Source: Paenibacillus sp. P25 (GTDB lineage Bacteria > Bacillota > Bacilli > Paenibacillales > NBRC-103111). Taken from it: 64,000 nt of DNA. Position numbers and translations under genes: made by a program. The DNA is taken from positions 1,674,001 through 1,738,000 of the forward strand of contig CP085629.1 in the NCBI GenBank assembly GCA_024704175.1. The letters run 5' to 3'. Shown here in pieces: positions 1 to 64,000 of this stretch (position 1 is the first letter of the stretch; the number at the start of each line of letters is the position of its first letter). The notes below the pieces were generated by a model that ran no database searches, was not told the origin of the DNA, and saw only the letters and a program-made list of their open reading frames with translations.

Positions 1-184
1 CCATAATCGAAAATTGGAAATGAATGTTTGTAACATTATACAAGAAAATGAGGTTATCTGCTATCCTAATTACAGAGTTTCCGGCCGGAAACTGCCTATT
101 TTCGTTTAGAAGACGCCATATACGGCAAAGCTAGGAAAGATTTGCGCGAATCCGGCCTCAGAATGAAATGGAGGGAACATTTAT

Positions 185-1120
185 TTGAGACAAAAAATCA
201 TTCTGGACGTAGACACGGGAATTGACGACGCATTAGCGATTGCCTATGCCGCAGGCTCTCCGGAAATTGAGCTGCTGGGGGTTACGGTAACCTATGGAAA
301 CACGCCGCTGTCTAACGCTTTTCGCAATACAGTTGAAATCATGAAACTACTGAAGCAGGAAGCGCGAGTTTTCAAGGGAGCGGAGAAGCCACTGGAGCGG
401 ACGAAAGAGTACAGCGGCAAATTTCACGGCTCGGACGGACTCGGCGAAACCTTAGGCCCTGCGACGAAATCCGGGACAAGCCCGATGACGGCGGAAGATT
501 TTATGATAGAGCAGGTTCATAGGTATGGGCCGGAGCTGACGATCGTTACGACCGGGCCGCTGACCAATCTCGCGAAGGCAATCAAGAAGGATCCGTCCAT
601 CGCAAGCAAGGTCTGCCAAGTGGTCTCCATGGGCGGGGCTGTCATGTCTCCCGGGAATGTCACCAAATTTGCCGAAGCCAACATTTATATGGATCCCGAG
701 GCGGCGCAAGCGGTATTCGGCTCCGAGTCGCCGATAACCTTAGTTGGTTTGGATGTAACCCGGAAAACGCTGCTCGCCCAGGAGGATATGCTGCGATGGA
801 GAGGCATAGAGACGGAGGCGGCAAGGTTGTTCGCCGATTTCACCGAGTATTATCTCGATGCGTATAAGCGGAATTATCCGTATTTGCGGGGATGTGCGCT
901 GCATGATCCCCTGGCGGTTGGTGTGGCCAAGAACCCCGGCTGGGTCCATACGGTGCCGATGTATATCCAGGTCGATTTGGAATCGGACGCGCTCGGAAGA
1001 ACGATGGAGGACCTGCTTCGCGAACCGAAGAGTAAACCGAACACCCAGGTCTGCGTTCAGGTGGAGGCGGAGGCGTTTATGAGGGAATTTTATCAAATCG
1101 TAGAAAAGGCGATAGGGTGA
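185..1120 (+). CDS. Nucleoside hydrolase (inosine/uridine-preferring type)
   Basis: Cytosolic ribonucleoside N-hydrolase that splits nucleosides into base and ribose for salvage. The 311-residue length is usual for the family. The Asp-rich calcium-binding motif DVDTGIDDA is at residues 8-16, the TTGPLTNLA segment is near 120, and the C-terminal metal/ribose motif HDPLAVG begins near residue 240. The start is TTG at 185, preceded by GGAGGGAA at a good distance. The gene is uninterrupted, unlike many in this window. It stands alone: the next gene, over 600 bases away, is under a cobalamin riboswitch. The family is certain; the preferred nucleoside is not. Confidence 0.93.
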   Translation: MRQKIILDVDTGIDDALAIAYAAGSPEIELLGVTVTYGNTPLSNAFRNTVEIMKLLKQEARVFKGAEKPLERTKEYSGKFHGSDGLGETLGPATKSGTSPMTAEDFMIEQVHRYGPELTIVTTGPLTNLAKAIKKDPSIASKVCQVVSMGGAVMSPGNVTKFAEANIYMDPEAAQAVFGSESPITLVGLDVTRKTLLAQEDMLRWRGIETEAARLFADFTEYYLDAYKRNYPYLRGCALHDPLAVGVAKNPGWVHTVPMYIQVDLESDALGRTMEDLLREPKSKPNTQVCVQVEAEAFMREFYQIVEKAIG

Positions 1121-1343
1121 AAGGGAGAGTTTCTCTTTGAAACTCCCGCTACGCAAAGCGTTTCAGCAGTACGCTCAATATATAGTAAGTTTATTAGGAA
1201 AACATGGATTTCATCAAACATGACGATCCGGTGCGTCAAAGAGAGCCGTAGACAAAAAAGGCGGTTCTCGTACGGCTCTGCACGTTGTTACCGACTGGCC
1301 TGGATAATTTCAAAAAATAACGAGTTGTTTGGAAATCATTGGG
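1121..1343. other. Intergenic region with two hairpins
   Basis: No gene is seen. A bulged hairpin directly follows the nucleoside hydrolase stop (1123-1147, GTTTC pairing with GAAAC), without a clear T-tract. A second hairpin has perfect 9-base arms, AGAGCCGTA (1242-1250) and TACGGCTCT (1271-1279). Either could end transcription from the upstream gene, but neither is a canonical terminator. Confidence 0.4.
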
Positions 1344-1373
1344 TTGAATAAACACAAATAAATGTTGTATTAT
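1344..1373 (+). promoter_or_regulatory. Predicted sigma-A promoter of the cobalamin riboswitch
   Basis: A -35 box TTGAAT (1344-1349) and a -10 box TATTAT (1368-1373) are separated by 18 bases, about 45 bases before the riboswitch P1 stem. The position suits transcription of the aptamer. Confidence 0.55.
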
Positions 1374-1417
1374 TATCCGGTAATACTTTGACAGTCGAAA
1401 ATAACTTCATATTGAGG

Positions 1418-1595
1418 AAACAGGTGTTGGCCGGAATATTCGTTCCGGTCAAGCTTAAAAGGGAAGTTCGGTGCAAAGCCGACGCGGACCCGCCACTGTG
1501 ACAGAAGAGTCGCGGCAAACATGCCACTGGTTGTATCAACGACCGGGAAGGTCGCTGACGATGATGACGCTGATAGCCAGGAGACCTGCCTGTTT
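1418..1595 (+). promoter_or_regulatory. Cobalamin (adenosylcobalamin) riboswitch
   Basis: Conserved B12-box landmarks appear in order: AAAAGGGAA, GGTGCAAA, the GCCACTGT core, a second GCCACTG, GATGATGA, and the terminal AGCCAGGAGACCTGCC. The outer P1 stem pairs AAACAGG (1418-1424) with CCTGTTT (1589-1595). A rho-independent terminator follows at 1662-1705, so control is probably transcriptional: ligand binding should reduce expression of the ferredoxin-like gene at 1747. The family assignment is near certain from sequence alone. Confidence 0.95.
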
Positions 1596-1661
1596 TGACA
1601 GCACTGCTTTAACCTACGGGAGATAGGGAGGTGTTAGACATTAACCAACGCACCCGCGATG

Positions 1662-1705
1662 GGCGTCTTTCCCTTTGTTTATTTTTAAGGGAGAGACGCC
1701 TTTTT
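1662..1705 (+). terminator. Riboswitch expression-platform terminator
   Basis: GGCGTCT-t-TCCCTT pairs with AAGGGA-g-AGACGCC across a short AT-rich loop and is followed by five T. It lies between the cobalamin aptamer and the gene at 1747, the usual place for a riboswitch-controlled attenuator. Confidence 0.85.
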
Positions 1706-1746
1706 ATGTTTGCAGATGCCATAAGAGCTAGGATGGGGAGATTGAA

Positions 1747-2124
1747 ATGACAACCTGGAATTTGGAAGGGATGAAGCATCACCTGTTGATTTGCAATGGC
1801 GGAAGCTGCATGCGGAACCAAGGAGAACAAGTAACGCAGGCGATTCGCGATGAGATTGCCCGTCATGCTGGAGATGCCCTTATACATACAACTAGAACGC
1901 GATGCAATGGCCGCTGCGAGGACGCCTGTGTTGTCATCCACTACCCCAAGGGAGTCTGGTATCGGAAGGTATCGCCGGACACGGGGAGAAGGATTGTGAA
2001 CGGGCTTCTATCTTCCGGGGATTCATTGAAAGAGCATGTATCCTACACGTATGAAAACAAATTGGCGGCGGCCCCGGAAACGCCGCGGGGGATTCTTAAA
2101 AATCAAATAAAAGCAGAGGAGTAA
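1747..2124 (+). CDS. Thioredoxin-like [2Fe-2S] ferredoxin, CbiW-like
   Basis: Small 125-residue iron-sulfur protein. Cysteines occur as CNGGSC (16-21) and CNGRCEDAC (C53, C57, C61), the pattern of thioredoxin-fold [2Fe-2S] ferredoxins. CbiW, a member of this group, is encoded with cobalamin-synthesis genes in some Bacillaceae. The cobalamin riboswitch directly upstream supports a role in corrin-ring or cobalt metabolism, probably electron transfer. No other cobalamin gene is visible nearby, so the role is inferred from family and regulation. The ATG at 1747 follows GGGGAG. The downstream GNAT-like reading frame begins immediately after the stop. Confidence 0.8.
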   Translation: MTTWNLEGMKHHLLICNGGSCMRNQGEQVTQAIRDEIARHAGDALIHTTRTRCNGRCEDACVVIHYPKGVWYRKVSPDTGRRIVNGLLSSGDSLKEHVSYTYENKLAAAPETPRGILKNQIKAEE

Positions 2125-2506
2125 ATGATCGTTCTGGAGCCCGGCGATGCTGCCTTTTTGCGGCGCGATCTCCTGAAAGACAATCATAGGCTTCATCGCA
2201 CTCCTTCGATATGACAACCGGATTCCATCTTTAAAGGGAGCTTATGCAGAGCGCAATACGGCGGAAATCGTGAAGTGCTATGTGGATGCAAGCGTGCGAA
2301 GAAACGGAATAGGCAGTGAGCTTGTGAAAGCTGCGCTTGCACTCGCCGCTCGGGCAGGATATGAAGTCTTATACCTGCATACGCACCGCTTTTTGCCGGG
2401 GGCTGTTTCGTTCTGGCGGCGTCAGGGGTTTGAAATCAGGCTGGAAACGGGTGACGAATTGCAAACCGTCCATCTGGACCGTTACGTTCAAGACAAGCAT
2501 CCTTAG
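2125..2506 (+). pseudogene. GNAT acetyltransferase, N-terminally short and frameshifted
   Basis: From about 2177 one frame reads a good GNAT core: IIGFIALLRYDNRIP, then the acetyl-CoA loop VRRNGIGSELV, then a C-terminal strand with GAVSFWRRQGFE. The only nearby ATG (2125) is in another frame and gives about 20 residues (MIVLEPGDAAFLRRD) before a shift is needed near 2175. Even when joined, about 127 residues is shorter than most GNATs, with little of the N-terminal strand-helix region. This suggests real truncation besides a possible indel. It may be cotranscribed with the riboswitch gene. Function is doubtful. Confidence 0.6.
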
Positions 2507-2520
2507 ACCCGCAAATCGAT

Positions 2521-2559
2521 ATTAAAAACAGAGAGTCGCCGCAGCTGCGGCGACTCTCG
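2521..2559 (-). terminator. Terminator built on a 28-bp perfect palindrome
   Basis: The 14-base arms GAGAGTCGCCGCAG and CTGCGGCGACTCTC (2531-2558) join with no spacer. On the minus strand the hairpin is followed by TGTTTTTA, so it fits as the terminator of the small minus-strand gene at 2606-2740. It may also stop plus-strand readthrough from the GNAT remnant. Confidence 0.7.
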
Positions 2560-2605
2560 TGCGTTCCGGGTCCGGGCGAACAGCCCGGGACATGGTCTGA
2601 GCCAG

Positions 2606-2740
2606 CTAAGTATTCGCCACCTTGTCTTTGGACAACTTGCGTACTTTGCTTCTCTTGGTCAGCTTGATGTAGTACTTTCCGTCTCTGCTCTTCAGCAGAC
2701 GACACCCGAACACGTTCAATACACTGTGGTAAACCGCCAT
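2606..2740 (-). CDS. Small basic protein, 44 residues, unknown
   Basis: A short minus-strand reading frame starts MAVYHSVLNVFGCRLL and continues with a Lys/Arg-rich tail (KLTKRSKVRKLSKDK). It is preceded by AGGAGGTGTTGGAAA before the ATG at 2740, an excellent ribosome-binding site, and followed by a strong terminator. This support makes it a likely real gene despite its size. I do not recognise the family. The basic character could suit nucleic-acid or ribosome binding, but that is only a guess. It is read in the same direction as the histidine kinase upstream of it. Confidence 0.6.
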   Translation of the reverse strand: MAVYHSVLNVFGCRLLKSRDGKYYIKLTKRSKVRKLSKDKVANT

Positions 2741-2824
2741 TTTCCAACACCTCCTGCTTCATGCTTATGCAGCGTACCAAATGTCCTAGACGCCTTTCGT
2801 GAAAATTCGAGCTTGTTCCTCCAT

Positions 2825-4600
2825 TCAATCAATCGGAATGGTCAGGTAAATGGCCGTGCCCCAGCCGAATTTGCTCCGCGACCGAATACCGAAGCTCTCG
2901 CCGTAGGTCAGCTTCAGCCGTTTCTGGGTATTAATCAGGCCGATGCTGCGGGGCGGGTCCGCACTTTCGTCTTCCAGCCGCGCACGCAGCTGAGCCAGCC
3001 GTTCCGGGAGGATCCCGACGCCGTTATCGATAACGGCGATGTGAAGCCGTGAGCCGCTGGTCCCGATCCGGATTTTGATCCGGCATTTTCCTTCTTTTTC
3101 CTTGATTCCGTGGTAAATGCTGTTCTCGATTAAGGGCTGAAACATCAGCTTGTGAACATTGTATTTTAACAGCTCCTCCTCGTATTCCCAAACGACATCG
3201 AACTTTTCCTTGTACCGGATTTTTTGGATTTCAATGTAGTTTAAGGTGATAGCCATCTCGGTTCGGAGTGCAACTAGGCTGCATGATCCTTCCAAGGAAT
3301 AACGCAAGATATCGGATAAATTCTCGATGATCACGTTGAGCTCGCCCGGTTTGCCGACAAGGCTGGCGGCCTTCCAATTAATCGTATCCAGCGTATTGTA
3401 CAGAAAATGCGGGTTCAGCTGGGACTGCAGAGCGGCAAGCTCCAAGGCCTGTGCCTTGAATTTCCGCTCCGACAGCTGGATGCGCAGGTAATTATGCTCG
3501 ATAAAATTGGAGATCAGGCTGTACAGGATGTACCGGTACACGCTCTTGCCCTGCCCGGGCAGAGGGGGAGCGGCCGGCCGTTCTTGGCGGAGTCCAGTAC
3601 TCCGATGATGGTTTTCAGATCCTTGTGGTTGTTTTTGGTCAAATAATAAGCTAGTACAGTTCCGCTGAGGAAGGAAAGCAGCAAAGCAGTGTTAATGTGA
3701 GCTGATTCAGCCGGTCCGGCGCTCGTACAAGGAGGCTTTGGGCACTATCGATAGGAAGGTCCACCGGTACTTATCCGAATGCAGCTTATTGACCACCAGC
3801 GTTTCATTCCCCGGGCTCCATTCGAAGGCCGGTTCCTGACGTGCGTTGAGATAGGCTAAACCGGGACGGTTCAGCTCGACCGTGTCCCGGCTTTGGGTCA
3901 GCACCTCGTTGTCAGGGCTCAGAATGAGCAGGACTTGTCCGGATTGCGAAACCGGGCCGCTCAGCAGCTGCTCGATATAGTCCCGCTTGACGTTCAGCAC
4001 GATGAGCCCGTCTTTTTCATCCGAAACGGAGATTCTCCGGTACAGGGTGATGAGCCCGGTATCGACGGTGCCGTTTCTTATCGTCGGCCTGCTGACTGTA
4101 CGGCTCTCGGTCCACATTTCCTCTTGAGGCGAATGCGCCCGGTAGCTATCGTACCAGCCCTGATCGTAATAATCTCTCAAATCGACCAGCCCGCCGGTTG
4201 TGGATGAAACAAAACGGTTTCTGCTGTTGTTTACATAAATATAGATCGAATCGATATACGGCCTTCCGATGGCCGGAGAATCGATGAAGTTTTTCAGAGA
4301 AGCGAGCCGCCTGTAATCCTCGGGGTCGGGGTACGGCTTCTCCAGCATGCTTTTCAGACTGATGAATTCAACGGCGCTGGCGATGATATGCAAATGTAAT
4401 GATTCCTGCTCATTGAATACAAGCTCGATGTTTTCTTTGGTTTGTTGAAGCAGATGGATGTTGGTAGGGTTGATCTCGTTCGTGACGAACCGCTGAATGA
4501 TTACGCTCGACAGGGTACCGAGGATCAGAATGGGGATGAGCATCGGAATCAGAAAGGTCAATAAGTTGCGCACGAAGAATACCCGAGTCGTTTTGCCCAT
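2825..4600 (-). CDS. YesM-type sensor histidine kinase (frameshifted in this sequence)
   Basis: Membrane sensor of a two-component system that should phosphorylate the AraC-type regulator encoded just upstream (13-base gap). In order: a membrane segment (about residues 10-32), a large extracellular sensor region, a second membrane segment (ALLLSFLSGTVLAYYL), the phosphoacceptor motif LNPHFLYNTLDTINW, the N box ENSIYHG, the G box DNGVGI, and a final GWGTAIYLTIP. The ATG at 4600 was chosen because the membrane segment follows directly. Two small indels, near 3720 and 3560, break the frame between the second membrane segment and the kinase domain and cancel each other. Both sides are well conserved, so sequence error is more likely than decay. 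It probably senses carbohydrate or peptide, as such kinases often lie next to transporters. Confidence 0.88.
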
Positions 4601-4613
4601 AGACGCCGTCCTT

Positions 4614-5368
4614 TTACTCCATATTCCTGAACTCTTTGGGGGATTGCCCGAAATATTTTCGGAAGGTGCGAGTGAAGTTTTTGGCGCTGCTGTAGCCGAC
4701 CATTTCGCTGACCTCATAGGTTTTGTATTTGATATCTTTCAGCAGCTCGGCCGCCGTATTCATGCGGATACGGGTTAAGTAGTCGGAGAAGTTCTCGCCG
4801 GTTTTGCTTTTGAAATATTTGCTTAAGTAGTAAGGATTCATGTAAACGATTTGGGCCGCCTTCTCCAGGGTGGCTTCTTTGTAATGCTCGTGAAGGTATT
4901 CTTTTACCTTAAGTACGGCTTGAGCCGAAACGCCGCTGTCTTCTTTAGCGACCGTTTCAGAGGCTGATTGGGAGGGGACGGGTGATGGGGATTTGCGAGA
5001 AGCTCCTCTTTGATCCGTCCGAACAGGCCGCAAATTTCGGAGTATTTGGGCGGCTTGAGGAGGTAGCTGCGCACGCCGAATTCCAGCGCCTGCTGCGCAT
5101 ATTCGAACTCCTTATAGCCGCTGAGCAGTACGATCTTTACCGGAGACTTCTGCCCGGCCAGCTCGCGCGCCACATCCATTCCCGACATGATGGGCATTCG
5201 GATATCGCAGAGGAGCACGTCGACCGGATGCTTGCTCACGAAGTCGAGCACATCCAGTCCGTTCCCGAGCCGGCCGATCACCTCGAAGCCCATATCCGCC
5301 CATGGGACATATTCGCTCAGACCGTTGCGGATTTCAAATTCATCATCGGCAATTAACAGCTTAAGCAT
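4614..5368 (-). CDS. YesN-type response regulator, receiver plus AraC DNA-binding domain (frameshifted)
   Basis: Two-component regulator of about 250 residues. The receiver domain has DDE at 8-10, phospho-acceptor D55 in CDIRMP, and the LLKPP lysine. After a short linker there is an AraC-type double helix-turn-helix (ATLEKAAQIVYMNPYYLSKYFK, then VGYSSAKNFTRTFRKYFGQSP). The frame changes once in the Pro/Ser-rich linker (about 4985). The gene heads the minus-strand pair with the kinase and is divergent from the amidohydrolase/peptide-importer operon, its likeliest target. Confidence 0.9.
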
Positions 5369-5768
5369 GAACGATCACCAGCCTCGCTATAATATATGTA
5401 ATATATAGTAACATGAATATCGCTTTTTATGACGATTATGGAATTGATTAAATAACTCTAAATGTAATATTAATGTTAATTAAATAAAGAGGTTTATACT
5501 TTCTATTATAAAGAGAAGCGCGACTTATTCAATGTTTTGTTCGGATGTTGCTTCAAGTTCCGGCGCAATAACGGTTAAGAAAAGAGAACAAAACTAAAGT
5601 TCAGCACCTTTTTGTCAGTGGGCATATTTGTTAAATTAAAGTTAGTAAATATAACATTAACAGACATATAAAATAACACAAAGGAGGGCCGTTCCCGCGA
5701 AGTCGTATCATTGCAGACGCTCAAGCATCGATTTTCATTTCTAACGAAAAAGGGAGAGGATTATCGAA
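5369..5768. promoter_or_regulatory. Divergent intergenic region with predicted promoter
   Basis: AT-rich spacer between the response regulator (minus) and the first M20 gene (plus). A plausible sigma-A promoter for the plus operon is TTGTTA (5628-5633), 16 bases, TATAAC (5650-5655). AAGGAGGG at 5681 is an RBS-like element with no start at the right distance, so the leader may be longer or encode nothing. No gene is seen. This is where the AraC-type regulator would be expected to bind. Confidence 0.5.
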
Positions 5769-7190
5769 TGACCCAAGTACAAAGCATCCCGAATACGGTG
5801 CATCGTATTGCCGAACTGGTGGAACAGAAGAGGGAGCCGCTCATCGAAGTCAGCGAACGGATCTGGGAATTTGCCGAAACCCGCTACGAAGAGAGCCGGT
5901 CGGCGGAGCTGATGAGTGCGGTGCTGGAGGGGAAGGCTTCGAGGTGCAGCGTGCGGCAGGGGGCATTCCAACGGCGGTCGTAGGCGGCTATGGCCGGGGA
6001 AACCGGTGATCGCGATTCTCGGCGAATATGATGCTCTGTTTGGATTAAGCCAGGAGAAAGGCGAGGCCGTCAAGAAGCCGGTCGTACCGGGAGGCGGCGG
6101 CCACGGTCGCGGTCATAACCTGCTCGGCACCGGCGCACTCGCCGCGGCCGTCGCCGTGCGGGATTATATGATTGAGCACAATCTTTCCGGAACCGTCCGC
6201 TACTACGGCTGTCCTGCGGAGGAAGGCGGAGGCGGCAAGGGCCTGATGGCGCGAAACGGGCTGTTCGACGATGTGGACGCCGCCTTGACCTGGCACCCGG
6301 GAACGGTCAATAAAATTTCCACCGAAAGCTGTCTGGCGACCTGCCAGGTGTATTTCAAATTCAAAGGTCGCAGCTCACATGCCGGCGCCAGTCCGCATTT
6401 GGGACGGAGCGCACTGGATGCGGTCGAGCTGACGAACGTGGGAGCCAATTACCTGCGCGAGCACCTGATTCCCGAGGCTCGGCTCCATTATGCGATTACG
6501 AACACCGGCGGCATTTCACCGAATGTGGTACAGGCGGAGGCCGAGGTGCTGTATAAAATGCGCGTTCCCGAAGCGGCGCAGCTTGCGGATATTTACGAGC
6601 GGGTGTGCAACATTGCGCGCGGGGCCGCTCTGATGACAGGTACGGAGCTGGACATCCAGTTCGATTCCGGCTCCTCCGAAATCATCCTGAACCGGACGCT
6701 GGAGAAGCTGATGCACGAGAAATTCGCGCAGCTTGGCGTACCCGTATTCGACGAAGATGAGGACCGGTTCGCCGCCGAAATCCGCTCCACGCTGAGCGAG
6801 GGAGAGAAGAGCTTCCATCTCCCGCCGGGCCTTGAGGGCAAGAACCTCTCCGACCGGCTCGAGCCGTACGAGGAGAAGACGGAAATCATGAAGGGCTCGA
6901 CCGATGTCGGAGACGTCAGCTGGAAGGTACCTACCGTTCAGTGCCGAACCGCCTGCTGGGCGCTTGGTACACCGGGACATACGTGGCAGGTTGTAAGCCA
7001 GGGAGCCACGTCCATTGGTCACAAGGGCATGCTGCATGCCGGTAAGGTGATCGGAGCGGCCGCACTTGAGTCGCTGCTGCAGCCTGACCTGTTGGAGCAG
7101 GCCAAGGCGGAGCACCGCAAGCAGCTGGCCGGGCGGACCTATCAATGTCCAATTCCGGAGGGCGTGACGCCGGGACCGGTAAAAAGATAA
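5769..7190 (+). CDS. M20-family amidohydrolase/peptidase, copy 1 (frameshifted)
   Basis: Zinc/manganese-dependent amidohydrolase of the AbgB/M20D kind, expected to hydrolyse N-acyl or peptide amide bonds in the cytosol. Recognisable blocks: LGEYDALFGLSQ, GGGGHGxGHNLLGTG (metal site), YYGCPAEEGG, TWHPG, SSHAGASPHLGRSALD, and a final STDVGDVSW and GTPGHTWQ. The ATG at 5769 follows GGGAGAGG. Two G losses, near 5932 and 5999, split the N-terminal quarter. The metal-site Cys expected in GHGCGHN reads Arg (GGTCGC at 6105-6110), which I suspect is a sequence error. A close paralogue lies at 8910. It is first in an operon with a peptide importer. Confidence 0.88.
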
Positions 7191-7217
7191 ATCAGAACGT
7201 ACAGAGGGGGCCAATCG

Positions 7218-8861
7218 ATGACGGCGCGAACCATGAGATCTGGGATTTGGATTACACTTTGCGTTTTTTCCATCTTGACGCTCACGGCCTGCGGCGGTAC
7301 GCCGAATGCCACGCAGCAGGCGGCGGGTGAGGGGGAAGCGCCCCGGCGGCGACCGGCAGCAAAACCATCAGCATCGGCATTACGAATGCGCCGCTGATGT
7401 TCAATCCGATCGATGTGACGGGCAATACGGAGCACTATATCACCAGCATGCTGTTCCAGCCGCTCGTGGAGCTCGACGAATCCATGAAGTTTATCCCGAT
7501 GCTCGCGGATACTCTTGAGACGACGGATAATCAGACCTTTACCGCCAAGCTGAATGCGAAGGCCAAGTGGACGGACGGTCAGCCGGTAACCGCCGACGAT
7601 GTCCTGTTCACCGTTCAAATGATCGGCCACCCGAAGTCGATTTCCTCCATCGCCAATAACTTTTCGATTATCAAAGGCTTCGACGAAAAAGGGAAGGCTG
7701 CCGGAGGGAGCGAAAGACATCGAAGGCGTGAAGAAGGTGGACGACCGCACCGTTCAGTTCATTACGAAGACGCCGGTCGACCCGAGCATGTTCAATGAGA
7801 AAATCGGCAAGAACTTAAAAACGATGCCGAAGCATGTTCTCAAAGACGCTGACCCGGAGAAATTCCAGCAGAACCCGTTCGTGCAGAAGCCGGGCGTATC
7901 GAACGGCTCGTTCAAGTTCGTATCCTACCAGAAGGATCAATATGTCGAGCTGGAAGCGAATAAGGATTATTTCAAGGGTGCTCCGAAGATAGGCAAGCTG
8001 TATTTCAAAATCATGCCGTCGGCGAACATCGTTGCGCAGCTGCAGAGCGGCGAGATTCAGATGAACTATCCGGGAATCGGCACCATCAACGTACAGGATT
8101 TCGACAAAGTGAAGAATATGTCCAATGTCAGAACGATTCAAGGCAAGCCGTTCAATTATCAGATGATGGCGTTCAATACGAAGACGATCCCGGACGCCCG
8201 GGTCCGGCAGGCCATCGCTTACGCGATGAACCGGGAGATGATGGTCACCAATCTGCTCAAGGGCGAGGGGGAAGTGGTCGATACGCCTTTTACCTCCAAC
8301 CACCCTTACGCGAACAAGAATATCAAGCCTTACCCGTACGACCCGAAGAAAGCGCAGCAGCTGCTGCAGGAAGCCGGCTGGGATTTTAACCGCACGCTGA
8401 ATCTGGTCGTTCCGTCGGGTATCAAGACGAGGGAGCAAACGGCGGATATCATCGTAGACAACCTGAAGGCGGTCGGAGTCAAGGCGCAGATTACGAAGTA
8501 CGATCTGGTTACCGTCGTACAGAAGGCGCGAAAGCAGGATTTTGACCTGGCCATTATCGGATTTTCGTTCCAGCTGGACCCGGATGTGTCGAGTTATTTT
8601 AAAAGCGGCCTGATCACCAACTACTCGGCTTACAGCAACCCGGAGATGGACGATCTGCTGCAGAAAGGGATCAATGAGCCGGATCCGGCCAAACGCCGCC
8701 CGATCTATGACAAGGTGCAGGAGCTGATTGAGCGGGATTTGCCGCAGATTACGCTATATTCCGATTTCAGGCTCAAGGCCGTCTCCAAAAAGGTGAAGGT
8801 CGGAGAGCCGAAGGACGTCGGCACCCTGATCAATGTGCATGAATGGGATATCGAGAACTGA
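7218..8861 (+). CDS. Peptide/nickel-type ABC substrate-binding lipoprotein (family 5, frameshifted)
   Basis: Extracellular binding protein of a Dpp/Opp importer, anchored by a lipobox (signal ending LTLTACGG). The mature part shows the family pattern: ATGSKTISIGITNAPLMFNP, VTADDVLFTVQMI, then PDARVRQAIAYAMNRE and a C-terminal ITLYSDFRLKAVSKKV. The ATG at 7218 follows AGAGGGGG. The frame is broken by a C loss near 7340 and a G gain near 7698 (AAGGCTGCC for AAGCTGCC). Its place between two M20 amidohydrolases suggests the imported ligand is an N-acyl amino acid, peptide or related amide that they cleave. Confidence 0.9.
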
Positions 8862-8909
8862 TGCTTTGCTTGTTCCATCACAATTCCTTGAGGAAGGATT
8901 GATCGATTC

Positions 8910-10328
8910 ATGGCGGGAGAACTGGGGCTCAAAGTGAACATAGCGGATATCATCGAGGAGAAGAAGGACGTCTTCATTCGGGTCAGCCGGCAAATCTGGG
9001 AATATGCGGAAACGCGCTTCGAGGAATATCGCTCGGCCGAGCTGCTGTGCAGGACGCTGGAGGAGGAGGGCTTCCAGGTCGAGCGCGGCGTCGGCGGGAT
9101 GGAAACGGCGTTCATCGGAAGCTTCGGCACAGGCGGTCCTGTCGTTGCGGTGCTTGGGGAATACGATGCACTGGCGGGTTTAAGCCAGGATCAAGGCGTG
9201 GCGGAAGAAAGTCCCGTCGTCCCGGGCGGGAACGGACATGGTCTGCGGCCACAATCTGCTCGGCTCCGGCTCGCTCGCGGCGGCGGTGGCGCTCCGCTAT
9301 TACATGGAAGAACATGGCATTCCGGGGACGGTCCGCTATTACGGCTGTCCGGGAGAGGAGGGAGGCTCCGGCAAAGCGTTCATGGCCCGCGAAGGGCTCT
9401 TCGACGATGCGGATATTGCGCTTTGCTGGCATCCGTCGATCGCGAATCAGATCATGACCGGCTCGTCCCTCGCCAATTACCAGATTTATTACAAATTCAG
9501 AGGCCGCACCTCGCATGCCGGAGGCAGTCCGCATCTCGGCCGAAGCGCGCTCGACGCGGTGGAACTGATGAATGTCGGCGTCAACTACCTGCGGGAGCAC
9601 ATCATTCAGGAAGCGCGCATCCATTATGCGGTGACGAATACCGGAGGCATTTCCCCGAATGTCGTTCAAGGGTATGCGGAAGTGTTGTATCTCATCCGCG
9701 CGCCGAAAGCCGGGCAGGTTGAAGAGATTTACCAGCGCGTCTGCAATATAGCCCGGGGGCCGCCCTTATGACGGGAACGGAGGTCGAGATCGTTTTCGAT
9801 AAAGCGTGCTCGAACCTGGTTCCGAATTCCACGCTGGAAACCGTAATGTACAACAACTTCAAGGAGCTCGGCATTCCGCGGCTCACCGATGAGGATATCG
9901 AATTCGCCCGTGCGATCCGCTCGACGTTAACGGAGGAGGATAAGAAATTCCGGGTGGCGCCGGAGCTGGCAGGCAAGGACGTATGCGACATCATCCTTCC
10001 ATATACCGAGGAATCGGGGAAGAAGATGATGTTCGGATCGACGGATGTCGGAGACGTGAGCTGGATTGTTCCGACGGTGCAGGTGAATACCGCCTGCTGG
10101 GCAATCGGAACGCCGGGGCACACCTGGCAGGTCGTTACGCAGGGAACGCTTCCGATGGCGGAGAAAGCGATGCTTCACGCCGGCAAGGTCATGGCCGCCA
10201 CCGCGCTGGAGGTGCTGCTGTATCCGGATTTGGTCGATAAGGCGAAGGCGGAGCTGAAGGAACGACTCGGAGGGGAATCTTACGTCTGCCCGATCCCGAG
10301 CGATGTGAAGCCGTCGGCACGCAAATAA
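8910..10328 (+). CDS. M20-family amidohydrolase/peptidase, copy 2 (frameshifted)
   Basis: Paralogue of the gene at 5769 with the same blocks: LGEYDALAGLSQ, GHG-CGHNLLGSG, YYGCPGEEGG, CWHPS, TSHAGGSPHLGRSALD, STDVGDVSW, GTPGHTWQ. The two proteins look clearly related along their whole length by eye. An extra T at 9242 (GGTCTGCGG for GGCTGCGG) breaks the metal-site region. A second shift, one base lost near 9763 (IARGAALMTG expected), breaks it again. The ATG at 8910 has GAGGAAGG upstream. It sits between the binding protein and the ATPases, so it should be coexpressed with them. The two copies may differ in substrate range. Confidence 0.88.
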
Positions 10329-10351
10329 AACTGAAGAATCGTGGTGATGAC

Positions 10352-11350
10352 ATGAAGCCTTTATTGGAAATCAGCCATCTGCAGACCGCCTTCCAAACGG
10401 ACCAAGGGGAGGTCGTTTCCATCGACGATGTCAGCTTCCGGCTGAACCCCGGAGAGACGATCGGAATCGTGGGCGAATCCGGTCGCGGCAAAAGCGTGAC
10501 CTCGCTGTCGATTATGAAGCTGCTCAGCCAGCGGGGACGGATCCGCCAGGGAAGCATACTATTCGGCGGAGAGGATCTGGTTCAGGCGGGAGAGGACCGT
10601 ATGCGGGCAATCCGCGGCAATGAAATCTCCATGATTTTTCAGGAACCGATGACGTCGCTCAATCCCGTATTTACGATCGGGCATCAATTGATCGAAGCCA
10701 TCCGCCTGCATATGAAGATGAGTAAAAGCGATGCCCGCGCCTATGCGGTGGAAATGCTGAAGAAGGTCGGCATTCCCCGCGCCGAAGCGGTTATCGATGA
10801 GTATCCGCATTCCCTCTCCGGAGGGATGCGGCGGCTGGGTTATGATCGCGATGGCGCTTTCCTGCAGACCCAAAGTCGCTTATCGCCGACGAGCCGACTA
10901 CGGCGCTCGACGTGACGATTCAGGCGCAAATTCTCGAGCTGATGAAGAGGTGCGCGGGAGGAGTCCGGCACTGCGATCATGCTGATTACGCACGATTTGG
11001 GCGTCATGGCGGAAATGGCGGACAGGGTCATTGTCATGTACGCGGGACAGGTCGTCGAAGAAGCGGATGTCTACACGCTGTTCGATAACCCCAAGCATCC
11101 GTATACGCAAGGCTTGATGCAGTCAATTCCGCATTTGGATGCAGAAGATGGAGAGCGGCTGGCCTCCATTCCCGGTACGGTTCCATCGCTGCATCAGATG
11201 CCGAAGGGTCGCCGGTTTCATACCCGCCCCTTCTCTAAGGAACGATGCGAGCAGGAAGCGCCGCCGTCGCTTACAGCAGGCATGGAGCATCGGGCCAGAT
11301 GCTGGATGGTGCAGGCGGAATCCGCAGCGACCGAATTGGAGGTGAGCTGA
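10352..11350 (+). CDS. Peptide ABC importer ATPase, DppD/OppD-like (frameshifted)
   Basis: Cytosolic ATPase of the Dpp-type importer. Walker A reads GESGRGKS (about 45-52), Q-loop [12 protein letters not shown], signature SGGMR, Walker [14 protein letters not shown]-loop [16 protein letters not shown], and the C-terminal oligopeptide-transporter motif near the end (KGRRFHTR). Several indels lie between 10828 and 10970: near 10830 (CGGCGGCTGGG for CGGCAGCGGG), near 10875 (AAAGTCGCTT for AAGCTGCTT), and around 10945. Two Arg residues (10481-10486 and 11207-11212, both GGTCGC) replace residues usually Cys or Ser, and one Cys codon seems to be missing after HTR. The start follows the amidohydrolase by 23 bases; the stop nearly touches the next gene. 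Confidence 0.88.
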
Positions 11351-11351
11351 A

Positions 11352-12335
11352 ATGGCGGTACTGGAGGAGAAGCTGAAGCCGCCACTGCTGGAAATTGAGC
11401 GGTCGCGGACCTATTATCCGATCCGCAGGGGATTGTTTCCCGGACCGTCGGTCATGTGAAAGCCGTCGATGGCGTCAGCTTCTCCATATATGAAGGGGAG
11501 ACGCTGGGGCTTGTTGGCGAGTCCGGCTGCGGCAAGTCGACGATCGGGCGCTCGATCATCCGTTTGGAGAATCCGACGGACGGGAAAATCATGTTCGGCG
11601 GCGGCGACCTGACCCTGCTTCCCCGTCGGAAATGAAGCGGGTGCGCCCGGCCATGCAAATGATCTTTCAGGATCCCTACTCATCGCTTAATCCCCGGAAG
11701 CGGATCAAGGATATTTTGGCTGAACCGATTAAGGTTCACCGGATTGTGCCGGCGGAGGATATCCCGAAGCGGGTCGATGAACTGCTTGGCATGGTAGGTC
11801 TCCCCAAAAGCTACAAAAACCGGTACCCGCACGAATTTTCCGGCGGGCAGCGGCGCGGATCGGCATTGCGCGCGCCTTATCGCTGAATCCGAAGCTGATC
11901 ATCTGCGACGAACCGGTATCGGCACTCGACGTATCGATCCAGGCTCAAATTCTGAATCTGCTGAAAGACTTGCAGCAGGAGCTGAATCTGACCTACCTGT
12001 TTATCGGTCACGGCCTTGGCGCGGTGCGCTATATCAGCGACCGGATCGCGGTGATGTACCTTGGCAAAATCGTGGAGATCGCGAGTACGGCGGACATCTT
12101 CCGCGACCCGAAGCATCCGTACACAAAGGCACTGCTTAGCGCCTATCCTGCGCCGAATCCGCGGCTACGCAGCAAGGAGAAGCTCGTGATCCAGGGCGAC
12201 CTACCGAGCCCGGCCAACCCGCCGAGCGGTCGCCGGTTCCATACCCGCTGCCCGCTCGCCAAGGCGATTTGCCGCGAGCAGGAGCCGGAGCTGAAAGGAC
12301 GGGAGCACGCCGCAGCCTGCTTCGCCCTGGATTAA
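11352..12335 (+). CDS. Peptide ABC importer ATPase, DppF/OppF-like (frameshifted)
   Basis: Second ATPase of the importer. It has an intact Walker A GESGCGKS (11520s), Q-loop [13 protein letters not shown], signature FSGGQR, Walker [14 protein letters not shown], an H-loop variant FIGHGLGAV, and the C-terminal motif [10 protein letters not shown]. Three single-base losses shift the frame: near 11435 (T/C run), near 11625 (C run), and at about 11853, where GGCAGCGG reads GGCGCGG within the QRQRIGIARA segment. Position 11401 (GGTCGC, Ser) should probably be Leu. The ATG at 11352 follows GGAGGTGAGC, overlapping the end of the preceding ATPase gene. Confidence 0.88.
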
Positions 12336-12361
12336 TTCATCGCAGAAAGGAGGATGTGCCG

Positions 12362-13312
12362 GTGTTTTCTTACATTGTCCGGCGTTTGCTGATTGCCGTC
12401 CCTGTGCTTTTTGGCGTAACGATTGTGAACTTTATCATTATCAACATGGCGCCGGGCAGTCCGGTCGACATGCTGATTGATCCGAACATTACAGCGGCGG
12501 ATATCGAAGCGAAGAAAGCCGCGCTCGGGCTCAATCAGCCGCTGTATGTCCAGTATTACTATTGGATGGTCAACCTGCTGCAGGGTAATCTCGGCTTCTC
12601 CTTCAGCTCCTATCAGCCGGTGGCGCATATGATCGGCGAGCGGCTGGGCCCGACGGTGCTGCTGATGGGGCTTTCGATTCTTCTGGGCATTGCGATTGCC
12701 ATCCCCCTTGGGGTAATGAGCGCCACCAGACAGTATTCCAAGCTGGATTACCTTGCGACCGGCGGGTCGTTCATGGGAATTTCCATTCCGCATTTCTTTC
12801 TGGCGCTAGGACTTATTTACATTTTCTCGCTCAAGCTGAAATGGCTTCCCTCCGGAGGCATGGTTACTTTAGGCGGCGAAGGCGGGTTTACCGACCGAAT
12901 GCTGCATCTGGTGCTGCCGGTGATGGTGCTCGGGATCGGGCTCGCCGGCAAAAAAATCCGCTACGTCCGTGCCAGCGTTCTGGAAATTCTCGGGCAGGAT
13001 TATCTTCGGACGGCGCGGGCCAAAGGGGTACGGGAATTCCTTGTCGTGAACAAGCATGCGCTGCGCAACGCTTTGATTCCGATCATTACCGTCGTCGGCC
13101 TGGAAATCCCGATGCTGCTGGGCGGAGCGGTGATTACGGAGCAAATCTTCTCCTGGCCGGGGATCGGTCAGCTGACCATGGCGTCGATCATGTCCCGCGA
13201 TTATCCGACGCTGATGGGCCTCAACCTGCTGGCGGCGACCATGGTGCTGGCCGCGAACCTGCTCACGGATGTCGTCTACTCCATAGCGGACCCGAGGATC
13301 AAATACAATTAA
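12362..13312 (+). CDS. Peptide ABC importer permease, DppB-like
   Basis: Integral membrane channel subunit, 316 residues and uninterrupted. The start is GTG at 12362 after AAAGGAGG. It has the family N-terminus FSYIVRRLLIAVPVLFGV followed by NMAPGSPVDML, about six membrane segments, and the EAA-type ATPase-coupling loop DYLRTARAKGVREF near residue 215, followed by the ALIPIITVVGLEIP region. It lies just after the two ATPases and before the second permease. Confidence 0.95.
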   Translation: MFSYIVRRLLIAVPVLFGVTIVNFIIINMAPGSPVDMLIDPNITAADIEAKKAALGLNQPLYVQYYYWMVNLLQGNLGFSFSSYQPVAHMIGERLGPTVLLMGLSILLGIAIAIPLGVMSATRQYSKLDYLATGGSFMGISIPHFFLALGLIYIFSLKLKWLPSGGMVTLGGEGGFTDRMLHLVLPVMVLGIGLAGKKIRYVRASVLEILGQDYLRTARAKGVREFLVVNKHALRNALIPIITVVGLEIPMLLGGAVITEQIFSWPGIGQLTMASIMSRDYPTLMGLNLLAATMVLAANLLTDVVYSIADPRIKYN

Positions 13313-13326
13313 AGGAGGTGCCGCTC

Positions 13327-14252
13327 GTGTCAACGGCAGAAATGAACATGGACGGAAGCCGGGAAATCGGAGCCCAGCTCCATCCTGCGGAGATTCGCCA
13401 GGATCCGGAGGAAAGCTACTCCAGGCTAGTGATGCGCAGGTTTGCAAAGCATAAGCTGGCAGTGGCGGGGCTGGCCGTGATGACCGTATTGGTGCTTATG
13501 GCCGTCTTCGCACCATTCATCGCCAGGCATGATCCGTATCAAGTGACCGGGTCCTTCGAGGCGGAGCCGTCCTGGGAATATTGGCTGGGTACGGATCAGA
13601 CCGGGCGCGACGTCCTCAGCCGTCTCATCTATGCTGCCCGGGTATCGCTTACGGTAGGGATCGGCTCGGTCGTAATCAGCGTAGCGATCGGAACCGTCTT
13701 GGGGCTGGTTTCCGGGTTCTTCGGCGGCTGGGTGGATATGGTCGTGATGCGGATTACGGACGTATTTATGTCGTTTCCCCAACTGATGCTCATTCTGGTG
13801 GTCGTTAGTATGGTCGGGCCTAGCCTGACGAATGTGATCCTGGTTCTGGGTCTGCTGGGCTGGACAGGGGTGGCGCGGCTTGTACGCGGCGGCGTCCTGT
13901 CGGTGAAGCAGCTGGACTTCGTAAAAGCGGGAGTGGCGCTGGGCCTTGGCGTGCCGAGAATTCTGTTCGCCCACATTCTGCCGAATGTGACGGCGCCGAT
14001 TCTGGTTCATGCGACATTCGGCATCGCCGGAGCGATTCTGGTGGAAGCTTCGCTCAGCTTCCTGGGTCTGGGCGTTCAGCCGCCGACAGCGAGCTGGGGA
14101 ATATGCTGACGGACGCCCAGTCGCTGACCGTCCTGACGTCGCAGCCGTGGCTGTGGGTGCCGCCGGGCTTTATGATCATCCTGGCCGTGCTGTCCGTCAA
14201 CTTTATCGGGGACGGCCTGAGGGATGCACTTGATCCGAAAAGTCTGAAGTAG
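13327..14252 (+). CDS. Peptide ABC importer permease, DppC-like (frameshifted near the end)
   Basis: Second channel subunit. The start is GTG at 13327 after AAAGGAGGTG. It has a cytosolic N-terminus, a first membrane segment (LAVAGLAVMTVLVLMAVFAPF), the family motif WLGTDQTGRDVLSRLIYAARVSL, and the coupling loop DFVKAGVALGLGVPRILFAHI. One G lost near 14097 (ASWGNMLTDAQ expected) changes frame; the tail then reads PWLWVPPGFMIILAVLSVNFIGDGLRDALDP, the family C-terminus, ending at 14252. It completes the five-part importer. Confidence 0.92.
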
Positions 14253-14291
14253 TACCTTTTTTTTAGCCAGGATATCCTTATCAACCGAGGA

Positions 14292-14323
14292 AAACCCGGG
14301 AACGGTTAGCCGTCTCCGGGTTT
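14292..14323. terminator. Bidirectional terminator between convergent genes
   Basis: AAACCCGG (14292-14299) pairs with CCGGGTTT (14316-14323), and inside it ACGG pairs with CCGT. It lies between the end of the peptide-importer operon (plus) and the stop of a small minus-strand gene. T-rich tails are short on both sides. Confidence 0.6.
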
Positions 14324-14343
14324 CGTTGTGCTATGGATTCCTA

Positions 14344-14526
14344 TCAGCGTCCGGCGTCCGGAGCCTCTTCTTTCTCCTCCGGCACATCGTACTTATTGAT
14401 ATGGGCCACGATGGCTTCCACCGCCTCGCCTGCATTGGTGGATGCAGGTACTTCCTTGACCTCATCCTCCGTCGCGTCCAGGAAATTCTGCTGATCGGCG
14501 CGGATGGCGTCCAAGCTGTTGCTCAT
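14344..14526 (-). CDS. Small acidic protein, 60 residues, unknown
   Basis: Starts MSNSLDAIRADQQNF and is strongly acidic (many Glu and Asp, ending PEEKEEAPDAGR). The ATG at 14526 is chosen over an upstream one because AAGGAAGGAGGG precedes it at the proper distance. No family is recognised. It is divergent from the ECF sigma operon, with the two starts about 130 bases apart. Its charge and size could suit a soluble regulatory or stress protein; this is not shown by the sequence. Confidence 0.6.
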   Translation of the reverse strand: MSNSLDAIRADQQNFLDATEDEVKEVPASTNAGEAVEAIVAHINKYDVPEEKEEAPDAGR

Positions 14527-14607
14527 ACGGTTCCCTCCTTCCTTTGGTTCATTATCAGTCATGCCGATGCTAGCTTGTGTAAATTGAGGTGATTTATGCA
14601 AAAAGTT

Positions 14608-14635
14608 GGAACTTTTTGCGCCTCGATCTGTCTAA
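14608..14635 (+). promoter_or_regulatory. Predicted ECF-type promoter, probably autoregulated
   Basis: GGAAC (14608-14612) followed by 17 bases and GTCTAA (14630-14635) matches the general ECF pattern of an AAC -35 and a GTC -10. It sits just upstream of the RBS (GAGGTGG, 14641) of an ECF sigma gene, so self-activation is the obvious inference. Confidence 0.6.
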
Positions 14636-14652
14636 TCCATAGAGGTGGTTGG

Positions 14653-15213
14653 ATGGAGGAGCCGCATTACCTGAAATATTTGGCGGGCGGTTACGATAAA
14701 GATGCCGTTTTGCGTGAGCTGATGACCGATTACGGGGAGGATGTATGGAATTTCGCCTATTTCCTGACCCGGCGTCGCGAAGCGGCGGACGATCTCTCCC
14801 AAGAGGTATTCCTGTCGGTATATAACCGTTTGCACACCTTCCGGGGCGATTGCACCGTCAAGAGCTGGTCGCTGACCGTCACCCGGAATAAATCGCTCAA
14901 TTATTTGCGAAACGCTTTTATCCGCAAAGTGACCTTGGTAGAGTATGTGGTTCGAAAGGAAGGTGTCCGGTCCGCTGAAGCGGAGCTGTTCGACCGCATG
15001 GAGACGCGGCGGATCTGGTCGCTCGTCATGAAGCTCCCGCGGAAATACAGGGAGGTACTGTTAATGGATGCGCATTATCAGCTTGGCATGCGGGAGATGG
15101 CGGCCATGCTTGAGGTTACGGAAGGTACGGTTAAATCCCGCCTGCACCGGGCAAGGAGGAAGCTGTCCGCAATGCTGGAATCCGACCGATGCGAAGGAGG
15201 GCATGGCTTATGA
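14653..15213 (+). CDS. ECF-family RNA polymerase sigma factor
   Basis: Sigma-70-like factor of 186 residues. Region 2 includes WNFAYFLTRRREAADDLSQEVFLSVYNRLHTFRG and region 4 includes LPRKYREVLLMDAHYQLGMREMAAMLEVTEGTVKSRLHRARRKL. The ATG at 14653 was chosen over 14596 because GAGGTGG precedes it and because the putative ECF promoter lies between the two. The stop overlaps the next start as ATGA, implying translational coupling to a membrane partner. Confidence 0.93.
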   Translation: MEEPHYLKYLAGGYDKDAVLRELMTDYGEDVWNFAYFLTRRREAADDLSQEVFLSVYNRLHTFRGDCTVKSWSLTVTRNKSLNYLRNAFIRKVTLVEYVVRKEGVRSAEAELFDRMETRRIWSLVMKLPRKYREVLLMDAHYQLGMREMAAMLEVTEGTVKSRLHRARRKLSAMLESDRCEGGHGL

Positions 15214-16146
15214 ACGAAGAGCGGCCGCCGTGGTATGATGCGCTGTCAGGATCGCCGTTCACACAGCGGCATTTTACCGATCGGCGAAAAGAAGGGATCC
15301 TTACAAAAGCGAAGCGGCAAGAGGGACCAAAGCGGATGAGAACCATCGCCATTTCCGCGGCGGTTATTTTATTATGCGGGGTATGCCTATGGATGGCGGT
15401 GCCCCAACCTCCGCTAACCGGACAGCCGGCGTTGTTGTCCGGCGGCGCAAACGATCCCTGGCGTGAACGTCCCGAATACAAGCAAGGCAGCGAGACGCTT
15501 TTTCGCATCTATCCCGATCCGAATCTTGCAGCTGGGAAGCCTTTTGGTTACCTTTTTAATTTTCAAGCTCCGTTCAGCGTGTTTGCCGGAAAAGAATTAA
15601 CGATTACCGCTCAGCATAAAGAGACCGGAATGAAGTTGACGGCATTGGGCCCAAGGACGATTACCGAACCGAGCCCCGGCTATCCGGGTCTTCAGCGCTT
15701 CGGAGTTAACTTCGGCGCCGCTCGGCGGGTTGTGGCGCTTCGAAGTGGATCTGGACGGCCGGTTCTACGGCGATGCGGTCCTGCCGGTGGCGGAACCGTC
15801 CTGGGAGGTCAGTCCGGAGTTTGTTTCCGGAACATACACCATGCGCGGAATAAGCAAGAAAGTCGGGTTCATCGATGCCGGTTTTACCGCCGGGAAGCCG
15901 AATAAATACATGTGGCATTTCTGGGGGACGGAGGAGGAGCTGGACGGTCCTTTCGCTGTGAAAGCTGTGAAGCAGGGGAGTACGGATATCATTGACGTGT
16001 TTACAGTGGATGCTTTGGCCGGAGAGTTGAACGGTGCGGATCGCCACGCTCCATCTACGATGGTGCTCCCATCGCCCGGACGCTGGCTGTTGATGGCTTA
16101 TGTGGGTGACCGGCTGTTCGGCGGCGTGGTGGTGGAAGTGAAGTAG
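15210..16146 (+). CDS. Putative anti-sigma factor with DUF4871-like extracellular domain (frameshifted)
   Basis: Starts by ATGA overlap with the sigma gene. A 40-residue cytosolic N-terminus (MNEERPPWYDALSGSPF) leads to one membrane segment (TIAISAAVILLCGVCLWMAV, about 46-65), then a large outside domain. Its C-terminal half, WEVSPEFVSGTYTMRG then NKYMWHFWGTEEELDGPF, resembles the DUF4871 family of Bacillota; I am moderately sure of that. One base gained near 15712 splits the gene; beyond it the frame continues to 16146. Gene order and topology suggest a single-pass anti-sigma factor that senses envelope conditions. A classical zinc-binding anti-sigma motif is not visible. Confidence 0.7.
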
Positions 16147-16305
16147 AACGCGGTATCTTCCGCTAAAAACGGTCTGGTTTTTTATAGAAGGACTTCGATA
16201 GAAGTTTTTCTTATTGTCACCAGAAGCTTCCGGTGGAATAATGGAGGAAGACCTGAGATCGGCCGTTAGTTGGTTCAGGACCTTAGCGGAAAGAAGGCTT
16301 TCCTC

Positions 16306-17502
16306 GTGCAGAATAAGAATGTAGTGATTCTGGCCTTGTTTTATGCGTTTATTTTTATGAGCACCGGCTCGTTCTCCTCGTACATCGGAGTCTATTTTAC
16401 GGAAGCGGGGATCGGGCATACCGAGATCGGGGTGCTGACTTCCATCGGCGCCGTGGTCGGCTTGGTTGCACAGCCGCTTTGGGGATTGGCAGGAGACCGG
16501 TCGCGGACGAAAAACCGGATTCTTATGGTTTGCACGTCGCTATCCGGCTTGTCGGTGTGGCTGGTGCCCTGGGCGGGGACACTCTTCTTGCCGCTGCTTC
16601 TGGCCATGGCGCTGTTCAGCCTGTTTCAGATCGCGATTAACCCGCTCAGCGATGCGATCACGCTGGAGCTGTCTTCCCGTGGCGTCGTGCGCTTTTCCAC
16701 CATCCGCACCTTCGGCTCGGTCGGGTATGCCGTGATATCCATCTTCGCCGGATGGCTGTTCGCCCGTCATATCGATTCGATTTTCCTCGTCACCTCGATG
16801 ATCATGCTGGGCTGTTTTGCCTTGTCCTTCGGCATTCCACAGGTGGAGGGTCATCAGAGCGGAAAGAAGAAAGTACGGATCACAGAAATTTTCAAAAACC
16901 GGCGGCTGGTTGTGCTTTACGTCTATACACTTGTCATGTCGACAACGCTGGGATTTATCTGGGCGTTTCAGGCGATCTACAGCAAGGAGCAGGGCATCAG
17001 CATGGAGGTCATCGGCATCGGACTGGCCATCGGCTCGTTCGCTCAGTTTCCGTTCATGATCTTCTTCCAGCGGTTTTACGACCGTTTCGGGATTCGCAAT
17101 ATTTTGCTGTTTTCGGGGCTGATCCATACGTTGAGATGGGGGCTATACGCCTTCAGCCTGACACCGTTTACCTATTTGCTCAGCTGGGTCATGCATGGGG
17201 GAACGTACATATTGTTTTACATGTGCCTGGCGGAGTATGTGAACAAGCATGTGGTGAAGGAGCTCAAGGCGACCGGCCAAATGCTTAATTCCGTCATTCA
17301 ACTCAGCGTGAGCAAGATTATCGGTGGCATGCTGGGCGGGTTCTATGCGGCCAAGTTCGGCTTCCATAGTGCGTTTGTACTGCTCATGGTAATCGCCGGG
17401 GTAGCGACGATAGGATTTTATGCGGTCAGCCGATTTTTACCTGTGTATGCCAATGTTACGAGATCTTCGGTCGAACCCCATACGGTTCAGCAAACGAGAT
17501 GA
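16306..17502 (+). CDS. MFS transporter
   Basis: Twelve-helix-type membrane transporter of about 398 residues. The N-terminal half has LFYAFIFMSTGSFSSYIGVYF and the loop GLAGDRSRTKNRIL typical of MFS loop 2-3; the second half is similarly hydrophobic. I prefer GTG at 16306 (GGAAAGAAGG upstream) to TTG at 16270, which lacks an RBS. It resembles the nucleoside/sugar-proton symporter-like MFS group, but the substrate cannot be told. The gene is intact and followed by a strong terminator. Confidence 0.88.
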   Translation: MQNKNVVILALFYAFIFMSTGSFSSYIGVYFTEAGIGHTEIGVLTSIGAVVGLVAQPLWGLAGDRSRTKNRILMVCTSLSGLSVWLVPWAGTLFLPLLLAMALFSLFQIAINPLSDAITLELSSRGVVRFSTIRTFGSVGYAVISIFAGWLFARHIDSIFLVTSMIMLGCFALSFGIPQVEGHQSGKKKVRITEIFKNRRLVVLYVYTLVMSTTLGFIWAFQAIYSKEQGISMEVIGIGLAIGSFAQFPFMIFFQRFYDRFGIRNILLFSGLIHTLRWGLYAFSLTPFTYLLSWVMHGGTYILFYMCLAEYVNKHVVKELKATGQMLNSVIQLSVSKIIGGMLGGFYAAKFGFHSAFVLLMVIAGVATIGFYAVSRFLPVYANVTRSSVEPHTVQQTR

Positions 17503-17503
17503 G

Positions 17504-17527
17504 GCTCCCGCTAAGGGAGCTTTTTTT
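17504..17527 (+). terminator. Rho-independent terminator after the MFS gene
   Basis: GCTCCC (17504-17509) pairs with GGGAGC (17515-17520) across a 5-base loop and is followed by seven T. Confidence 0.92.
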
Positions 17528-17550
17528 GCGATCTTTTTACCGGCAAAATA

Positions 17551-17580
17551 AAAAAACACCGTTCAAGGTGTTAGGCTTTT
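17551..17580. terminator. Second hairpin, possible bidirectional terminator
   Basis: AACACC (17555-17560) pairs with GGTGTT (17567-17572). It is flanked by A6 on one side and GGCTTTT on the other, so it could stop transcription in either direction. Confidence 0.5.
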
Positions 17581-17746
17581 GTACATATGAAAATAAGAGT
17601 CTCAAAACGATATAAGTTGAATAAAAAGTGTATTTCCTTGTTTCCTATAATATTAGTATAGCAGAAAGAAAAGGTTAAGTCTACCCCTTTAGGAAAATTT
17701 CGGATATATTTTTTTGTGCAGTTCATTTTCCTGAAGGAGGCGTTTC

Positions 17747-18520
17747 ATGGTTAGTTTTGTTCTGGCAAGAAAAGCATACCTGCAAAATAGGCAGTACCGG
17801 ACCGGACATGCGATCCGAATGGCCGGCAGTGTCATCATCGGGATGATCTACATTTCATTGTGGGCCAGAATCGGAAACGGCAAACCTCTCGGTGAATACG
17901 GATTAAACGGGATGGTAAGCTATATCGCATTCAACCAGTCGTGCATCTGGCTTCTCATTACCACGTTCGGACTGGGCTTGGAAGAAGCGGTGCGCACAGG
18001 GCAAATCGCCCTCGATTTGCTGCGGCCCCTGAATCTGTTCGTGCATATGGTGAGCCGGGAAGCGGGAAGAACCGTTTATTTCTTTCTCTACTGCTGCATA
18101 CCGATCTATACGGTCTACGCTCTGTTCATTCCCATAAGGCAGCCCGAACGCCCTGAAACCTGGCTGTGGACCGCGATTGCGCTAATCGGTACCGCTTATA
18201 TTTCCATCTGCATCTCGTATATGATCGGGATTACCGCCTTATGGACGACGGAGAGCCGGTTCCTTCATTACCTCCATCATGCTTTGAACACCCTATTATC
18301 CGGATTTCTGATCCCGGTCGAATGGATGCCTTCCTGGCTTCAAGCGGTTAGCCGCTGCTCTCCTTATCCGTTCCTCCAGTACCATCCCACGCGAATTTAT
18401 ATGGAAATGGAAGACCCTCACATGCTGATCGGTTCCATCGGTTGGTCGGCAGGCTTGACTGCGGTTTGTTATCTGTTGACCCGCATCGTGAGAAACAAGG
18501 TGGAGGTGCAGGGAGGATGA
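17747..18520 (+). CDS. ABC-2 family transporter permease, subunit 1
   Basis: Six-helix permease of 257 residues resembling the ABC-2 group of COG4587/PF06182 (ABC_6). The N-terminus VSFVLARKAYLQNRQYRTGH is followed by membrane helices; GQIALDLLRPLNLFVHMVSRE is a recognisable conserved block, as is PVEWMPSWLQAVSRCSPYPF. The ATG at 17747 follows GAAGGAGG. Its stop overlaps the next start (ATGA), so the two permeases should form one channel. A TATAAT element occurs upstream at 17646-17651 but without a convincing -35 partner. The substrate is unknown; such systems usually export. Confidence 0.88.
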   Translation: MVSFVLARKAYLQNRQYRTGHAIRMAGSVIIGMIYISLWARIGNGKPLGEYGLNGMVSYIAFNQSCIWLLITTFGLGLEEAVRTGQIALDLLRPLNLFVHMVSREAGRTVYFFLYCCIPIYTVYALFIPIRQPERPETWLWTAIALIGTAYISICISYMIGITALWTTESRFLHYLHHALNTLLSGFLIPVEWMPSWLQAVSRCSPYPFLQYHPTRIYMEMEDPHMLIGSIGWSAGLTAVCYLLTRIVRNKVEVQGG

Positions 18521-19344
18521 ACCGGAGCCGGCACACGAAGGGCGGTCGTATGACAGGAATGCTAAAGCTCTATATTCAACTGGCCAGAGCAAGTATTCGC
18601 AGCCGGATGCAGTACAAATTCAATTTCGTTTTGTCGTCGCTGCTGACATCCTTTATTACGGTTGCCGAGTTCCTCACCATTGCGGTTGTCCTGCTGCGCT
18701 TTCAAACCATACAGGACTGGAACATCTACGAGATTGGTTATTTATTTTCGGTATTAAATCTGTCCCGCTATTTGTACCGCGTGCTGGCCGCCGATATCAA
18801 CGGGTTTGAGAAATACATGGTTCAAGGTCTGTTCGATCAGTCGCTGCTTAGGCCCGTCCCGGTGCTGCTTGTGCTGATGACGCGGAACTTCCGCCCGATG
18901 GCCGGTGAGCTGGCGCAGGGGCTGACCGTGTTCACCGTTTGCATTTGGCATTTGATCGCATCGGGGCAGACCACCTGGCTGGCGATTCCCTTAACGGCAC
19001 TCACGATTATAAGCGGGACGGCTATTGTCTTTGCTGTCGGGTTGGCAACGGCAACCTGCGGCTTCTGGATTCAACGCATCGAAGACCTGCAGGTGCTGAC
19101 CGATAACGCACCGACGCTAGCCTGCCAATTTCCGCTAAGCATCTTCCCGCAGTGGATTCGCACGCCGCTGCTCATCGTCGTGCCGTACGGATTCGTTGCC
19201 TACGTACCGTCGCTGTACATTTTGCGTGGAGCGTACGGACCGTGGGCGCTGGCGGGAAGCTTTGCCGCCGCGGTTTGTTTTCTGGCGCTGGCGCTGCGGC
19301 TCTGGAAATTTGGCATTGCGCACTATCAAAGCACGGGAAGCTGA
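18517..19344 (+). CDS. ABC-2 family transporter permease, subunit 2
   Basis: Companion permease of 275 residues. The start at 18517 overlaps the previous stop; an internal ATG at 18550 is an alternative. It has about six membrane segments and the paired-family features DQSLLRPVPVLLVLMTRNF and ACQFPLSIFPQWIRTPLLIVVPYGFVAYVPS. With the preceding permease and the following ATPase it makes a three-gene exporter. Confidence 0.88.
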   Translation: MNRSRHTKGGRMTGMLKLYIQLARASIRSRMQYKFNFVLSSLLTSFITVAEFLTIAVVLLRFQTIQDWNIYEIGYLFSVLNLSRYLYRVLAADINGFEKYMVQGLFDQSLLRPVPVLLVLMTRNFRPMAGELAQGLTVFTVCIWHLIASGQTTWLAIPLTALTIISGTAIVFAVGLATATCGFWIQRIEDLQVLTDNAPTLACQFPLSIFPQWIRTPLLIVVPYGFVAYVPSLYILRGAYGPWALAGSFAAAVCFLALALRLWKFGIAHYQSTGS

Positions 19345-19378
19345 GCCACGGCTTTTATAACGGGGAATGGGGAGGAAA

Positions 19379-20357
19379 ATGAGTCTGATCGAAACGAGGA
19401 ATCTTCAAAAAACATTCCATATTCCGGTAACGAAGCCAGGAGCTTGGTCCGGCTGCGCACGCTGTTTTCAAGGGAAACCCGGAGGGTGGAGGTGGTCAAA
19501 GAAATCAGTCTGCGGATTGAAAAAGGGGAGTTTGTCGGCTGCATCGGCCCGAACGGGGCGGGAAAATCGACAACCATCAAGATGCTATGCGGGATTCTTC
19601 ACCCTTCCTCAGGTGAAGTATACATTGGCGGACTCCGTCCGCAAAGCGACCGGATGCAGGTCGTCCGGCGGCTTGGCGTCGTCTTCGGGCAACGTTCGCA
19701 GCTGTGGTGGGACTTGCCGGTTAAGGATTCCTTCGACATCCTGGCCGCAATGTACGGTGTAGATGCAGCGGTATATGCTAGGAGAGTCGCCATGCTGACG
19801 GAACTCTTGGATATGGACGATTTCCTGCTGACTCCGGTGCGCAAGCTCTCGCTCGGACAGCGGATGAGAGCCGACTTGGCGGCTTCGCCGCTGCATGACC
19901 CGGACATTTTGTTCCTGGACGAACCGACGATCGGTCTCGATGTAAACGCGAAGAAGCAGATCCGGGAGCATTTGAGCATGCTGAATGCGGAAATGGGAAA
20001 AACGATTCTGCTCACCACCCATGACATGGACGACATTGAGCAGCTGTGCACCCGTGTGATCGTGATCAATCACGGTAGTCTGATTTACGACGGCACCACC
20101 GGCGAACTGCGAAGCCGGATCGGGCCGCCGACGGTGCTGACGGTTTCGTTTGCCGGATCGTTTGCAGTGAAGGACGCGGAGGAGGGGGCGTCGCCTTTTC
20201 AAATCGCCGAGCGGGGGCGGACTATGTGAAGCTGCACTGCAACCGAGGGGAGGTATCCGCCGCCGACATACTCAGAATGATCGAGAGCTGGGGAAGGATC
20301 TCCGATGTGCATATGGAGGAGCCGGATTTTGAGGAGGTCGTCCATCGGATTTACTAG
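19379..20357 (+). CDS. ABC-2 exporter ATPase (frameshifted)
   Basis: ATP-binding subunit for the two permeases. The N-terminus SLIETRNLQKTF is followed by a frame change near 19452. Then come Walker A GPNGAGKST, a Q-loop variant VVFGQRSQLWWDLPV, signature LSLGQR, Walker B DILFLDEPTIGLDV and H-loop LLTTHDMDDIE. This pattern matches ATPases of the DrrA/COG4586 kind. A second frame change near 20213 restores a C-terminal tail (DYVKLHCNRGEVS and on) ending at 20357. The ATG at 19379 follows GGGGAGGAAA. Confidence 0.88.
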
Positions 20358-20744
20358 AGGATACTTTTCTTCAAGTATTTAGACCCGGATCAGGGGGCTG
20401 AACTCCCTTGATTTTCCGGACAAGAGGAGTACAGCGTCTGAACCCTTTTTTCGTATTCTTGAAAGGCCTATTCCTATCTTCATGACGCGCCGCTTTAAAT
20501 TTGTTAAGCTCAATATATTTTCCGGTATGATCATACTTCATCCTATTCATTACATCGCACGACCTCAGAATGTTACTCCTTATCAGTAATTTCAAAGAGA
20601 ACCATGGAAAAGTAAAGAAAGCCGCAGCGATGCGGCTTTCACTCCATAGTGTTCTTGTTTTCCGACAGTTTTGCAAGCTGTTAAAAAGAAACTGTCTATA
20701 GTTTAACTCCAAGTAAGAAGTGCAGGGATACACCACCCGTCTGA
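20358..20744. other. Intergenic region between convergent genes
   Basis: No convincing gene; a 121-codon minus-strand reading frame here overlaps the terminator and has no family signature. A long imperfect hairpin (GGATCAGGGGG against CTCCCTTGATT, about 20387-20413) may end the exporter operon. The region also holds the terminator at 20618-20639. Confidence 0.5.
20618..20639 (-). terminator. Terminator of the collagen-like gene
   Basis: AAAGCCGCA and TGCGGCTTT pair over 9 bases around a four-base loop, about 105 bases past the collagen-like gene's stop. On the minus strand the stem ends in T3 followed by CTTTAC. Confidence 0.75.
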
Positions 20745-23700
20745 TTAAAAAATAATCGCGTTTAAAGCACGGGTCTGTGCTGTAATACTGCTGATTCCTG
20801 TAGCCGTTATAACCTCAATCGTGACTGTGTATGTGACAGAAGCAGAGATATTGTCATTCCAGGTAAGATTGGGAATTTCGGTAATAGTACTTCCGGACAT
20901 ATTTGCATTACTATTCCGGCTAATTTGTAATGTTGCTAAAGGACTAGCCAGACCACTTCTTCTTAAACGGTAATTAATAAAATAATTAATAACAGGAGAC
21001 CCCGTATCAATTAGTAACTCCACTGTTGAATCCAATTTCACCCGGCTGGAAACGGTCGGACTGACCGCAAGGGTAAGAACAGTGACCTCCCCTGCACCAA
21101 TCAGGTTTGCTGTTGTCGTTTCTGTAGAAGTTGCAAAGAAGGCTAACGGTATAGGTCCTTGAGGTCCTTGCTGCCCCTGAGGTCCTTGAGGCCCTTGCTG
21201 GCTCTGAGGCCCTTGCTGTCCTTGAGGCCCTTGCTGTCCTTGAGGCCCTTGCTGCCCTTGAGGTCCTTGTGGCCCTTGCTGGCTCTGAGGCCCTTGCTGT
21301 CCTTGAGGCCCTTGCTGTCCTTGAGGCCCTTGCTGCCCTTGAGGCCCTTGCTGTCCCTGAGGCCCTTGCTGTCCCTGAGGCCCTTGCTGTCCTTGCTGCC
21401 CTTGCTGCCCTTGAGGTCCTTGCTGGCTCTGAGGCCCTTGCTGCCCCTGGGGTCCTTGTTGTCCTTGAGGCCCTTGAGGTCCTTGCTGGCTCTGAGGCCC
21501 TTGCTGCCCCTGGGGTCCTTGTTGTCCTTGAGGCCCTTGAGGCCCTTGAGGTCCTTGCTGGCTCTGAGGCCCTTGCTGCCCCTGAGGCCCTTGCTGCCCC
21601 TGAGGCCCTTGAGGCCCTTGCTGGTTCTGAGGCCCTTGCTGTCCCTGAGGCCCTTGCTGTCCTTGAGGTCCTTGCTGCCCCTGAGGCCCTTGCTGTCCTT
21701 GAGGTCCTTGCTGCCCCTGAGGCCCTTGCTGTCCTTGAGGTCCTTGCTGCCCCTGAGGCCCTTGTTGACCTTGAGGCCCTTGCTGCCCTTGAGGCCCTTG
21801 CTGGTTCTGAGGCCCTTGCTGTCCCTGAGGCCCTTGCTGTCCCTGAGGCCCTTGCTGCCCTTGAGGTCCTTGCCGGCCTTGAGGTCCTTGCTCTCCTTGG
21901 GGCCCTTGAGCTCCTTGCAGCCCTTGAGGTCCTTGCAGCCCTTGGGGTCCTTGCAGCCCTTGAGGTCCTTGCAGCCCTTGAGGCCCTTGCTGTCCCTGAG
22001 GCCCTTGCTGTCCCTGAGGCCCTTGCAGCCCTTGAGGCCCTTGCAGCCCCTGAAGTCCTTGCCCTCCTTGGGGTCCTTGCTCTCCTTGGGCCCCTTGCTG
22101 CCCTTGAGGTCCTTGCAGCCCTTGAGGTCCTTGCTCTCCTTGAGGTCCTTGCTCTCCTTGAGGTCCTTGAGGTCCTTGCTCTCCTTGAGGCCCTTGCTGT
22201 CCTTGCTGTCCTTGAGGCCCTTGCTGTCCTTGAGGCCCTTGCTCTCCTTGGGGTCCTTGAGGTCCTTGCCGGCCTTGAGGCCCTTGTTGACCTTGAGGCC
22301 CTTGTTGACCTTGAGGCCCTTGCAGCCCTTGCAGCCCTTGAGGTCCTTGCTGCCCCTGAGGCCCTTGTTCTCCTTGGGGTCCTTGCTGCCCCTGAGGTCC
22401 TTGTTCTCCTTGGGGTCCTTGCTGCCCCTGAGGCCCTTGCTGTCCTTGAGGCCCTTGCAGCCCTTGAGGCCCTTGCTGTCCTTGGGGTCCTTGCAGCCCT
22501 TGAGGCCCTTGCTGTCCTTGAGGCCCTTGCTGCCCTTGAGGCCCTTGCAGCCCTTGAGGCCCTTGCTGTCCTTGAGGCCCTTGCTGTCCTCGAGGTCCTT
22601 GCTGTCCTTGAGGCCCTTGCTCTCCTTGAGGTCCCTGCAGCCCCTGAGGCCCTTGCAGCCCTTGAGGTCCTTGTTGGCCTTGAAGTCCTTGCTCTCCTTG
22701 AGGGCCTTGCTCTCCTTGAGGTCCCTGTTGCCCCTGAGGTCCTTGAGAGCCTTGGGATCCTTGAGGTCCGGCGGCTGGTCCTTGGGGACCCTGAGGCCCT
22801 TGCTCTCCTTGAGGTCCGTCGGCCGGTCCTTGAGGCCCTTGCTCCCCTTGAGATCCCTGCTGCCCTTGAGGGCCTTGTTCACCTTGTTCTCCTTGAGGCC
22901 CTTGCTGTCCTTGCTCTCCTTGAGGTCCTTGAGGTCCTTGAGGTCCTAGAGCTCCTTGTTCTCCTCGGGGCCCTTGAGCTCCTTGCTGTCCTTGCTCTCC
23001 TTGGGGCCCTTGCTGTCCTTGCTGCCCTTGAGGTCCTTGGGGCCCTTGCTGTCCTTGCTGCCCTTGAGGCCCTTGCTGCCCTTGAGGCCCTTGCTGTCCC
23101 TGAGGCCCTTGCTGCCCCTGAGGCCCTTGCTCTCCTTGAGGCCCTTGCTGCCCTTGAGGCCCTTGCTGTCCTTGAGGCCCTTGCTGTCCTTGAGGCCCTT
23201 GCTGCCCTTGAGGTCCTTGCTGTCCTTGAGGTCCTTGCTGTCCCTGAGGTCCTTGCTGCCCTTGGGGTCCTTGCTGCCCTTGGGGTCCTTGCTGTCCTTG
23301 CTCTCCTTGAGGCCCTTGCTCTCCTAGGGGACCTTGAGGTCCTTGCTGTCCCTGAGGTCCTTGCAGCCCTTGAGGTCCTTGCTGTCCCTGAGGTCCTTGC
23401 AGCCCTTGAGGCCCTTGCTGTCCCTGAGGCCCTTGCTCTCCTTGGGGCCCTTGAGGCCCTTGCTGTCCCTGAGGCCCTTGTTCACCTTGGGGCCCTTGAA
23501 GTCCTTGCTGTCCTTGAGGCCCTTGCTCTCCTTGGGGCCCTTGAAGTCCTTGCTGCCCCTGAGGCCCTTGTTCACCTTGGGGCCCTTGAAGTCCTTGCTG
23601 TCCTTGAGGCCCTTGCTCTCCTTGGGGCCCTTGAAGTCCTTGCTGCCCTTGAGGCCCTTGCTCTCCTTGGGGCCCTTGAAGTCCTTGCAGCCCCTGAGGC

Positions 23701-26451
23701 CCTTGTTCTCCCTGAGGCCCTTGTTCTCCTTGAGGCCCTTGCTGTCCTTGAGGCCCTTGCTGTCCTTGAGGCCCTTGCTGTCCCTGAGGCCCTTGCTGCC
23801 CTTGAGGCCCTTGCTGTCCCTGAGGCCCTTGCTGCCCTTGAGGCCCTTGCTGCCCCTGAGGCCCTTGCTGCCCTTGAGGCCCTTGCTGTCCCTGGGGCCC
23901 TTGCTGCCCTTGAGGTCCTTGCTGCCCCTGAGGCCCTTGCTGTCCCTGAGGCCCTTGCTGTCCTTGAGGCCCTAGCTGTCCCTGAGGCCCTTGCAGACCT
24001 TGAAGTCCTTGTTGCCCCTGAGGCCCTTGCTCTCCTTGGGAACCTTGAGGTCCTTGCTGTCCCTGAGGTCCTTGCTGTCCTTGCTGCCCTTGCTGCCCTT
24101 GAGGTCCTTGAGGCCCTTGAGGCCCTTGCTGCCCCTGGGGCCCTTGCTGTCCCTGGGGCCCTTGCTGTCCCTGGGGCCCTTGCTGCCCTTGAGGTCCTTG
24201 CTGTCCCTGAGGCCCTTGTTGCCCTTGAGGTCCTTGCTGTCCTTGAGGCCCTTGCTGTCCCTGAGGCCCTTGCTGCCCTTGAGGCCCTTGCTGTCCTTGA
24301 GGCCCTTGAGGCCCTTGCTGTCCTTGGGGCCCTTGGGGCCCTTGAGGCCCTTGCTGTCCTTGGGGCCCTTGGGGCCCTTGAGGCCCTTGGGGCCCTTGGG
24401 GCCCTTGAGGCCCTTGCTGCCCTTGAGGCCCTTGCTGTCCTTGCTCTCCTTGAGGTCCGCTGGCCGGTCCTTGAGGCCCTTGAGGCCCTTGCTCTCCTTG
24501 AGGTCCGTCCGCCGGTCCTTGGGGCCCTTGGAGTCCTTGCTGCCCCTGAAGACCTTGCTCTCCTTGGGGCCCTTGCTGTCCCTGAGGCCCTTGCAGCCCT
24601 TGAGGACCCTGCGGCCCTTGAGTTCCTTGCTGAGCCTGAGGCCCTTGCTCTCCTTGGGGACCTTGAGACCCTTGCTGCCCCTGAGGACCCTGCGGCCCTT
24701 GAGTTCCTTGCTGCCCCTGAGGCCCCTGCTCTCCTTGGGGACCTTGAGGCCCTTGCTGTCCCTGAGGCCCTTGCTGTCCCTGAAAGCCTTGCAGCCCTTG
24801 AGGTCCTTGCAGCCCTTGAGGTCCTTGTTCGCCCTGAGGCCCTTGCTGTCCCTGAGAGCCTTGCAGCCCTTGAGGTCCTTGTTCGCCCTGAGGCCCTTGC
24901 TGTCCTTGAGTCCCTTGGGGCCCTTGAGATCCTTGCTGTCCTTGAGGCCCTTGCAGCCCTTGAGGCCCTTGCTGTCCTTGAGGCCCTTGCTGCCCCTGAG
25001 GCCCTTGCTGTCCTTGAGGCCCTTGCTGCCCCTGAGGCCCTTGCTGTCCTTGAGGCCCTTGCAGCCCTTGAGGCCCTTGCTGTCCTTGAGGCCCTTGTAG
25101 ACCCTGAGGCCCTTGCTGTCCTTGAGGTCCTTGCTGCCCCTGGGGCCCTTGCTCTCCTTGAGGCCCTTGAGGCCCGCCGGCCGGTCCTTGAGGCCCTTGA
25201 GGCCCTTGCCCTCCTTGAGGTCCGTCAGCCGGTCCTTGAGGCCCTTGGAGTCCTTGCTGCCCCTGAGGCCCTTGCTGTCCTTGAGATCCTTGCTGCCCCT
25301 GAGGCCCTTGCTGTCCCTGAGTTCCTTGCTGCCCCTGAGGCCCTTGCTGTCCCTGAGGCCCTTGCTGTCCCTGAGGCCCTTGCTGTCCCTGAGGCCCTTG
25401 CTGTCCTTGAGGCCCTTGTTGCCCCTGAGGCCCTTGCTGTCCTTGAGATCCTTGCTGCCCCTGAGGCCCTTGCTGTCCTTGAGATCCTTGCAGCCCTTGA
25501 GGTCCTTGCTGTCCCTGAGGCCCTTGCTGTCCCTGAGGCCCTTGCTGTCCCTGAGGCCCTTGTTGCCCCTGAGGCCCTTGCTGTCCTTGAGATCCTTGCT
25601 GCCCCTGAGGCCCTTGCTGTCCTTGAGATCCTTGCAGCCCTTGAGGTCCTTGCTGTCCTTGAGGTCCTTGCTGTCCTTGAGGCCCTTGCTGTCCTTGAGA
25701 TCCTTGCAGCCCTTGAGGCCCTTGCTGTCCTTGAGGCCCTTGCAGCCCTTGAGGCCCTTGCTGGCCTTGAGGCCCTTGCTGTCCTTGAGGCCCTTGCTGT
25801 CCTTGAGGCCCTTGCAGCCCTTGGGGCCCTTGCAGCCCTTGAGGCCCTTGCAGCCCTTGAGGCCCTTGCTGTCCTTGAGGCCCTTGCTGTCCTTGAGGCC
25901 CTTGCTGTCCTTGAGGTCCTTGCAGCCCTTGAGGCCCTTGCTGTCCTTGAGGCCCTTGCTGTCCTTGAGGCCCTTGCAGCCCTTGAGGTCCTTGTTCTCC
26001 TTGGGGTCCGCCGGCCGGTCCTTGTTCCCCTTGAGGCCCTTGCTGGCCTGTAGCTCCCCTGCGGTCCCTGAGGCCCTTGAGGCCCTTGTTGGCCTTTTTC
26101 TGCATTTAATAGCTCTTCCGATACGATTCGATGGGCAGCTACCAATTGCCCGGATGAATCTTTACCCCATACAGAAATTTCAGTTTCGTCCTCTGCTGCT
26201 CCGCCTGTAGTGAAGACAAATTGATAAGCATCGAAATTTGCGAAATAGTTTTTGGTTATAACCTGATTTGGTGCTAACGAGGTCAATTCTTGTACGTACA
26301 TAGTTTTGATGCCGTTTAAATAGAACCCTTCAATTAGTATGGTCGAGAAATTTGTTGTACTTTGATTATCGATTTTGACGGTGACAAATTGTGTAGGTCT
26401 TACACCAGCAGTAGGATTATTGGCTATGGGTCCGGTCGACAGTACGGCCAT
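20745..26451 (-). CDS. Very large collagen-like protein, probably spore- or cell-surface (one frameshift)
   Basis: Predicted about 1,900 residues. Head (1-117): starts [23 protein letters not shown], a beta-rich N-terminus I associate with Paenibacillus/Bacillus surface proteins. Middle: about 550 Gly-X-Y triplets, mainly GPQ, GQQ, GLQ and GEQ, with Gln at Y almost throughout. Tail (about 135 residues): [20 protein letters not shown] and on, a beta-sandwich-like domain, probably for trimerisation. The start at 26451 has GGAGGTAC. One extra base near 26065, just inside the first triplets, breaks the frame and is probably an error. A few triplets carry one inserted residue ([14 protein letters not shown]). 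No signal peptide, lipobox or LPXTG is seen, which fits exosporium or mother-cell assembly. Function in surface filaments is inferred from the family. Confidence 0.88.
21150..26100 (-). repeat. 9/18-bp tandem coding repeat (Gly-Pro-Gln / Gly-Gln-Gln)
   Basis: About 5 kb of near-perfect tandem repeats with a 9-bp basic unit encoding one triplet and a common 18-bp double unit (plus strand CCTTGAGGCCCTTGCTGT and relatives). Synonymous and single-base variants (CTGCCC, CAGCCC, CTCTCC) mark sub-blocks. Rare GGTCCGYCRGCCGGTCC-type units (22766, 22813, 24453, 24503, 25170, 25220, 26006) encode the irregular GPA segments. Because the unit is a multiple of 3, most frames on both strands stay open, giving long spurious reading frames. 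Assembly of the copy number may be unreliable. Confidence 0.95.
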
Positions 26452-26746
26452 TTAAGTACCTCCACTTGTTTGCTTTCCTTTTTTTGGAGAGGATTGATTC
26501 TCACGTGGATTACCGTACATGTGGTCTTTGTCCGCCATCGTACAAAGAAGAACGAATGGCCAGCACTTCTGACAACGACTGATCTTGTGCTTCTCGTCTA
26601 GAAAGCAGGCAAGAAGCTTTCGGCGATGATTCAACGTCAACTCCAGCAATGGATGTCGGTCTTACCTAGCTATATCAAGGCTTGTTTGCCGAATTCATTC
26701 TGCGAAAGTTGAGTCAATAATTCCTTGCCGACAACAACCGTTATGA
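26452..26746. other. Upstream region of the collagen-like gene
   Basis: Gene-free. It should hold the promoter of the minus-strand collagen gene. I could not identify a convincing sigma-A or sporulation-sigma promoter by eye. Confidence 0.4.
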
Positions 26747-26862
26747 ACTGGCGCTGGCGTTTCGGTGCTTCCGTTAGTCTCTAAACTGAAAATAACGGTG
26801 CCTGCTAGCCCTCAAATCTCGGACTACTCTTAATAAGTCCGATTGATAACGCCAACGCCAGT
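26747..26862 (+). ncRNA. Unassigned three-way folded element (strand uncertain)
   Basis: Outer arms ACTGGCGCTGGCGTT (26747-26761) and AACGCCAACGCCAGT (26848-26862) pair with one mismatch in 15. Inside are two more stems: CCGTTA/TAACGG (26771-26798) and TCAA...TCGGACT/AGTCCGA-TTGA (26812-26846, three-base bulge). The result is a cloverleaf-like shape not explained by any gene. A terminator-like hairpin lies 120 bases downstream on the plus strand. Possible identities: a small RNA, a leader element of the oxidoreductase gene, or a miniature mobile element. I recognise no known family. Confidence 0.4.
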
Positions 26863-26981
26863 AAATCTATTAGAGTACTTCCCCTTTCAACGTATTAATG
26901 ATTCTTTTCCCATGCTTGTATATTTGACCCGTGAAAATACATTTTTATCGCGTATTTAGGCGTAATTTATTCGAAATACCT

Positions 26982-27021
26982 AAAAACCGGATCTCTTACG
27001 TTATAAGGAAATCGGTTTTTT
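26982..27021 (+). terminator. Terminator-like hairpin with a competing stem
   Basis: AAAAACCG-g-AT (26982-26992) pairs with ATCGGTTTTT (27011-27020), with an inner CTTA/TAAG, and ends in a T-run. An alternative stem TTTAGG/CCTAAA (about 26955-26984) uses the same left-arm bases, so the two are mutually exclusive, as in an attenuator. No gene is seen from 26863 to 27226. Confidence 0.55.
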
Positions 27022-27226
27022 GCAATAGCGACTTAGTGAGAAGATCAATTCCCTCGGTATTTTAGTCGTACGGAATATCAGCAAGAAGAAGGGGGTTCTT
27101 ATGAATTAAATGTTAAACCCTCATAATTTGCATACCTGAGACATGGAATTGGGCGCCGCGGGAAGCGTGTCCTTTTTGTAAGATCCGGCAATCATAAGCC
27201 AAATTGATTTCTAAAATTGAGAAGAC

Positions 27227-27256
27227 TTGACCGGATTCGTATTATATTTTTAACAT
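27227..27256 (+). promoter_or_regulatory. Possible sigma-A promoter for the oxidoreductase
   Basis: TTGACC (27227-27232), an 18-base spacer, TAACAT (27251-27256), about 30 bases before the start codon at 27286. The -10 match is weak. Confidence 0.4.
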
Positions 27257-27285
27257 AAATCATGTTTAGACCAAGGAGGAGAACT

Positions 27286-28508
27286 ATGAATCCGCTCAAA
27301 GTGGCTTTAATCGGGATCGGCGGGGTCGGAAAAGCGCACGTCCGAACGATAGTGCAGTTGGCGAGGGAGGGCGTGTTATCCTGCGTGGCGTTTTGCGAAC
27401 CTAATGTGGAGAAGGCTAAGGAGCAGAAGGAGGAGCTGGAGGCGATTGGCGCCCGGCATTATACGGATTACCGGGAGATGCTGAAGCATCCCGGTTTGGA
27501 TTTTGTTGCCGCCGCCACGCCGATTCCTTTACATAAGCCGATGTGCATCGATGCGCTGGAGCAGGGGTTCCGATATTGCTGGAAAAGCCTCCGGCCGTGG
27601 CCATTGAGGACCTGGACGCCATGATTGAGGTCCAGCGGAGGACCGGAATTCCTGCAGGGGTATTCTTTCAGAACACGTCGGGGAAGGCGTTCCGGCTAAT
27701 GCTTCAGAAGCTCCGTGAAGGTGTCATCGGTGAATTGAAAACGGTTACCGCCGTTGGGATGTGGAAACGAACGCAGCAGTATTACGAACGGACCTATTGG
27801 GCGGGTTCTATCGTATACAATGGCCAGTATGTGCTGGACGGCACTCTGTGTAATCCGCTGGCCCACTTGGTGAATAATGCACTGATTTCCGCAGGTGCGG
27901 GCGATCCCGGGCAGGCAGAGCCGCGGTGGGTGCAGGCGGAATTGTACAAAGGCCACGATATCGAATCGGAGGATACGGCCTGTGTAAGGGTCCAGACGCA
28001 AAATAACGTGCAGGTTCACCTCTATACTACCTTGTGTAACGACCAAAATGACACGCCCTATATCCGTCTGGAAGGAACCGCCGGGCAGATGCACTGGTCT
28101 TACGATAATAAATTGACGTTCACCGGACCGGAAGGACAACTCGAGAGCTTCCAGTTTGAAGAAGAAAGCCTGTTCCGCAATATGTACGTCAATATGTGCG
28201 AGTATTTGCGGGGAGATGCGGAGAGACTCTACAGCTCGCTGGCTGATTGCCGAAGCTTCGTGATGACGGCTAACGGCGCCTTCACCTCGACAGGCTCCAT
28301 CCATTCCATTCCCAAGGATGCTTTGGACATTCGTCCCGAGAATGATACGATAGCCACGACGATCATTGGGGTGCAAGAGCTTTTTGCTTCGGCTTCCGGG
28401 AGCGGTAAGCTGTTCTCCGAGCTGTCCGTCCCATGGGGCGTGCAGACCACGAAGGTTGATATGAGCGGATACAAGAAGCTTCAGCTCGGCATGTTAGGCG
28501 TGAAATGA
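27286..28508 (+). CDS. Gfo/Idh/MocA family oxidoreductase (frameshifted)
   Basis: NAD(P)-dependent sugar or inositol-type dehydrogenase. The N-terminal Rossmann fold KVALIGIGGVGKAHVRTI is followed by DFVAAATPIPLHKPMCIDAL and the family EKP motif (LLEKPPAV), then a C-terminal alpha/beta domain. One G lost near 27568 shifts the frame between the last two blocks. The ATG at 27286 follows AAGGAGGAG. Total length is about 407 residues. A terminator follows, so it is a single-gene unit, though it lies before the PHP/GDPD cluster. Confidence 0.9.
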
Positions 28509-28518
28509 CAGATGAGGA

Positions 28519-28541
28519 GGTCGCCGAAAGGCGGCCTTTTT
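28519..28541 (+). terminator. Rho-independent terminator
   Basis: GGTCGCC (28519-28525), GAAA loop, GGCGGCC, then five T. It follows the oxidoreductase stop. Confidence 0.88.
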
Positions 28542-28700
28542 AGCTTGACTTACGACGGAATACCTAACGGGTTCATCGGATCGCAGGCATTTCTGCTGAC
28601 GGAGGACATATCTTAGAATAAGAAGGCGCTTTCATCATTTACAAATCATTTATGTGCAATTAACACGGAACAAACACTAACAAGCTATCTTATTCCATGT

Positions 28701-28712
28701 GGGAACGTTCCC
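28701..28712. promoter_or_regulatory. Putative LacI-family operator, site 1
   Basis: GGGAACGTTCCC is a perfect 12-base palindrome with a central CG, as in many LacI-family operators. It lies just before the RBS of the gene at 28732. A 10/12 copy occurs at 32055, before the transporter genes; the lacI-like gene lies between them. Confidence 0.6.
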
Positions 28713-28731
28713 GGAAAGGAGTGAACTGCAG

Positions 28732-29196
28732 GTGTTTCTTGACATAAAGGGCCAGGTGACCCCGGCGTGTTCCCGAAGTCACATCAGCTACAGCTTCCAT
28801 CTGGAAGAGCCGGTCAGCCGGCTTATAATCCGGTTCTCCTATTCGCCCAAGCGCCTGGAGGATGAGGAGCAGTCCCAACGCCTAATTATGCAAAGTATTG
28901 ATAAATATACCGCCGCTGAGCATAGGGAATACGCCAAGGCCAAATGGACCGCGTACCTGCCGCTGCAAAATCTGATCACCGTTTCCATGGATGATCCCGA
29001 GCGCCATCGGGGGGCGGGACACCGCCATGATCCGGAGCAGGTGCTGACGATCTCGGAGCGTGAAGCATCGCCCGGGCTGGTCAGCGGACCGCTCCCGGCG
29101 GGATGGTGGCGGCTGACGTTAAGCCTCCACGCCATTGTCACCGAAACCTGCTCGTACGAACTGCAGATAGAGGAAGGGGAAGGGGAAGGAAGCTGA
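28732..29196 (+). CDS. Unknown protein coupled to a PHP metallohydrolase
   Basis: 154-residue soluble protein starting VFLDIKGQVTPACSRSHISYSF, then a run of predicted strands (RLIIRFSYSP, WWRLTLSLHAIV), which looks like a beta-sandwich. No catalytic motif is visible. The GTG at 28732 follows AAAGGAG. Its stop overlaps the next start (TGATG), so it is translationally coupled to the PHP-domain protein. It may be a binding or accessory domain that works with that enzyme. I do not recognise a named family. Confidence 0.75.
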   Translation: MFLDIKGQVTPACSRSHISYSFHLEEPVSRLIIRFSYSPKRLEDEEQSQRLIMQSIDKYTAAEHREYAKAKWTAYLPLQNLITVSMDDPERHRGAGHRHDPEQVLTISEREASPGLVSGPLPAGWWRLTLSLHAIVTETCSYELQIEEGEGEGS

Positions 29197-30209
29197 TGCG
29201 CTGGATCGCTTGCGAGCTGCATACGCATACGTTTCACAGTGACGGGAAACAGACACTCGAGGAGCTGGCGCAAGGAGCCGCGGCGCTCGGCTTTGAGTGC
29301 ATCGCCTTGACGGACCATAATACGATGACCGGCTTGAAGGACCGCCATGAAGTGGAAGAAAAGACCGGCATCCGGATTATCCCCGGGATGGAATGGACGA
29401 CTTTCTTCGGCCATATGGTGACGATCGGCCTTCAGGATTACGTCGATTGGCGGCCAGTGGGCCTGAAGGATATCCATCGGGGCATTGCCGAGGTTCATGC
29501 GAAGGGCGGAATCGCGGGAATGGCTCACCCGTTTCGGATGGGGACTCCGGTCTGTACCGGTCGCTACTGGGAGTACGAGATCAGCGACTGGAACGATATC
29601 GATTATATCGAGGTTTGGTCCGGCACGTTCCCTTCCATCAAGAAGGACAATGCGAGAGCGTTCGCGCTATGGACGGACCGGTTGAACGCCGGATACCGGA
29701 TCACCGCCACAAGCGGCCGGGACTGGCATGTGCAGAGCAGTACCGGGGAGCCGATCTCGGTTACCTATCTCGGTATTGAAGAGGGAGACGGCCAAAGCTT
29801 GGTACGGCAGGCGGTTAAGGCCCTGTCACAGGGAAGGGCGATGCTCACGATCGGCCCGCTTGTCACGATGGAAATTCATAAAGAAGGCACCGTATACCGG
29901 ATGGGCGATGAAGTACCGCTAGCCGGTTCAGAGGAAGGGCGGGAACCATGCGAAGCCGCTGTTCTGGTTGATTTTACAGTCCGAAAGGGACAATGGGAGC
30001 CGCCGGAGCAGGACTTTGCACTGCGAGTCACGGGAAATACCGGCCTGCTGGGGGAGCTGACGATTCAGTCTTCCAACGAGTTTTGCCGAATACCGATCCC
30101 CTGTACCAATGTATTATGGGCCAGGGCCGAACTCTGGGGGACCGTTCAAGGGGTAAGAACGATGATCGCTTGTACCAATGCCGTTTATTTTGGGGTGAGA
30201 GACGAATGA
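29196..30209 (+). CDS. PHP-domain metallohydrolase (CehA/McbA-like)
   Basis: Metal-dependent phosphoesterase or hydrolase of 337 residues. PHP motifs: HTHTFHSDG (9-17), ALTDHNT, PGMEWTT, GMAHPF, and a late SGRDWH. These supply the His/Asp ligands of a multi-metal site. The second half is a beta-rich extension. The start is coupled to the preceding gene, and the stop overlaps the GDPD-like gene (ATGA). A phosphodiester or carbamate/amide substrate is possible; the neighbouring GDPD-like enzyme favours the former. Confidence 0.88.
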   Translation: MRWIACELHTHTFHSDGKQTLEELAQGAAALGFECIALTDHNTMTGLKDRHEVEEKTGIRIIPGMEWTTFFGHMVTIGLQDYVDWRPVGLKDIHRGIAEVHAKGGIAGMAHPFRMGTPVCTGRYWEYEISDWNDIDYIEVWSGTFPSIKKDNARAFALWTDRLNAGYRITATSGRDWHVQSSTGEPISVTYLGIEEGDGQSLVRQAVKALSQGRAMLTIGPLVTMEIHKEGTVYRMGDEVPLAGSEEGREPCEAAVLVDFTVRKGQWEPPEQDFALRVTGNTGLLGELTIQSSNEFCRIPIPCTNVLWARAELWGTVQGVRTMIACTNAVYFGVRDE

Positions 30210-30967
30210 AACCTTTTCCGCTGATTACCGCCCATTCCGGTTGTGAGGGAACTCCGGACCATACCATGCTGTCCCTTGAGACGGCTTTAAGGCTCGGTGC
30301 CGATGTTGTTGAAGAAGATATTCGCGTGACCCGGGACGGTGTTCTCGTTCTGGCGCATGACGATGCCGTTCGGCTTCCGGACGGCAGCGAATACCGGATT
30401 TCCCGGACGCTCTATGATGATCTTCGTGAGTTGGAGATCGCAGTCCGTCATGGGGAGCTGGAATCAACGATTCGCCTTCTTCGGCTGGAAGAGATCCTGC
30501 CTTTGATTCAAGCCTTCGGCAAAATCATCAACCTGGATCTGAAGGTGGATGAAAGCATCGAACCTGTCTCCGTTGTAATCGAGAAGAATGGTTTGTATGA
30601 CCAAGCGATCCTCTCGGGGTGCGAAATCGACCGGGCGCTGCAGGTTCAGCGCTTCAATCCGAAGCTGAGGAAGCTGCTCAATGCCGATATCCAATTGTTC
30701 CATACGCTGGAATATATGGATGCAGTAATCCAAACCTGTGAAGACGCATTACGCGCATCCTGCTTCGGAATCAACATCCATTACCAGTACGTCAGACCCG
30801 AGTCGCTGCAAGCGGCGGAAGAGCGAAACCTCCCGGTCTGCGTATGGACCATTAACGAAGTGCCCGAGATGAAACGATTCATCGAAGCCGGCGTCCACTC
30901 CATCACGACACGCAGCGTATCGGCTTTGTCCAAGTTAAAAAAGCAATACTTGCTCGGAGGATTATAA
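30206..30967 (+). CDS. Glycerophosphodiester phosphodiesterase-like protein (GDPD fold)
   Basis: 253 residues with a GDPD TIM-barrel layout: N-terminal ITAHSGCEGTPDHTMLSLETAL, then GADVVEEDIRVTRDGVLVLAHDD, and C-terminal VCVWTINEVPEMKRFIEAGVHSITT. The usual HRG after the first strand is HSG, and PENT is PDHT, so the active-site loop is divergent; the EED and H-D motifs remain. It overlaps the PHP gene and precedes a LacI regulator. It probably cleaves a phosphodiester other than a standard glycerophosphodiester; this is inference. Confidence 0.82.
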   Translation: MKPFPLITAHSGCEGTPDHTMLSLETALRLGADVVEEDIRVTRDGVLVLAHDDAVRLPDGSEYRISRTLYDDLRELEIAVRHGELESTIRLLRLEEILPLIQAFGKIINLDLKVDESIEPVSVVIEKNGLYDQAILSGCEIDRALQVQRFNPKLRKLLNADIQLFHTLEYMDAVIQTCEDALRASCFGINIHYQYVRPESLQAAEERNLPVCVWTINEVPEMKRFIEAGVHSITTRSVSALSKLKKQYLLGGL

Positions 30968-30968
30968 G

Positions 30969-31982
30969 GTGAGTTATACGATCAAAGAAATCGCCGAACG
31001 GGCCGGCGTATCCAAATCCACAGTCTCCCGGGTCATTTCGGGCAAAGGATATGCAAGCCCCGAAGCAAGAGAGCGGGTGCTGCAGGTCATCGGGGAACTG
31101 CAGTATAAGCCCAATGCGGTAGCGAGGGCGATGGTGTCCCAGCGGACGAACAACATCGGCGTCATCATCTACCGCCAGCATCACCCGATCGCTTCCCATC
31201 CGCTGTACGGCAAGATCCTGGATGCGGTCCTGACCTCGGCGGAGAAGCTCGATTATTCCGTGTTTGTGATGACGGACCAGGAGATGTCGCTTCGCTCCAC
31301 CGACTTTATGCTGGAAAAACGGGTGGACGGATTAATCCTCATCAGCCGCTTAAGACAAAATGTCCTCGACTACATCAACAGCTTCAAGGTTCCCTACGTC
31401 ATGGTGAACGGCACGACGGATAGCGATGAGGTGATCCATATCGTAAGCCGCGATGAGGAAGGAGGGAGGCAGGCGGCGGAGCATTTGCTGCAGGCGGGAC
31501 ACCGCAGAATCTACATCTTCGCCGGGCCGCAGGAGCATCGGAGCCACAATTTGCGTCTCAAAGGATTTTGCGGATATATGGAAGGCCAGAGGATCCCGGT
31601 GGAAGAAGGCTCTGTCATATATTCGCCGGAATCGACCTTCGAGCAGGGGTACCGCCTGATGGCCGAGAAGTGGGGGCACTTCCGGGAGTCCGGTTTCACC
31701 GCCTTGTTCGCAACGAACGATATGCTGGCGCTTGGTGCGATGAAGCTATTGCTGGAGCGATCCGTCCGTATTCCGCAGGAGGCGGCCGTCATGGGCTTCG
31801 ACGATATCGATTTGGCCGCGATGTACTCGCCTTCACTGACTACGATCAAAGTGGAGAAAACCCGGATGGGGCAGGATGCGGTTCGGGTGCTCGACCGGCT
31901 GATCCGGCAGGAGCCTGTGGTCCCGAAAAGAATCGAACTCGAGACGGGGCTTATTGTCCGGCAATCGACCCAGCCTTTATGA
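30969..31982 (+). CDS. LacI-family transcriptional regulator
   Basis: 337 residues. N-terminal helix-turn-helix TIKEIAERAGVSKSTVSRVISGKGY and a hinge (YKPNAVARAM), then a periplasmic-binding-like ligand domain with FATNDMLALGAMKLLLE and MGFDDIDLA. The GTG at 30969 follows GGAGGATT. It sits between the PHP/GDPD genes and an ABC importer, with similar palindromes before both blocks (28701, 32055). It therefore probably represses both in the absence of a ligand. Confidence 0.93.
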   Translation: MSYTIKEIAERAGVSKSTVSRVISGKGYASPEARERVLQVIGELQYKPNAVARAMVSQRTNNIGVIIYRQHHPIASHPLYGKILDAVLTSAEKLDYSVFVMTDQEMSLRSTDFMLEKRVDGLILISRLRQNVLDYINSFKVPYVMVNGTTDSDEVIHIVSRDEEGGRQAAEHLLQAGHRRIYIFAGPQEHRSHNLRLKGFCGYMEGQRIPVEEGSVIYSPESTFEQGYRLMAEKWGHFRESGFTALFATNDMLALGAMKLLLERSVRIPQEAAVMGFDDIDLAAMYSPSLTTIKVEKTRMGQDAVRVLDRLIRQEPVVPKRIELETGLIVRQSTQPL

Positions 31983-32054
31983 ATTCTTCATTTGGCGATA
32001 ATATTCCGCGAATAGTAGGGAGCTAATTTAGTAATAACAGACTGCTTGTCTCAT

Positions 32055-32066
32055 GGGAACGGTCTC
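32055..32066. promoter_or_regulatory. Putative LacI-family operator, site 2
   Basis: GGGAACGGTCTC matches the perfect palindrome at 28701 in 10 of 12 positions. It lies immediately upstream of the ABC permease gene. Confidence 0.45.
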
Positions 32067-32098
32067 ACATGGATGAAGGAAGGAGCGATTCTTACCGC

Positions 32099-32925
32099 AT
32101 GCGCTGGTATTTCAAAGCACTTGGCACCCGCAAAATCATTGAGTTTGTGCTGCTCATCATCTTCGTTCTGTTTTTTCTCGGTCCGTCGCTGAACCTGGCG
32201 GTGCTGGCCTTCAGCGGGCAGTGGAACTACCCGGACTTGCTTGCCGCATACCTGGTCACTCAAATGGTGGAAATTCGTACTGCAGCAGGAGGACATTGCG
32301 AAATCGATCGGGCTTTCCTTTATCATCGCGTCGATCGTGACGGCGTTAGCCATCGTCCTCTGTATCCCGGCGACTTATGCTTTTGCCCGGATCCGCTTTC
32401 CGCTCAGCCGGTTCTTTCTGTTTTCCTTTCTGCTTACCCATGCTTTTCCGAAAATGGGGCTCTACGTTTCGATCGCGGTGCTGTTCTTTAAGCTCGGACT
32501 GATGAATACGATGGCGGGCGTCGTCCTGATTCATATCATCAATGTGCTCATGTTCATGACCTGGATCCCCTACCGCAGCGTTCCGGAATGTTCATGCCGC
32601 CCAGGAGGAATCGGCCAGGGATGTCGGTGCGAGTCCGCTCCGCGTCTTCCGCAGCATCACGCTTCCGATGGCGATGCCGGGCATCATTGTGGCCTCCGTC
32701 TTTACGTTCCTAAATTCCCTGGACGAAGCCCAAGGGACGTTCCTCGTAGGCATCCCCGATTTCAAAACGATGCCGGTCGTCATGTACTCCATTATTGCCG
32801 ACTTTCCCAGCAGCGCGGGCGCGGTGTTCTCCATCATCTTGACGCTCCCGACCGTGATTCTGCTGCTGGCGGCCCAGCGCTTCGTCAGTGCGGACATTAT
32901 GGCCAGCGGCTTCCAAACCAAATGA
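32099..32925 (+). CDS. ABC importer permease, PotC/UgpE-like (frameshifted)
   Basis: Channel subunit of the importer. ATG at 32099 is favoured (AAGGAAGGAG upstream) over 32069, which overlaps the operator. Membrane segments include IIEFVLLIIFVLFFLGPSLN and GLSFIIASIVTALAIVLCIP. The coupling loop ESARDVGASPLRVFRSITLP appears in the last third, before MPGIIVASVFTFLNSLDEAQ. A T gained at 32241 (GCTTGCC for GCTGCC) and one base gained near 32588 shift the frame. It starts an operon with an ATPase, a binding protein and a second permease. Confidence 0.85.
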
Positions 32926-32956
32926 CGGGGACGGATATTTTAACCGGGAGGGAATC

Positions 32957-33994
32957 ATGAGCATTCAATTATCCATTCAGAAAATGACCAAACGCTATAA
33001 AACAGGGGAAGGCGTGTCGGATATTTCGCTCGACATCCGCAAAGGGGAGCTTGTTACCCTGCTGGGTCCTTCCGGTCGCGGCAAAACCACCGTCTTGAGG
33101 AGCGTCGGAGGCTTCCTTGAGCCCGATTCGGGAGATATTCTCATCGAAGGCCGGAGCGTCGTCAAGCTCCCGCCGGAGCAGCGTCCGACCTCGATGGTGT
33201 TCCAGGGCTACAACCTGTGGCCGCATATGACGGTTTACGATAATTTGGCGTTCGGCTTGAAAATCCGCAAGGTCAAAAAAGCGGATATCCGCGAAGCCGT
33301 AACCGACGTGCTGCAGCTGGTCCGGCTGCCCGGCGTCGAGAAGAAATTCCCGAGCGAGCTGTCCGGCGGACAGCAGCAGAGGATTGCGGTGGCCCGTTCA
33401 CTGCTGCTGAAACCGGCCGTGCTGCTGCTCGACGAGCCGTTCTCGGCCCTTGATGCCAAGCTCCGTCACGAGATGAGGGAGGAGCTTCGCGAGATTCAGA
33501 CGAAGACCGGGCTCACCATGGTATTCGTCACGCATGACCAGGAGGAGGCGCTGTCCTTGTCCGACCGGATCGTCGTCATGAATCACGGGCGGATCGAGCA
33601 AACGGCGGCGCCGCAGGAAATTTACGATGAGCCCGTATCCCTCTACGTTGCGGAGTTTATCGGGAAAATGAACTTTTTGAAGGGGGTGGCGGAAGACCAT
33701 CGGCTTATGGCAGGGCAGTTAACTTTCCCGAATCCCAAAGCGCTTTCGGGCGAAGTGACCTTGGCTGTCCGGCCGGAGGATGTGGTGATGAATCAGGAAG
33801 GGGAAGGGCTTCAAGGCCTGGTCAAGCAAATCATGGTACTCGGTCATTATGCGGAAGTTTCACTCGATCTGAAGGAGTATGGAACGATCAAAGCCTTTCG
33901 GCCGCGGGATTCGGTTAAAGCCATGCAGCCCGGGGACAGGGTGTCGGTAACCTTCACCAAAGTCATTGCTTATCCCAAAATGGAACAGCGCTAA
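32957..33994 (+). CDS. ABC importer ATPase, PotA/FbpC/UgpC-like
   Basis: 345 residues, uninterrupted. Walker A reads GPSGRGKT (the residue before GK is usually Cys or Ser; the codon context GGTCGC at 33074-33079 suggests error). Q-loop MVFQGYNLWPHM, signature LSGGQQQR, Walker B LLLLDEPFSALDAK, H-loop FVTHDQEEALS, and a C-terminal TOBE-like domain (LAVRPEDV). It energises the two flanking permeases. The ATG at 32957 follows GGGAGGGAA. Confidence 0.93.
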   Translation: MSIQLSIQKMTKRYKTGEGVSDISLDIRKGELVTLLGPSGRGKTTVLRSVGGFLEPDSGDILIEGRSVVKLPPEQRPTSMVFQGYNLWPHMTVYDNLAFGLKIRKVKKADIREAVTDVLQLVRLPGVEKKFPSELSGGQQQRIAVARSLLLKPAVLLLDEPFSALDAKLRHEMREELREIQTKTGLTMVFVTHDQEEALSLSDRIVVMNHGRIEQTAAPQEIYDEPVSLYVAEFIGKMNFLKGVAEDHRLMAGQLTFPNPKALSGEVTLAVRPEDVVMNQEGEGLQGLVKQIMVLGHYAEVSLDLKEYGTIKAFRPRDSVKAMQPGDRVSVTFTKVIAYPKMEQR

Positions 33995-34007
33995 GGAGGA
34001 AAAATTG

Positions 34008-35196
34008 ATGATTCGCTTGAAAAAGACACTGCCGCTTCTGTTAACGCTCAGTTTGCCGCTCGCGGTACTAGCCGGTCTGCGGCGGCAATACAAATAAGCC
34101 GGTCGCCAGCGGCACAGCCGCAGCCGACTTCTTCCCAGGGAAGCGGAGGCGGTTCCGCCCAGCCGGTCGAATTCTCCTTCTACTTCACCGGTTCGCAGAA
34201 CGTCAAGGATCTGTGGGATACGCTGAAGCCGATGTTCGAGAAGCAGAATCCCGATATCAAAGTCAAGATGGTATATATTCCTTCCGGTACCGCGGCGCAG
34301 CCGACCTACGACCGCATCCTGGCCGCCAAGCAGGCAGGGAAGGGCTCCGGCGGCATCGATCTGTATGAAGACGGCGTAGCGACCATTACCAAGGGGCAGA
34401 AGGAAGACCTGTGGGATACGCTGAACGGCACCTCAATCCCCAACATCAGCAAGGTAGACCCGCAAACGATGAAGGACGTGTCGAACCTCGCGGTACCTTA
34501 CCGCTCCTCCGCCGTCGTTCTGGCCTATAACGGGGATAAAGTCACATCCGCGCCGAACACGCTGGATGAGCTGTACGACTGGATCCGCAAGCACCCGGGC
34601 AAATTCGCCTACAATGATCCGTCCACCGGCGGTTCCGGCGACTCGTTCGTGCAGACGGCGATTTACAAATCAGCCGCCGCCGGAAGCGATTCACAATTCG
34701 GATCCGAGCATCGAGAAGCAATGGGATCAAGGCTTTGCGCTGCTCAAAGAGCTGGGTCAGTACGTATATGGAAAAGGGATTTATCCGAAGAAAAATCAAG
34801 GCACGCTCGACCTGCTCGCCAGCGGCGAAGTGGATATGATTCCGGCCTGGTCCGATATGGCGCTGGAACAAATCGACAAAGGCCAGCTCGCCGAAATCGA
34901 CCAAGCTGAAGCAGCTGAACCCGGGCTTCAACGGCGGGCCGACGTATCTGATGGTACCGAAGCTGTCGGATAAGAAGGAAGCCGTCTATAAATTCCTGAA
35001 CTTCGTACTTACCCCGGAAGCGCAAGCCGTTATCGTTGAGAAAATGCACGGCTTCCCGGGTATCCAGCTCTCGAGCATGCCTTCCAACATTCAGGAGCAG
35101 TTCAAAGGCGTATCGGACGGCTTCCGCAGCTTCAACATCGGCGATCTGTCCAAGGATCTCAATAAACGCTGGCAAAGCGAAGTCGCTGCGCAATGA
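34008..35196 (+). CDS. ABC importer substrate-binding lipoprotein (frameshifted)
   Basis: Signal peptide MIRLKKTLPLLLTLSLPLAVLAG followed by an expected lipobox Cys, where the sequence reads GGTCTGCGG (34074-34082) with one extra base that kills the frame. The mature part resembles iron/spermidine/phosphonate-type binding proteins (family 1): VEFSFYFTGSQNVKDLWDTLKP, YNDPSTGGSGDSFV, GGPTYLMVPKLSDKKEAVYKFLNF. Further shifts occur near 34130, 34675 and 34895. The ATG at 34008 follows AAGGAGGAAAA. Its stop overlaps the next permease start (ATGA). A ligand with a phosphate or phosphonate group would fit its neighbours. Confidence 0.85.
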
Positions 35197-36029
35197 GAAA
35201 AGAAGTGAAAATGGGGATCCTGGGGCTTCTTCTCGTGATCCCCTCCTTCCTGGTGCTGTTTGTCGTCGTCGTGATTCCGATCCTTCTATCTTTCGTCGAA
35301 AGTCTGCAGAACGATTCGGGCGGCTACGATCTGGCCCGGTATCAATATTTGTTTACCGATAAGGCGATGCGTTCGAATATTATTTTCACCCTGGAAGTCA
35401 CGATTGTCTCCGTTCTGCTGGTGCTTATCATCAGCTATGCCATTGCGGTCTACTTGCGATTCAGCTCCGGTATACTGGCAGAATTGATCCGCAAAACCTA
35501 TATGATCCCGATCTTCATTCCTTCGGTAATCGCGACTTACGGTCTGATCAATCTGCTCGGCAACCACGGATGGCTGTCGAGGGTGCTGCTCCTGTTCGGT
35601 TTGGAATCGATGCCGCGGATCATTTTTGATAAAAAGGGCATCATCATAGCGAACCTGTGGTTTAATATCCCATTTACTACCATGCTGCTCAGCTCCGCGC
35701 TGTCCGGCATCTCGAATTCGGTGATCGAAAGCGCGAAGGACGTCGGGACGGGGCGGCTGGGTCTGTTCTTCCGGTTTATCCTGCCGCTGACATACAAGAC
35801 GTTCCTCGTTGCGGCCACGTTCGTGTTCATGGGCGTCATCGGTTCGTTCACCGCGCCGTTCCTGGTCGGGCCGAATGCGCCGCAGATGCTGGGCGTGTCG
35901 ATGGAGCAGGTGTTCAGCGTCTTCCAGCAGCAGCAGGAGGCGGCCGCGATCGCGTTCTTTACGTTCATGCTTTGCTCGGTCATGGGGTATTTCTACATCC
36001 GCACGATGATAAAAGAAGAGGGAGCTTGA
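35193..36029 (+). CDS. ABC importer permease, PotB/UgpA-like
   Basis: 278-residue, intact membrane protein with about six helices (MGILGLLLVIPSFLVLFVVV first). The coupling loop SVIESAKDVGTGRLGLFFRFILPL is near residue 190. It is translationally coupled to the binding protein by ATGA overlap and pairs with the permease at 32099. Last gene of the importer operon; a terminator follows. Confidence 0.93.
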   Translation: MRKEVKMGILGLLLVIPSFLVLFVVVVIPILLSFVESLQNDSGGYDLARYQYLFTDKAMRSNIIFTLEVTIVSVLLVLIISYAIAVYLRFSSGILAELIRKTYMIPIFIPSVIATYGLINLLGNHGWLSRVLLLFGLESMPRIIFDKKGIIIANLWFNIPFTTMLLSSALSGISNSVIESAKDVGTGRLGLFFRFILPLTYKTFLVAATFVFMGVIGSFTAPFLVGPNAPQMLGVSMEQVFSVFQQQQEAAAIAFFTFMLCSVMGYFYIRTMIKEEGA

Positions 36030-36037
36030 AGATGAGG

Positions 36038-36058
36038 GGGCGGCCGTTAGGGCCGTCC
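36038..36058 (+). terminator. Terminator of the ABC importer operon
   Basis: GGGCGGCC (36038-36045) pairs with GGCCGTCC (36051-36058) with one G-U, followed by TTATT. Confidence 0.7.
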
Positions 36059-36086
36059 TTATTCATTTGCCGGTTGACAGTGGTTT

Positions 36087-36178
36087 CCATGATACATCTT
36101 GGCAAGGCATGGATGAAACGGGGTGGTACCAGGTGAGTTATGACTCTAATCCCTTTTTGGGGATGAGAGTCTTTTTTT
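36087..36178 (+). promoter_or_regulatory. Truncated T-box leader (stem III, antiterminator and terminator only)
   Basis: The T-box core GGGTGGTACC is at 36121-36130. It is followed by a terminator: GACTCT-a-ATCCC (36142-36153) pairs with GGGAT-g-AGAGTC (36160-36171), then seven T. A small stem CCATG/CATGG (36087-36112) just upstream resembles stem III. Only about 30 bases separate this from the previous operon's terminator, so the specifier-bearing stem I is absent. Downstream is a good RBS (AGGAGG) and a ten-codon reading frame (36217-36249), then a decayed kinase-like gene. It looks like a leader orphaned by deletion. Confidence 0.75.
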
Positions 36179-36246
36179 CTTTTACCATATTGCCTGAAAA
36201 TAGGAGGACGCTTACCATGAGAAGTAGAAGGGCGTTAATAAAACCT

Positions 36247-36774
36247 TGAAGAATGTAATCTCCTGGAAAGACAGCTGCACAATTCCCTCGTAATTGACCA
36301 GGATCATCATGCTGAGTTTATAAATACTTATTATAAAAACTTACAACCTCAAAGTGGGTCCCAATACTTTTAAGTTCGCGATGACTCAAACCATTGTAGA
36401 GTATGCTGTTACTAAGACCGATTTTCATCTTATTCTTTGCAACTCAAATCGTGTCCGTAAGCATCGTTTGGATATGTTAGCACATTTTCATAATAGAGGG
36501 TTTACCAGTGTACTTGTAAATTTTGATATTCCGGACGAAGTTCTTCAAGCGCGGGTTGCAAACAGCCAGCGCAGCAAAGCCATTTTTAGGACTGCTTCAT
36601 CTTTCGAAGAAGTTCTTGTTCGGCGAACAGGAGGATTCACATAAGGAAGAGATGTCTGCTCCAATAGAAGGGGAAGCATTTCATCTTTTTACAGTTACAA
36701 ATAACGATGAAGTTCATTCTGTTATTCAAGAATTTGTCAGCATGGCTAAGAAACTATCCCAGTCTGATAGATGA
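36247..36774 (+). pseudogene. Decayed P-loop kinase-like gene
   Basis: A damaged Walker A (PGKTAAQ) near 36265 is followed in shifting frames by HLILCNSNRVRKHRLDML, TSVLVNFDIPDEVLQARVANSQRSK, and FHLFTVTNNDEVHSVIQEFVSMAKKL. The order suggests a small AAA/zeta-toxin-type nucleotide or sugar kinase. Frames change at least twice, and the P-loop has lost residues that simple indels would not restore. GC is lower than in flanking operons. A real pseudogene is likely. Confidence 0.55.
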
Positions 36775-36869
36775 CAATGGAGATTTTAATTGTACCTTTT
36801 TCAACTCATTCACATCTTCTAGGTTAGAGTAGAATGAACTTAAGCTAACTCAGTGGAGGGGATCGAAGG

Positions 36870-37155
36870 ATTTTCGCTTTCGCTGCCTGGCTTTCGTTGA
36901 AGACGCTTATGAACGAAGCAGCGGCATAGAGTTGAGGGGAGGCGGCAGTGCGCAAGAATCCGCTGAGTTGTACGAAGCACCTTTATTACTCGTAATCTCA
37001 AGGAACTTCAGGACGAATTGATAAACTCGAATGTAAAAATTGTTCGCCCTTTGACGGATACGGATTATAATAATTATGAATTTGTGATCGATGATGTGGG
37101 TGGAAGATGGCTGGGATTTGGAATAAAGGTACTTAACCAAGTGACAGGAGATTAA
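36870..37155 (+). pseudogene. VOC/glyoxalase-like gene remnant
   Basis: Fragments read FVEDAYERSSGIELRGGGSAQES, then after a frame change near 36985, LKELQDELINSNVKIVRPLTD and YEFVIDDVGGRWLGFGIKV before a stop at 37153. The last part resembles the C-terminal strand of VOC (glyoxalase/bleomycin-resistance) proteins. No proper start is seen, and the first half of the fold is missing. Confidence 0.5.
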
Positions 37156-37159
37156 CGAC

Positions 37160-37654
37160 GTGAGAAAAGATTTAGTAGCGACGGTCCATTCCTTTCCCTT
37201 TCATGAAATTTCGCTGGGATATCGTACGGTAACCTTATTTGCAGAGGAACAGTTGGAACAAGCACAGGTTGGTTACAGTATTGATTTGAAGGGACAATCT
37301 CTTTGCGGAACAGAAGAGGGCAGTTGGCTTGCTCAGTGGCTGGTCATCGGATTTGAGGATGAGACGGGGGATCCCATTTTCGTAGATGTTCATGATGAAC
37401 AATTTCCGGTATACAGCGCTGTACATGGTCAAGGAGACTGGCGGCCCTTTCAAATCGCAGTTTCTTTAACGAAATTCGTGACGGCATTGGGATATATCAA
37501 GGAACTCTCGCATGGAAGAGAAAATCCTGTAGCCCTGGAACAGAACCCGATCCCGAGTATAAAACGGAAAGAAGTTCTTGATCGGATCTCTCAGGACAAC
37601 CAAGGGATCGATATAGAGTTCTGGGAAACATGGTTGGAGGATATCGTGGAGTAG
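37160..37654 (+). CDS. SMI1/KNR4-like (SUKH) protein
   Basis: 164 residues. The central part, WLVIGFEDETGDPIFVDV then PVYSAVHGQGDWRPFQIAVSLTKF, fits the SMI1/KNR4 (SUKH) fold, whose members include immunity proteins against contact-dependent or polymorphic toxins. The start is GTG at 37160 with ACAGGAG upstream. No toxin gene is adjacent, so it may be an orphan immunity gene. AT content is higher than in flanking operons. Confidence 0.65.
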   Translation: MRKDLVATVHSFPFHEISLGYRTVTLFAEEQLEQAQVGYSIDLKGQSLCGTEEGSWLAQWLVIGFEDETGDPIFVDVHDEQFPVYSAVHGQGDWRPFQIAVSLTKFVTALGYIKELSHGRENPVALEQNPIPSIKRKEVLDRISQDNQGIDIEFWETWLEDIVE

Positions 37655-37686
37655 CAAGTGCTTCGTTAACACGTTAGTTTACATAA

Positions 37687-37908
37687 ATGAATTTGATCCC
37701 GGAGGAGCAGTCGAATTTTTGGGTGTGGTCGTATAGCTCGGACAAGCATCTCGATCCCTCATGGCGGTCTAAAATGGAGCAAACTGCCGAGCTGCGTTTC
37801 GTATGGGAGGATTCACAAGGATGGCATCAGGTCCAAGGACATTTGCCTACCCAGTATTACGGTCACAGCTATTTGGCCAAGGATCTAACACCCGCAAAGG
37901 AAAAGTAA
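37687..37908 (+). CDS. Hypothetical protein, 73 residues
   Basis: Short reading frame with aromatic-rich sequence (SNFWVWSYSSDKH, RFVWEDSQGWHQVQG). There is no good RBS before the ATG at 37687. It could be a fragment of a larger protein or the partner of the SUKH-like gene. Not recognised. Confidence 0.35.
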   Translation: MNLIPEEQSNFWVWSYSSDKHLDPSWRSKMEQTAELRFVWEDSQGWHQVQGHLPTQYYGHSYLAKDLTPAKEK

Positions 37909-37912
37909 ACAA

Positions 37913-37947
37913 AGAAGTCCGCCGCCCGCAATGGTCGGCAGACTTCT
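37913..37947. terminator. Bidirectional terminator between convergent genes
   Basis: AGAAGTC (37913-37919) pairs with GACTTCT (37941-37947), with inner GCCG/CGGC. It lies between the plus-strand small gene and the minus-strand oxidoreductase. Confidence 0.65.
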
Positions 37948-37973
37948 GAACATGAGCAGAATGTGACGCTAAC

Positions 37974-39027
37974 CTAATTTCTTGCTGCGAGCTCCTTACG
38001 GACCATCGGTGCGACTTTGGTGCCGAGGAGCTCGATCGCTTTAAGCAGGTCGCGGTGCGGCATCGCATCGGTATCGATGTGCATAAGGAAGCGCGTCAAG
38101 CCGAGGTTCTTATGCAGCAGTACGATCTTCTCCGCAACGTATTCGGGATCTCCGACATAAAGGGCGCCGCGAAGGCTCGCGGGCTGCATCGAATGAATCG
38201 CGGGTATACGGAGGCCAGCCGCGTTCTCTACCGATTTGGTTCATTTGATCGACTGTGGCCGCAAAGTACCGGTCTGCGGCTTCTTCTGCCGAATCCGCGA
38301 TGAAGCCGTGCGAATGCGTTGCGATCTGCAGCTGGCTCGGGTCGTGCCCTGCCTTCGCGGCCGCTTCCTTATAAAGGTTAACCAAGGGCGCGAACCGTTC
38401 CGGCATCCCGCCGATGATAGCGAAGACGACCGGAAGTCCGAGCGTGCCGGCGCGAATGGCTGAATCCGGGCTGCCCCCTGTGCCGATCCAGACCGGCGGC
38501 GGATCCTGCTGTGCACGCGGATAGACGCCCATGTTGTTAATCGCAGGACGATGGCCGCCGCGCCAAGTCACTTTCTCCGAAGCCCGTATTTTCAGCAGCG
38601 GCTCCAGCTTCTCCTCGAACAGCTCGTCGTAATCGTTCAGGTCATAGCCGAAGAGCGGGAACGATTCGATGAACGAGCCGCGCCCGGCCATGATCTCGGC
38701 TCGTCCGTTCGACAAGCCGTCCAAGGTTGCGAAGTCCTGATATACCCGGACCGGATCGTCCGAAGATAATACGGTTACCGCGCTGGAGAGCCGAATCCGC
38801 TTCGTTGTGGCGGCCGCGGTCGCCAGAATGACGGCCGGGGACGAGCTCGCATAGTCGATGCGGTGATGCTCACCGATGGCGTAAACGTCGAGGCCGACCT
38901 GCTCGGCCAATTGAATCTCCTCTACCGCTTGGCGCAGCCTCTCGGCATGCGTGATGCCTCCGTTATCCGTCTTTGCATGAAGAAAGGTGCTTAGACCGAT
39001 CTCCAGCGTATTTGATTGACCGCTCAT
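37974..39027 (-). CDS. LLM-class flavin-dependent oxidoreductase (frameshifted)
   Basis: Luciferase-like flavoprotein monooxygenase of about 350 residues. It starts MSGQSNTLEIGLSTF; diagnostic parts are DVYAIGEHHRIDYASSSPAV, RIRLSSAVTVLSSDDPVRVYQDFATLDGLSNGRAEIMAGRGSFIESF, and PPVWIGTGGSPDS. A frame change near 38175 leads to the tail GALYVGDPEYVAEKIVLLHKNLGLTRFLMHID. The ATG at 39027 has AAGGAGAG. The substrate is unknown. Confidence 0.9.
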
Positions 39028-39281
39028 TACATTTCTCTCCTTACTGAATTAGGGAATATGGACATTATACTATATAATATACTGTTACTCAACAAAAGTA
39101 AGTTAATAAAGTCTTCATTTTTGCGATTGGTTCCTCTCCGGCTGGCAACCGAATCATGAAAGTGGTAAGATGGTGCAGCCGGGCCGCTTCAAGCATGGGA
39201 ATTTATTCTCCCAACCGTGCATATGAACCCCTTTCGCGGGTAATGGATAAGTATACATCTTAGAGAAAGGCTACTCCACCC
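39028..39281. other. Divergent intergenic region
   Basis: 254 bases between the LLM oxidoreductase (minus) and the SGNH hydrolase (plus). It is AT-rich near 39060-39120 (TATACTATATAATATA), probably promoter sequence for the minus-strand gene. No gene is seen. Confidence 0.4.
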
Positions 39282-40686
39282 ATGAAAAAAAGCTTACTGG
39301 TTTGCAGCTTATGTGTTTTCACTGCCCTTACATTAATAATTCCTTCTCACATTACCGTGGCCTCGAATGACAATAGTGAAGTTCAGCGCTTTTATAATAG
39401 CCCGAAGGCCGGAAAAACAATCGACTTTGTCGGCGACAGCACGACGGAAGCAGCTTCTGAATTGTTTGAACGCATTGCCGTTGCATACGCCGGCGGGGAG
39501 GACCGCTGGAAGGGGTAAAGATCAATAACCGCGGTACGAGCGGCAATACGCTCCACAAATTTGTTAATAACAAAGCTGACAATGGGAATACGATCGATAA
39601 AGTCATCCAGGATAACGCGGATTTATATATCGTGTCTTATGGGATTAACGATATCCGCTGCGCAGGGGGAATGGCGGGAAGCGGCCCGGAGCAAATTAAA
39701 GCGGATCTTAAATTAACCGTAGACCGGCTCCGCTCAACGAAACGAAGGGGAATATTCTGCTTCGGATTCCGAATCCATTCCTTACCGTGAATCCGCCGAA
39801 CCTGACGTTGGTTTCGCCGATTGAACATGTGCAGTTGTATTCCGATCAGCTGTGGGATGTCTACGAAAGCTTCAAAAACTATAACACCCGTGTCGATATT
39901 ATAGATATTCCCAGTCTGGTATTCGGCCGGCAAGCCATGCCGGAGCATCCCTTCATGCATGATACCCTGCATCCGAATGGGGAGGGTTACCGCGCGATTG
40001 CCGACGCTCTAGTAGACCGGATTACCGGAAAAACGAAGGATGAGGCAATCTCCCAATCGTTCGCCCAAGAAACGCCGGTGAATAAAACCATTGCCATTCT
40101 ACGCGAAGAAAAGCTATATAACGGCGTTCCTTACGAACCCGGGGCGGGCAGTGCATTCTCAGGCGCGACCATAGCTCCCCAGACCGTGCAGGCCGTTGCC
40201 CGGCTGAACGGATATTATAAAATTAAAACGTGGCTCGGAGAGAAATGGATTAATCCTTTGGGCGGGATCCTGGAAATAACGCCGGCTTCGGAGGGAGAAA
40301 CGCTGCAGCTGACCGAAAATACTTTCTTGTTGGACAATCCTTATGCAGTGAACTCCGGAAGGGAAGGCGGACTGTTCCTTACACCGCAGCAAGTTAAGGT
40401 GCTGGGCCGATGGAAGGGATACGTCTATTGGGATGAAGGAGAGTATTACCGTATTCAGACCTGGCTCGGACCCAAATGGATAAATTTAAAGTATTCCTTT
40501 CCAGGCAGCGTAGAGCCGACTACAGAAACAATTGAGGTAAGCGGCGTCACGGATTTAAATAAATATCCTTGGCCTGATTCGTATGAGCTGGGGAAGATTG
40601 CTCCGCAGAAAGTAACGGCTTTCGAGATGGCGGACGGCTGGTATCATATTCATTCTTGGGCGGGGGATGCTTGGATTAAGAAATAA
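39282..40686 (+). CDS. Secreted SGNH/GDSL-type hydrolase with three C-terminal Trp-motif repeats (frameshifted)
   Basis: Signal peptide (MKKSLLVCSLCVFTALTLIIPSH), then GDSL-esterase blocks: GDST with the nucleophile Ser in FVGDSTTEAA, RGTSGNT, SYGINDIR, and HDTLHPNGEGY with the catalytic Asp/His. The C-terminal half carries three similar modules ending YYKIKTWLGEKWINP, YYRIQTWLGPKWINL and WYHIHSWAGDAWIKK, which look like SH3-type or wall-binding repeats. Frame changes occur near 39515 and 39745. The ATG at 39282 has AGAGAAAGG. Probably an extracellular esterase acting on wall polymer or polysaccharide. Confidence 0.82.
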
Positions 40687-41316
40687 TCAACTTCCGGATT
40701 TCAGCCTGAATCCCTGCATGATTTCATCCCAAGCCTGGTTGGAGCCTTTCCAATCGGTTCCACTCGGCACGGATACAGAACAGACCCCATGCAGTCCCCA
40801 ATCCTCGTGTCTTACCTCGTGCAAATGAGCCGTGTTATTCACTATTAATAGTCGAAAGTTACCGGCTATCACCGTATTTAACGCGGCAAGAAGCTGCTCC
40901 GCTTGCGGCTTTGTCGTTTGGGTTCTGACCAGACAAATGGGCCTGCTCTTTGCCGCTGTTAAAAATGCGTGAATCCGCCGGTCCATTTTTTGTTTAAAGG
41001 CGGGATACGCATCTGTCCATTGGAATACCGGCAGGCTTAACGGAAAATCATGATAAGAAACGATGTTATACTTATCATCCCTAACGACATAACAATCCAG
41101 ATCCGTACCAAGAAGCCGGAGCCGGTTCAATTCCATAAATCCGTCAAAGCGGTTTCGGATCAAGCGGGCTACATCGGGGACCGAACTGGAAATAAACCAA
41201 TCGAGCGGACCGGCAAATTTCCGCAAACCGAGTCTTCTCAGCTGATAAGCGGTTTGACAGTTAGAACCCAGACTGATATATGCCTTGTAAGAGCCTGTAC
41301 AATCTTTCCATTTCAT
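40687..41316 (-). CDS. DUF1796-like putative cysteine peptidase
   Basis: 209 residues from ATG 41316 (TAGGAGTG upstream). Typical start YISLGSNCQTAYQLRRLGLRKFAGPLDWF, with the conserved GSNC; later VSYHDFPLSLPVF and CLVRTQTTKPQAEQLLAAL. DUF1796 proteins have been grouped with papain-like peptidases, but no activity is established here. Convergent with the SGNH gene; the stops abut. Confidence 0.75.
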   Translation of the reverse strand: MKWKDCTGSYKAYISLGSNCQTAYQLRRLGLRKFAGPLDWFISSSVPDVARLIRNRFDGFMELNRLRLLGTDLDCYVVRDDKYNIVSYHDFPLSLPVFQWTDAYPAFKQKMDRRIHAFLTAAKSRPICLVRTQTTKPQAEQLLAALNTVIAGNFRLLIVNNTAHLHEVRHEDWGLHGVCSVSVPSGTDWKGSNQAWDEIMQGFRLKSGS

Positions 41317-41547
41317 CCGGATCACTCCTATGCCTTGGTACAGAAATGGAGCTGACATCTTTTTAGCATTATATAGTGATTCTTTGGGGGACGTCCGGGC
41401 GGGGAAGACAAAGTAGGGAAGCCTGTACGGGCTCTTTTTTTTCGTAAATTTGCGGCTAAGCAATTATAAAAAATGTTTACAGGGGAACGAACGTTTGGTA
41501 ATCTAGGAGTAAAAAATGGAAAACGTATCCTGTTCAGGGGAAGGTGC

Positions 41548-42713
41548 GTGACTTTGAGTACACAAAGGATTTTAGAAAATATGGACAAGGGCAGGATACA
41601 AAAAATTTCCAGCCGCCTTCTCCAAACTGAAATGGGAATGGTTACGGATTGGCGCTGTGATTCGATTGGTCCGGCGAACCGCAACTTTGTGACCGGCGGG
41701 ATCTACCGTATATCGGGAACGAGCGAAATGAGCAAAGGTCTGAGCCACTCTTGGTCATTCATACTAAAAATCGTGAATGCCGACCCCAACCGGGATGACC
41801 CGTCTCATTATAATTTTTGGCGGCGGGAAGTTCTGGCTTATGACTCCGGATATCTTCAAAATTTGCCGGCGGGTATTACCGTTCCTAAATGCTTGGCGAT
41901 TGATGAAAAGGATGACGGATCGGTTTGGTTATGGCTTGAGGATTTCAGGCATGAGCCGCGGCGGTGGGAGTGGAACGATTATGCATACGCTGCAGAGAAG
42001 CTCGGAGAATTCAACACAGCTTACCTGCTTGGGACGCCGCTGCCCGAATATCCATGGGTGAATCGGCAATGGATGCGATCTTGGATCAAGGAATGTTTTC
42101 AATACCGCTATGTACCTGATGAAACAAGCAGAGAACTTTTACAATCCCATAAAAGAGTGTCGGAGATCATCCGTCAGTTCCGCGCGTTGGAAGCTGCAGT
42201 CTTTTACTGGGTGGCCGATCTGGAGCAGCTTCCGAGAACGTTTGCACACCAGGATTATTACGAAGTGAATATGATTTTGAATGCCGATCTGCAGCAAGAA
42301 GGGAAGCTGGGCTTAATCGACTGGCAGTTCGCGAGTATTTCAGGGGTAGGCGAGGACCTGGGCCGATTCTTGGGGTTGGCAGTCAGCCGGGGGCAAATAC
42401 CTATGGAACAATTTGACGAGTTCCGGGAGCACTTATTGTCAGCTTACCTCCAAGGAATGAAACGTGCAGGATGGCTTGGTGACGATAACCTCCCCGCTTC
42501 GGTCGCCTTGCCGCTTTTGCCATGCGTTCCATATGGGAAGTACCGAAACTGCTAAAGACACTGAGCCAAGACCCGGACTCGGCCGAATCCCTTCAACTGA
42601 TGTTGATCGCGGAACGGCAAATGGAAGCGGCGAAGGGAGCAGCGCGTTTGCGGATGAAATTCAGGCGAAGAGCGGAAATATTAGTTAAAAAGGAGCGAAC
42701 GGGAGACACCTGA
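41548..42713 (+). CDS. Aminoglycoside-phosphotransferase-like kinase (frameshifted near the end)
   Basis: Protein-kinase-fold small-molecule kinase of about 388 residues. The N-lobe has SWSFILKIVNADP with the ATP-binding Lys; the catalytic loop is TFAHQDYYEVNMIL (HxD with downstream Asn), followed by LGLIDWQFASISGVGEDLGRF with the DFG-like Asp. A frame change near 42510 restores AAFAMRSIWEVPKLLKTL and an end at 42713. The start is GTG 41548 (or TTG 41554) after GGGGAAGG. The substrate is unknown. No antibiotic resistance can be claimed from the sequence. Confidence 0.75.
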
Positions 42714-42727
42714 AACAGGAGGAGGAT

Positions 42728-42913
42728 ATGGTTGTTTTCGCTTTCAGCGCCGTATATTTGGTACCTATATTTAGTTTTTTATTTGTGTTTATTTTTCTGA
42801 AGGCAATAGAGAAAATCGTCCACAAGAGGAGCTATCATATGGAGTTATTTTGGAGCTGCACCTTGTTTGCTTTAACCATGTGGAGCATTAGCGTATCGAT
42901 CACCTTGCGCTGA
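42728..42913 (+). CDS. Small membrane protein, 61 residues
   Basis: Two hydrophobic segments (VVFAFSAVYLVPIFSFLFVFIFL and LFWSCTLFALTMWSISVSITL) joined by a basic loop. The ATG is preceded by AACAGGAGGAGG. Not recognised. It lies between a kinase gene and another membrane-protein gene. Confidence 0.55.
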   Translation: MVVFAFSAVYLVPIFSFLFVFIFLKAIEKIVHKRSYHMELFWSCTLFALTMWSISVSITLR

Positions 42914-42984
42914 GGGAGGATATGCAAAGAGAACGCCATTCGTTAGAATTCTTATAGTAAGCCAAAATGAACTGAGGTCATTGA

Positions 42985-43568
42985 ATGAAACGATACAAGG
43001 TGATCCATGGCAAAGCAGCGATGATGGTATCCCTAGCGTCCATATTTTTTACTGTACTGCTGGTATTCACCCTCGGACACCGTTCAGTATTTATAAAGCT
43101 GGAAGTCACATTAGGAATACTGGCGTTGGTACTTTTTTGTTTTTTCTTCCTCGGCTTGTATATGGGGATTCGATTGAAGAATGAGCCCTTTTTCAAAGAA
43201 GGGTGGAAACCTTTGAAGGGAAAGTGGGATTCGTTAGATCTTTTCCCTGCAGGCGACACAGTCGCTGTAGAGGCAAGAGAGGGAATATGGGGGGGGTCTT
43301 CTTTCAGTTCTGTTCTGGATCGTGTTCTCTCTTATTCTGATCCTGCTGCTATTTCTGATCGTAACATGCTTTGGGGCATCATCTTTTTCTCACCGGAATG
43401 CTGTATTGGCTGTTTTACAAAGCATACCGGAACGTCTTTGTAAAAAGTCGTTATTGCCGAAATCGTGTAGGGCGAAGTCTTGCTTATAGCAGTTTGTATA
43501 CCGTGCTCTACACAGGGTGGGCTTTTTTGCTGCTCCAAATCGGGGGATGGGTGATTTACAGGCATTAA
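42985..43568 (+). CDS. Hypothetical multi-pass membrane protein (frameshifted)
   Basis: The first frame (42985 to about 43285) gives two membrane segments (MMVSLASIFFTVLLVFTLG; LEVTLGILALVLFCFFFLGLYMG) and a soluble loop. A run of G at about 43290 breaks it. In the other frames hydrophobic sequence continues (LLSVLFWIVFSLILILLLFLIVT) and ends with LYTGWAFLLLQIGGWVIYRH at 43568. Joined, it is a protein of about 194 residues with four membrane helices. No family recognised. AT-rich. Confidence 0.55.
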
Positions 43569-43622
43569 GGGGATTAGATTTAATTTTGAACGAGAGTAAT
43601 CACTGACGGGAGGCAAGGGTCC

Positions 43623-44236
43623 ATGAGCACGACTTTCTTTCTCGTAAGGCATGCTATAAAAGAGAAGGCGTTTGGCGATGTCTCGATCACCCCCGAGGGG
43701 ATAATGCAAGCTCAATTGACAGCAAAACATTTTTGTACTTTGCCTATAACGGCCATAGTTTCAAGTCCGCTGCAACGAGCGAAGGAAACCGCCGAATATA
43801 TTGCATTGGGGGCAACAGCATCCATTGAGGTGGACGCTCGTTTGCGGGAACGTGCCAATTGGGGAGACTTGCCGGGGCAAACGTTTGAGGAGTTTGTTGC
43901 CATGTGGGATCGATGTACACGTGAACCTGAATACATGCCGCCCGTAGGCGATTCTGCAAAGCAAGCCGGGCAACGCTTATCCTCTTTATTATCAGAATTA
44001 GCCGAGCTGCACCCGCCTCAAAGCAATATTGTAATCGTTACCCATGGAGGCTTGATAACCGACTTTCTTGTCGGAACCTTGCCTAAGGAGCAGACTTTGA
44101 GGCCTGGCATCCAAATTTTGTTGAAGTACAGAGCGAGCTGGTCCCGGAGTGTTCGATAACAACGTTAATTTATGAGGACGGGAAGTATAAAATTAAAGAT
44201 TTTGCTTCGGTGGAACATTTGAGATCACTGCGTTAA
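43623..44236 (+). CDS. Histidine phosphatase (phosphoglycerate-mutase-like) family protein (frameshifted)
   Basis: Catalytic RHA motif at residues 9-11 (FFLVRHAIKEK), SSPLQRAKETAEYIA, and the second His in IVTHGGLITDFL. One base near 44103 shifts the frame before the C-terminal strand NFVEVQSELVPECSITTLIYEDGKYKI, ending at 44236. The ATG at 43623 follows GGGAGGCAAGG. Likely a phosphatase; the substrate is unknown. Confidence 0.85.
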
Positions 44237-44285
44237 CGGTTTCACTAAATCGGAAAAAATAAAATAATAAGGGGGCGATTTTTTC

Positions 44286-44510
44286 TTGGGGACAAAATTT
44301 GCAAACATACATGTACAAACTTACGATTTAGAAGAAATAATATCTTACTTTAAGTCATTGGTTGAGGAAACCAGTGATAAATCAAATTCGGAACCTATTT
44401 TCGAAGTAAAATTATCTCCAGAGATGGATAAAGACCTAGAATTTTCTGCTTTACTCGAAAAATCCAGTTTTAAATTGCCTCGGCCAAAACCACAGCAATC
44501 GTCATATTGA
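44286..44510 (+). CDS. Hypothetical protein, 74 residues
   Basis: Begins GTKFANIHVQTYDLEEIISYFKSLVEE from a TTG after AAGGGGGCG. Acidic and Ser/Lys-rich, with no recognised domain. Low GC. It could be the N-terminal piece of a longer gene. Confidence 0.4.
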   Translation: MGTKFANIHVQTYDLEEIISYFKSLVEETSDKSNSEPIFEVKLSPEMDKDLEFSALLEKSSFKLPRPKPQQSSY

Positions 44511-44694
44511 ATCAGTTTGTAGCACTGAACCCTGATCCAATGCAATAATTAGGCTTTTCAAGCTTAATACCCCCTTCTAACAACCGTCGCTGCAGCATAT
44601 ATCCATACGTAACTAATAAGCGGAAACGAAAACCAATGTCTTTCGTATTTACCGGAAACGGAAGGATAACGCAGGTTGAATGGAGGAGGAACGG

Positions 44695-45663
44695 ATGAAA
44701 GCGATCGTATACGAGCGGTACGGCCCGCCGGATGTGCTGGAGCTGCGTGAGGTCCCTAAGCCGGTACCTAAGGACAACGAGATCCTGATCAAGATCTATG
44801 CTGCAACGGCGACTACGGGGACTGGCGCTTACGTAAGGCGGATCCTTTCCTCGCACGGCTGTTCAACGGTCTATGGAAACCCCGGCGATTCCAAATTCTT
44901 GGTTTCGAACTGGCGGGTGTGGTCGAATCGACGGGCAAGAATGTGACCAAGTTTAAACCGGGGGATGCCGTCTATGGGGCGTGCGGTATGAGCTTCGGCG
45001 CGTACGCCGAATATAGATGTCTGAGCGAGAATGCCAGCATTGCGCTTAAGCCATCGAACATGACTTTCGAGGAAGCGGCCGCGGTTCCGGTCGGCGCCTA
45101 TACGGCCTTGCAATTTCTGCGGAAAGGGAACATTCAACCAGGCAAGCGTGTGCTCATCTACGGAGCTTCAGGAAGTGTCGGGACTTACGCGGTGCAGCTT
45201 GCAAAGCATTTTGGCGCTGAAGTGACCGGGGTATGCAGCTCGGCGAATGTGGAGTTGGTCAGATCCTTGGGCGCTGACCGAATCATTGATTATACGAAAG
45301 ACAATTTTGCAGATGATGGTCAGATCTACGATATTATTTTCGACACGGTGGGGAAGAGTCCGTTCCAGGTTTGTACCAGGCGCCTGACACCGAACGGCTT
45401 CTACCTGCGGGCGGTCCATTATAGTCCTCAAGCGATTCTTCGCGGGGTATGGGTCAACTTAACAAGCGGAAAGAAGGTCATTGGGGGAACAGCGAAGGAC
45501 ACCGCGGAAGATTTGATGTATCTAAAGGAACTGATCGAGTCGGGGAAGCTGCGTTCCGTCATCGATCGCCGATATCCGCTGGAACAGGCTCGCGGATGCC
45601 CATCGCTATGTCGAGCAGGGGCATAAGAAAGGCAACGTGGTTCTAACCGTCCGGCAAGACTAG
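44695..45663 (+). CDS. NAD(P)-dependent medium-chain alcohol dehydrogenase/quinone oxidoreductase (frameshifted)
   Basis: MDR-superfamily reductase of about 320 residues. N-terminal [23 protein letters not shown], then [26 protein letters not shown], the nucleotide-binding [20 protein letters not shown], and C-terminal [14 protein letters not shown]. Frame changes occur near 44825 and 44910, and at 45587-45595 (GGCTCGCGG for GGCTGCGG). The full set of zinc-ligand residues is not apparent, so a quinone/enone reductase is likelier than a zinc alcohol dehydrogenase. The ATG at 44695 follows GGAGGAGG. Confidence 0.87.
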
Positions 45664-45748
45664 TGGGTCCCAGGCCGAAAAATAGTGTAACTCCTGCCGT
45701 TATGCTAGAATAGGGTAAAACCAAGCTATGGAAGTGACACTAAACTTT

Positions 45749-46473
45749 ATGAGTTATCAGTTTGTTCTTGAGAGCGGTAATTACGAGGACTTGGCCAGCG
45801 GCCGGGTGCTGTATAATATGCAGGGCACGACGGCGTTCCCGGTACGGCTGGCGAGCGAGATTTTCCTGCGGGGCAAGCGTTTGCTGCAGCAACGGGGCAA
45901 CAGCGGTCCTTACCGGGTATATGATCCATGCTGCGGCGGCGGTTATCTGCTTACGGCCATCGGTTTTCTGCACGGTGAAGATATCGCAGCCCTGACGGCT
46001 TCCGATGTGAACCCGGCCGCCTTGGAGCTGGCCCGGAAGAATCTCTCGCGCTTACGAAGAACGGTCTGAAGGAACGGATGACTCAGCTTGAAGGTCTGTA
46101 CGAAGCATACGGGAAGGAATCGCATCAAGCGGCTTTGGACAGTGCGCGGCGGCTCGGGGGAATCCTGGAGGACAGCGGCAAGGCGGTTCCTGTACACTGC
46201 TTTACATCGGATATTACGGGTGACAAAGCGGTTGAAGGCCCGAAGCATGACTTTATTATTTCGGACATTCCCTACGGACAGACGGTGGAATGGAAGACGG
46301 ACAGGGAGGATCCGGTCGGAGCCTTGCTGGCGAACCTTGAAGGCCTCCTGGCGGAAGGCGGGATCGCAGCTTTGGTATCGCCGAAGAACGCGAAGATTCA
46401 GCATGACCGCTACATAAGATTATCCAAGTTTCAATTGGGCAAACGAAAGATCACTTATTTGTCCTTGAAGTAA
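45749..46473 (+). CDS. AviRa-like 23S rRNA guanine methyltransferase (frameshifted)
   Basis: SAM-dependent methyltransferase of about 240 residues. The segment GTTAFPVRLASEIFLRGKRLL, then YDPCCGGGYLLTAIGFLHGED and LTASDVNPAALELARKNLS, follows AviRa, the avilamycin-resistance rRNA methylase of Streptomyces viridochromogenes. The second half has FIISDIPYGQTVEW, with the expected catalytic-region PYG. One T lost at 46048-46051 (GCGC for GCTGC; LSLLTKNGL expected) breaks the frame. The start at ATG 45749 is preferred; 45728 is an alternative. Whether it confers resistance is unknown. Confidence 0.82.
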
Positions 46474-46660
46474 TCCACGCCGTTTGAGCCGAGAATCCAC
46501 CTGACGTCGCATGAAGTCAGCCCAACCGGAGCCTGTAGCTTTAGTGAAAATAAACACAGGCCCGGCGTAATCTTTCCCATATCCATCCCGGCAGCGAAGA
46601 ATGTATGTTGGTAATCGAAAGCGATTACGAAAGTGCATTCCAATGGGATGGGGAAGGGCG

Positions 46661-47665
46661 ATGAAGGCAATCTTGGTCGGAATCGGCGGCTTCGGCTATG
46701 GCTGGTACCGCAGGTTAAGAGAGCAATACCGGGAGGTGCAGCTCGTTGTTGTGGATGTGGATGCCGGTCAAAAAAGCAAGCTGGGGGCGGACGATGTTCC
46801 TTTCTACACTTCGCTTCAGGAAGCGATCGAGCAGGAACGGCCCGACTTTATCATTAATGTGACGCCGAAGCAATGTCATCTTCAGGTGAATTCCGTCGCA
46901 TTCGATCATAAGCTGCCCGTCTTCTCGGAGAAGCCGATTGCTGATAACTACGAGGACGCGGTCCGGATGGTGGAGCGTGCGGAGCGGGAGGGAATTCCGT
47001 TCATGATCGCGGAAAATTACCGGCGGTTTCCTGCCGTAAGAAAGCTGAAGCGTCTCCTCGAGGAAGGCGCCGTAGGCGCTATCCGGTCGGTCGAAGGTCA
47101 ATTTTACCGGCACAGCGACAACAAGACGGAGGATAAGACGAGCCTGCTGGAAGAGGTGGTCGTCCATCATTTTGATCTGGTCCGTTATTTGACGGGCCGG
47201 GAGGTGGGCCAGATCTTTGCTGCTTTCCGTCACCGGTCGCATATGGTCATGGAGCTTCAGGCCGGAATTACGGCCACCTTCAGCTTCTCTATGCACTCCA
47301 CAGGGCCGCAGACGGATTGGGCCGGAAATTGGCGGATCGAGGGCACAGACGGTCGCCTGGAGCTCATCGGGAAGCAAATTCATTGGACGAAGAACGGGGA
47401 AACCGCAGTGATTGATTATTTCAGCGATGTACCGGCACCCGGGCCGTTCAGCGAATTCCTGCAGTCCCTGGAAGAGAACCGCGAAGCCGAAACGAGCGCC
47501 AGGGATTATCTTAAGAATCAGGCGCTTGCGCATTATGCCCGGGAATCGATCACAACGAACCGGATGATCGATACTTCCGCGAGCTGGGGGTATGGTCCCG
47601 TGATCGTACGCAATTTCCTTGAAGGGGAGCTTAAAGAATCTGTGAGTCATCGGGGAAGGGCATGA
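46661..47665 (+). CDS. Gfo/Idh/MocA family oxidoreductase
   Basis: Intact dehydrogenase of 334 residues. Rossmann fold AILVGIGGFGYGWYRRL, INVTPKQCHLQV, EKP motif in FSEKPIADNYEDAVRM, and catalytic-region EEVVVHHFDLVRYL. The ATG at 46661 follows GGGGAAGGG. It overlaps the cupin gene by ATGA, so the two are coexpressed, presumably in sugar catabolism. Confidence 0.93.
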   Translation: MKAILVGIGGFGYGWYRRLREQYREVQLVVVDVDAGQKSKLGADDVPFYTSLQEAIEQERPDFIINVTPKQCHLQVNSVAFDHKLPVFSEKPIADNYEDAVRMVERAEREGIPFMIAENYRRFPAVRKLKRLLEEGAVGAIRSVEGQFYRHSDNKTEDKTSLLEEVVVHHFDLVRYLTGREVGQIFAAFRHRSHMVMELQAGITATFSFSMHSTGPQTDWAGNWRIEGTDGRLELIGKQIHWTKNGETAVIDYFSDVPAPGPFSEFLQSLEENREAETSARDYLKNQALAHYARESITTNRMIDTSASWGYGPVIVRNFLEGELKESVSHRGRA

Positions 47666-47949
47666 TCCGGGCTACAAGGCTCTACGGGCAGGAAGATTTC
47701 GACACGCCGATCCGGTTCTTGAGCTATACCGAAATCCCGCCGGGCACTTCGATCGGTTACCACGGGCACAGGGAGGATGAAGAAATCTATATCATCCTGG
47801 AAGGCTCCGGGGTCATGACGGTGAACGGACAAACGCTGCAGGTCCGGCCGGGAGATGTCGTTCTGAACAAACCCTGGTGGAAGCACGGGCTTGAAACTAC
47901 CGGGGATACACCGATCAAGGCCATCATTTTCGAGGTGGTTAAAGCTTAA
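47662..47949 (+). CDS. Small cupin-domain protein
   Basis: 95-residue single cupin barrel. Motif 1: GYHGHREDEEIYIILEGSG; motif 2: VRPGDVVLNKPWWKHGLETT; both hold the metal-binding His/Glu. The start overlaps the oxidoreductase stop. It probably isomerises or binds a sugar derivative for its partner. Confidence 0.92.
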   Translation: MIRATRLYGQEDFDTPIRFLSYTEIPPGTSIGYHGHREDEEIYIILEGSGVMTVNGQTLQVRPGDVVLNKPWWKHGLETTGDTPIKAIIFEVVKA

Positions 47950-47965
47950 TCGTTAAAGTCCGCCG

Positions 47966-47999
47966 GCAAGGCTGTTCCAGTAGAGCACCTTGCTTTTTT
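47966..47999 (+). terminator. Rho-independent terminator
   Basis: GCAAGG (47966-47971) pairs with CCTTGC (47988-47993), with inner complementarity, followed by six T. Confidence 0.85.
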
Positions 48000-48072
48000 C
48001 GTGTCGTATCTTTTTCTCAAATGCCTGTTCGGTATTGCTAAATATATCCTCCCCTGCTATGATCGCGTTAAG

Positions 48073-48092
48073 TTATTAAAGAGATTTAATAA
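48073..48092. promoter_or_regulatory. Palindromic operator before a ROK regulator
   Basis: TTATTAAA (48073-48080), GAGA, TTTAATAA (48085-48092): perfect 8-base arms, 27 bases upstream of the ROK gene start. A/T-rich symmetric sites are typical for ROK repressors, so autoregulation is likely. Confidence 0.55.
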
Positions 48093-48118
48093 GTTACCTG
48101 TAAAGGAGGGGAAACCCT

Positions 48119-49146
48119 GTGGCCGATTCGCTTACAGATCCGAAAGAACTGAGAAAAGCGATCCTTCGCGAGCTCCGTTCCCAGCTTCTCGCTTCCGGAA
48201 ACGCAACGAAAGTGGAGCTTAGCCGGAGAACCGGCATCAGCTTTCCGACCGTCAGCAAGTTCCTGGCACAGATGGAGACGGAGGGGAAATCACATCGGCC
48301 GGGCTTGACGAATCAAGCGGCGGCAGGAGAGCGAAGAGATATGCTTATAATCCGGAGTATAGGCTCGGGCTGGCCTTATTTTTGGAGAAAACGGAAACGC
48401 ATTATTCTATTTCTAACAGCTTGGGAGAAATGAAGGAGCAGGGAAAGACTTCGAGTGTTCTAACGGATGGCGTACCGGGCCTTACCAAGCAAATCGGGGA
48501 AACGATTGCAAAATACCCCAAAATCCGGTCCATAGCCATCGGTGTGCCGGGGGCGGTTAATAACGGACGGATCATTTATATCCCCGGTTACGACTCTTTT
48601 CAGCGACTGGATTTGAAAGAAGCCTTCGAAGAGCGGTTCTCGATTCCCGTCGTTATAGAGAACGATATGAACGCCGCCGTTCTTGGGTATCATGCCAGAA
48701 GGCCGGGAAAGGGCAATACCTCGCTTGTTTATCTGTATTTCGGACAAAACGGACCTGGCGCAGGCATTCTGATCAATGGGGACGTGGTTCGGGGGAGCAC
48801 TTATTTCTCGGGTGAGGTTTCCTTCGTTCCCCAGTATGATGACCGGAATTTTCTGCAGGCGTTGAACGGCGAAATGTCACCGGAAGCTCCTCATCGGCAG
48901 GACGGGCGGATTGACGCCGTTGGCCGGCTGGTGGCGACTTTTGCCGCTATACTTAATCCCCATGCGGTTATTTTTTGCAAGGATGAAGTGAACGGGCAAA
49001 TGTTAAACCGTATTGCGGCGAAGAGTGCGGAATATATCCCTGGGGCGCACCTTCCCGAGCTGATCTTAAGCGACTGGAAGCAGGATTATTTGGCCGGACT
49101 GCAAACGCTCGGACTTGGCCTTATGGTTTCCGCAACAAGCAGTTAA
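48119..49146 (+). CDS. ROK-family transcriptional regulator (frameshifted)
   Basis: N-terminal winged helix with NATKVELSRRTGISFPTVSKFLAQME, then after one G lost near 48287 (EGEITSAG expected) an ASKHA domain: SIAIGVPGAVNNGRI, VVIENDMNAAVLGYHARR, LVYLYFGQNGPGAGILINGDVVRG. Start GTG at 48119 after AAAGGAGGGGAAA. About 342 residues. It lies directly before an MFS sugar-type transporter and probably represses it until a sugar binds. Confidence 0.88.
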
Positions 49147-49172
49147 AATCAAACAGCGGCGGTGAAGAAAAA

Positions 49173-50400
49173 ATGGTGACTTTGTTTTTGGCGGTTATTT
49201 ATTTGGCCTTTATCAGCTTGGGCTTGCCGGATTCCTTGCTTGGATCGGCGTGGCCGGTCATGCAGCCGGAACTGGGGGCGCCGCTGGAGACGGCCGGGTC
49301 GCTATTTATGGTTATCGCCGTGGGGACGATCGTGTCCAGCTTGGCCAGCGGAGCGGTATTGAAGCGGTTTGGGACGGGGAAAGTCACCCTTGTCAGCTGC
49401 ATCATGACGGCAGTCGCTCTCCTCGGCTTCGCTTACGCTCCCTCGATTGTATGGTTATGGCTATGTGCCATACCGCTGGGATTAGGTGCGGGCTCGGTCG
49501 ATGCCGGACTGAATCATTACGTCGCCGCTCATTACAAAGCACATCATATGAGCTGGCTGCATTGCTTTTGGGGTGTTGGGGCCACGCTTGGGCCTGTCAT
49601 CATGGCCGGATTTATAGCGGGGAAACAGCTGGCGGTTTGGTTACTTCACCGTTGGCGGCATTCAGCTTGCGCTGGTCGTCATCCTTCTCCTCACGCGCCT
49701 TTATGGGATCGCGTGGCAAGAATCAATAACGCCCGTTCAAACGTAGAACCGGAAGGGGAAGCGGAACCGGGGATATCGAGGAGACTCAACCTGTGAAGCC
49801 GCTCCGGGTCAAGGGAGTGAAGCTGGCGCTCACAGCCTTCTTGTTTTACTGCGGAGTGGAGGCGACCGTAGGCTTATGGGGAAGCAGCTTCCTGGTGGAC
49901 CTGAAGGGGCGCCTGCGGCTACAGCGACCGGATGGGTGTCCCTATACTACGCCGGCATTACGGCAGGCCGTTTCGTTACCGGTTTTATAACGTTCAAGGT
50001 AAGCAACCGGCATCTGATCCGTGCAGGTCAACTTACGGCACTCGCCGGCGCGGCGCTTCTGGTGCTGCCTTTACCGCCTGCTTTCTCACTTACGGGCTTT
50101 ATGATCGTGGGACTGGGCCTGGCTCCGATTTATCCGTGCATGCTGCATGAAACGCCGGAGCGCTTCGGGAAGCGGCATGCCCAAACCATCATGGGCTACC
50201 AAATGGCTGTCGCCTATACAGGCAGTACGCTGATGCCGCCGCTTCTCGGATTCCTTGCTTCCTCTTTAGGGATGGGCCTGTTTCCGTTCTATATCGCCGG
50301 TTCAGCGGCGCCTATGCTACTGCTAACGGAGAGATTGAATGTCTATTTGAAAAGGGGCCGTTCCGGGAAGCAGCAGCATACGGAATTCACGGTAAATTAG
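49173..50400 (+). CDS. MFS transporter, fucose/sugar permease-like (frameshifted)
   Basis: About 410 residues with twelve helices when joined. It starts MVTLFLAVIYLAFISLGLPDSLLGSAWPVM; GLGAGSVDAGLNHYVAAHY and SWLHCFWGVGATLGPVI are characteristic of the FucP/YfkF-like group. Frame changes near 49640, 49745 and 49910 split the middle; the C-terminal half (GRFVTGFITFKV, LGLAPIYPCMLHETPERFGK) is intact. It forms an operon with the upstream ROK regulator (26-base gap). Confidence 0.85.
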
Positions 50401-50917
50401 AAAGCAGACCGACCGATAATTCTAATGGAAGGCCCCACTCTTTCCGAAGCTAATCAAGCCACTGCTCACTGATATTCATCAAGCGATATGGCTTTTGCCA
50501 ACGAGGAATTTGCACTGGCTTCTGCAGCCAAGCGGGATAACCGCAAGGAGGTTTTAAATTAAGTGATTCGGAGCGCTACTTTCAAATCTTTCGAGACCGG
50601 GAAAGGCTTCTTAGGGCGTACATTCGCCAGGAGGTGATATGGCTTGGATTACCATATAATGAGTGAGCGGTTCGCTTCGTGCGGACGAGATGGCGGGAAG
50701 GCGTGGGGCTCATTTTGAAAAATATCTGACTAACGGTGATACATCAAGCGAGAACAATGAGGTGCAGTGAAATCGGAGAATGGGACCCATTTGGCCGATA
50801 TCTGCCAGCAGAGATCAAGGTTATACAGGCGCAGCACTCGGCGTTCTTACGATGGAAACCGCGAATTCTTAAGAGCGTAATGTATAGCACATTGACAGGA
50901 AAAGAGGAGTGAACGGA
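50401..50917. other. Intergenic region with short gene-like scraps
   Basis: No supported gene. Scraps such as MAFANEEFALASAAKRDNRKE (about 50489) and AHFEKYLTNGDTSSENNEVQ (about 50708-50770) look like protein but are short and lack a complete domain. They may be remnants of decayed genes. Confidence 0.35.
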
Positions 50918-51277
50918 ATGATCTCTAGAGGGCGCATACGGCCTAGCAAGGCTTCTTCCTTGATGGGGATGATTGTCGGTGGAGTTTTTGTAGTGATCGG
51001 GTTGACGGTTATATCGAGCTTCGGTTGGTTCGGAGTCTTTTGGACGCTCATGGCGCTGGGGATTACAATCGGGCATGCCGTAAATTTTTTCGGCAAGCGC
51101 GGAATTTCCTCATGGGAGGTGGAGATGCAGCCGCCAGAGCAGCGTGCGCCTCACCGCGAATCGGCAGTAGACTTCGAGACGAAGCTGCGCCGGCTGGAAC
51201 GACTGAAAGCTGAAGGTCTTATTACGGAGGAAGAATATCACAGGAAGCGGGCAGAGATCTTAGCAGAGAAGTGGTAA
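50918..51277 (+). CDS. Membrane protein with C-terminal SHOCT domain
   Basis: 119 residues. Two membrane segments (LMGMIVGGVFVVIGLTVI and WFGVFWTLMALGITIGHAV) lead to a cytosolic SHOCT-type helical hairpin: TKLRRLERLKAEGLITEEEY then RKRAEIL. SHOCT modules are short oligomerisation domains. The ATG at 50918 follows AAGAGGAG. Role unknown. Confidence 0.8.
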   Translation: MISRGRIRPSKASSLMGMIVGGVFVVIGLTVISSFGWFGVFWTLMALGITIGHAVNFFGKRGISSWEVEMQPPEQRAPHRESAVDFETKLRRLERLKAEGLITEEEYHRKRAEILAEKW

Positions 51278-51418
51278 TGGCTTTGGTGATCAGGGGCTTC
51301 CGTGATTGGCACGCGGCGGCTCCCCATATTTTTCTTGTAAAATAAACCGGTTTCAACATATACTTAGTTTGGTTGTTCCGCATCATTTCCAGTACCCATC
51401 ATTCGAAGGAGTGGTAAC

Positions 51419-52186
51419 ATGAAATTAGCTGCACAACTGTACACGTTGAGGGAATTTCTCAAAACGCCGGAAGACATTGCAAGCGCTCTCAAGAGGGTCA
51501 AGCAGATCGGCTTTAACGCCGTACAAGTTTCCGGGGTAAGTCCCATCGATATGACGGCGCTTAAGGAAATCACGGATCGCGAAGGGCTGACCATTTGCGC
51601 GACACATATCGGCTATGGAGACTTGACGGACAACGTCGAGGAAGTCATTGAAAGGCACAAGCTCTGGGGCTGCAAATATGTGGGTTTGGGCGGTCTGCCC
51701 CAAGAATATCGTACAAGCAAGGAAGGCTATCAAGCCTTTGCCAAGAAGGCTTCGGAAATCGGCCGCAAGCTGAACGAAGCGGGGCTGAAGTTCATTTACC
51801 ATAACCATGATTTCGAATTGGCGAAGTTTGACGGCACAACCGGACTGGATATTCTGATCCAGGAGAGCGATCCGGAAGCCGTCGATTTTGAAATGGATGT
51901 CTATTGGATTCAAGCCGGCGGCGGGGATCCGGCGGAGTGGGTGCGTAAAGTGAACGGCCGGATGAAGGTCGTACACTTGAAGGATATGGCGGTCACCTCG
52001 GGCCGGGAGCAGCGTTTCGCGGAAGTGGGCGAGGGCAATATGAACTTCGGGCGCATCCTGGAAGCCTGCAAGGAGATCGGTGTAGAATGGGGGCCTATCG
52101 AACAGGACCAATGCTACGGCAAGGATCCGTTCGAATGTCTTCAGGTCAGCTTGAACAACTTGAAGAAAATGGGGATAGAAGCATAA
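51419..52186 (+). CDS. Sugar phosphate isomerase/epimerase (xylose-isomerase-like TIM barrel)
   Basis: 255 residues, intact. AQLYTLREFLKTPEDIASAL, VQVSGVSPI, FIYHNHDFELAKFDG (metal-site His), FEMDVYWIQAGG and VHLKDMAV (metal ligand) follow the IolE/IolI-type barrel. The ATG at 51419 has GAAGGAGTGG. It stands alone between unrelated genes and probably acts on an inositol or sugar derivative. Confidence 0.92.
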   Translation: MKLAAQLYTLREFLKTPEDIASALKRVKQIGFNAVQVSGVSPIDMTALKEITDREGLTICATHIGYGDLTDNVEEVIERHKLWGCKYVGLGGLPQEYRTSKEGYQAFAKKASEIGRKLNEAGLKFIYHNHDFELAKFDGTTGLDILIQESDPEAVDFEMDVYWIQAGGGDPAEWVRKVNGRMKVVHLKDMAVTSGREQRFAEVGEGNMNFGRILEACKEIGVEWGPIEQDQCYGKDPFECLQVSLNNLKKMGIEA

Positions 52187-52310
52187 TTTTAAGCTAATTG
52201 CTTGAATGGCTTAAAGGGAATAAAGAGAGGTCCGCATCCTATGTTGTTCTGCATCTGGGAGGCGGACCTTATTTTTGTATGGGATGCATTTGGACTTAAA
52301 GGGGAAATCC

Positions 52311-52770
52311 ATGAATACCTACATTCAAGAGATGAGAAGGCATATCGGCCGCAAGCCGTTGTTATTATGCGGTGCCAGTGTTTTGGTGTTCAACGGCCGG
52401 GATGAAGTGCTTATGCTGAGGCGGTCGGATAACGGACAATGGTGTTTTCCCGGCGGGGCGGTAGAACCGGGGAAACCACGGAGGAGACGGCGGCAAGAGA
52501 GCTGGCGGAAGAAACGGGATTAGCAGCGGAGGGACTTGAGCTGTTTCAGGTATTCTCCGGTAAGGATCTGCACTACATATATCCGAACGGAGACGAAGTC
52601 TACATCGTGGATGTGGTCTATCTCTGCAGAAGCTATAAGGGGAGGTGCGGGTAGACACTGAAAGCCGGGAATACCGTTTCTTTCCTGCTGCGGAGCTGCC
52701 CGGCGACATCAGCCCGCCCGTATGGCCGGTCGTAGAAGCGGTAGGAAGAACATTTGCCAAAAATGAATAA
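52311..52770 (+). CDS. Nudix hydrolase (frameshifted)
   Basis: About 153 residues. It starts MNTYIQEMRRHIGRKPLLLCGASVL. The Nudix box GAVEPGETTEETAARELAEE plus TG is complete only after restoring one G near 52473. A second shift near 52640 leads to the tail YRFFPAAELPGDISPPVW ending at 52770. Hydrolyses a nucleoside-diphosphate-linked substrate; identity unknown. RBS AAAGGGGAAA. Confidence 0.87.
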
Positions 52771-52856
52771 CAGACGGGCTTGGATCCGCGCTTTATAATC
52801 CCGCCGCACTGTGTTAGTCTGATAAAAGCATGGGATGGACGGGGAGTGTCGGGTTC

Positions 52857-53411
52857 GTGAAGACCGTATTGGTAACAGGCTATAAAGCAGCGGAGCTGGG
52901 GATTTTTTCACTCAAGCATCCGGGCATTGCGATTATTAAGAAAGCGTTGAAAAATCAAATCCTTGCCTTGATGGAAGAAGGTCTGGAGTGGGTGATTGTC
53001 AGCGGGCAGTGGGGCGTGGAGCTGTGGGCGGCGGAAGCGGTCCTTGAACTGAAGGAGAGCGGCCAAGAGCTTCAGCTTGCCGTCATCACGCCGTTCCTGG
53101 CGCAGGAAGAGAATTGGAGCGACGAGAAGAAAGAAATCTACAATCGCGTCATTCAGCATGCGGATTATGTCAATAGCGTGACCAAGAGCAAATATGACGG
53201 GCCCTGGCAGTTTAAGCAAAAGGATCAGTTTCTGCTGCGCAACTCGGACGCGCTGATCCTGCTCTATGATGAGGAGAATGTAGGCTCGCCGAGATTTATT
53301 AAAGAGCAGGCCCTGCATCATGCCCGAACGGGTGAATATCCGATCTACAGCATCACGGCCTCCGATTTGCAAAGCATTGTGGAGGAAGAGCAGGCAGAGT
53401 ACTACGAGTAA
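52857..53411 (+). CDS. ypsA: YpsA-like protein (DUF1273, SLOG superfamily)
   Basis: 184 residues from GTG 52857 (GGGGAGTG upstream). It starts VKTVLVTGYKAAELGIFSLKHPGI, with WVIVSGQWGVELWAAEAVLEL, VITPFLAQEENWSDEKK and ALILLYDEENVGSPRFI. These blocks match B. subtilis YpsA, a Rossmann-like SLOG-fold protein linked to cell division in that group. No neighbours suggest a specific role here. Confidence 0.88.
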   Translation: MKTVLVTGYKAAELGIFSLKHPGIAIIKKALKNQILALMEEGLEWVIVSGQWGVELWAAEAVLELKESGQELQLAVITPFLAQEENWSDEKKEIYNRVIQHADYVNSVTKSKYDGPWQFKQKDQFLLRNSDALILLYDEENVGSPRFIKEQALHHARTGEYPIYSITASDLQSIVEEEQAEYYE

Positions 53412-53453
53412 GTTGGGGAGAAAGCTTAATCCGGTCGAAAGGAAGCTGATCTC

Positions 53454-53972
53454 ATGCACGGACCTGTCTTTCTGGTGGAACCATCCACCGATTATCAGGA
53501 AGCGTATATTTCATTTTACGAAGAATGGAAACAAAGTGGGGAAGACATCGTCCCTTGGGTCGTTACCAAGGATCCGTACGATTTTTCGGGTATGGTCCGG
53601 TTCTTGAGAGAGGGAATTCAGGCAGCTTCCGAGAATCTGGTACCGCATACCACCTACTGGCTGGTCAACGAAGAGAAGAAAGTGCTCGGCGCTGTCAATA
53701 TCCGCCATCGGTTAAATGCGAAATTACTTAACAGCGGAGGGCATATCGGTTACGGTATCCGGCCGTCCGAGAGAAGAAAAGGCTTAGCGACGGCCCTTCT
53801 TCATTTGGCTCTGCAGAAGACCCGGGAGCTCGGACTTGATCAAGTTCTTGTCGTTTGCGACAAAGGAAATATCGGCTCGGAAAGAACCATTCTAAAGAAC
53901 GGCGGTGTGTTCGATTCCGAATATATGGAGCCGAACGGGAATATCGTAAGGCGGTTTTGGATCCCCTTATGA
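53454..53972 (+). CDS. GNAT family N-acetyltransferase
   Basis: 172 residues, intact. Conserved strand TTYWLVNEEKKVLGAVNIRH, then the acetyl-CoA loop GYGIRPSERRKGLATALLHLAL, and C-terminal VVCDKGNIGSERTILKNGG. The ATG follows GAAAGGAAG. The acceptor is unknown. A hairpin terminator follows. Confidence 0.92.
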   Translation: MHGPVFLVEPSTDYQEAYISFYEEWKQSGEDIVPWVVTKDPYDFSGMVRFLREGIQAASENLVPHTTYWLVNEEKKVLGAVNIRHRLNAKLLNSGGHIGYGIRPSERRKGLATALLHLALQKTRELGLDQVLVVCDKGNIGSERTILKNGGVFDSEYMEPNGNIVRRFWIPL

Positions 53973-53983
53973 GAAAATAAGAA

Positions 53984-54005
53984 ATCGGGCCTTCCGGGGC
54001 CCGAT
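53984..54005 (+). terminator. Terminator-like hairpin
   Basis: ATCGGGCC (53984-53991) pairs with GGCCCGAT (53998-54005) across a 6-base loop, followed by CTCTCT rather than a pure T-run. Confidence 0.65.
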
Positions 54006-54128
54006 CTCTCTGGGAGTGTCACTATGAGCGCAGCTGGCGTCTGCAATAATATAGTATGCGAGATGCTAGATTTGTTATGGACAAAAGATAATCGCTGTTC
54101 GCCTTTTTTGTTAAGGGGCAGGAAGCCT

Positions 54129-54302
54129 TTAATTCTTACGTTCAAATAGCCGGATCGGCCGGCGGATTTCCGCGTAGTTTTCCTCGATGTCCGATTTGAT
54201 CGATTCTAGGAGCTGCAGCGCTTCCCTCTGCTTTTTCTCATCGTTAATAGACTCTATCAAGGTCTGCAGGTAGTCGAGCCTTGTTTTGGTTACCAGCCTC
54301 AT
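54129..54302 (-). CDS. Small helical protein, 57 residues, unknown
   Basis: Reading frame starting MRLVTKTRLDYLQTLIESI and ending in a basic RRPIRLFERKN. Heptad-like Leu/Ile spacing suggests helices or a short coiled coil. AAGAGGTACACGAC precedes the ATG at 54302. It recalls Spo0E-like small proteins in size, but the Spo0E signature (SxxxD) is not evident, so no function is assigned. Confidence 0.55.
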   Translation of the reverse strand: MRLVTKTRLDYLQTLIESINDEKKQREALQLLESIKSDIEENYAEIRRPIRLFERKN

Positions 54303-54546
54303 GTCGTGTACCTCTTGGTTAGATTAAGAGCATCCCCTTACAAAATTCGTGACGCTGACCTTCTTTAAGGCCGAAAGGTGCGTTTTTCCGAAATGTCAGG
54401 CAGAAAATAGCTGCGGAGCAGAGAAATAGATGTGAATTCACGGTAAAAAGAAATGAGGATATGTCGTAGCGATAAACTGGGGTTCACTCTATAATGGCAT
54501 GCAAGAGGCGGCGTCAAGCTTCTTCATTACCTATAGGGGGATCGCC

Positions 54547-55872
54547 ATGGGGCGAAAGCCGGGTTATCTTATATTAAGTATGGGTTTAAGCGCGGCTGTA
54601 ATTGTAAGCGGTTGCAAAGGTGGTGGCGGAGGCGAACCGAAGAAGGATAGCGATGCGGCAGGCACGGGAAGCCAGGAGGCGGTTACGCTTACTTTTTTCA
54701 CGGCGCAAAATTCCGTTTATGCGGACGAGAGCGGCTTCGAGAATGAAATCGGCCAGTATATCAAGAAGAAATTTCCGAACGTCACGATTCAGCACATCCA
54801 CCGGGGAAAAGGGCAGGACTATGCCGATCTGATCGCAGCGGGAACGATTCCGGATATTGTGCTGGAGGCCAGCAGCAATATTGTCTCGAAGGTAAAGGAG
54901 TTCGATCTGGCAAGCGACATGTCGGACCTGGTGAAAAAATACAACTTCGATCTCAGCCGGCTTGACGAGGCGGCGGTCGCGCAGGTCAGGAATGCGGATC
55001 CGGAGGGCCGGCTGTACGGGTCGCCTTTTACACTCAGCAATATCGTGATGTTTTACAATAAGGATTTGTTCGATAAGTTCGGAGTACCGTATCCGAAAGA
55101 CGGGATGACCTGGGACGAGATATACGAGCTCGCGAAGAAAATGACCCGGACGGTGGACGGCACGGGTTATAAGGGATTTTCCGCACATCCGGGCGTGATG
55201 ATGGCTTATAATCAGCTTTCTTTGACTCCGCTGGATTTGAAAGAAAATAAGGCGGCCGTGGGCACCGAGGAGTGGAAGAGGCTGGTTGAGAACTTCAAGC
55301 GGTTTTACGATATCCCCGGCAATGAGTATACGAGCGTCGACGATTTTCCAAAGGGGCAGACGGCTATTGCCGTCCATGTCGCCGAGAAGGTTACCAGCTG
55401 GTACAACGCGAATAAGGATTTGAAATTCGATCTGGCTTCGCCGCCTTCATTCAAAGAACTGCCGGGCACCGGCATGCAGCCGAATACCTATTCCTTGTTT
55501 ATTACGAAAGGCTCGAGGTACAAGGACCAGGCATTTCAGATCATTCAATATTTGCTGTCCGACGAGGTGCAATCGGAGCTGTCCAGGCAGGGGATCGTGA
55601 CTCCGCTGAAGAGCAAGGCGGTCCGTGACCTGTACGGTCAAAGCCTGCTTCAGCTGAAAGGAAAGAATACCGGTGCGGTCTACTACAGCAAGAACGCGCC
55701 GCCGCCCGCTCCCCGGCAGTCCGGCCTCGTCTACTATGCGGTGAATACGGGGAAAATATTCGACAACATCTATAAAGGCGGAATGGATCTGAACACGTCG
55801 CTTCGGTCCGTGGAAGAAGAAGCGAATCTGGCGATCCAGCAGCTGCTAACCCAGAAAGGGGAAAAGAAATAA
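54547..55872 (+). CDS. Sugar-type ABC substrate-binding lipoprotein (family 1), orphan
   Basis: 441 residues from ATG 54547 (AGGGGGATC upstream). Signal with lipobox VIVSGCKGGG. Family features: VTLTFFTAQNSVYADESGFE, GTIPDIVLEASSN, LYGSPFTLSNIVMFYNKDLFDKFGVPYPKDGMTWDEIYELAKKM, and FQIIQYLLSDEVQSELSRQGIVTPL. No permease or ATPase is adjacent on the same strand; the next importer (59563) has its own binding protein. It may work with an unlinked transporter or as a sensor. Confidence 0.92.
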   Translation: MGRKPGYLILSMGLSAAVIVSGCKGGGGGEPKKDSDAAGTGSQEAVTLTFFTAQNSVYADESGFENEIGQYIKKKFPNVTIQHIHRGKGQDYADLIAAGTIPDIVLEASSNIVSKVKEFDLASDMSDLVKKYNFDLSRLDEAAVAQVRNADPEGRLYGSPFTLSNIVMFYNKDLFDKFGVPYPKDGMTWDEIYELAKKMTRTVDGTGYKGFSAHPGVMMAYNQLSLTPLDLKENKAAVGTEEWKRLVENFKRFYDIPGNEYTSVDDFPKGQTAIAVHVAEKVTSWYNANKDLKFDLASPPSFKELPGTGMQPNTYSLFITKGSRYKDQAFQIIQYLLSDEVQSELSRQGIVTPLKSKAVRDLYGQSLLQLKGKNTGAVYYSKNAPPPAPRQSGLVYYAVNTGKIFDNIYKGGMDLNTSLRSVEEEANLAIQQLLTQKGEKK

Positions 55873-56000
55873 AACCTGGAAATTCGGATTTAAATAAAGG
55901 CCCGTCTTGCGGTAAAATGAATGTAGTCTGTCCTGCCGGGCATGCGGATGCAGGCGGTGATTCAGCAATCATATCAACCTTCAAAGGAGCTTAAGATCGT

Positions 56001-56282
56001 ATGAAGCATTTTGCCGTTTTCTTACCTATGCTGGATGCGGAGAAAAGCCAGCAGTACCGCACAGATCATTTGGAATACTTGGCGCTTCGGGAAAGTGAAG
56101 GCAGAATCTTCGCGAGAGGCCGGTTTGTGGACGGGGCAGGCGGGCTCGTCATATATCGGGCGGAGTCCGAGGCGGACGTGTTGGAATGGGTCAAGCAGGA
56201 CCCGTATGTTGCCCGGGGAGCAAGAGGATATCAGATTCATGAATGGGATATGGTGACTGAAGCAGTGCTTCCGTCCAAATAG
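56001..56282 (+). CDS. YciI-like domain protein
   Basis: 93-residue alpha/beta dimeric-barrel protein: FAVFLPMLDAEKSQQYRTDHLEYL, GRIFARGRFVDGAGGLVIYRAES, VKQDPYVARGARGYQIHEWD. YciI proteins have a conserved His/Asp pair (here in RTDHLEYL and DP-Y). Function unclear. RBS AAAGGAGC. Confidence 0.88.
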   Translation: MKHFAVFLPMLDAEKSQQYRTDHLEYLALRESEGRIFARGRFVDGAGGLVIYRAESEADVLEWVKQDPYVARGARGYQIHEWDMVTEAVLPSK

Positions 56283-56347
56283 CCACGCTTCAAAGAGTCG
56301 CGGATTCGTCCGCGCTCTTTCTTGTGATGAGGAGAATAGGCTTGAGA

Positions 56348-57578
56348 TCATCGCGAGTTCGTCGTTTGAGACTGAATCATCGAGAAGGAAAAATGCCGGT
56401 CCAGCGCATAATTGACGGCGCCAAGCGCACCGCCGATTTCGGCCAATGCAGCCGTCTTGACGGTAATGCCGGCGGAAAGGGCGGTCATGGAGCGCTGGCG
56501 CATCACTTTGGTCGCGTTTTGCACATAAGTGCCGCACATGGCTGGGATGCTCGCCGCCGAGAATAATCGCCTCGGGATTGAGCAGATTCACCAGATTGGC
56601 CAGGGCGATGCCCAGATAGCCGGAGGCCCGCTCGATAATTTGAACGGCCAAGGCATCGCCTTGATCGGCGACCCGGCAGACGTCTTTTGCTTGAAGCGGC
56701 TGCAAGTCATTGCCGGGAAAAGCTCCGGTCAGCATGCTCTCCGCGTATCCGGCACGCAGAAGCCGGCGGGCTTCCTGTTCAATCGCCGGGGCGGTGGAAT
56801 AAAGATGCAGACACCCGTTGTTACCGCACGGACATACGGGCCCGTCCGGTTCCACGGTCGTATGCCCGAGCTCGCCGGCTCCGCCGAAGGAGCCGGAAAC
56901 AAGCTGGCGGTCGTTAAAGATGCCGGCGGCAATCCCCGAACCTACCCCCACATAAATCATGTGCCGGAACCCGGTGCCCGAACCGAAGCGGCATTCGGCA
57001 AGACCGCGGGCCCGGTGCCGGTTCAAAGCTACGGCAGGCCAGCCGAGCGCCTTACCGGCCATATCCTCGATATCGACCTGATGCCAGCCCAGATCCGTCG
57101 CGCTCTTGATCACCCCGCGGCTGGTGTCGACCAGCCCCGGCACGCTTAAACCCAGCAGTTTAATCTGACTTATGTCAAAATCTTTAATAAACTTGTCCGC
57201 GTGCACCGCAAGCTCCCGAACGGCGGCCTCCGGGTGAACGGAGGTTACCGGTATATTGACCCTACGAAGTACGTTGCCGAGCAAATCGAAGGCGCCCAGC
57301 GTCCATTCCTGATTGTCCAAATCGGCGCCCAGCACGGCGTGGGAGCCGGCGACAAGCTCCAGCGCAGTCGCGGGACGCCCTCCCGTAGAAGGAGCTTTTT
57401 CCGTTTCCTGCACCAGATTCAGGTCGATCAGCTCGGAAATGACGGAAGATATCGTAGCCCGGCTGAGCTCCGTAATTTTGGTCAATTGGATCCGGGATAT
57501 CGGGCCGTGCATCCGCAGAGCCTGGATAATGCTGGTTTTGCTGCCCTTTTGATCTCCGGCTTTATGGGGGCTGATCAT
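56348..57578 (-). CDS. ROK-family transcriptional regulator (NagC/XylR type, frameshifted)
   Basis: About 410 residues. N-terminal helix-turn-helix ISRIQLTKITELSRATISSVISELI; then ASKHA motifs: VLGADLDNQEWTLGAFDLLG, LLGLSVPGLVDTSRGVI, the ROK signature region SFGGAGELGHTTVEPDG followed by the zinc motif CPCGNNGCL, and PEAIILGGE. One frame change near 56545 leads to the tail ALSAGITVKTAALAEIGGALGA, ending at 56348. The ATG at 57578 is divergent from the isomerase/Lpl operon (start 57775), its probable target. Confidence 0.9.
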
Positions 57579-57774
57579 TTCGGTTCACCGTCTCTATATC
57601 AATGTGAAGGTCCAAAAACAGAACTAAGCATGCCAAAATTATATGCCAAATGATCGAATTGATTCAAGTAAAGTAAAAACGAGAAGAGACTTAATTTAAA
57701 TATTGACTAAAGTGGGGCGCTGATTTATGATTCCTATATGGAATTTGAAAACGCTGCCACGGAGGTGTTTGAAA

Positions 57775-58713
57775 ATGAATGCAATGATAGTACTGGGCGG
57801 TAACATGTATGATGATTCCACCATTGAGCATTTTTTGGCGGATGCGGCGGCGATCGGCTACCGGGGCGTGGAAATTCGCGGCGTCGGGGAGCTGAAGGAC
57901 GGCCGGATTCCTCAGGAGAGAGCTGTCCATATCAAGCAACTGCTGGACGGCTACAGACTCACACCGACCAATCTGTCGCTATTTGCGGGGAATTTCGCCT
58001 GCAATACGGAGGAGGAGAACCTGGTCGAGTTCGACAAATGGGAGAGATACCTCGATTTCGCATCCGTGATCGGTCTGCGGCATGATGCGGCTTAACCCGG
58101 GGTTTCAGCACTCGGATGAAGTATCGCCCGAAGACTTCGCGAAGGCGGTCCGCTGGTTCCAAAGATGCGCCGATGCGGCGAAAGAGCGCGGGATCAAGGC
58201 GGTGATCGAAATCCATCACGGTACGCTCTGCGACCATGCGGATGCCTCCATCACTTTCCTGCAGGCTGTTGGGCGGGATAACGTGGGCCTCATTCTGGAT
58301 CCGGTCAATATGTACCAGGTGCCGACCGATTACGGCATCGAGACGATCAAACGGCTGCAGCCCTATCTCTACAACGTACATATCAAGGACATCGTGCAGC
58401 TGAAGGGAACCCGCTACCCCTGGGCGTTCGAATACAGCGACTACGTGCCTCATATCGGACGTTACCACCGGGTCATCCCGAAGAATAATAAAACCTGGGA
58501 GCGTTACTACTGCCACCGGCTCATCAACCAGGGGGAATCGACTGGTACGAGGTGTTCCAGGGGCTCGAGCAAATCGGCTATAGCGGTCTCCTGACCGTGG
58601 AGAGCGTGAGTAAGCCGGGCTCCGATCTGCCGGTTCATGCAGCGCTGGCACGGCAATGCTATAACGACGTGCAGCATCTTCTGAAAATTACGCAAACGAA
58701 CGTAAGTGTATAA
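57775..58713 (+). CDS. Sugar phosphate isomerase/epimerase 1 (frameshifted)
   Basis: TIM-barrel isomerase of about 312 residues. IEHFLADAAAIGYRGVEIRGVGEL, AVIEIHHGTLCDHADAS, GLILDPVNMYQVP, YLYNVHIKDIVQLKG and SGLLTVESVSKPG carry the expected metal ligands. An extra C near 58080 and a G lost near 58535 shift the frame. ATG 57775 follows GGAGGTGTT. First of an operon with a second isomerase and a sugar importer. Confidence 0.88.
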
Positions 58714-58748
58714 CGAAGCATCCACCAGATCCAAGGGGGAACGAGTTC

Positions 58749-59545
58749 ATGGATACGCAGGGTGAAGCGGTTTCTTTTTCACTGTTTACCAAGCATTGGA
58801 AAGATCAATCGGCACCGGAATTAGCGCGGTTTGTAACCGGAATCGGCTTCGACGGCATAGAGTCGCCGGTACGAAGCGGATTTCCAGTAGAGCCGGAACG
58901 GGTGGGGCGGGATCTGCCGGAATTCGCGAAACAGCTCCGGGAGTATGGAGTGAGCATCTTCAGCGTAGCCGCTCCCGTGAATGAAGCCGTGTTTGCGGCT
59001 TGCGCCGAGGCGGGAATTCCGATGATCCGCATCATGATCGGCATCGGGCAGGACGGCTACAAGGCCAGCGAGCTCAGAGCTAAGCAGGAGCTGGAGGATT
59101 GGTCGCCGCTCTGCGAGCGATATGGCGTGAAGCTCGGCGTTCAGCCACATTGCGGGAACTACGTTTCGGATGTCAACGGGCTGATGCGAATCATAGAAGC
59201 GTACCCGCCGGCTTATGTGGGAGCCATATGGGATGCCGCTCACGATGCGCTGGCCGGGCAGCGCCGGAGTACGGCCTGGATATTGTCTGGTCTCATCTTG
59301 CTATGGTTAATTTGAAGAATGTATTCCTGGTTCGCTCCAACGGTCCGGAGGCTGAGCAGGCGGAATGGAAACGGCATTATACGACCGGACGGCACGGATT
59401 CGCCTCTTGGTCCCGGACTGCAGCATACTTGAAGAATAGACCGTATACCGGAGTCGTCTGTTTGACTGCAGAATACACGGATCTGGAGCGGAAAGACTGC
59501 TATATCGCCGAAGATCTCGCTTACGCCAAGTCGCTATTCCGATAA
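58749..59545 (+). CDS. Sugar phosphate isomerase/epimerase 2 (frameshifted)
   Basis: Second TIM-barrel isomerase of about 265 residues: SLFTKHWKDQSAPELARFV, GFDGIESPVRSGFPVEPE, KLGVQPHCGNYVSDVNGLM, VGAIWDAAHDALAG, and, after a G lost near 59258 (GAAPEYGLDIVW expected), VWSHLAMVNLKNVFLV. It differs clearly from the neighbour, so the pair may act on successive substrates. RBS AAGGGGGAAC. Confidence 0.88.
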
Positions 59546-59562
59546 AGGGAGGTGCCAGGGAC

Positions 59563-60527
59563 ATGGCCTCGCAAACGCGCTCCCGCACGGGTGCCATCCC
59601 CTATACAGCGCAGCAAAGCCGGTGGAAACCCGTCTGGACCGCTCTTCGCCGTGATAAATTTCTGTATTTGCTGATTGCGCCCGGTGTCCTGTTTTTCCTT
59701 ATCTTCAAGTTCATTCCCATGTGGGGTATCGTCATCGCTTTCCAGGATTACTCGCCGTATATGGGGGTGATGGAGAGCCCCTGGGTCGGTTTCGACCACT
59801 TTATCCGGTTCTTCTCGAACCAGGACTTCCAGCCGCTGTTCCGCAATACGATGGCGATCAGCTTACTCAACCTGATTTTCTTCTTTCCGTCGCCGATCCT
59901 GCTGTCGCTGATGCTGAATGAACTGCGCAGCGAGGTTTATAAAAAGTGGATTCAATCGATCGTCTACATGCCGCACTTCTTGTCGTGGGTCATTATCGCG
60001 GGCATTACGTTTCTGCTTCTTTCCCAATCGTCGGGCGTGATCAATCAATTGCTGGAGCATATGGGCTATGCCAAATATGATTTTCTCACCAATGCTAATG
60101 TATTCTGGGGCCTTCTGACGGTGCAGAACATCTGGAAGGAGACGGGGTGGGGGACGATTATTTTTCTTGCGGCTATCGCCGGCGTCGATCCCCAGCTCTA
60201 TGAGGCGGCCAAAATGGACGGAGCAGGACGCTTCCGTCAGGCCTGGCACGTTACGCTTCCCGCGATCCGCAGCGTGATTATCGTGCTGTTCATCCTACGG
60301 CTCGGCCATATGATGGATGTGGGCTTCGAGCAGGTATTCCTTATGATGAACGGCGCGGTCTCCAATGTGGCGGATGTCTTCGAAACGTACGTATACCGTC
60401 TGGGCATCCAGCAGGGCCAGTTCAGCTTCAGTACGGCCGTCGGCCTGTTCAAGTCGGTTGTGGGACTGATCCTGGTTATTGCGGCCAATAAGGTTGCCAA
60501 ACGTTTCGGCGAAGAGGGGTGTATTGA
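59563..60527 (+). CDS. Sugar ABC importer permease, LplB/YtcP-operon type (frameshifted at its end)
   Basis: About 322 residues, six helices. LYLLIAPGVLFFLIFKFIPMWGIVIAFQDY is a hallmark of the LplB/YteP group, and the coupling loop has LYEAAKMDGAGRFRQAWHVTLP. The natural end KRFGEEGVY-stop needs one G near 60515; as written the frame runs on to 60564. ATG 59563 follows AAAGGGAGGTG. Pairs with the next permease. Confidence 0.92.
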
Positions 60528-60570
60528 CCGGCGGTGCACGTTTGGAATATGTGAATCGGGGTGATCACCA

Positions 60571-61452
60571 TTGAAGCAAAGCTTGGGGGACCGGCTGTTC
60601 CAAGCCGTCAATGTGCTGGTGCTGGGCGCTATAGGACTGATTACGCTTTATCCCATTTACTACGTGTTCGTTGTTTCTTTCACGGATCCGACCGAGTATA
60701 TCCGGAAACAGGGATTCGTCTTGTTTCCGGAGCATTGGACGCTCGGCGCTTACCGTTACCTGCTCTCGACGCCTACATTTAAGGATGCGACGGTCGTCAG
60801 CGCTTTCCTGGCTACCGTGGGCACTGCTCTGAGCTTAATTGTAACGGCGGCGCTGGCTTACGGCTTGTCCCAGAAGCGGCCGCTGGGAAGACGGGTTCTA
60901 ATGCTGATGATTCTGATCACGATCCTGTTCAGCCCCGGGCTCATTCCGCCTTACATCTTGATTCGCGATCTGGGGCTCATTAACAGTGTCTGGTCTTTGA
61001 TCCTGCCGGTGCTGACGAGCGGCTGGTACGTGATTCTGATGAAAAGCTTCTTCGACAGCATTCCGGTGGAGCTCGAAGAATCGGCCGTCATGGACGGCGC
61101 GACCGACATCGGAACCTTCTTCCGCATCATTCTTCCGCTGTCTCTTCCGGCGCTGGCGGCCTTCGGGCTGTTTTATGCGGTGGCTTATTGGAATACGTTT
61201 TTCAATGCGGTGCTGTATATCAATGATCCGGCCAAATGGCCGCTTCAGCTCGTGCTGCGGAACATGCTGATCGACTCCTCGACCCAGGCGGGCGGCTCGG
61301 CCGCCGCCGAGATGATGGCCGAGCAGCGCATTCCGGCCGAAACGCTCAAAATGGCGGCCGTCGTCATCGCGACGTCGCCGATTTTATGCGTATACCCTTT
61401 CCTGCAAAAGCATTTTGCCAAAGGTGTCATGCTGGGCTCGGTCAAAGGTTAA
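60571..61452 (+). CDS. Sugar ABC importer permease, LplC/YtcP-like
   Basis: 293 residues, intact. Helices from LVLGAIGLITLYPIYYVFVVSF; SFTDPTEYIRKQGFVLFPEHWTLGAY is typical of YtcP. Coupling loop VELEESAVMDGATDIGTFFRIILPLSLPALA. TTG start at 60571 after GGGGTGATC. Such systems usually rely on a shared ATPase (MsmX type), and none is encoded here. Confidence 0.93.
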   Translation: MKQSLGDRLFQAVNVLVLGAIGLITLYPIYYVFVVSFTDPTEYIRKQGFVLFPEHWTLGAYRYLLSTPTFKDATVVSAFLATVGTALSLIVTAALAYGLSQKRPLGRRVLMLMILITILFSPGLIPPYILIRDLGLINSVWSLILPVLTSGWYVILMKSFFDSIPVELEESAVMDGATDIGTFFRIILPLSLPALAAFGLFYAVAYWNTFFNAVLYINDPAKWPLQLVLRNMLIDSSTQAGGSAAAEMMAEQRIPAETLKMAAVVIATSPILCVYPFLQKHFAKGVMLGSVKG

Positions 61453-61494
61453 CCCCCGGCATACCCATGCTTTTATACCACAAGGAGGGTTAGT

Positions 61495-63025
61495 ATGAAG
61501 AGAATGCGTTACCCCGTCAAGAAGGTATTGCCTGCTTCGGTGGCGTCAGCGGCTTTTATGGCGGCCCTATTGTCCGCCTGCTCCGGCGGCAGTCCATCCG
61601 CCGGCGGAAGCACCGGCCCCCAGGACAGCGGCAAGCCGACGGAGATCAGCATCGTTACCGAATTCAGCACGGCGGAGCCGCCCGGACCGGACAATCCGGT
61701 GACGAAGGAATTCGAGAAGCGGACGAATACGAAGCTGAACATCACCTGGGTTTCGCCCAACAGCTGGACCGATAAGCAGAATGTGCTGCTGGCGTCCGGG
61801 GATATGCCGGATTTGATGAAGGTCAGCGATCTGAAGAACACCCAGATGCAGCAGATGGTGCGGCAGGGTGCCTTCTGGGACCTGACCCCTTTTCTCAAAG
61901 ATTATAAGAACCTGATGGAGTATCCTAAGGAAATATGGGACAAAACGAAGATCAACGGGAAAAGCTACGTGATCCCGTCGGTCCGCCCGCTGGAGGGGGC
62001 CAGCTACTTCGAGATCCGCAAGGATTGGCTGGATAACCTGAACCTGAAGATGCCGGAAACGATGGATGAGTTTTACGAAGTGCTGAAGGCTTTTACATAT
62101 AACGATCCTGACAAGAACGGCAAGAACGACACGTACGGCTATAATATGAAGAATTATTCGAAGGTGCAGGATATTTTTAACGGCGGCAACGGCAAGTGGA
62201 AGGTTGCGGGCGGCAAGCTGGTCGACACCGATCTGGAGCCGGGAACGAGGGATGCGGCCGCTGTGGCTGAACCGGCTGTATAAGGAGAAGATCGTTCCCG
62301 AGGACTTTCCGGTGCTGAAGACCACCCAGTGGGAGGACATGGCCAAAGCGGGGAAAGTCGGGGTCACGCAGGATACGGTCGAAGGCATCTGGCGGGCGAA
62401 CGAAGAGGCACTGAAGCTGGATCCGAAAGCGAACTTCCTGCCGTTCACGTACTTAACGGGGCCGTTCGGCAAGGTGGTGCCGCAGAACTCGGGCATCGGG
62501 GGCGTATACCTGATTCCGAAGAAGGTGCCGGAGCAAAAGGTGCGCAAAATTCTCGAGCTGATGGATTACGGTGCTTCCGAGGAAGGCTTCGAGCTTGCCT
62601 GCTACGGGATCAAGGGCGTTCATTTCAATGTGGTGGACGGGTTTAAAACGACGACCGAGCAGGCGATTAAGGACAGCGTGTCGCAAAGCTCCTTCGGGAA
62701 AATTTTCGAGCGGTACGATAAGTATTTATGGGCTTACCGTGTAGGCATGCCGAAGGAAGTGTTCGAGCGCAACAAGAAAATTATTGACGAACGGTCCAAA
62801 ATCAGCATTGTCGATCCGTCCATCGGCCTGACCTCCGATACCGACTTGAAGTACGGCCCGGATTATACGAAGAAAATGGACGATTTGAAGGTCAAAATCA
62901 TTATGGGCAAAGAGCCGATTGAAACATGGGTTGCTATGGTGAAACAGCTGAAAGCGGACGCCAACTATAGGAAAATCACAGAAGAATACAACAAATCGTA
63001 TCAAGACCGACTGAACGCAAAATAG
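61495..63025 (+). CDS. Sugar ABC substrate-binding lipoprotein, LplA/YtcQ-like (frameshifted)
   Basis: About 510 residues. Lipobox LLSACSGGS, then ISIVTEFSTAEPPGPDNPVTKEFEKRTNTKLNITWV, LLASGDMPDLMKVSD, PETMDEFYEVLKAFTYNDPDKNGKNDTYGYN, and a C-terminal GFELACYGIKGVHFNVV. One extra base at 62254-62263 (GCGGCCGCTG where GCGCTGCTG is expected) splits it. ATG 61495 after AAGGAGGG. Belongs with the two permeases upstream. Confidence 0.93.
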
Positions 63026-63036
63026 GAGGGGCGCAT

Positions 63037-64000
63037 ATGCAGCGTAAACTGCGCTTGGCCGTCGTCGGATTGGGACGGGTATCGAAGTCTCATCTGCCGG
63101 CCTTAAGGAAATTAAGCGATAAAATTGAACTGGCTGCACTCGTAACGCGGGATGAGAACAAGCTGCGGCAGGAAGCCGGGGAATGGGGGAGGTCCGGACC
63201 TATACCTCTTACGACGAAGCGCTGAGGGATGACGGAATCGATGCGTATCTGCTGCTCTTTGCCGCATGATCTGCATGCGGAATATTCGATTAAAGCGCTA
63301 CAGGCAGGCAAGCATGTACTGGTCGAGAAGCCGATGGCGATGAATGTGAGCGAAGCGGAGGAGATGACGGTCGCCGCCGAAGCCGCAGGCGTCACCTTGA
63401 TGGTCGGGCAGAGCCGCCGCTTCTTCCGCCCGGTGATGGAATCCGTCCGCCGCGTCCGGGCCAAGGAGATCGGGGAGCTTATCAACATCAACGCCCTGCT
63501 TGCTGGCGCATATGGATAAGCCGGCGACGGACTGGTGGAAGGACGAAGCGAAGATCGGCGGCTTCATCATTCCGCTCTGGGGCGACCACATTCTAGACTA
63601 TATCTTATGGGCCTACGGAGAAGCACCGCAGACGGTCTATGCGCAGGGGCACTCCAATAATCCGAACTGGAGCGGGGAGGACGAGGTGGCCATCTCGCTC
63701 GGCTTCGGCGACGGACGGATGGCGAACGTCCTCATGTCCTTCAACGCCGGCCGCCGGCCGACGGACGAAGACGGTCTGACCGGCAAGCGGATTTGGTCCA
63801 CGCAGAACAGCATTTACGACCGCTATCTCATCGGCTCGAACGGGATGATGCAGCTGAAGGATGAGTACGAGCTGTGGCAGAACGGGGAAAAGATTGACGA
63901 ATGCGAAAGGTCGAACGATAATTTCACTTGGCGGCTGGAGGAGTTTGCGGACGCGATCCGCGAGAAGCGGCGACCGCTTGCCGGCGGCCGGGAAATCCTG
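63037..64000 (+). CDS. Gfo/Idh/MocA family oxidoreductase (partial, frameshifted)
   Basis: Rossmann start KLRLAVVGLGRVSKSHLPAL, DAYLLLLPHDLHAEYSIKAL, EKP motif VLVEKPMAMNVSEAEEM, MVGQSRRFF, and a C-terminal half including LWGDHILDYILWAYG. Frame changes near 63195 and at 63502-63507 (GCTGGC for GCTGC). The gene runs past the window end. ATG 63037 after AGGAGGGG. Probably the dehydrogenase of the isomerase/importer operon. Confidence 0.88.

Follow-up and report, generated by a model that had tools for sequence, protein, structure and literature searches.

Architecture of the locus

The window analyzed here is a 64,000-nucleotide stretch of the Paenibacillus sp. P25 genome (CP085629.1, positions 1,674,001 to 1,738,000), and it carries on its minus strand a gene for a long collagen-like protein. 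A candidate ribosome-binding site, GGAGG (26459..26463, counted on the upstream sequence), precedes the start codon of a 120-residue N-terminal head (26092..26451), which is followed by a collagen stalk (21159..26057), a C-terminal domain of 137 residues (20748..21158), and a stop codon (20745..20747, from the open-frame list). The head sits in a different frame from the stalk, which the first-pass annotation overlooked. The head frame opens at 26451 and covers about four stalk triplets, the stalk frame runs from 26105 to 20745, and three-frame translation places the junction near 26,060, approximately within 26055..26065. The protein of about 1,900 residues that had been described at 20745-26451 exists as a sum over both frames, not as a single open frame.

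The stalk was delimited by triplet count, by its match to the Pfam Collagen family (PF01391, E 3e-243), and by Tandem Repeats Finder, which reports a single array with a period of 18 bp, 273 copies, and 78% matches; it qualifies as a long Gly-X-Y run. From 26057 down to the GPI that opens the tail, and counting that GPI, there are 522 in-register triplets (535 by a looser count of runs of at least five triplets), and Gln occupies Y in 513 of the 522 (98%). Four triplets dominate (GPQ 244, GQQ 159, GLQ 45, GEQ 40), and X is most often Pro (250) or Gln (160), followed by Leu (45), Glu (40), Ser (13), and a small number of others. The 1,636 stalk residues include no Lys, 4 Arg, 40 Glu, and 3 Asp, and the whole protein lacks Cys. 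An array of this kind with fixed Gln is far above chance. The main compositional claims of the first-pass annotation, namely near-fixation of Gln at Y, dominance of these four triplets, and charge carried mainly by Glu with almost no Lys and rare Arg, were all reproduced, as was its estimate of about 0.5 micrometre for the helical length (458-468 nm computed for a fully helical stalk).

The stalk has 15 irregularities, of which 7 are register shifts and 8 are replacements of Gly with the register kept (Ser 5, Asn 2, Ala 1). Seven of the eight replacements lie within 21212-21815, in the last part of the stalk. The register shifts, at 26012, 25235, 25178, 24518, 24470, 22829, and 22781, are mostly paired, with GPAD and then GPAS/GPAA or GPAGGP recurring along the stalk, and are possibly hinges or remnants of a larger repeat. 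Because the 18-base repeat is poor in stop codons, long open frames also occur elsewhere (for example, one of 1,594 amino acids on the plus strand, and others in other frames), and these are therefore no evidence of genes.

The C-terminal domain, defined from its translation and from relatives, is a module that other collagen-like proteins also carry. It was detected in 23 of 392 genomes, including on collagen-like proteins with other N-termini. The window tail matched no Pfam family, the 23 members together gave DUF1942 in two cases and DUF4489 in one (best E 3e-4), and a PDB sequence search with the tail returned a best E of only 1.4. Genes that share the window's head can end without any such domain (e.g., L047, L057, and L062), with a window-like domain, or with what look by eye like propeller repeats (L066 and L069).

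A head domain shared across spore-forming genera

The head, delimited by translation, a 38-row alignment, and an AlphaFold2 model, contains no Cys and 5 Lys, and its start does not, by eye, resemble a signal peptide. The model (pLDDT 88.6, pTM 0.79) is all-beta with a helix just ahead of the stalk, and near-invariant positions in the alignment (M1, L4, S5, G7, P8, and I9) cluster at the N-terminus. Pfam and NCBIfam scans found no family for the window head, and across 38 members of the head family they returned three families with one member each (best E 0.025); a PDB sequence search with the head gave a best E of only 1.4, and comparison with PHROGs gave weak matches only (best E 0.012). When the model was searched with Foldseek, the first match by E was a phage tail-fibre chain (E 7e-4, TM 0.31), and the best by TM were TM1070 (0.56) and the Anabaena sensory rhodopsin transducer (about 0.5), with carbohydrate-binding modules also present. 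The predicted fold is best described as a generic beta-sandwich, and we claim no homology to these matches. Two candidate relationships were discarded: the Foldseek match to Ena2A is meaningless (TM 0.26), and DUF4183 (PF13799) gave no match to the head at E up to 1 and an hhalign probability of 0.1%.

Of 392 genomes sampled from the order, 100 contain the head (E 1e-15), as do 14 of 398 genomes in a phylum-wide sample (E 1e-10); these 14 comprise five from the window's own order (its own genome among them), three from family f20, and six from family f32. Named hosts among 17 loci are Cohnella, Paenibacillus, Bacillus, Peribacillus, Rossellomorea, and Metabacillus, all of which are spore-forming genera. 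We read 97 distinct heads, the window's included, from these 17 loci, from stretches of its own genome and of G033, and from 40 chosen stretches; the latter were taken from the top of the order matches listed, at least five of them in genomes already covered, so the sample is non-random and close relatives may be over-represented. Cys is absent from 96 of the 97.

In 54 of the 97, the head leads in frame into a stalk of at least 15 triplets. The remaining 43 include the window head, on account of its frame change. Most are short head-only proteins, and several sit on longer non-collagen proteins; the head is therefore not solely a collagen anchor. At L123, L128, L129, L134, L137, L140, and L141, the head belongs to a protein of about 430 residues that has no collagen stalk. 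The genome of the window itself encodes a paralogous pair at about 2,260,841-2,263,837, consisting of a head-only gene and a head-stalk gene with Gln in 216 of 247 Y positions. More distant relatives include one in the same genome (G000:7040110-7040442; L050:4078-4800) that has a beta-propeller repeat and a weak Enas match (E 0.11), and stand-alone heads, 141-151 residues long and basic at the C-terminal end, from another family of the phylum (L191, L192, and L193). Overall, the window gene belongs to a widespread family whose stalks are locked to Gln or to Thr and which probably forms spore-surface fibres.

Gln and Thr as alternative states at Y

We sorted the 54 other head-stalk genes by their Y residue into 11 that are Gln-locked, 37 led by Thr, and 6 that are mixed. 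The Gln fraction at Y is 0.87-1.00 in the first set, 0.26-0.51 in the mixed genes, and 0.00 in the Thr-led genes, where Thr is commonest (0.52-1.00); in four of these (L060, L061, L068, and L071), most of the non-Thr Y residues are Ala. The Gln-locked group is a definition of the present analysis (the same head, with Gln at Y of at least 0.8), and the window gene falls within it. The first-pass annotation had set homologues without a Gln bias against its own reading, and this objection holds by half, since the same head precedes both Thr-Y and Gln-Y stalks. Its statement that familiar collagen-like proteins are Thr-rich at Y agrees with Table 4 of PMC3368898, in which Gram-positive collagen-like proteins have 48.3% Thr and 18.4% Gln at Y; next to that mean, 98% Gln is extreme. 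Over 108 collagen-like sequences, Thr is also given as the commonest residue after Gly (PMC6238073). A literature search limited to titles and abstract openings, with patents and most subscription journals outside it, returned no description of the head or of a Gln-locked Y position. At L124:2182-9651, a head-stalk protein of 2,476 residues has 783 triplets, with Gln at Y in 772, and the window protein is therefore not the longest.

On a quick tree of 95 heads, which has few columns and many open forks and leaves out the other-class sequences of the L188 group, one cluster (SH-aLRT 93) unites the window with 10 of the 11 Gln-locked relatives and also takes in three long-branched head-only rows, and L062 falls elsewhere; the stalk genes on this tree require two changes between Gln and other residues at Y. 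In L188, which comes from another class, a pair of arrays with Gln in 34 of 41 and in 39 of 44 Y positions is built as GIQGTQ, with Ile or Thr at X, and adjoins a head-only gene; the stalks of the other members of this group (L186, L187, L189, and L190) are Thr-led. Because these Gln arrays stand on other X residues, the Gln-lock arose again there. The 11 Gln-locked genes have Pro at a fraction of 0.28-0.54 of their X positions, compared with at most 0.21 in 35 of the 37 Thr genes, but a simple rule in which Pro at X and Gln at Y together confer stability fails, as Pro at X is low in the L188 Gln arrays.

Could Gln at Y simply reflect multiplication of an 18-base unit? The stalk is indeed one tandem array with a period of 18, in which codons repeat in phase, CAA in the Y and CAG in the X position. 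The Y codons of the array, however, comprise both CAA (432) and CAG (87), so that silent changes have occurred with the residue kept, whereas X varies freely. Amino-acid changes one step from Gln number 7 at Y against 519 Gln, and 87 at X against 160 Gln (Fisher 6e-40, a value that overstates significance because the repeats are not independent). Among 86 distinct hexads, Gln occupies 77 and 77 of the two Y sites and 24 of the second X sites, and the 11 other arrays, with different X residues, still have Gln at Y. These codon and residue patterns indicate that Gln at Y is maintained by selection beyond copying, and copying as the sole explanation is very improbable.

Equally hard to sustain is the first-pass suggestion that the Gln-rich stalk is an acyl donor that a spore transglutaminase cross-links to lysines of the head. 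The genome does contain a TGL family gene (matched in part, over positions 50-243 of 245), and five lysines are available in the head. On the other hand, the stalk itself has none, and 15 of 16 genomes have a TGL match irrespective of Y type, the single genome without one being that of the Gln-locked L062. Since its distribution is independent of Y, we have dropped this role as highly implausible.

Glycan genes were also considered as a correlate of the Thr/Gln switch and do not discriminate. GT2, WbsX, DegT, or PglD-type genes lie near the Gln-type L047, L057, and L062 and near the mixed L058 (10 proteins scanned), and sugar genes were noted by eye near L059, L061, and L063. WbsX occurs in 13 of 22 genomes and within about 5 kb of the locus in two only (positions by eye). 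As glycan-synthesis genes accompany both Gln-type and mixed loci, Gln need not imply a sugar-free stalk.

Pairing with head-only genes

A head-only gene lies just upstream of all 11 Gln-locked relatives (11 of 12 if the window copy is included), of 13 of the 37 Thr-led genes, and of 2 of the 6 mixed genes. The difference between Gln and Thr genes gives a Fisher p of 2e-4 on rows that are not independent, and, as the 40 chosen stretches mostly cover about 0.5 kb upstream, distant partners could have been missed in all types. All 11 partners of Gln-locked genes, along with the partner of the mixed L058, form one cluster (SH-aLRT 96). In other words, a pilin-like gene of the same head family adjoins the collagen-like gene in the paralogue and the other Gln-locked loci (11 of 11). 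The window copy has no neighbouring partner, and tblastn of stalk-less heads against the window gave a best E of 0.08 outside the head itself. L047 and L057 share similar stretches upstream of their head-only genes (ATTGTATTTT...CGGGGCAAA.AAACAAGCA), a candidate for a shared promoter or regulator site.

The lack of a partner bears on how the frame change is to be read. If the change is real, the window copy may have lost its partner and be the silent relic of a pair like that of its paralogue. The frame change itself fits such decay, as does the absence of any partner or partner remnant in the window. A second copy at L065:9724-11904 consists of a head, a stop four triplets into the stalk, and then a stalk continuing in frame; with a stop at the equivalent place, breaks there may also be real. 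Yet the stalk frame has no further break over 5,361 bases, and the quality of the assembly offers another source for the one that is present. The genome is a single contig of 8,483,018 bases with a completeness of 84.52%, whereas completeness is at least 97% in 38 of 39 other genomes compared (the exception, G007, has 85). A gene for a Gfo/Idh/MocA-type oxidoreductase (27262-28508) is also split over two frames, which overlap at 27,543-27,624, and in the F-Anchor-like gene of this genome, too, the collagen and DUF4183 parts occupy different frames. Because low completeness in one contig coincides with other frame-split genes, we attribute the frame change to a probable assembly error, and we consider decay unlikely. 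An in-frame stop also occurs in L062, close to the end of its stalk.

Comparison with known spore appendages

The stalk of BclA is Thr-rich and glycosylated, and the window protein resembles BclA in joining a collagen stalk to a globular C-terminus. It differs in having Gln at Y and in beginning with a folded domain, where BclA has an exosporium leader (PMC11952670). Since the head matches no Pfam or NCBIfam family, there is no exosporium leader at this position. Motifs resembling sigma-K promoters occur at 3 of 37 starts, where 1.2 would be expected (5 against 2.3 for the -10 part alone), which lends no real support to a sporulation promoter. Of the two readings named in the first-pass annotation, exosporium or surface filament, the gene is best read as encoding a long surface filament; an exosporium location in particular is not supported, with no leader family match and with sigma-K motifs that are not clearly in excess.

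The closest precedent in layout is the F-ENA system, in which a pilin is combined with the collagen-like proteins F-Anchor and F-BclA; PMC11952670 describes a fibre with a width of 5 nm, at the tip of which F-BclA, with a collagen region of 701 residues, makes up a fibrillum about 200 nm long. As in that system, a small pilin-like gene lies beside a collagen-like gene in this family, and a short, conserved N-terminus is of the hydrophobic-hydrophobic-x-Pro-hydrophobic kind (MAVLSTGPI here, M-P-psi-psi-polar-P-psi in F-ENA; PMC11952670). The head is nevertheless not DUF4183, which places the window gene outside this system, and here a whole folded domain precedes the stalk, in contrast to the hook peptide described for F-BclA and to F-Anchor, where DUF4183 follows the stalk. 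Pilins of the S/L-type ENAs (PF13157), which are endospore appendage subunits with a collagen tip protein, L-BclA, are similar in subunit size; unlike them, with their N-terminal double cysteine, the window head has no Cys and no Enas match. PF13157 had no match in six genomes, a weak test because the control genomes gave none either.

A further indication of location may come from applied work: PMC11278568 cites US patent 10,988,769 for a Paenibacillus endospore display platform. If the patent sequence is of the head family, a spore-surface location would already be known in practice. We take the spore-targeting N-terminal sequence of this patent to be a member of the window head family; the patent reportedly deals with display, and the choice of stalk residue is said not to be its subject.

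A proposed spore-surface appendage

Because the layout resembles that of F-ENA but DUF4183 is absent, we propose an F-ENA-like appendage built on another domain. By this analogy, the window gene would code for the stalk component of a module that builds a spore-surface appendage and works like F-ENA and F-BclA with unrelated sequence, a reading to which we assign a probability of roughly 0.55. The protein would be made in the mother cell with no signal peptide, and its predicted beta-sandwich head would join a support made of, or capped by, a head-only protein of the same family, which in this genome is encoded beside the paralogue and not beside the window copy. Three chains would then form a collagen triple helix about 0.46 micrometre long, and the C-terminal domain, at the far tip, would determine the binding target.

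The main rival model has no pilus at all: on the spore, the head-only protein would act as an adaptor at the base, the role that ExsF has for BclA, and a hairy nap would be formed by stalk-protein fibres, each attached through its head. One adaptor gene with one fibre gene would give the observed layout, the stalk and tip are BclA-like in plan, and for 24 of the 37 Thr genes the upstream stretch covered (about 0.5 kb for many of them) shows no head-only partner. Partner and fibre, however, share one domain, which fits self-assembly at least equally well, and an exosporium leader family match is missing. We regard the nap model as possible and somewhat doubtful.

In the appendage module that we favor, the lack of hydroxyproline at Y in bacteria would be the reason for retaining Gln, whose exposed amide could supply hydration and hydrogen bonds to the next chain, with no sugars needed; Thr in the sister genes would be an alternative state that could carry glycans like those of BclA. 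Helix stability through hydration and hydrogen bonding is the most likely function of Gln at Y. A review links high Thr and Gln in Firmicutes collagens to hydration networks (PMC8968730), and in a peptide crystal, with Phe, Gln at Y contacts the next chain by its side chain (PMC9599227).

A more tentative extension casts the head family as the pilin of an endospore appendage of undescribed type in at least two spore-former classes, with Thr-locked (sugar-bearing) and Gln-locked (amide-stabilised, sugar-free) stalks separately maintained, and with a Gln form that evolved more than once and is tied to its own head-only partner. With its head in about a quarter of the sampled genomes of the order and unmatched in Pfam and NCBIfam, the family makes a good candidate for a second system of spore appendages with a wide distribution. 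The exchange of Gln and Thr at one helix position among homologues offers a natural experiment in collagen stabilisation without hydroxyproline, and stalks of up to 783 triplets (L124) could be of use for materials work.

The genome of the window also has a separate, genuine F-ENA-type locus (G000:5314045-5315011; L049:3037-4234), where a 94-residue DUF4183 pilin accompanies the F-Anchor-like collagen gene; DUF4183 was located at G000:5314045-5314573.
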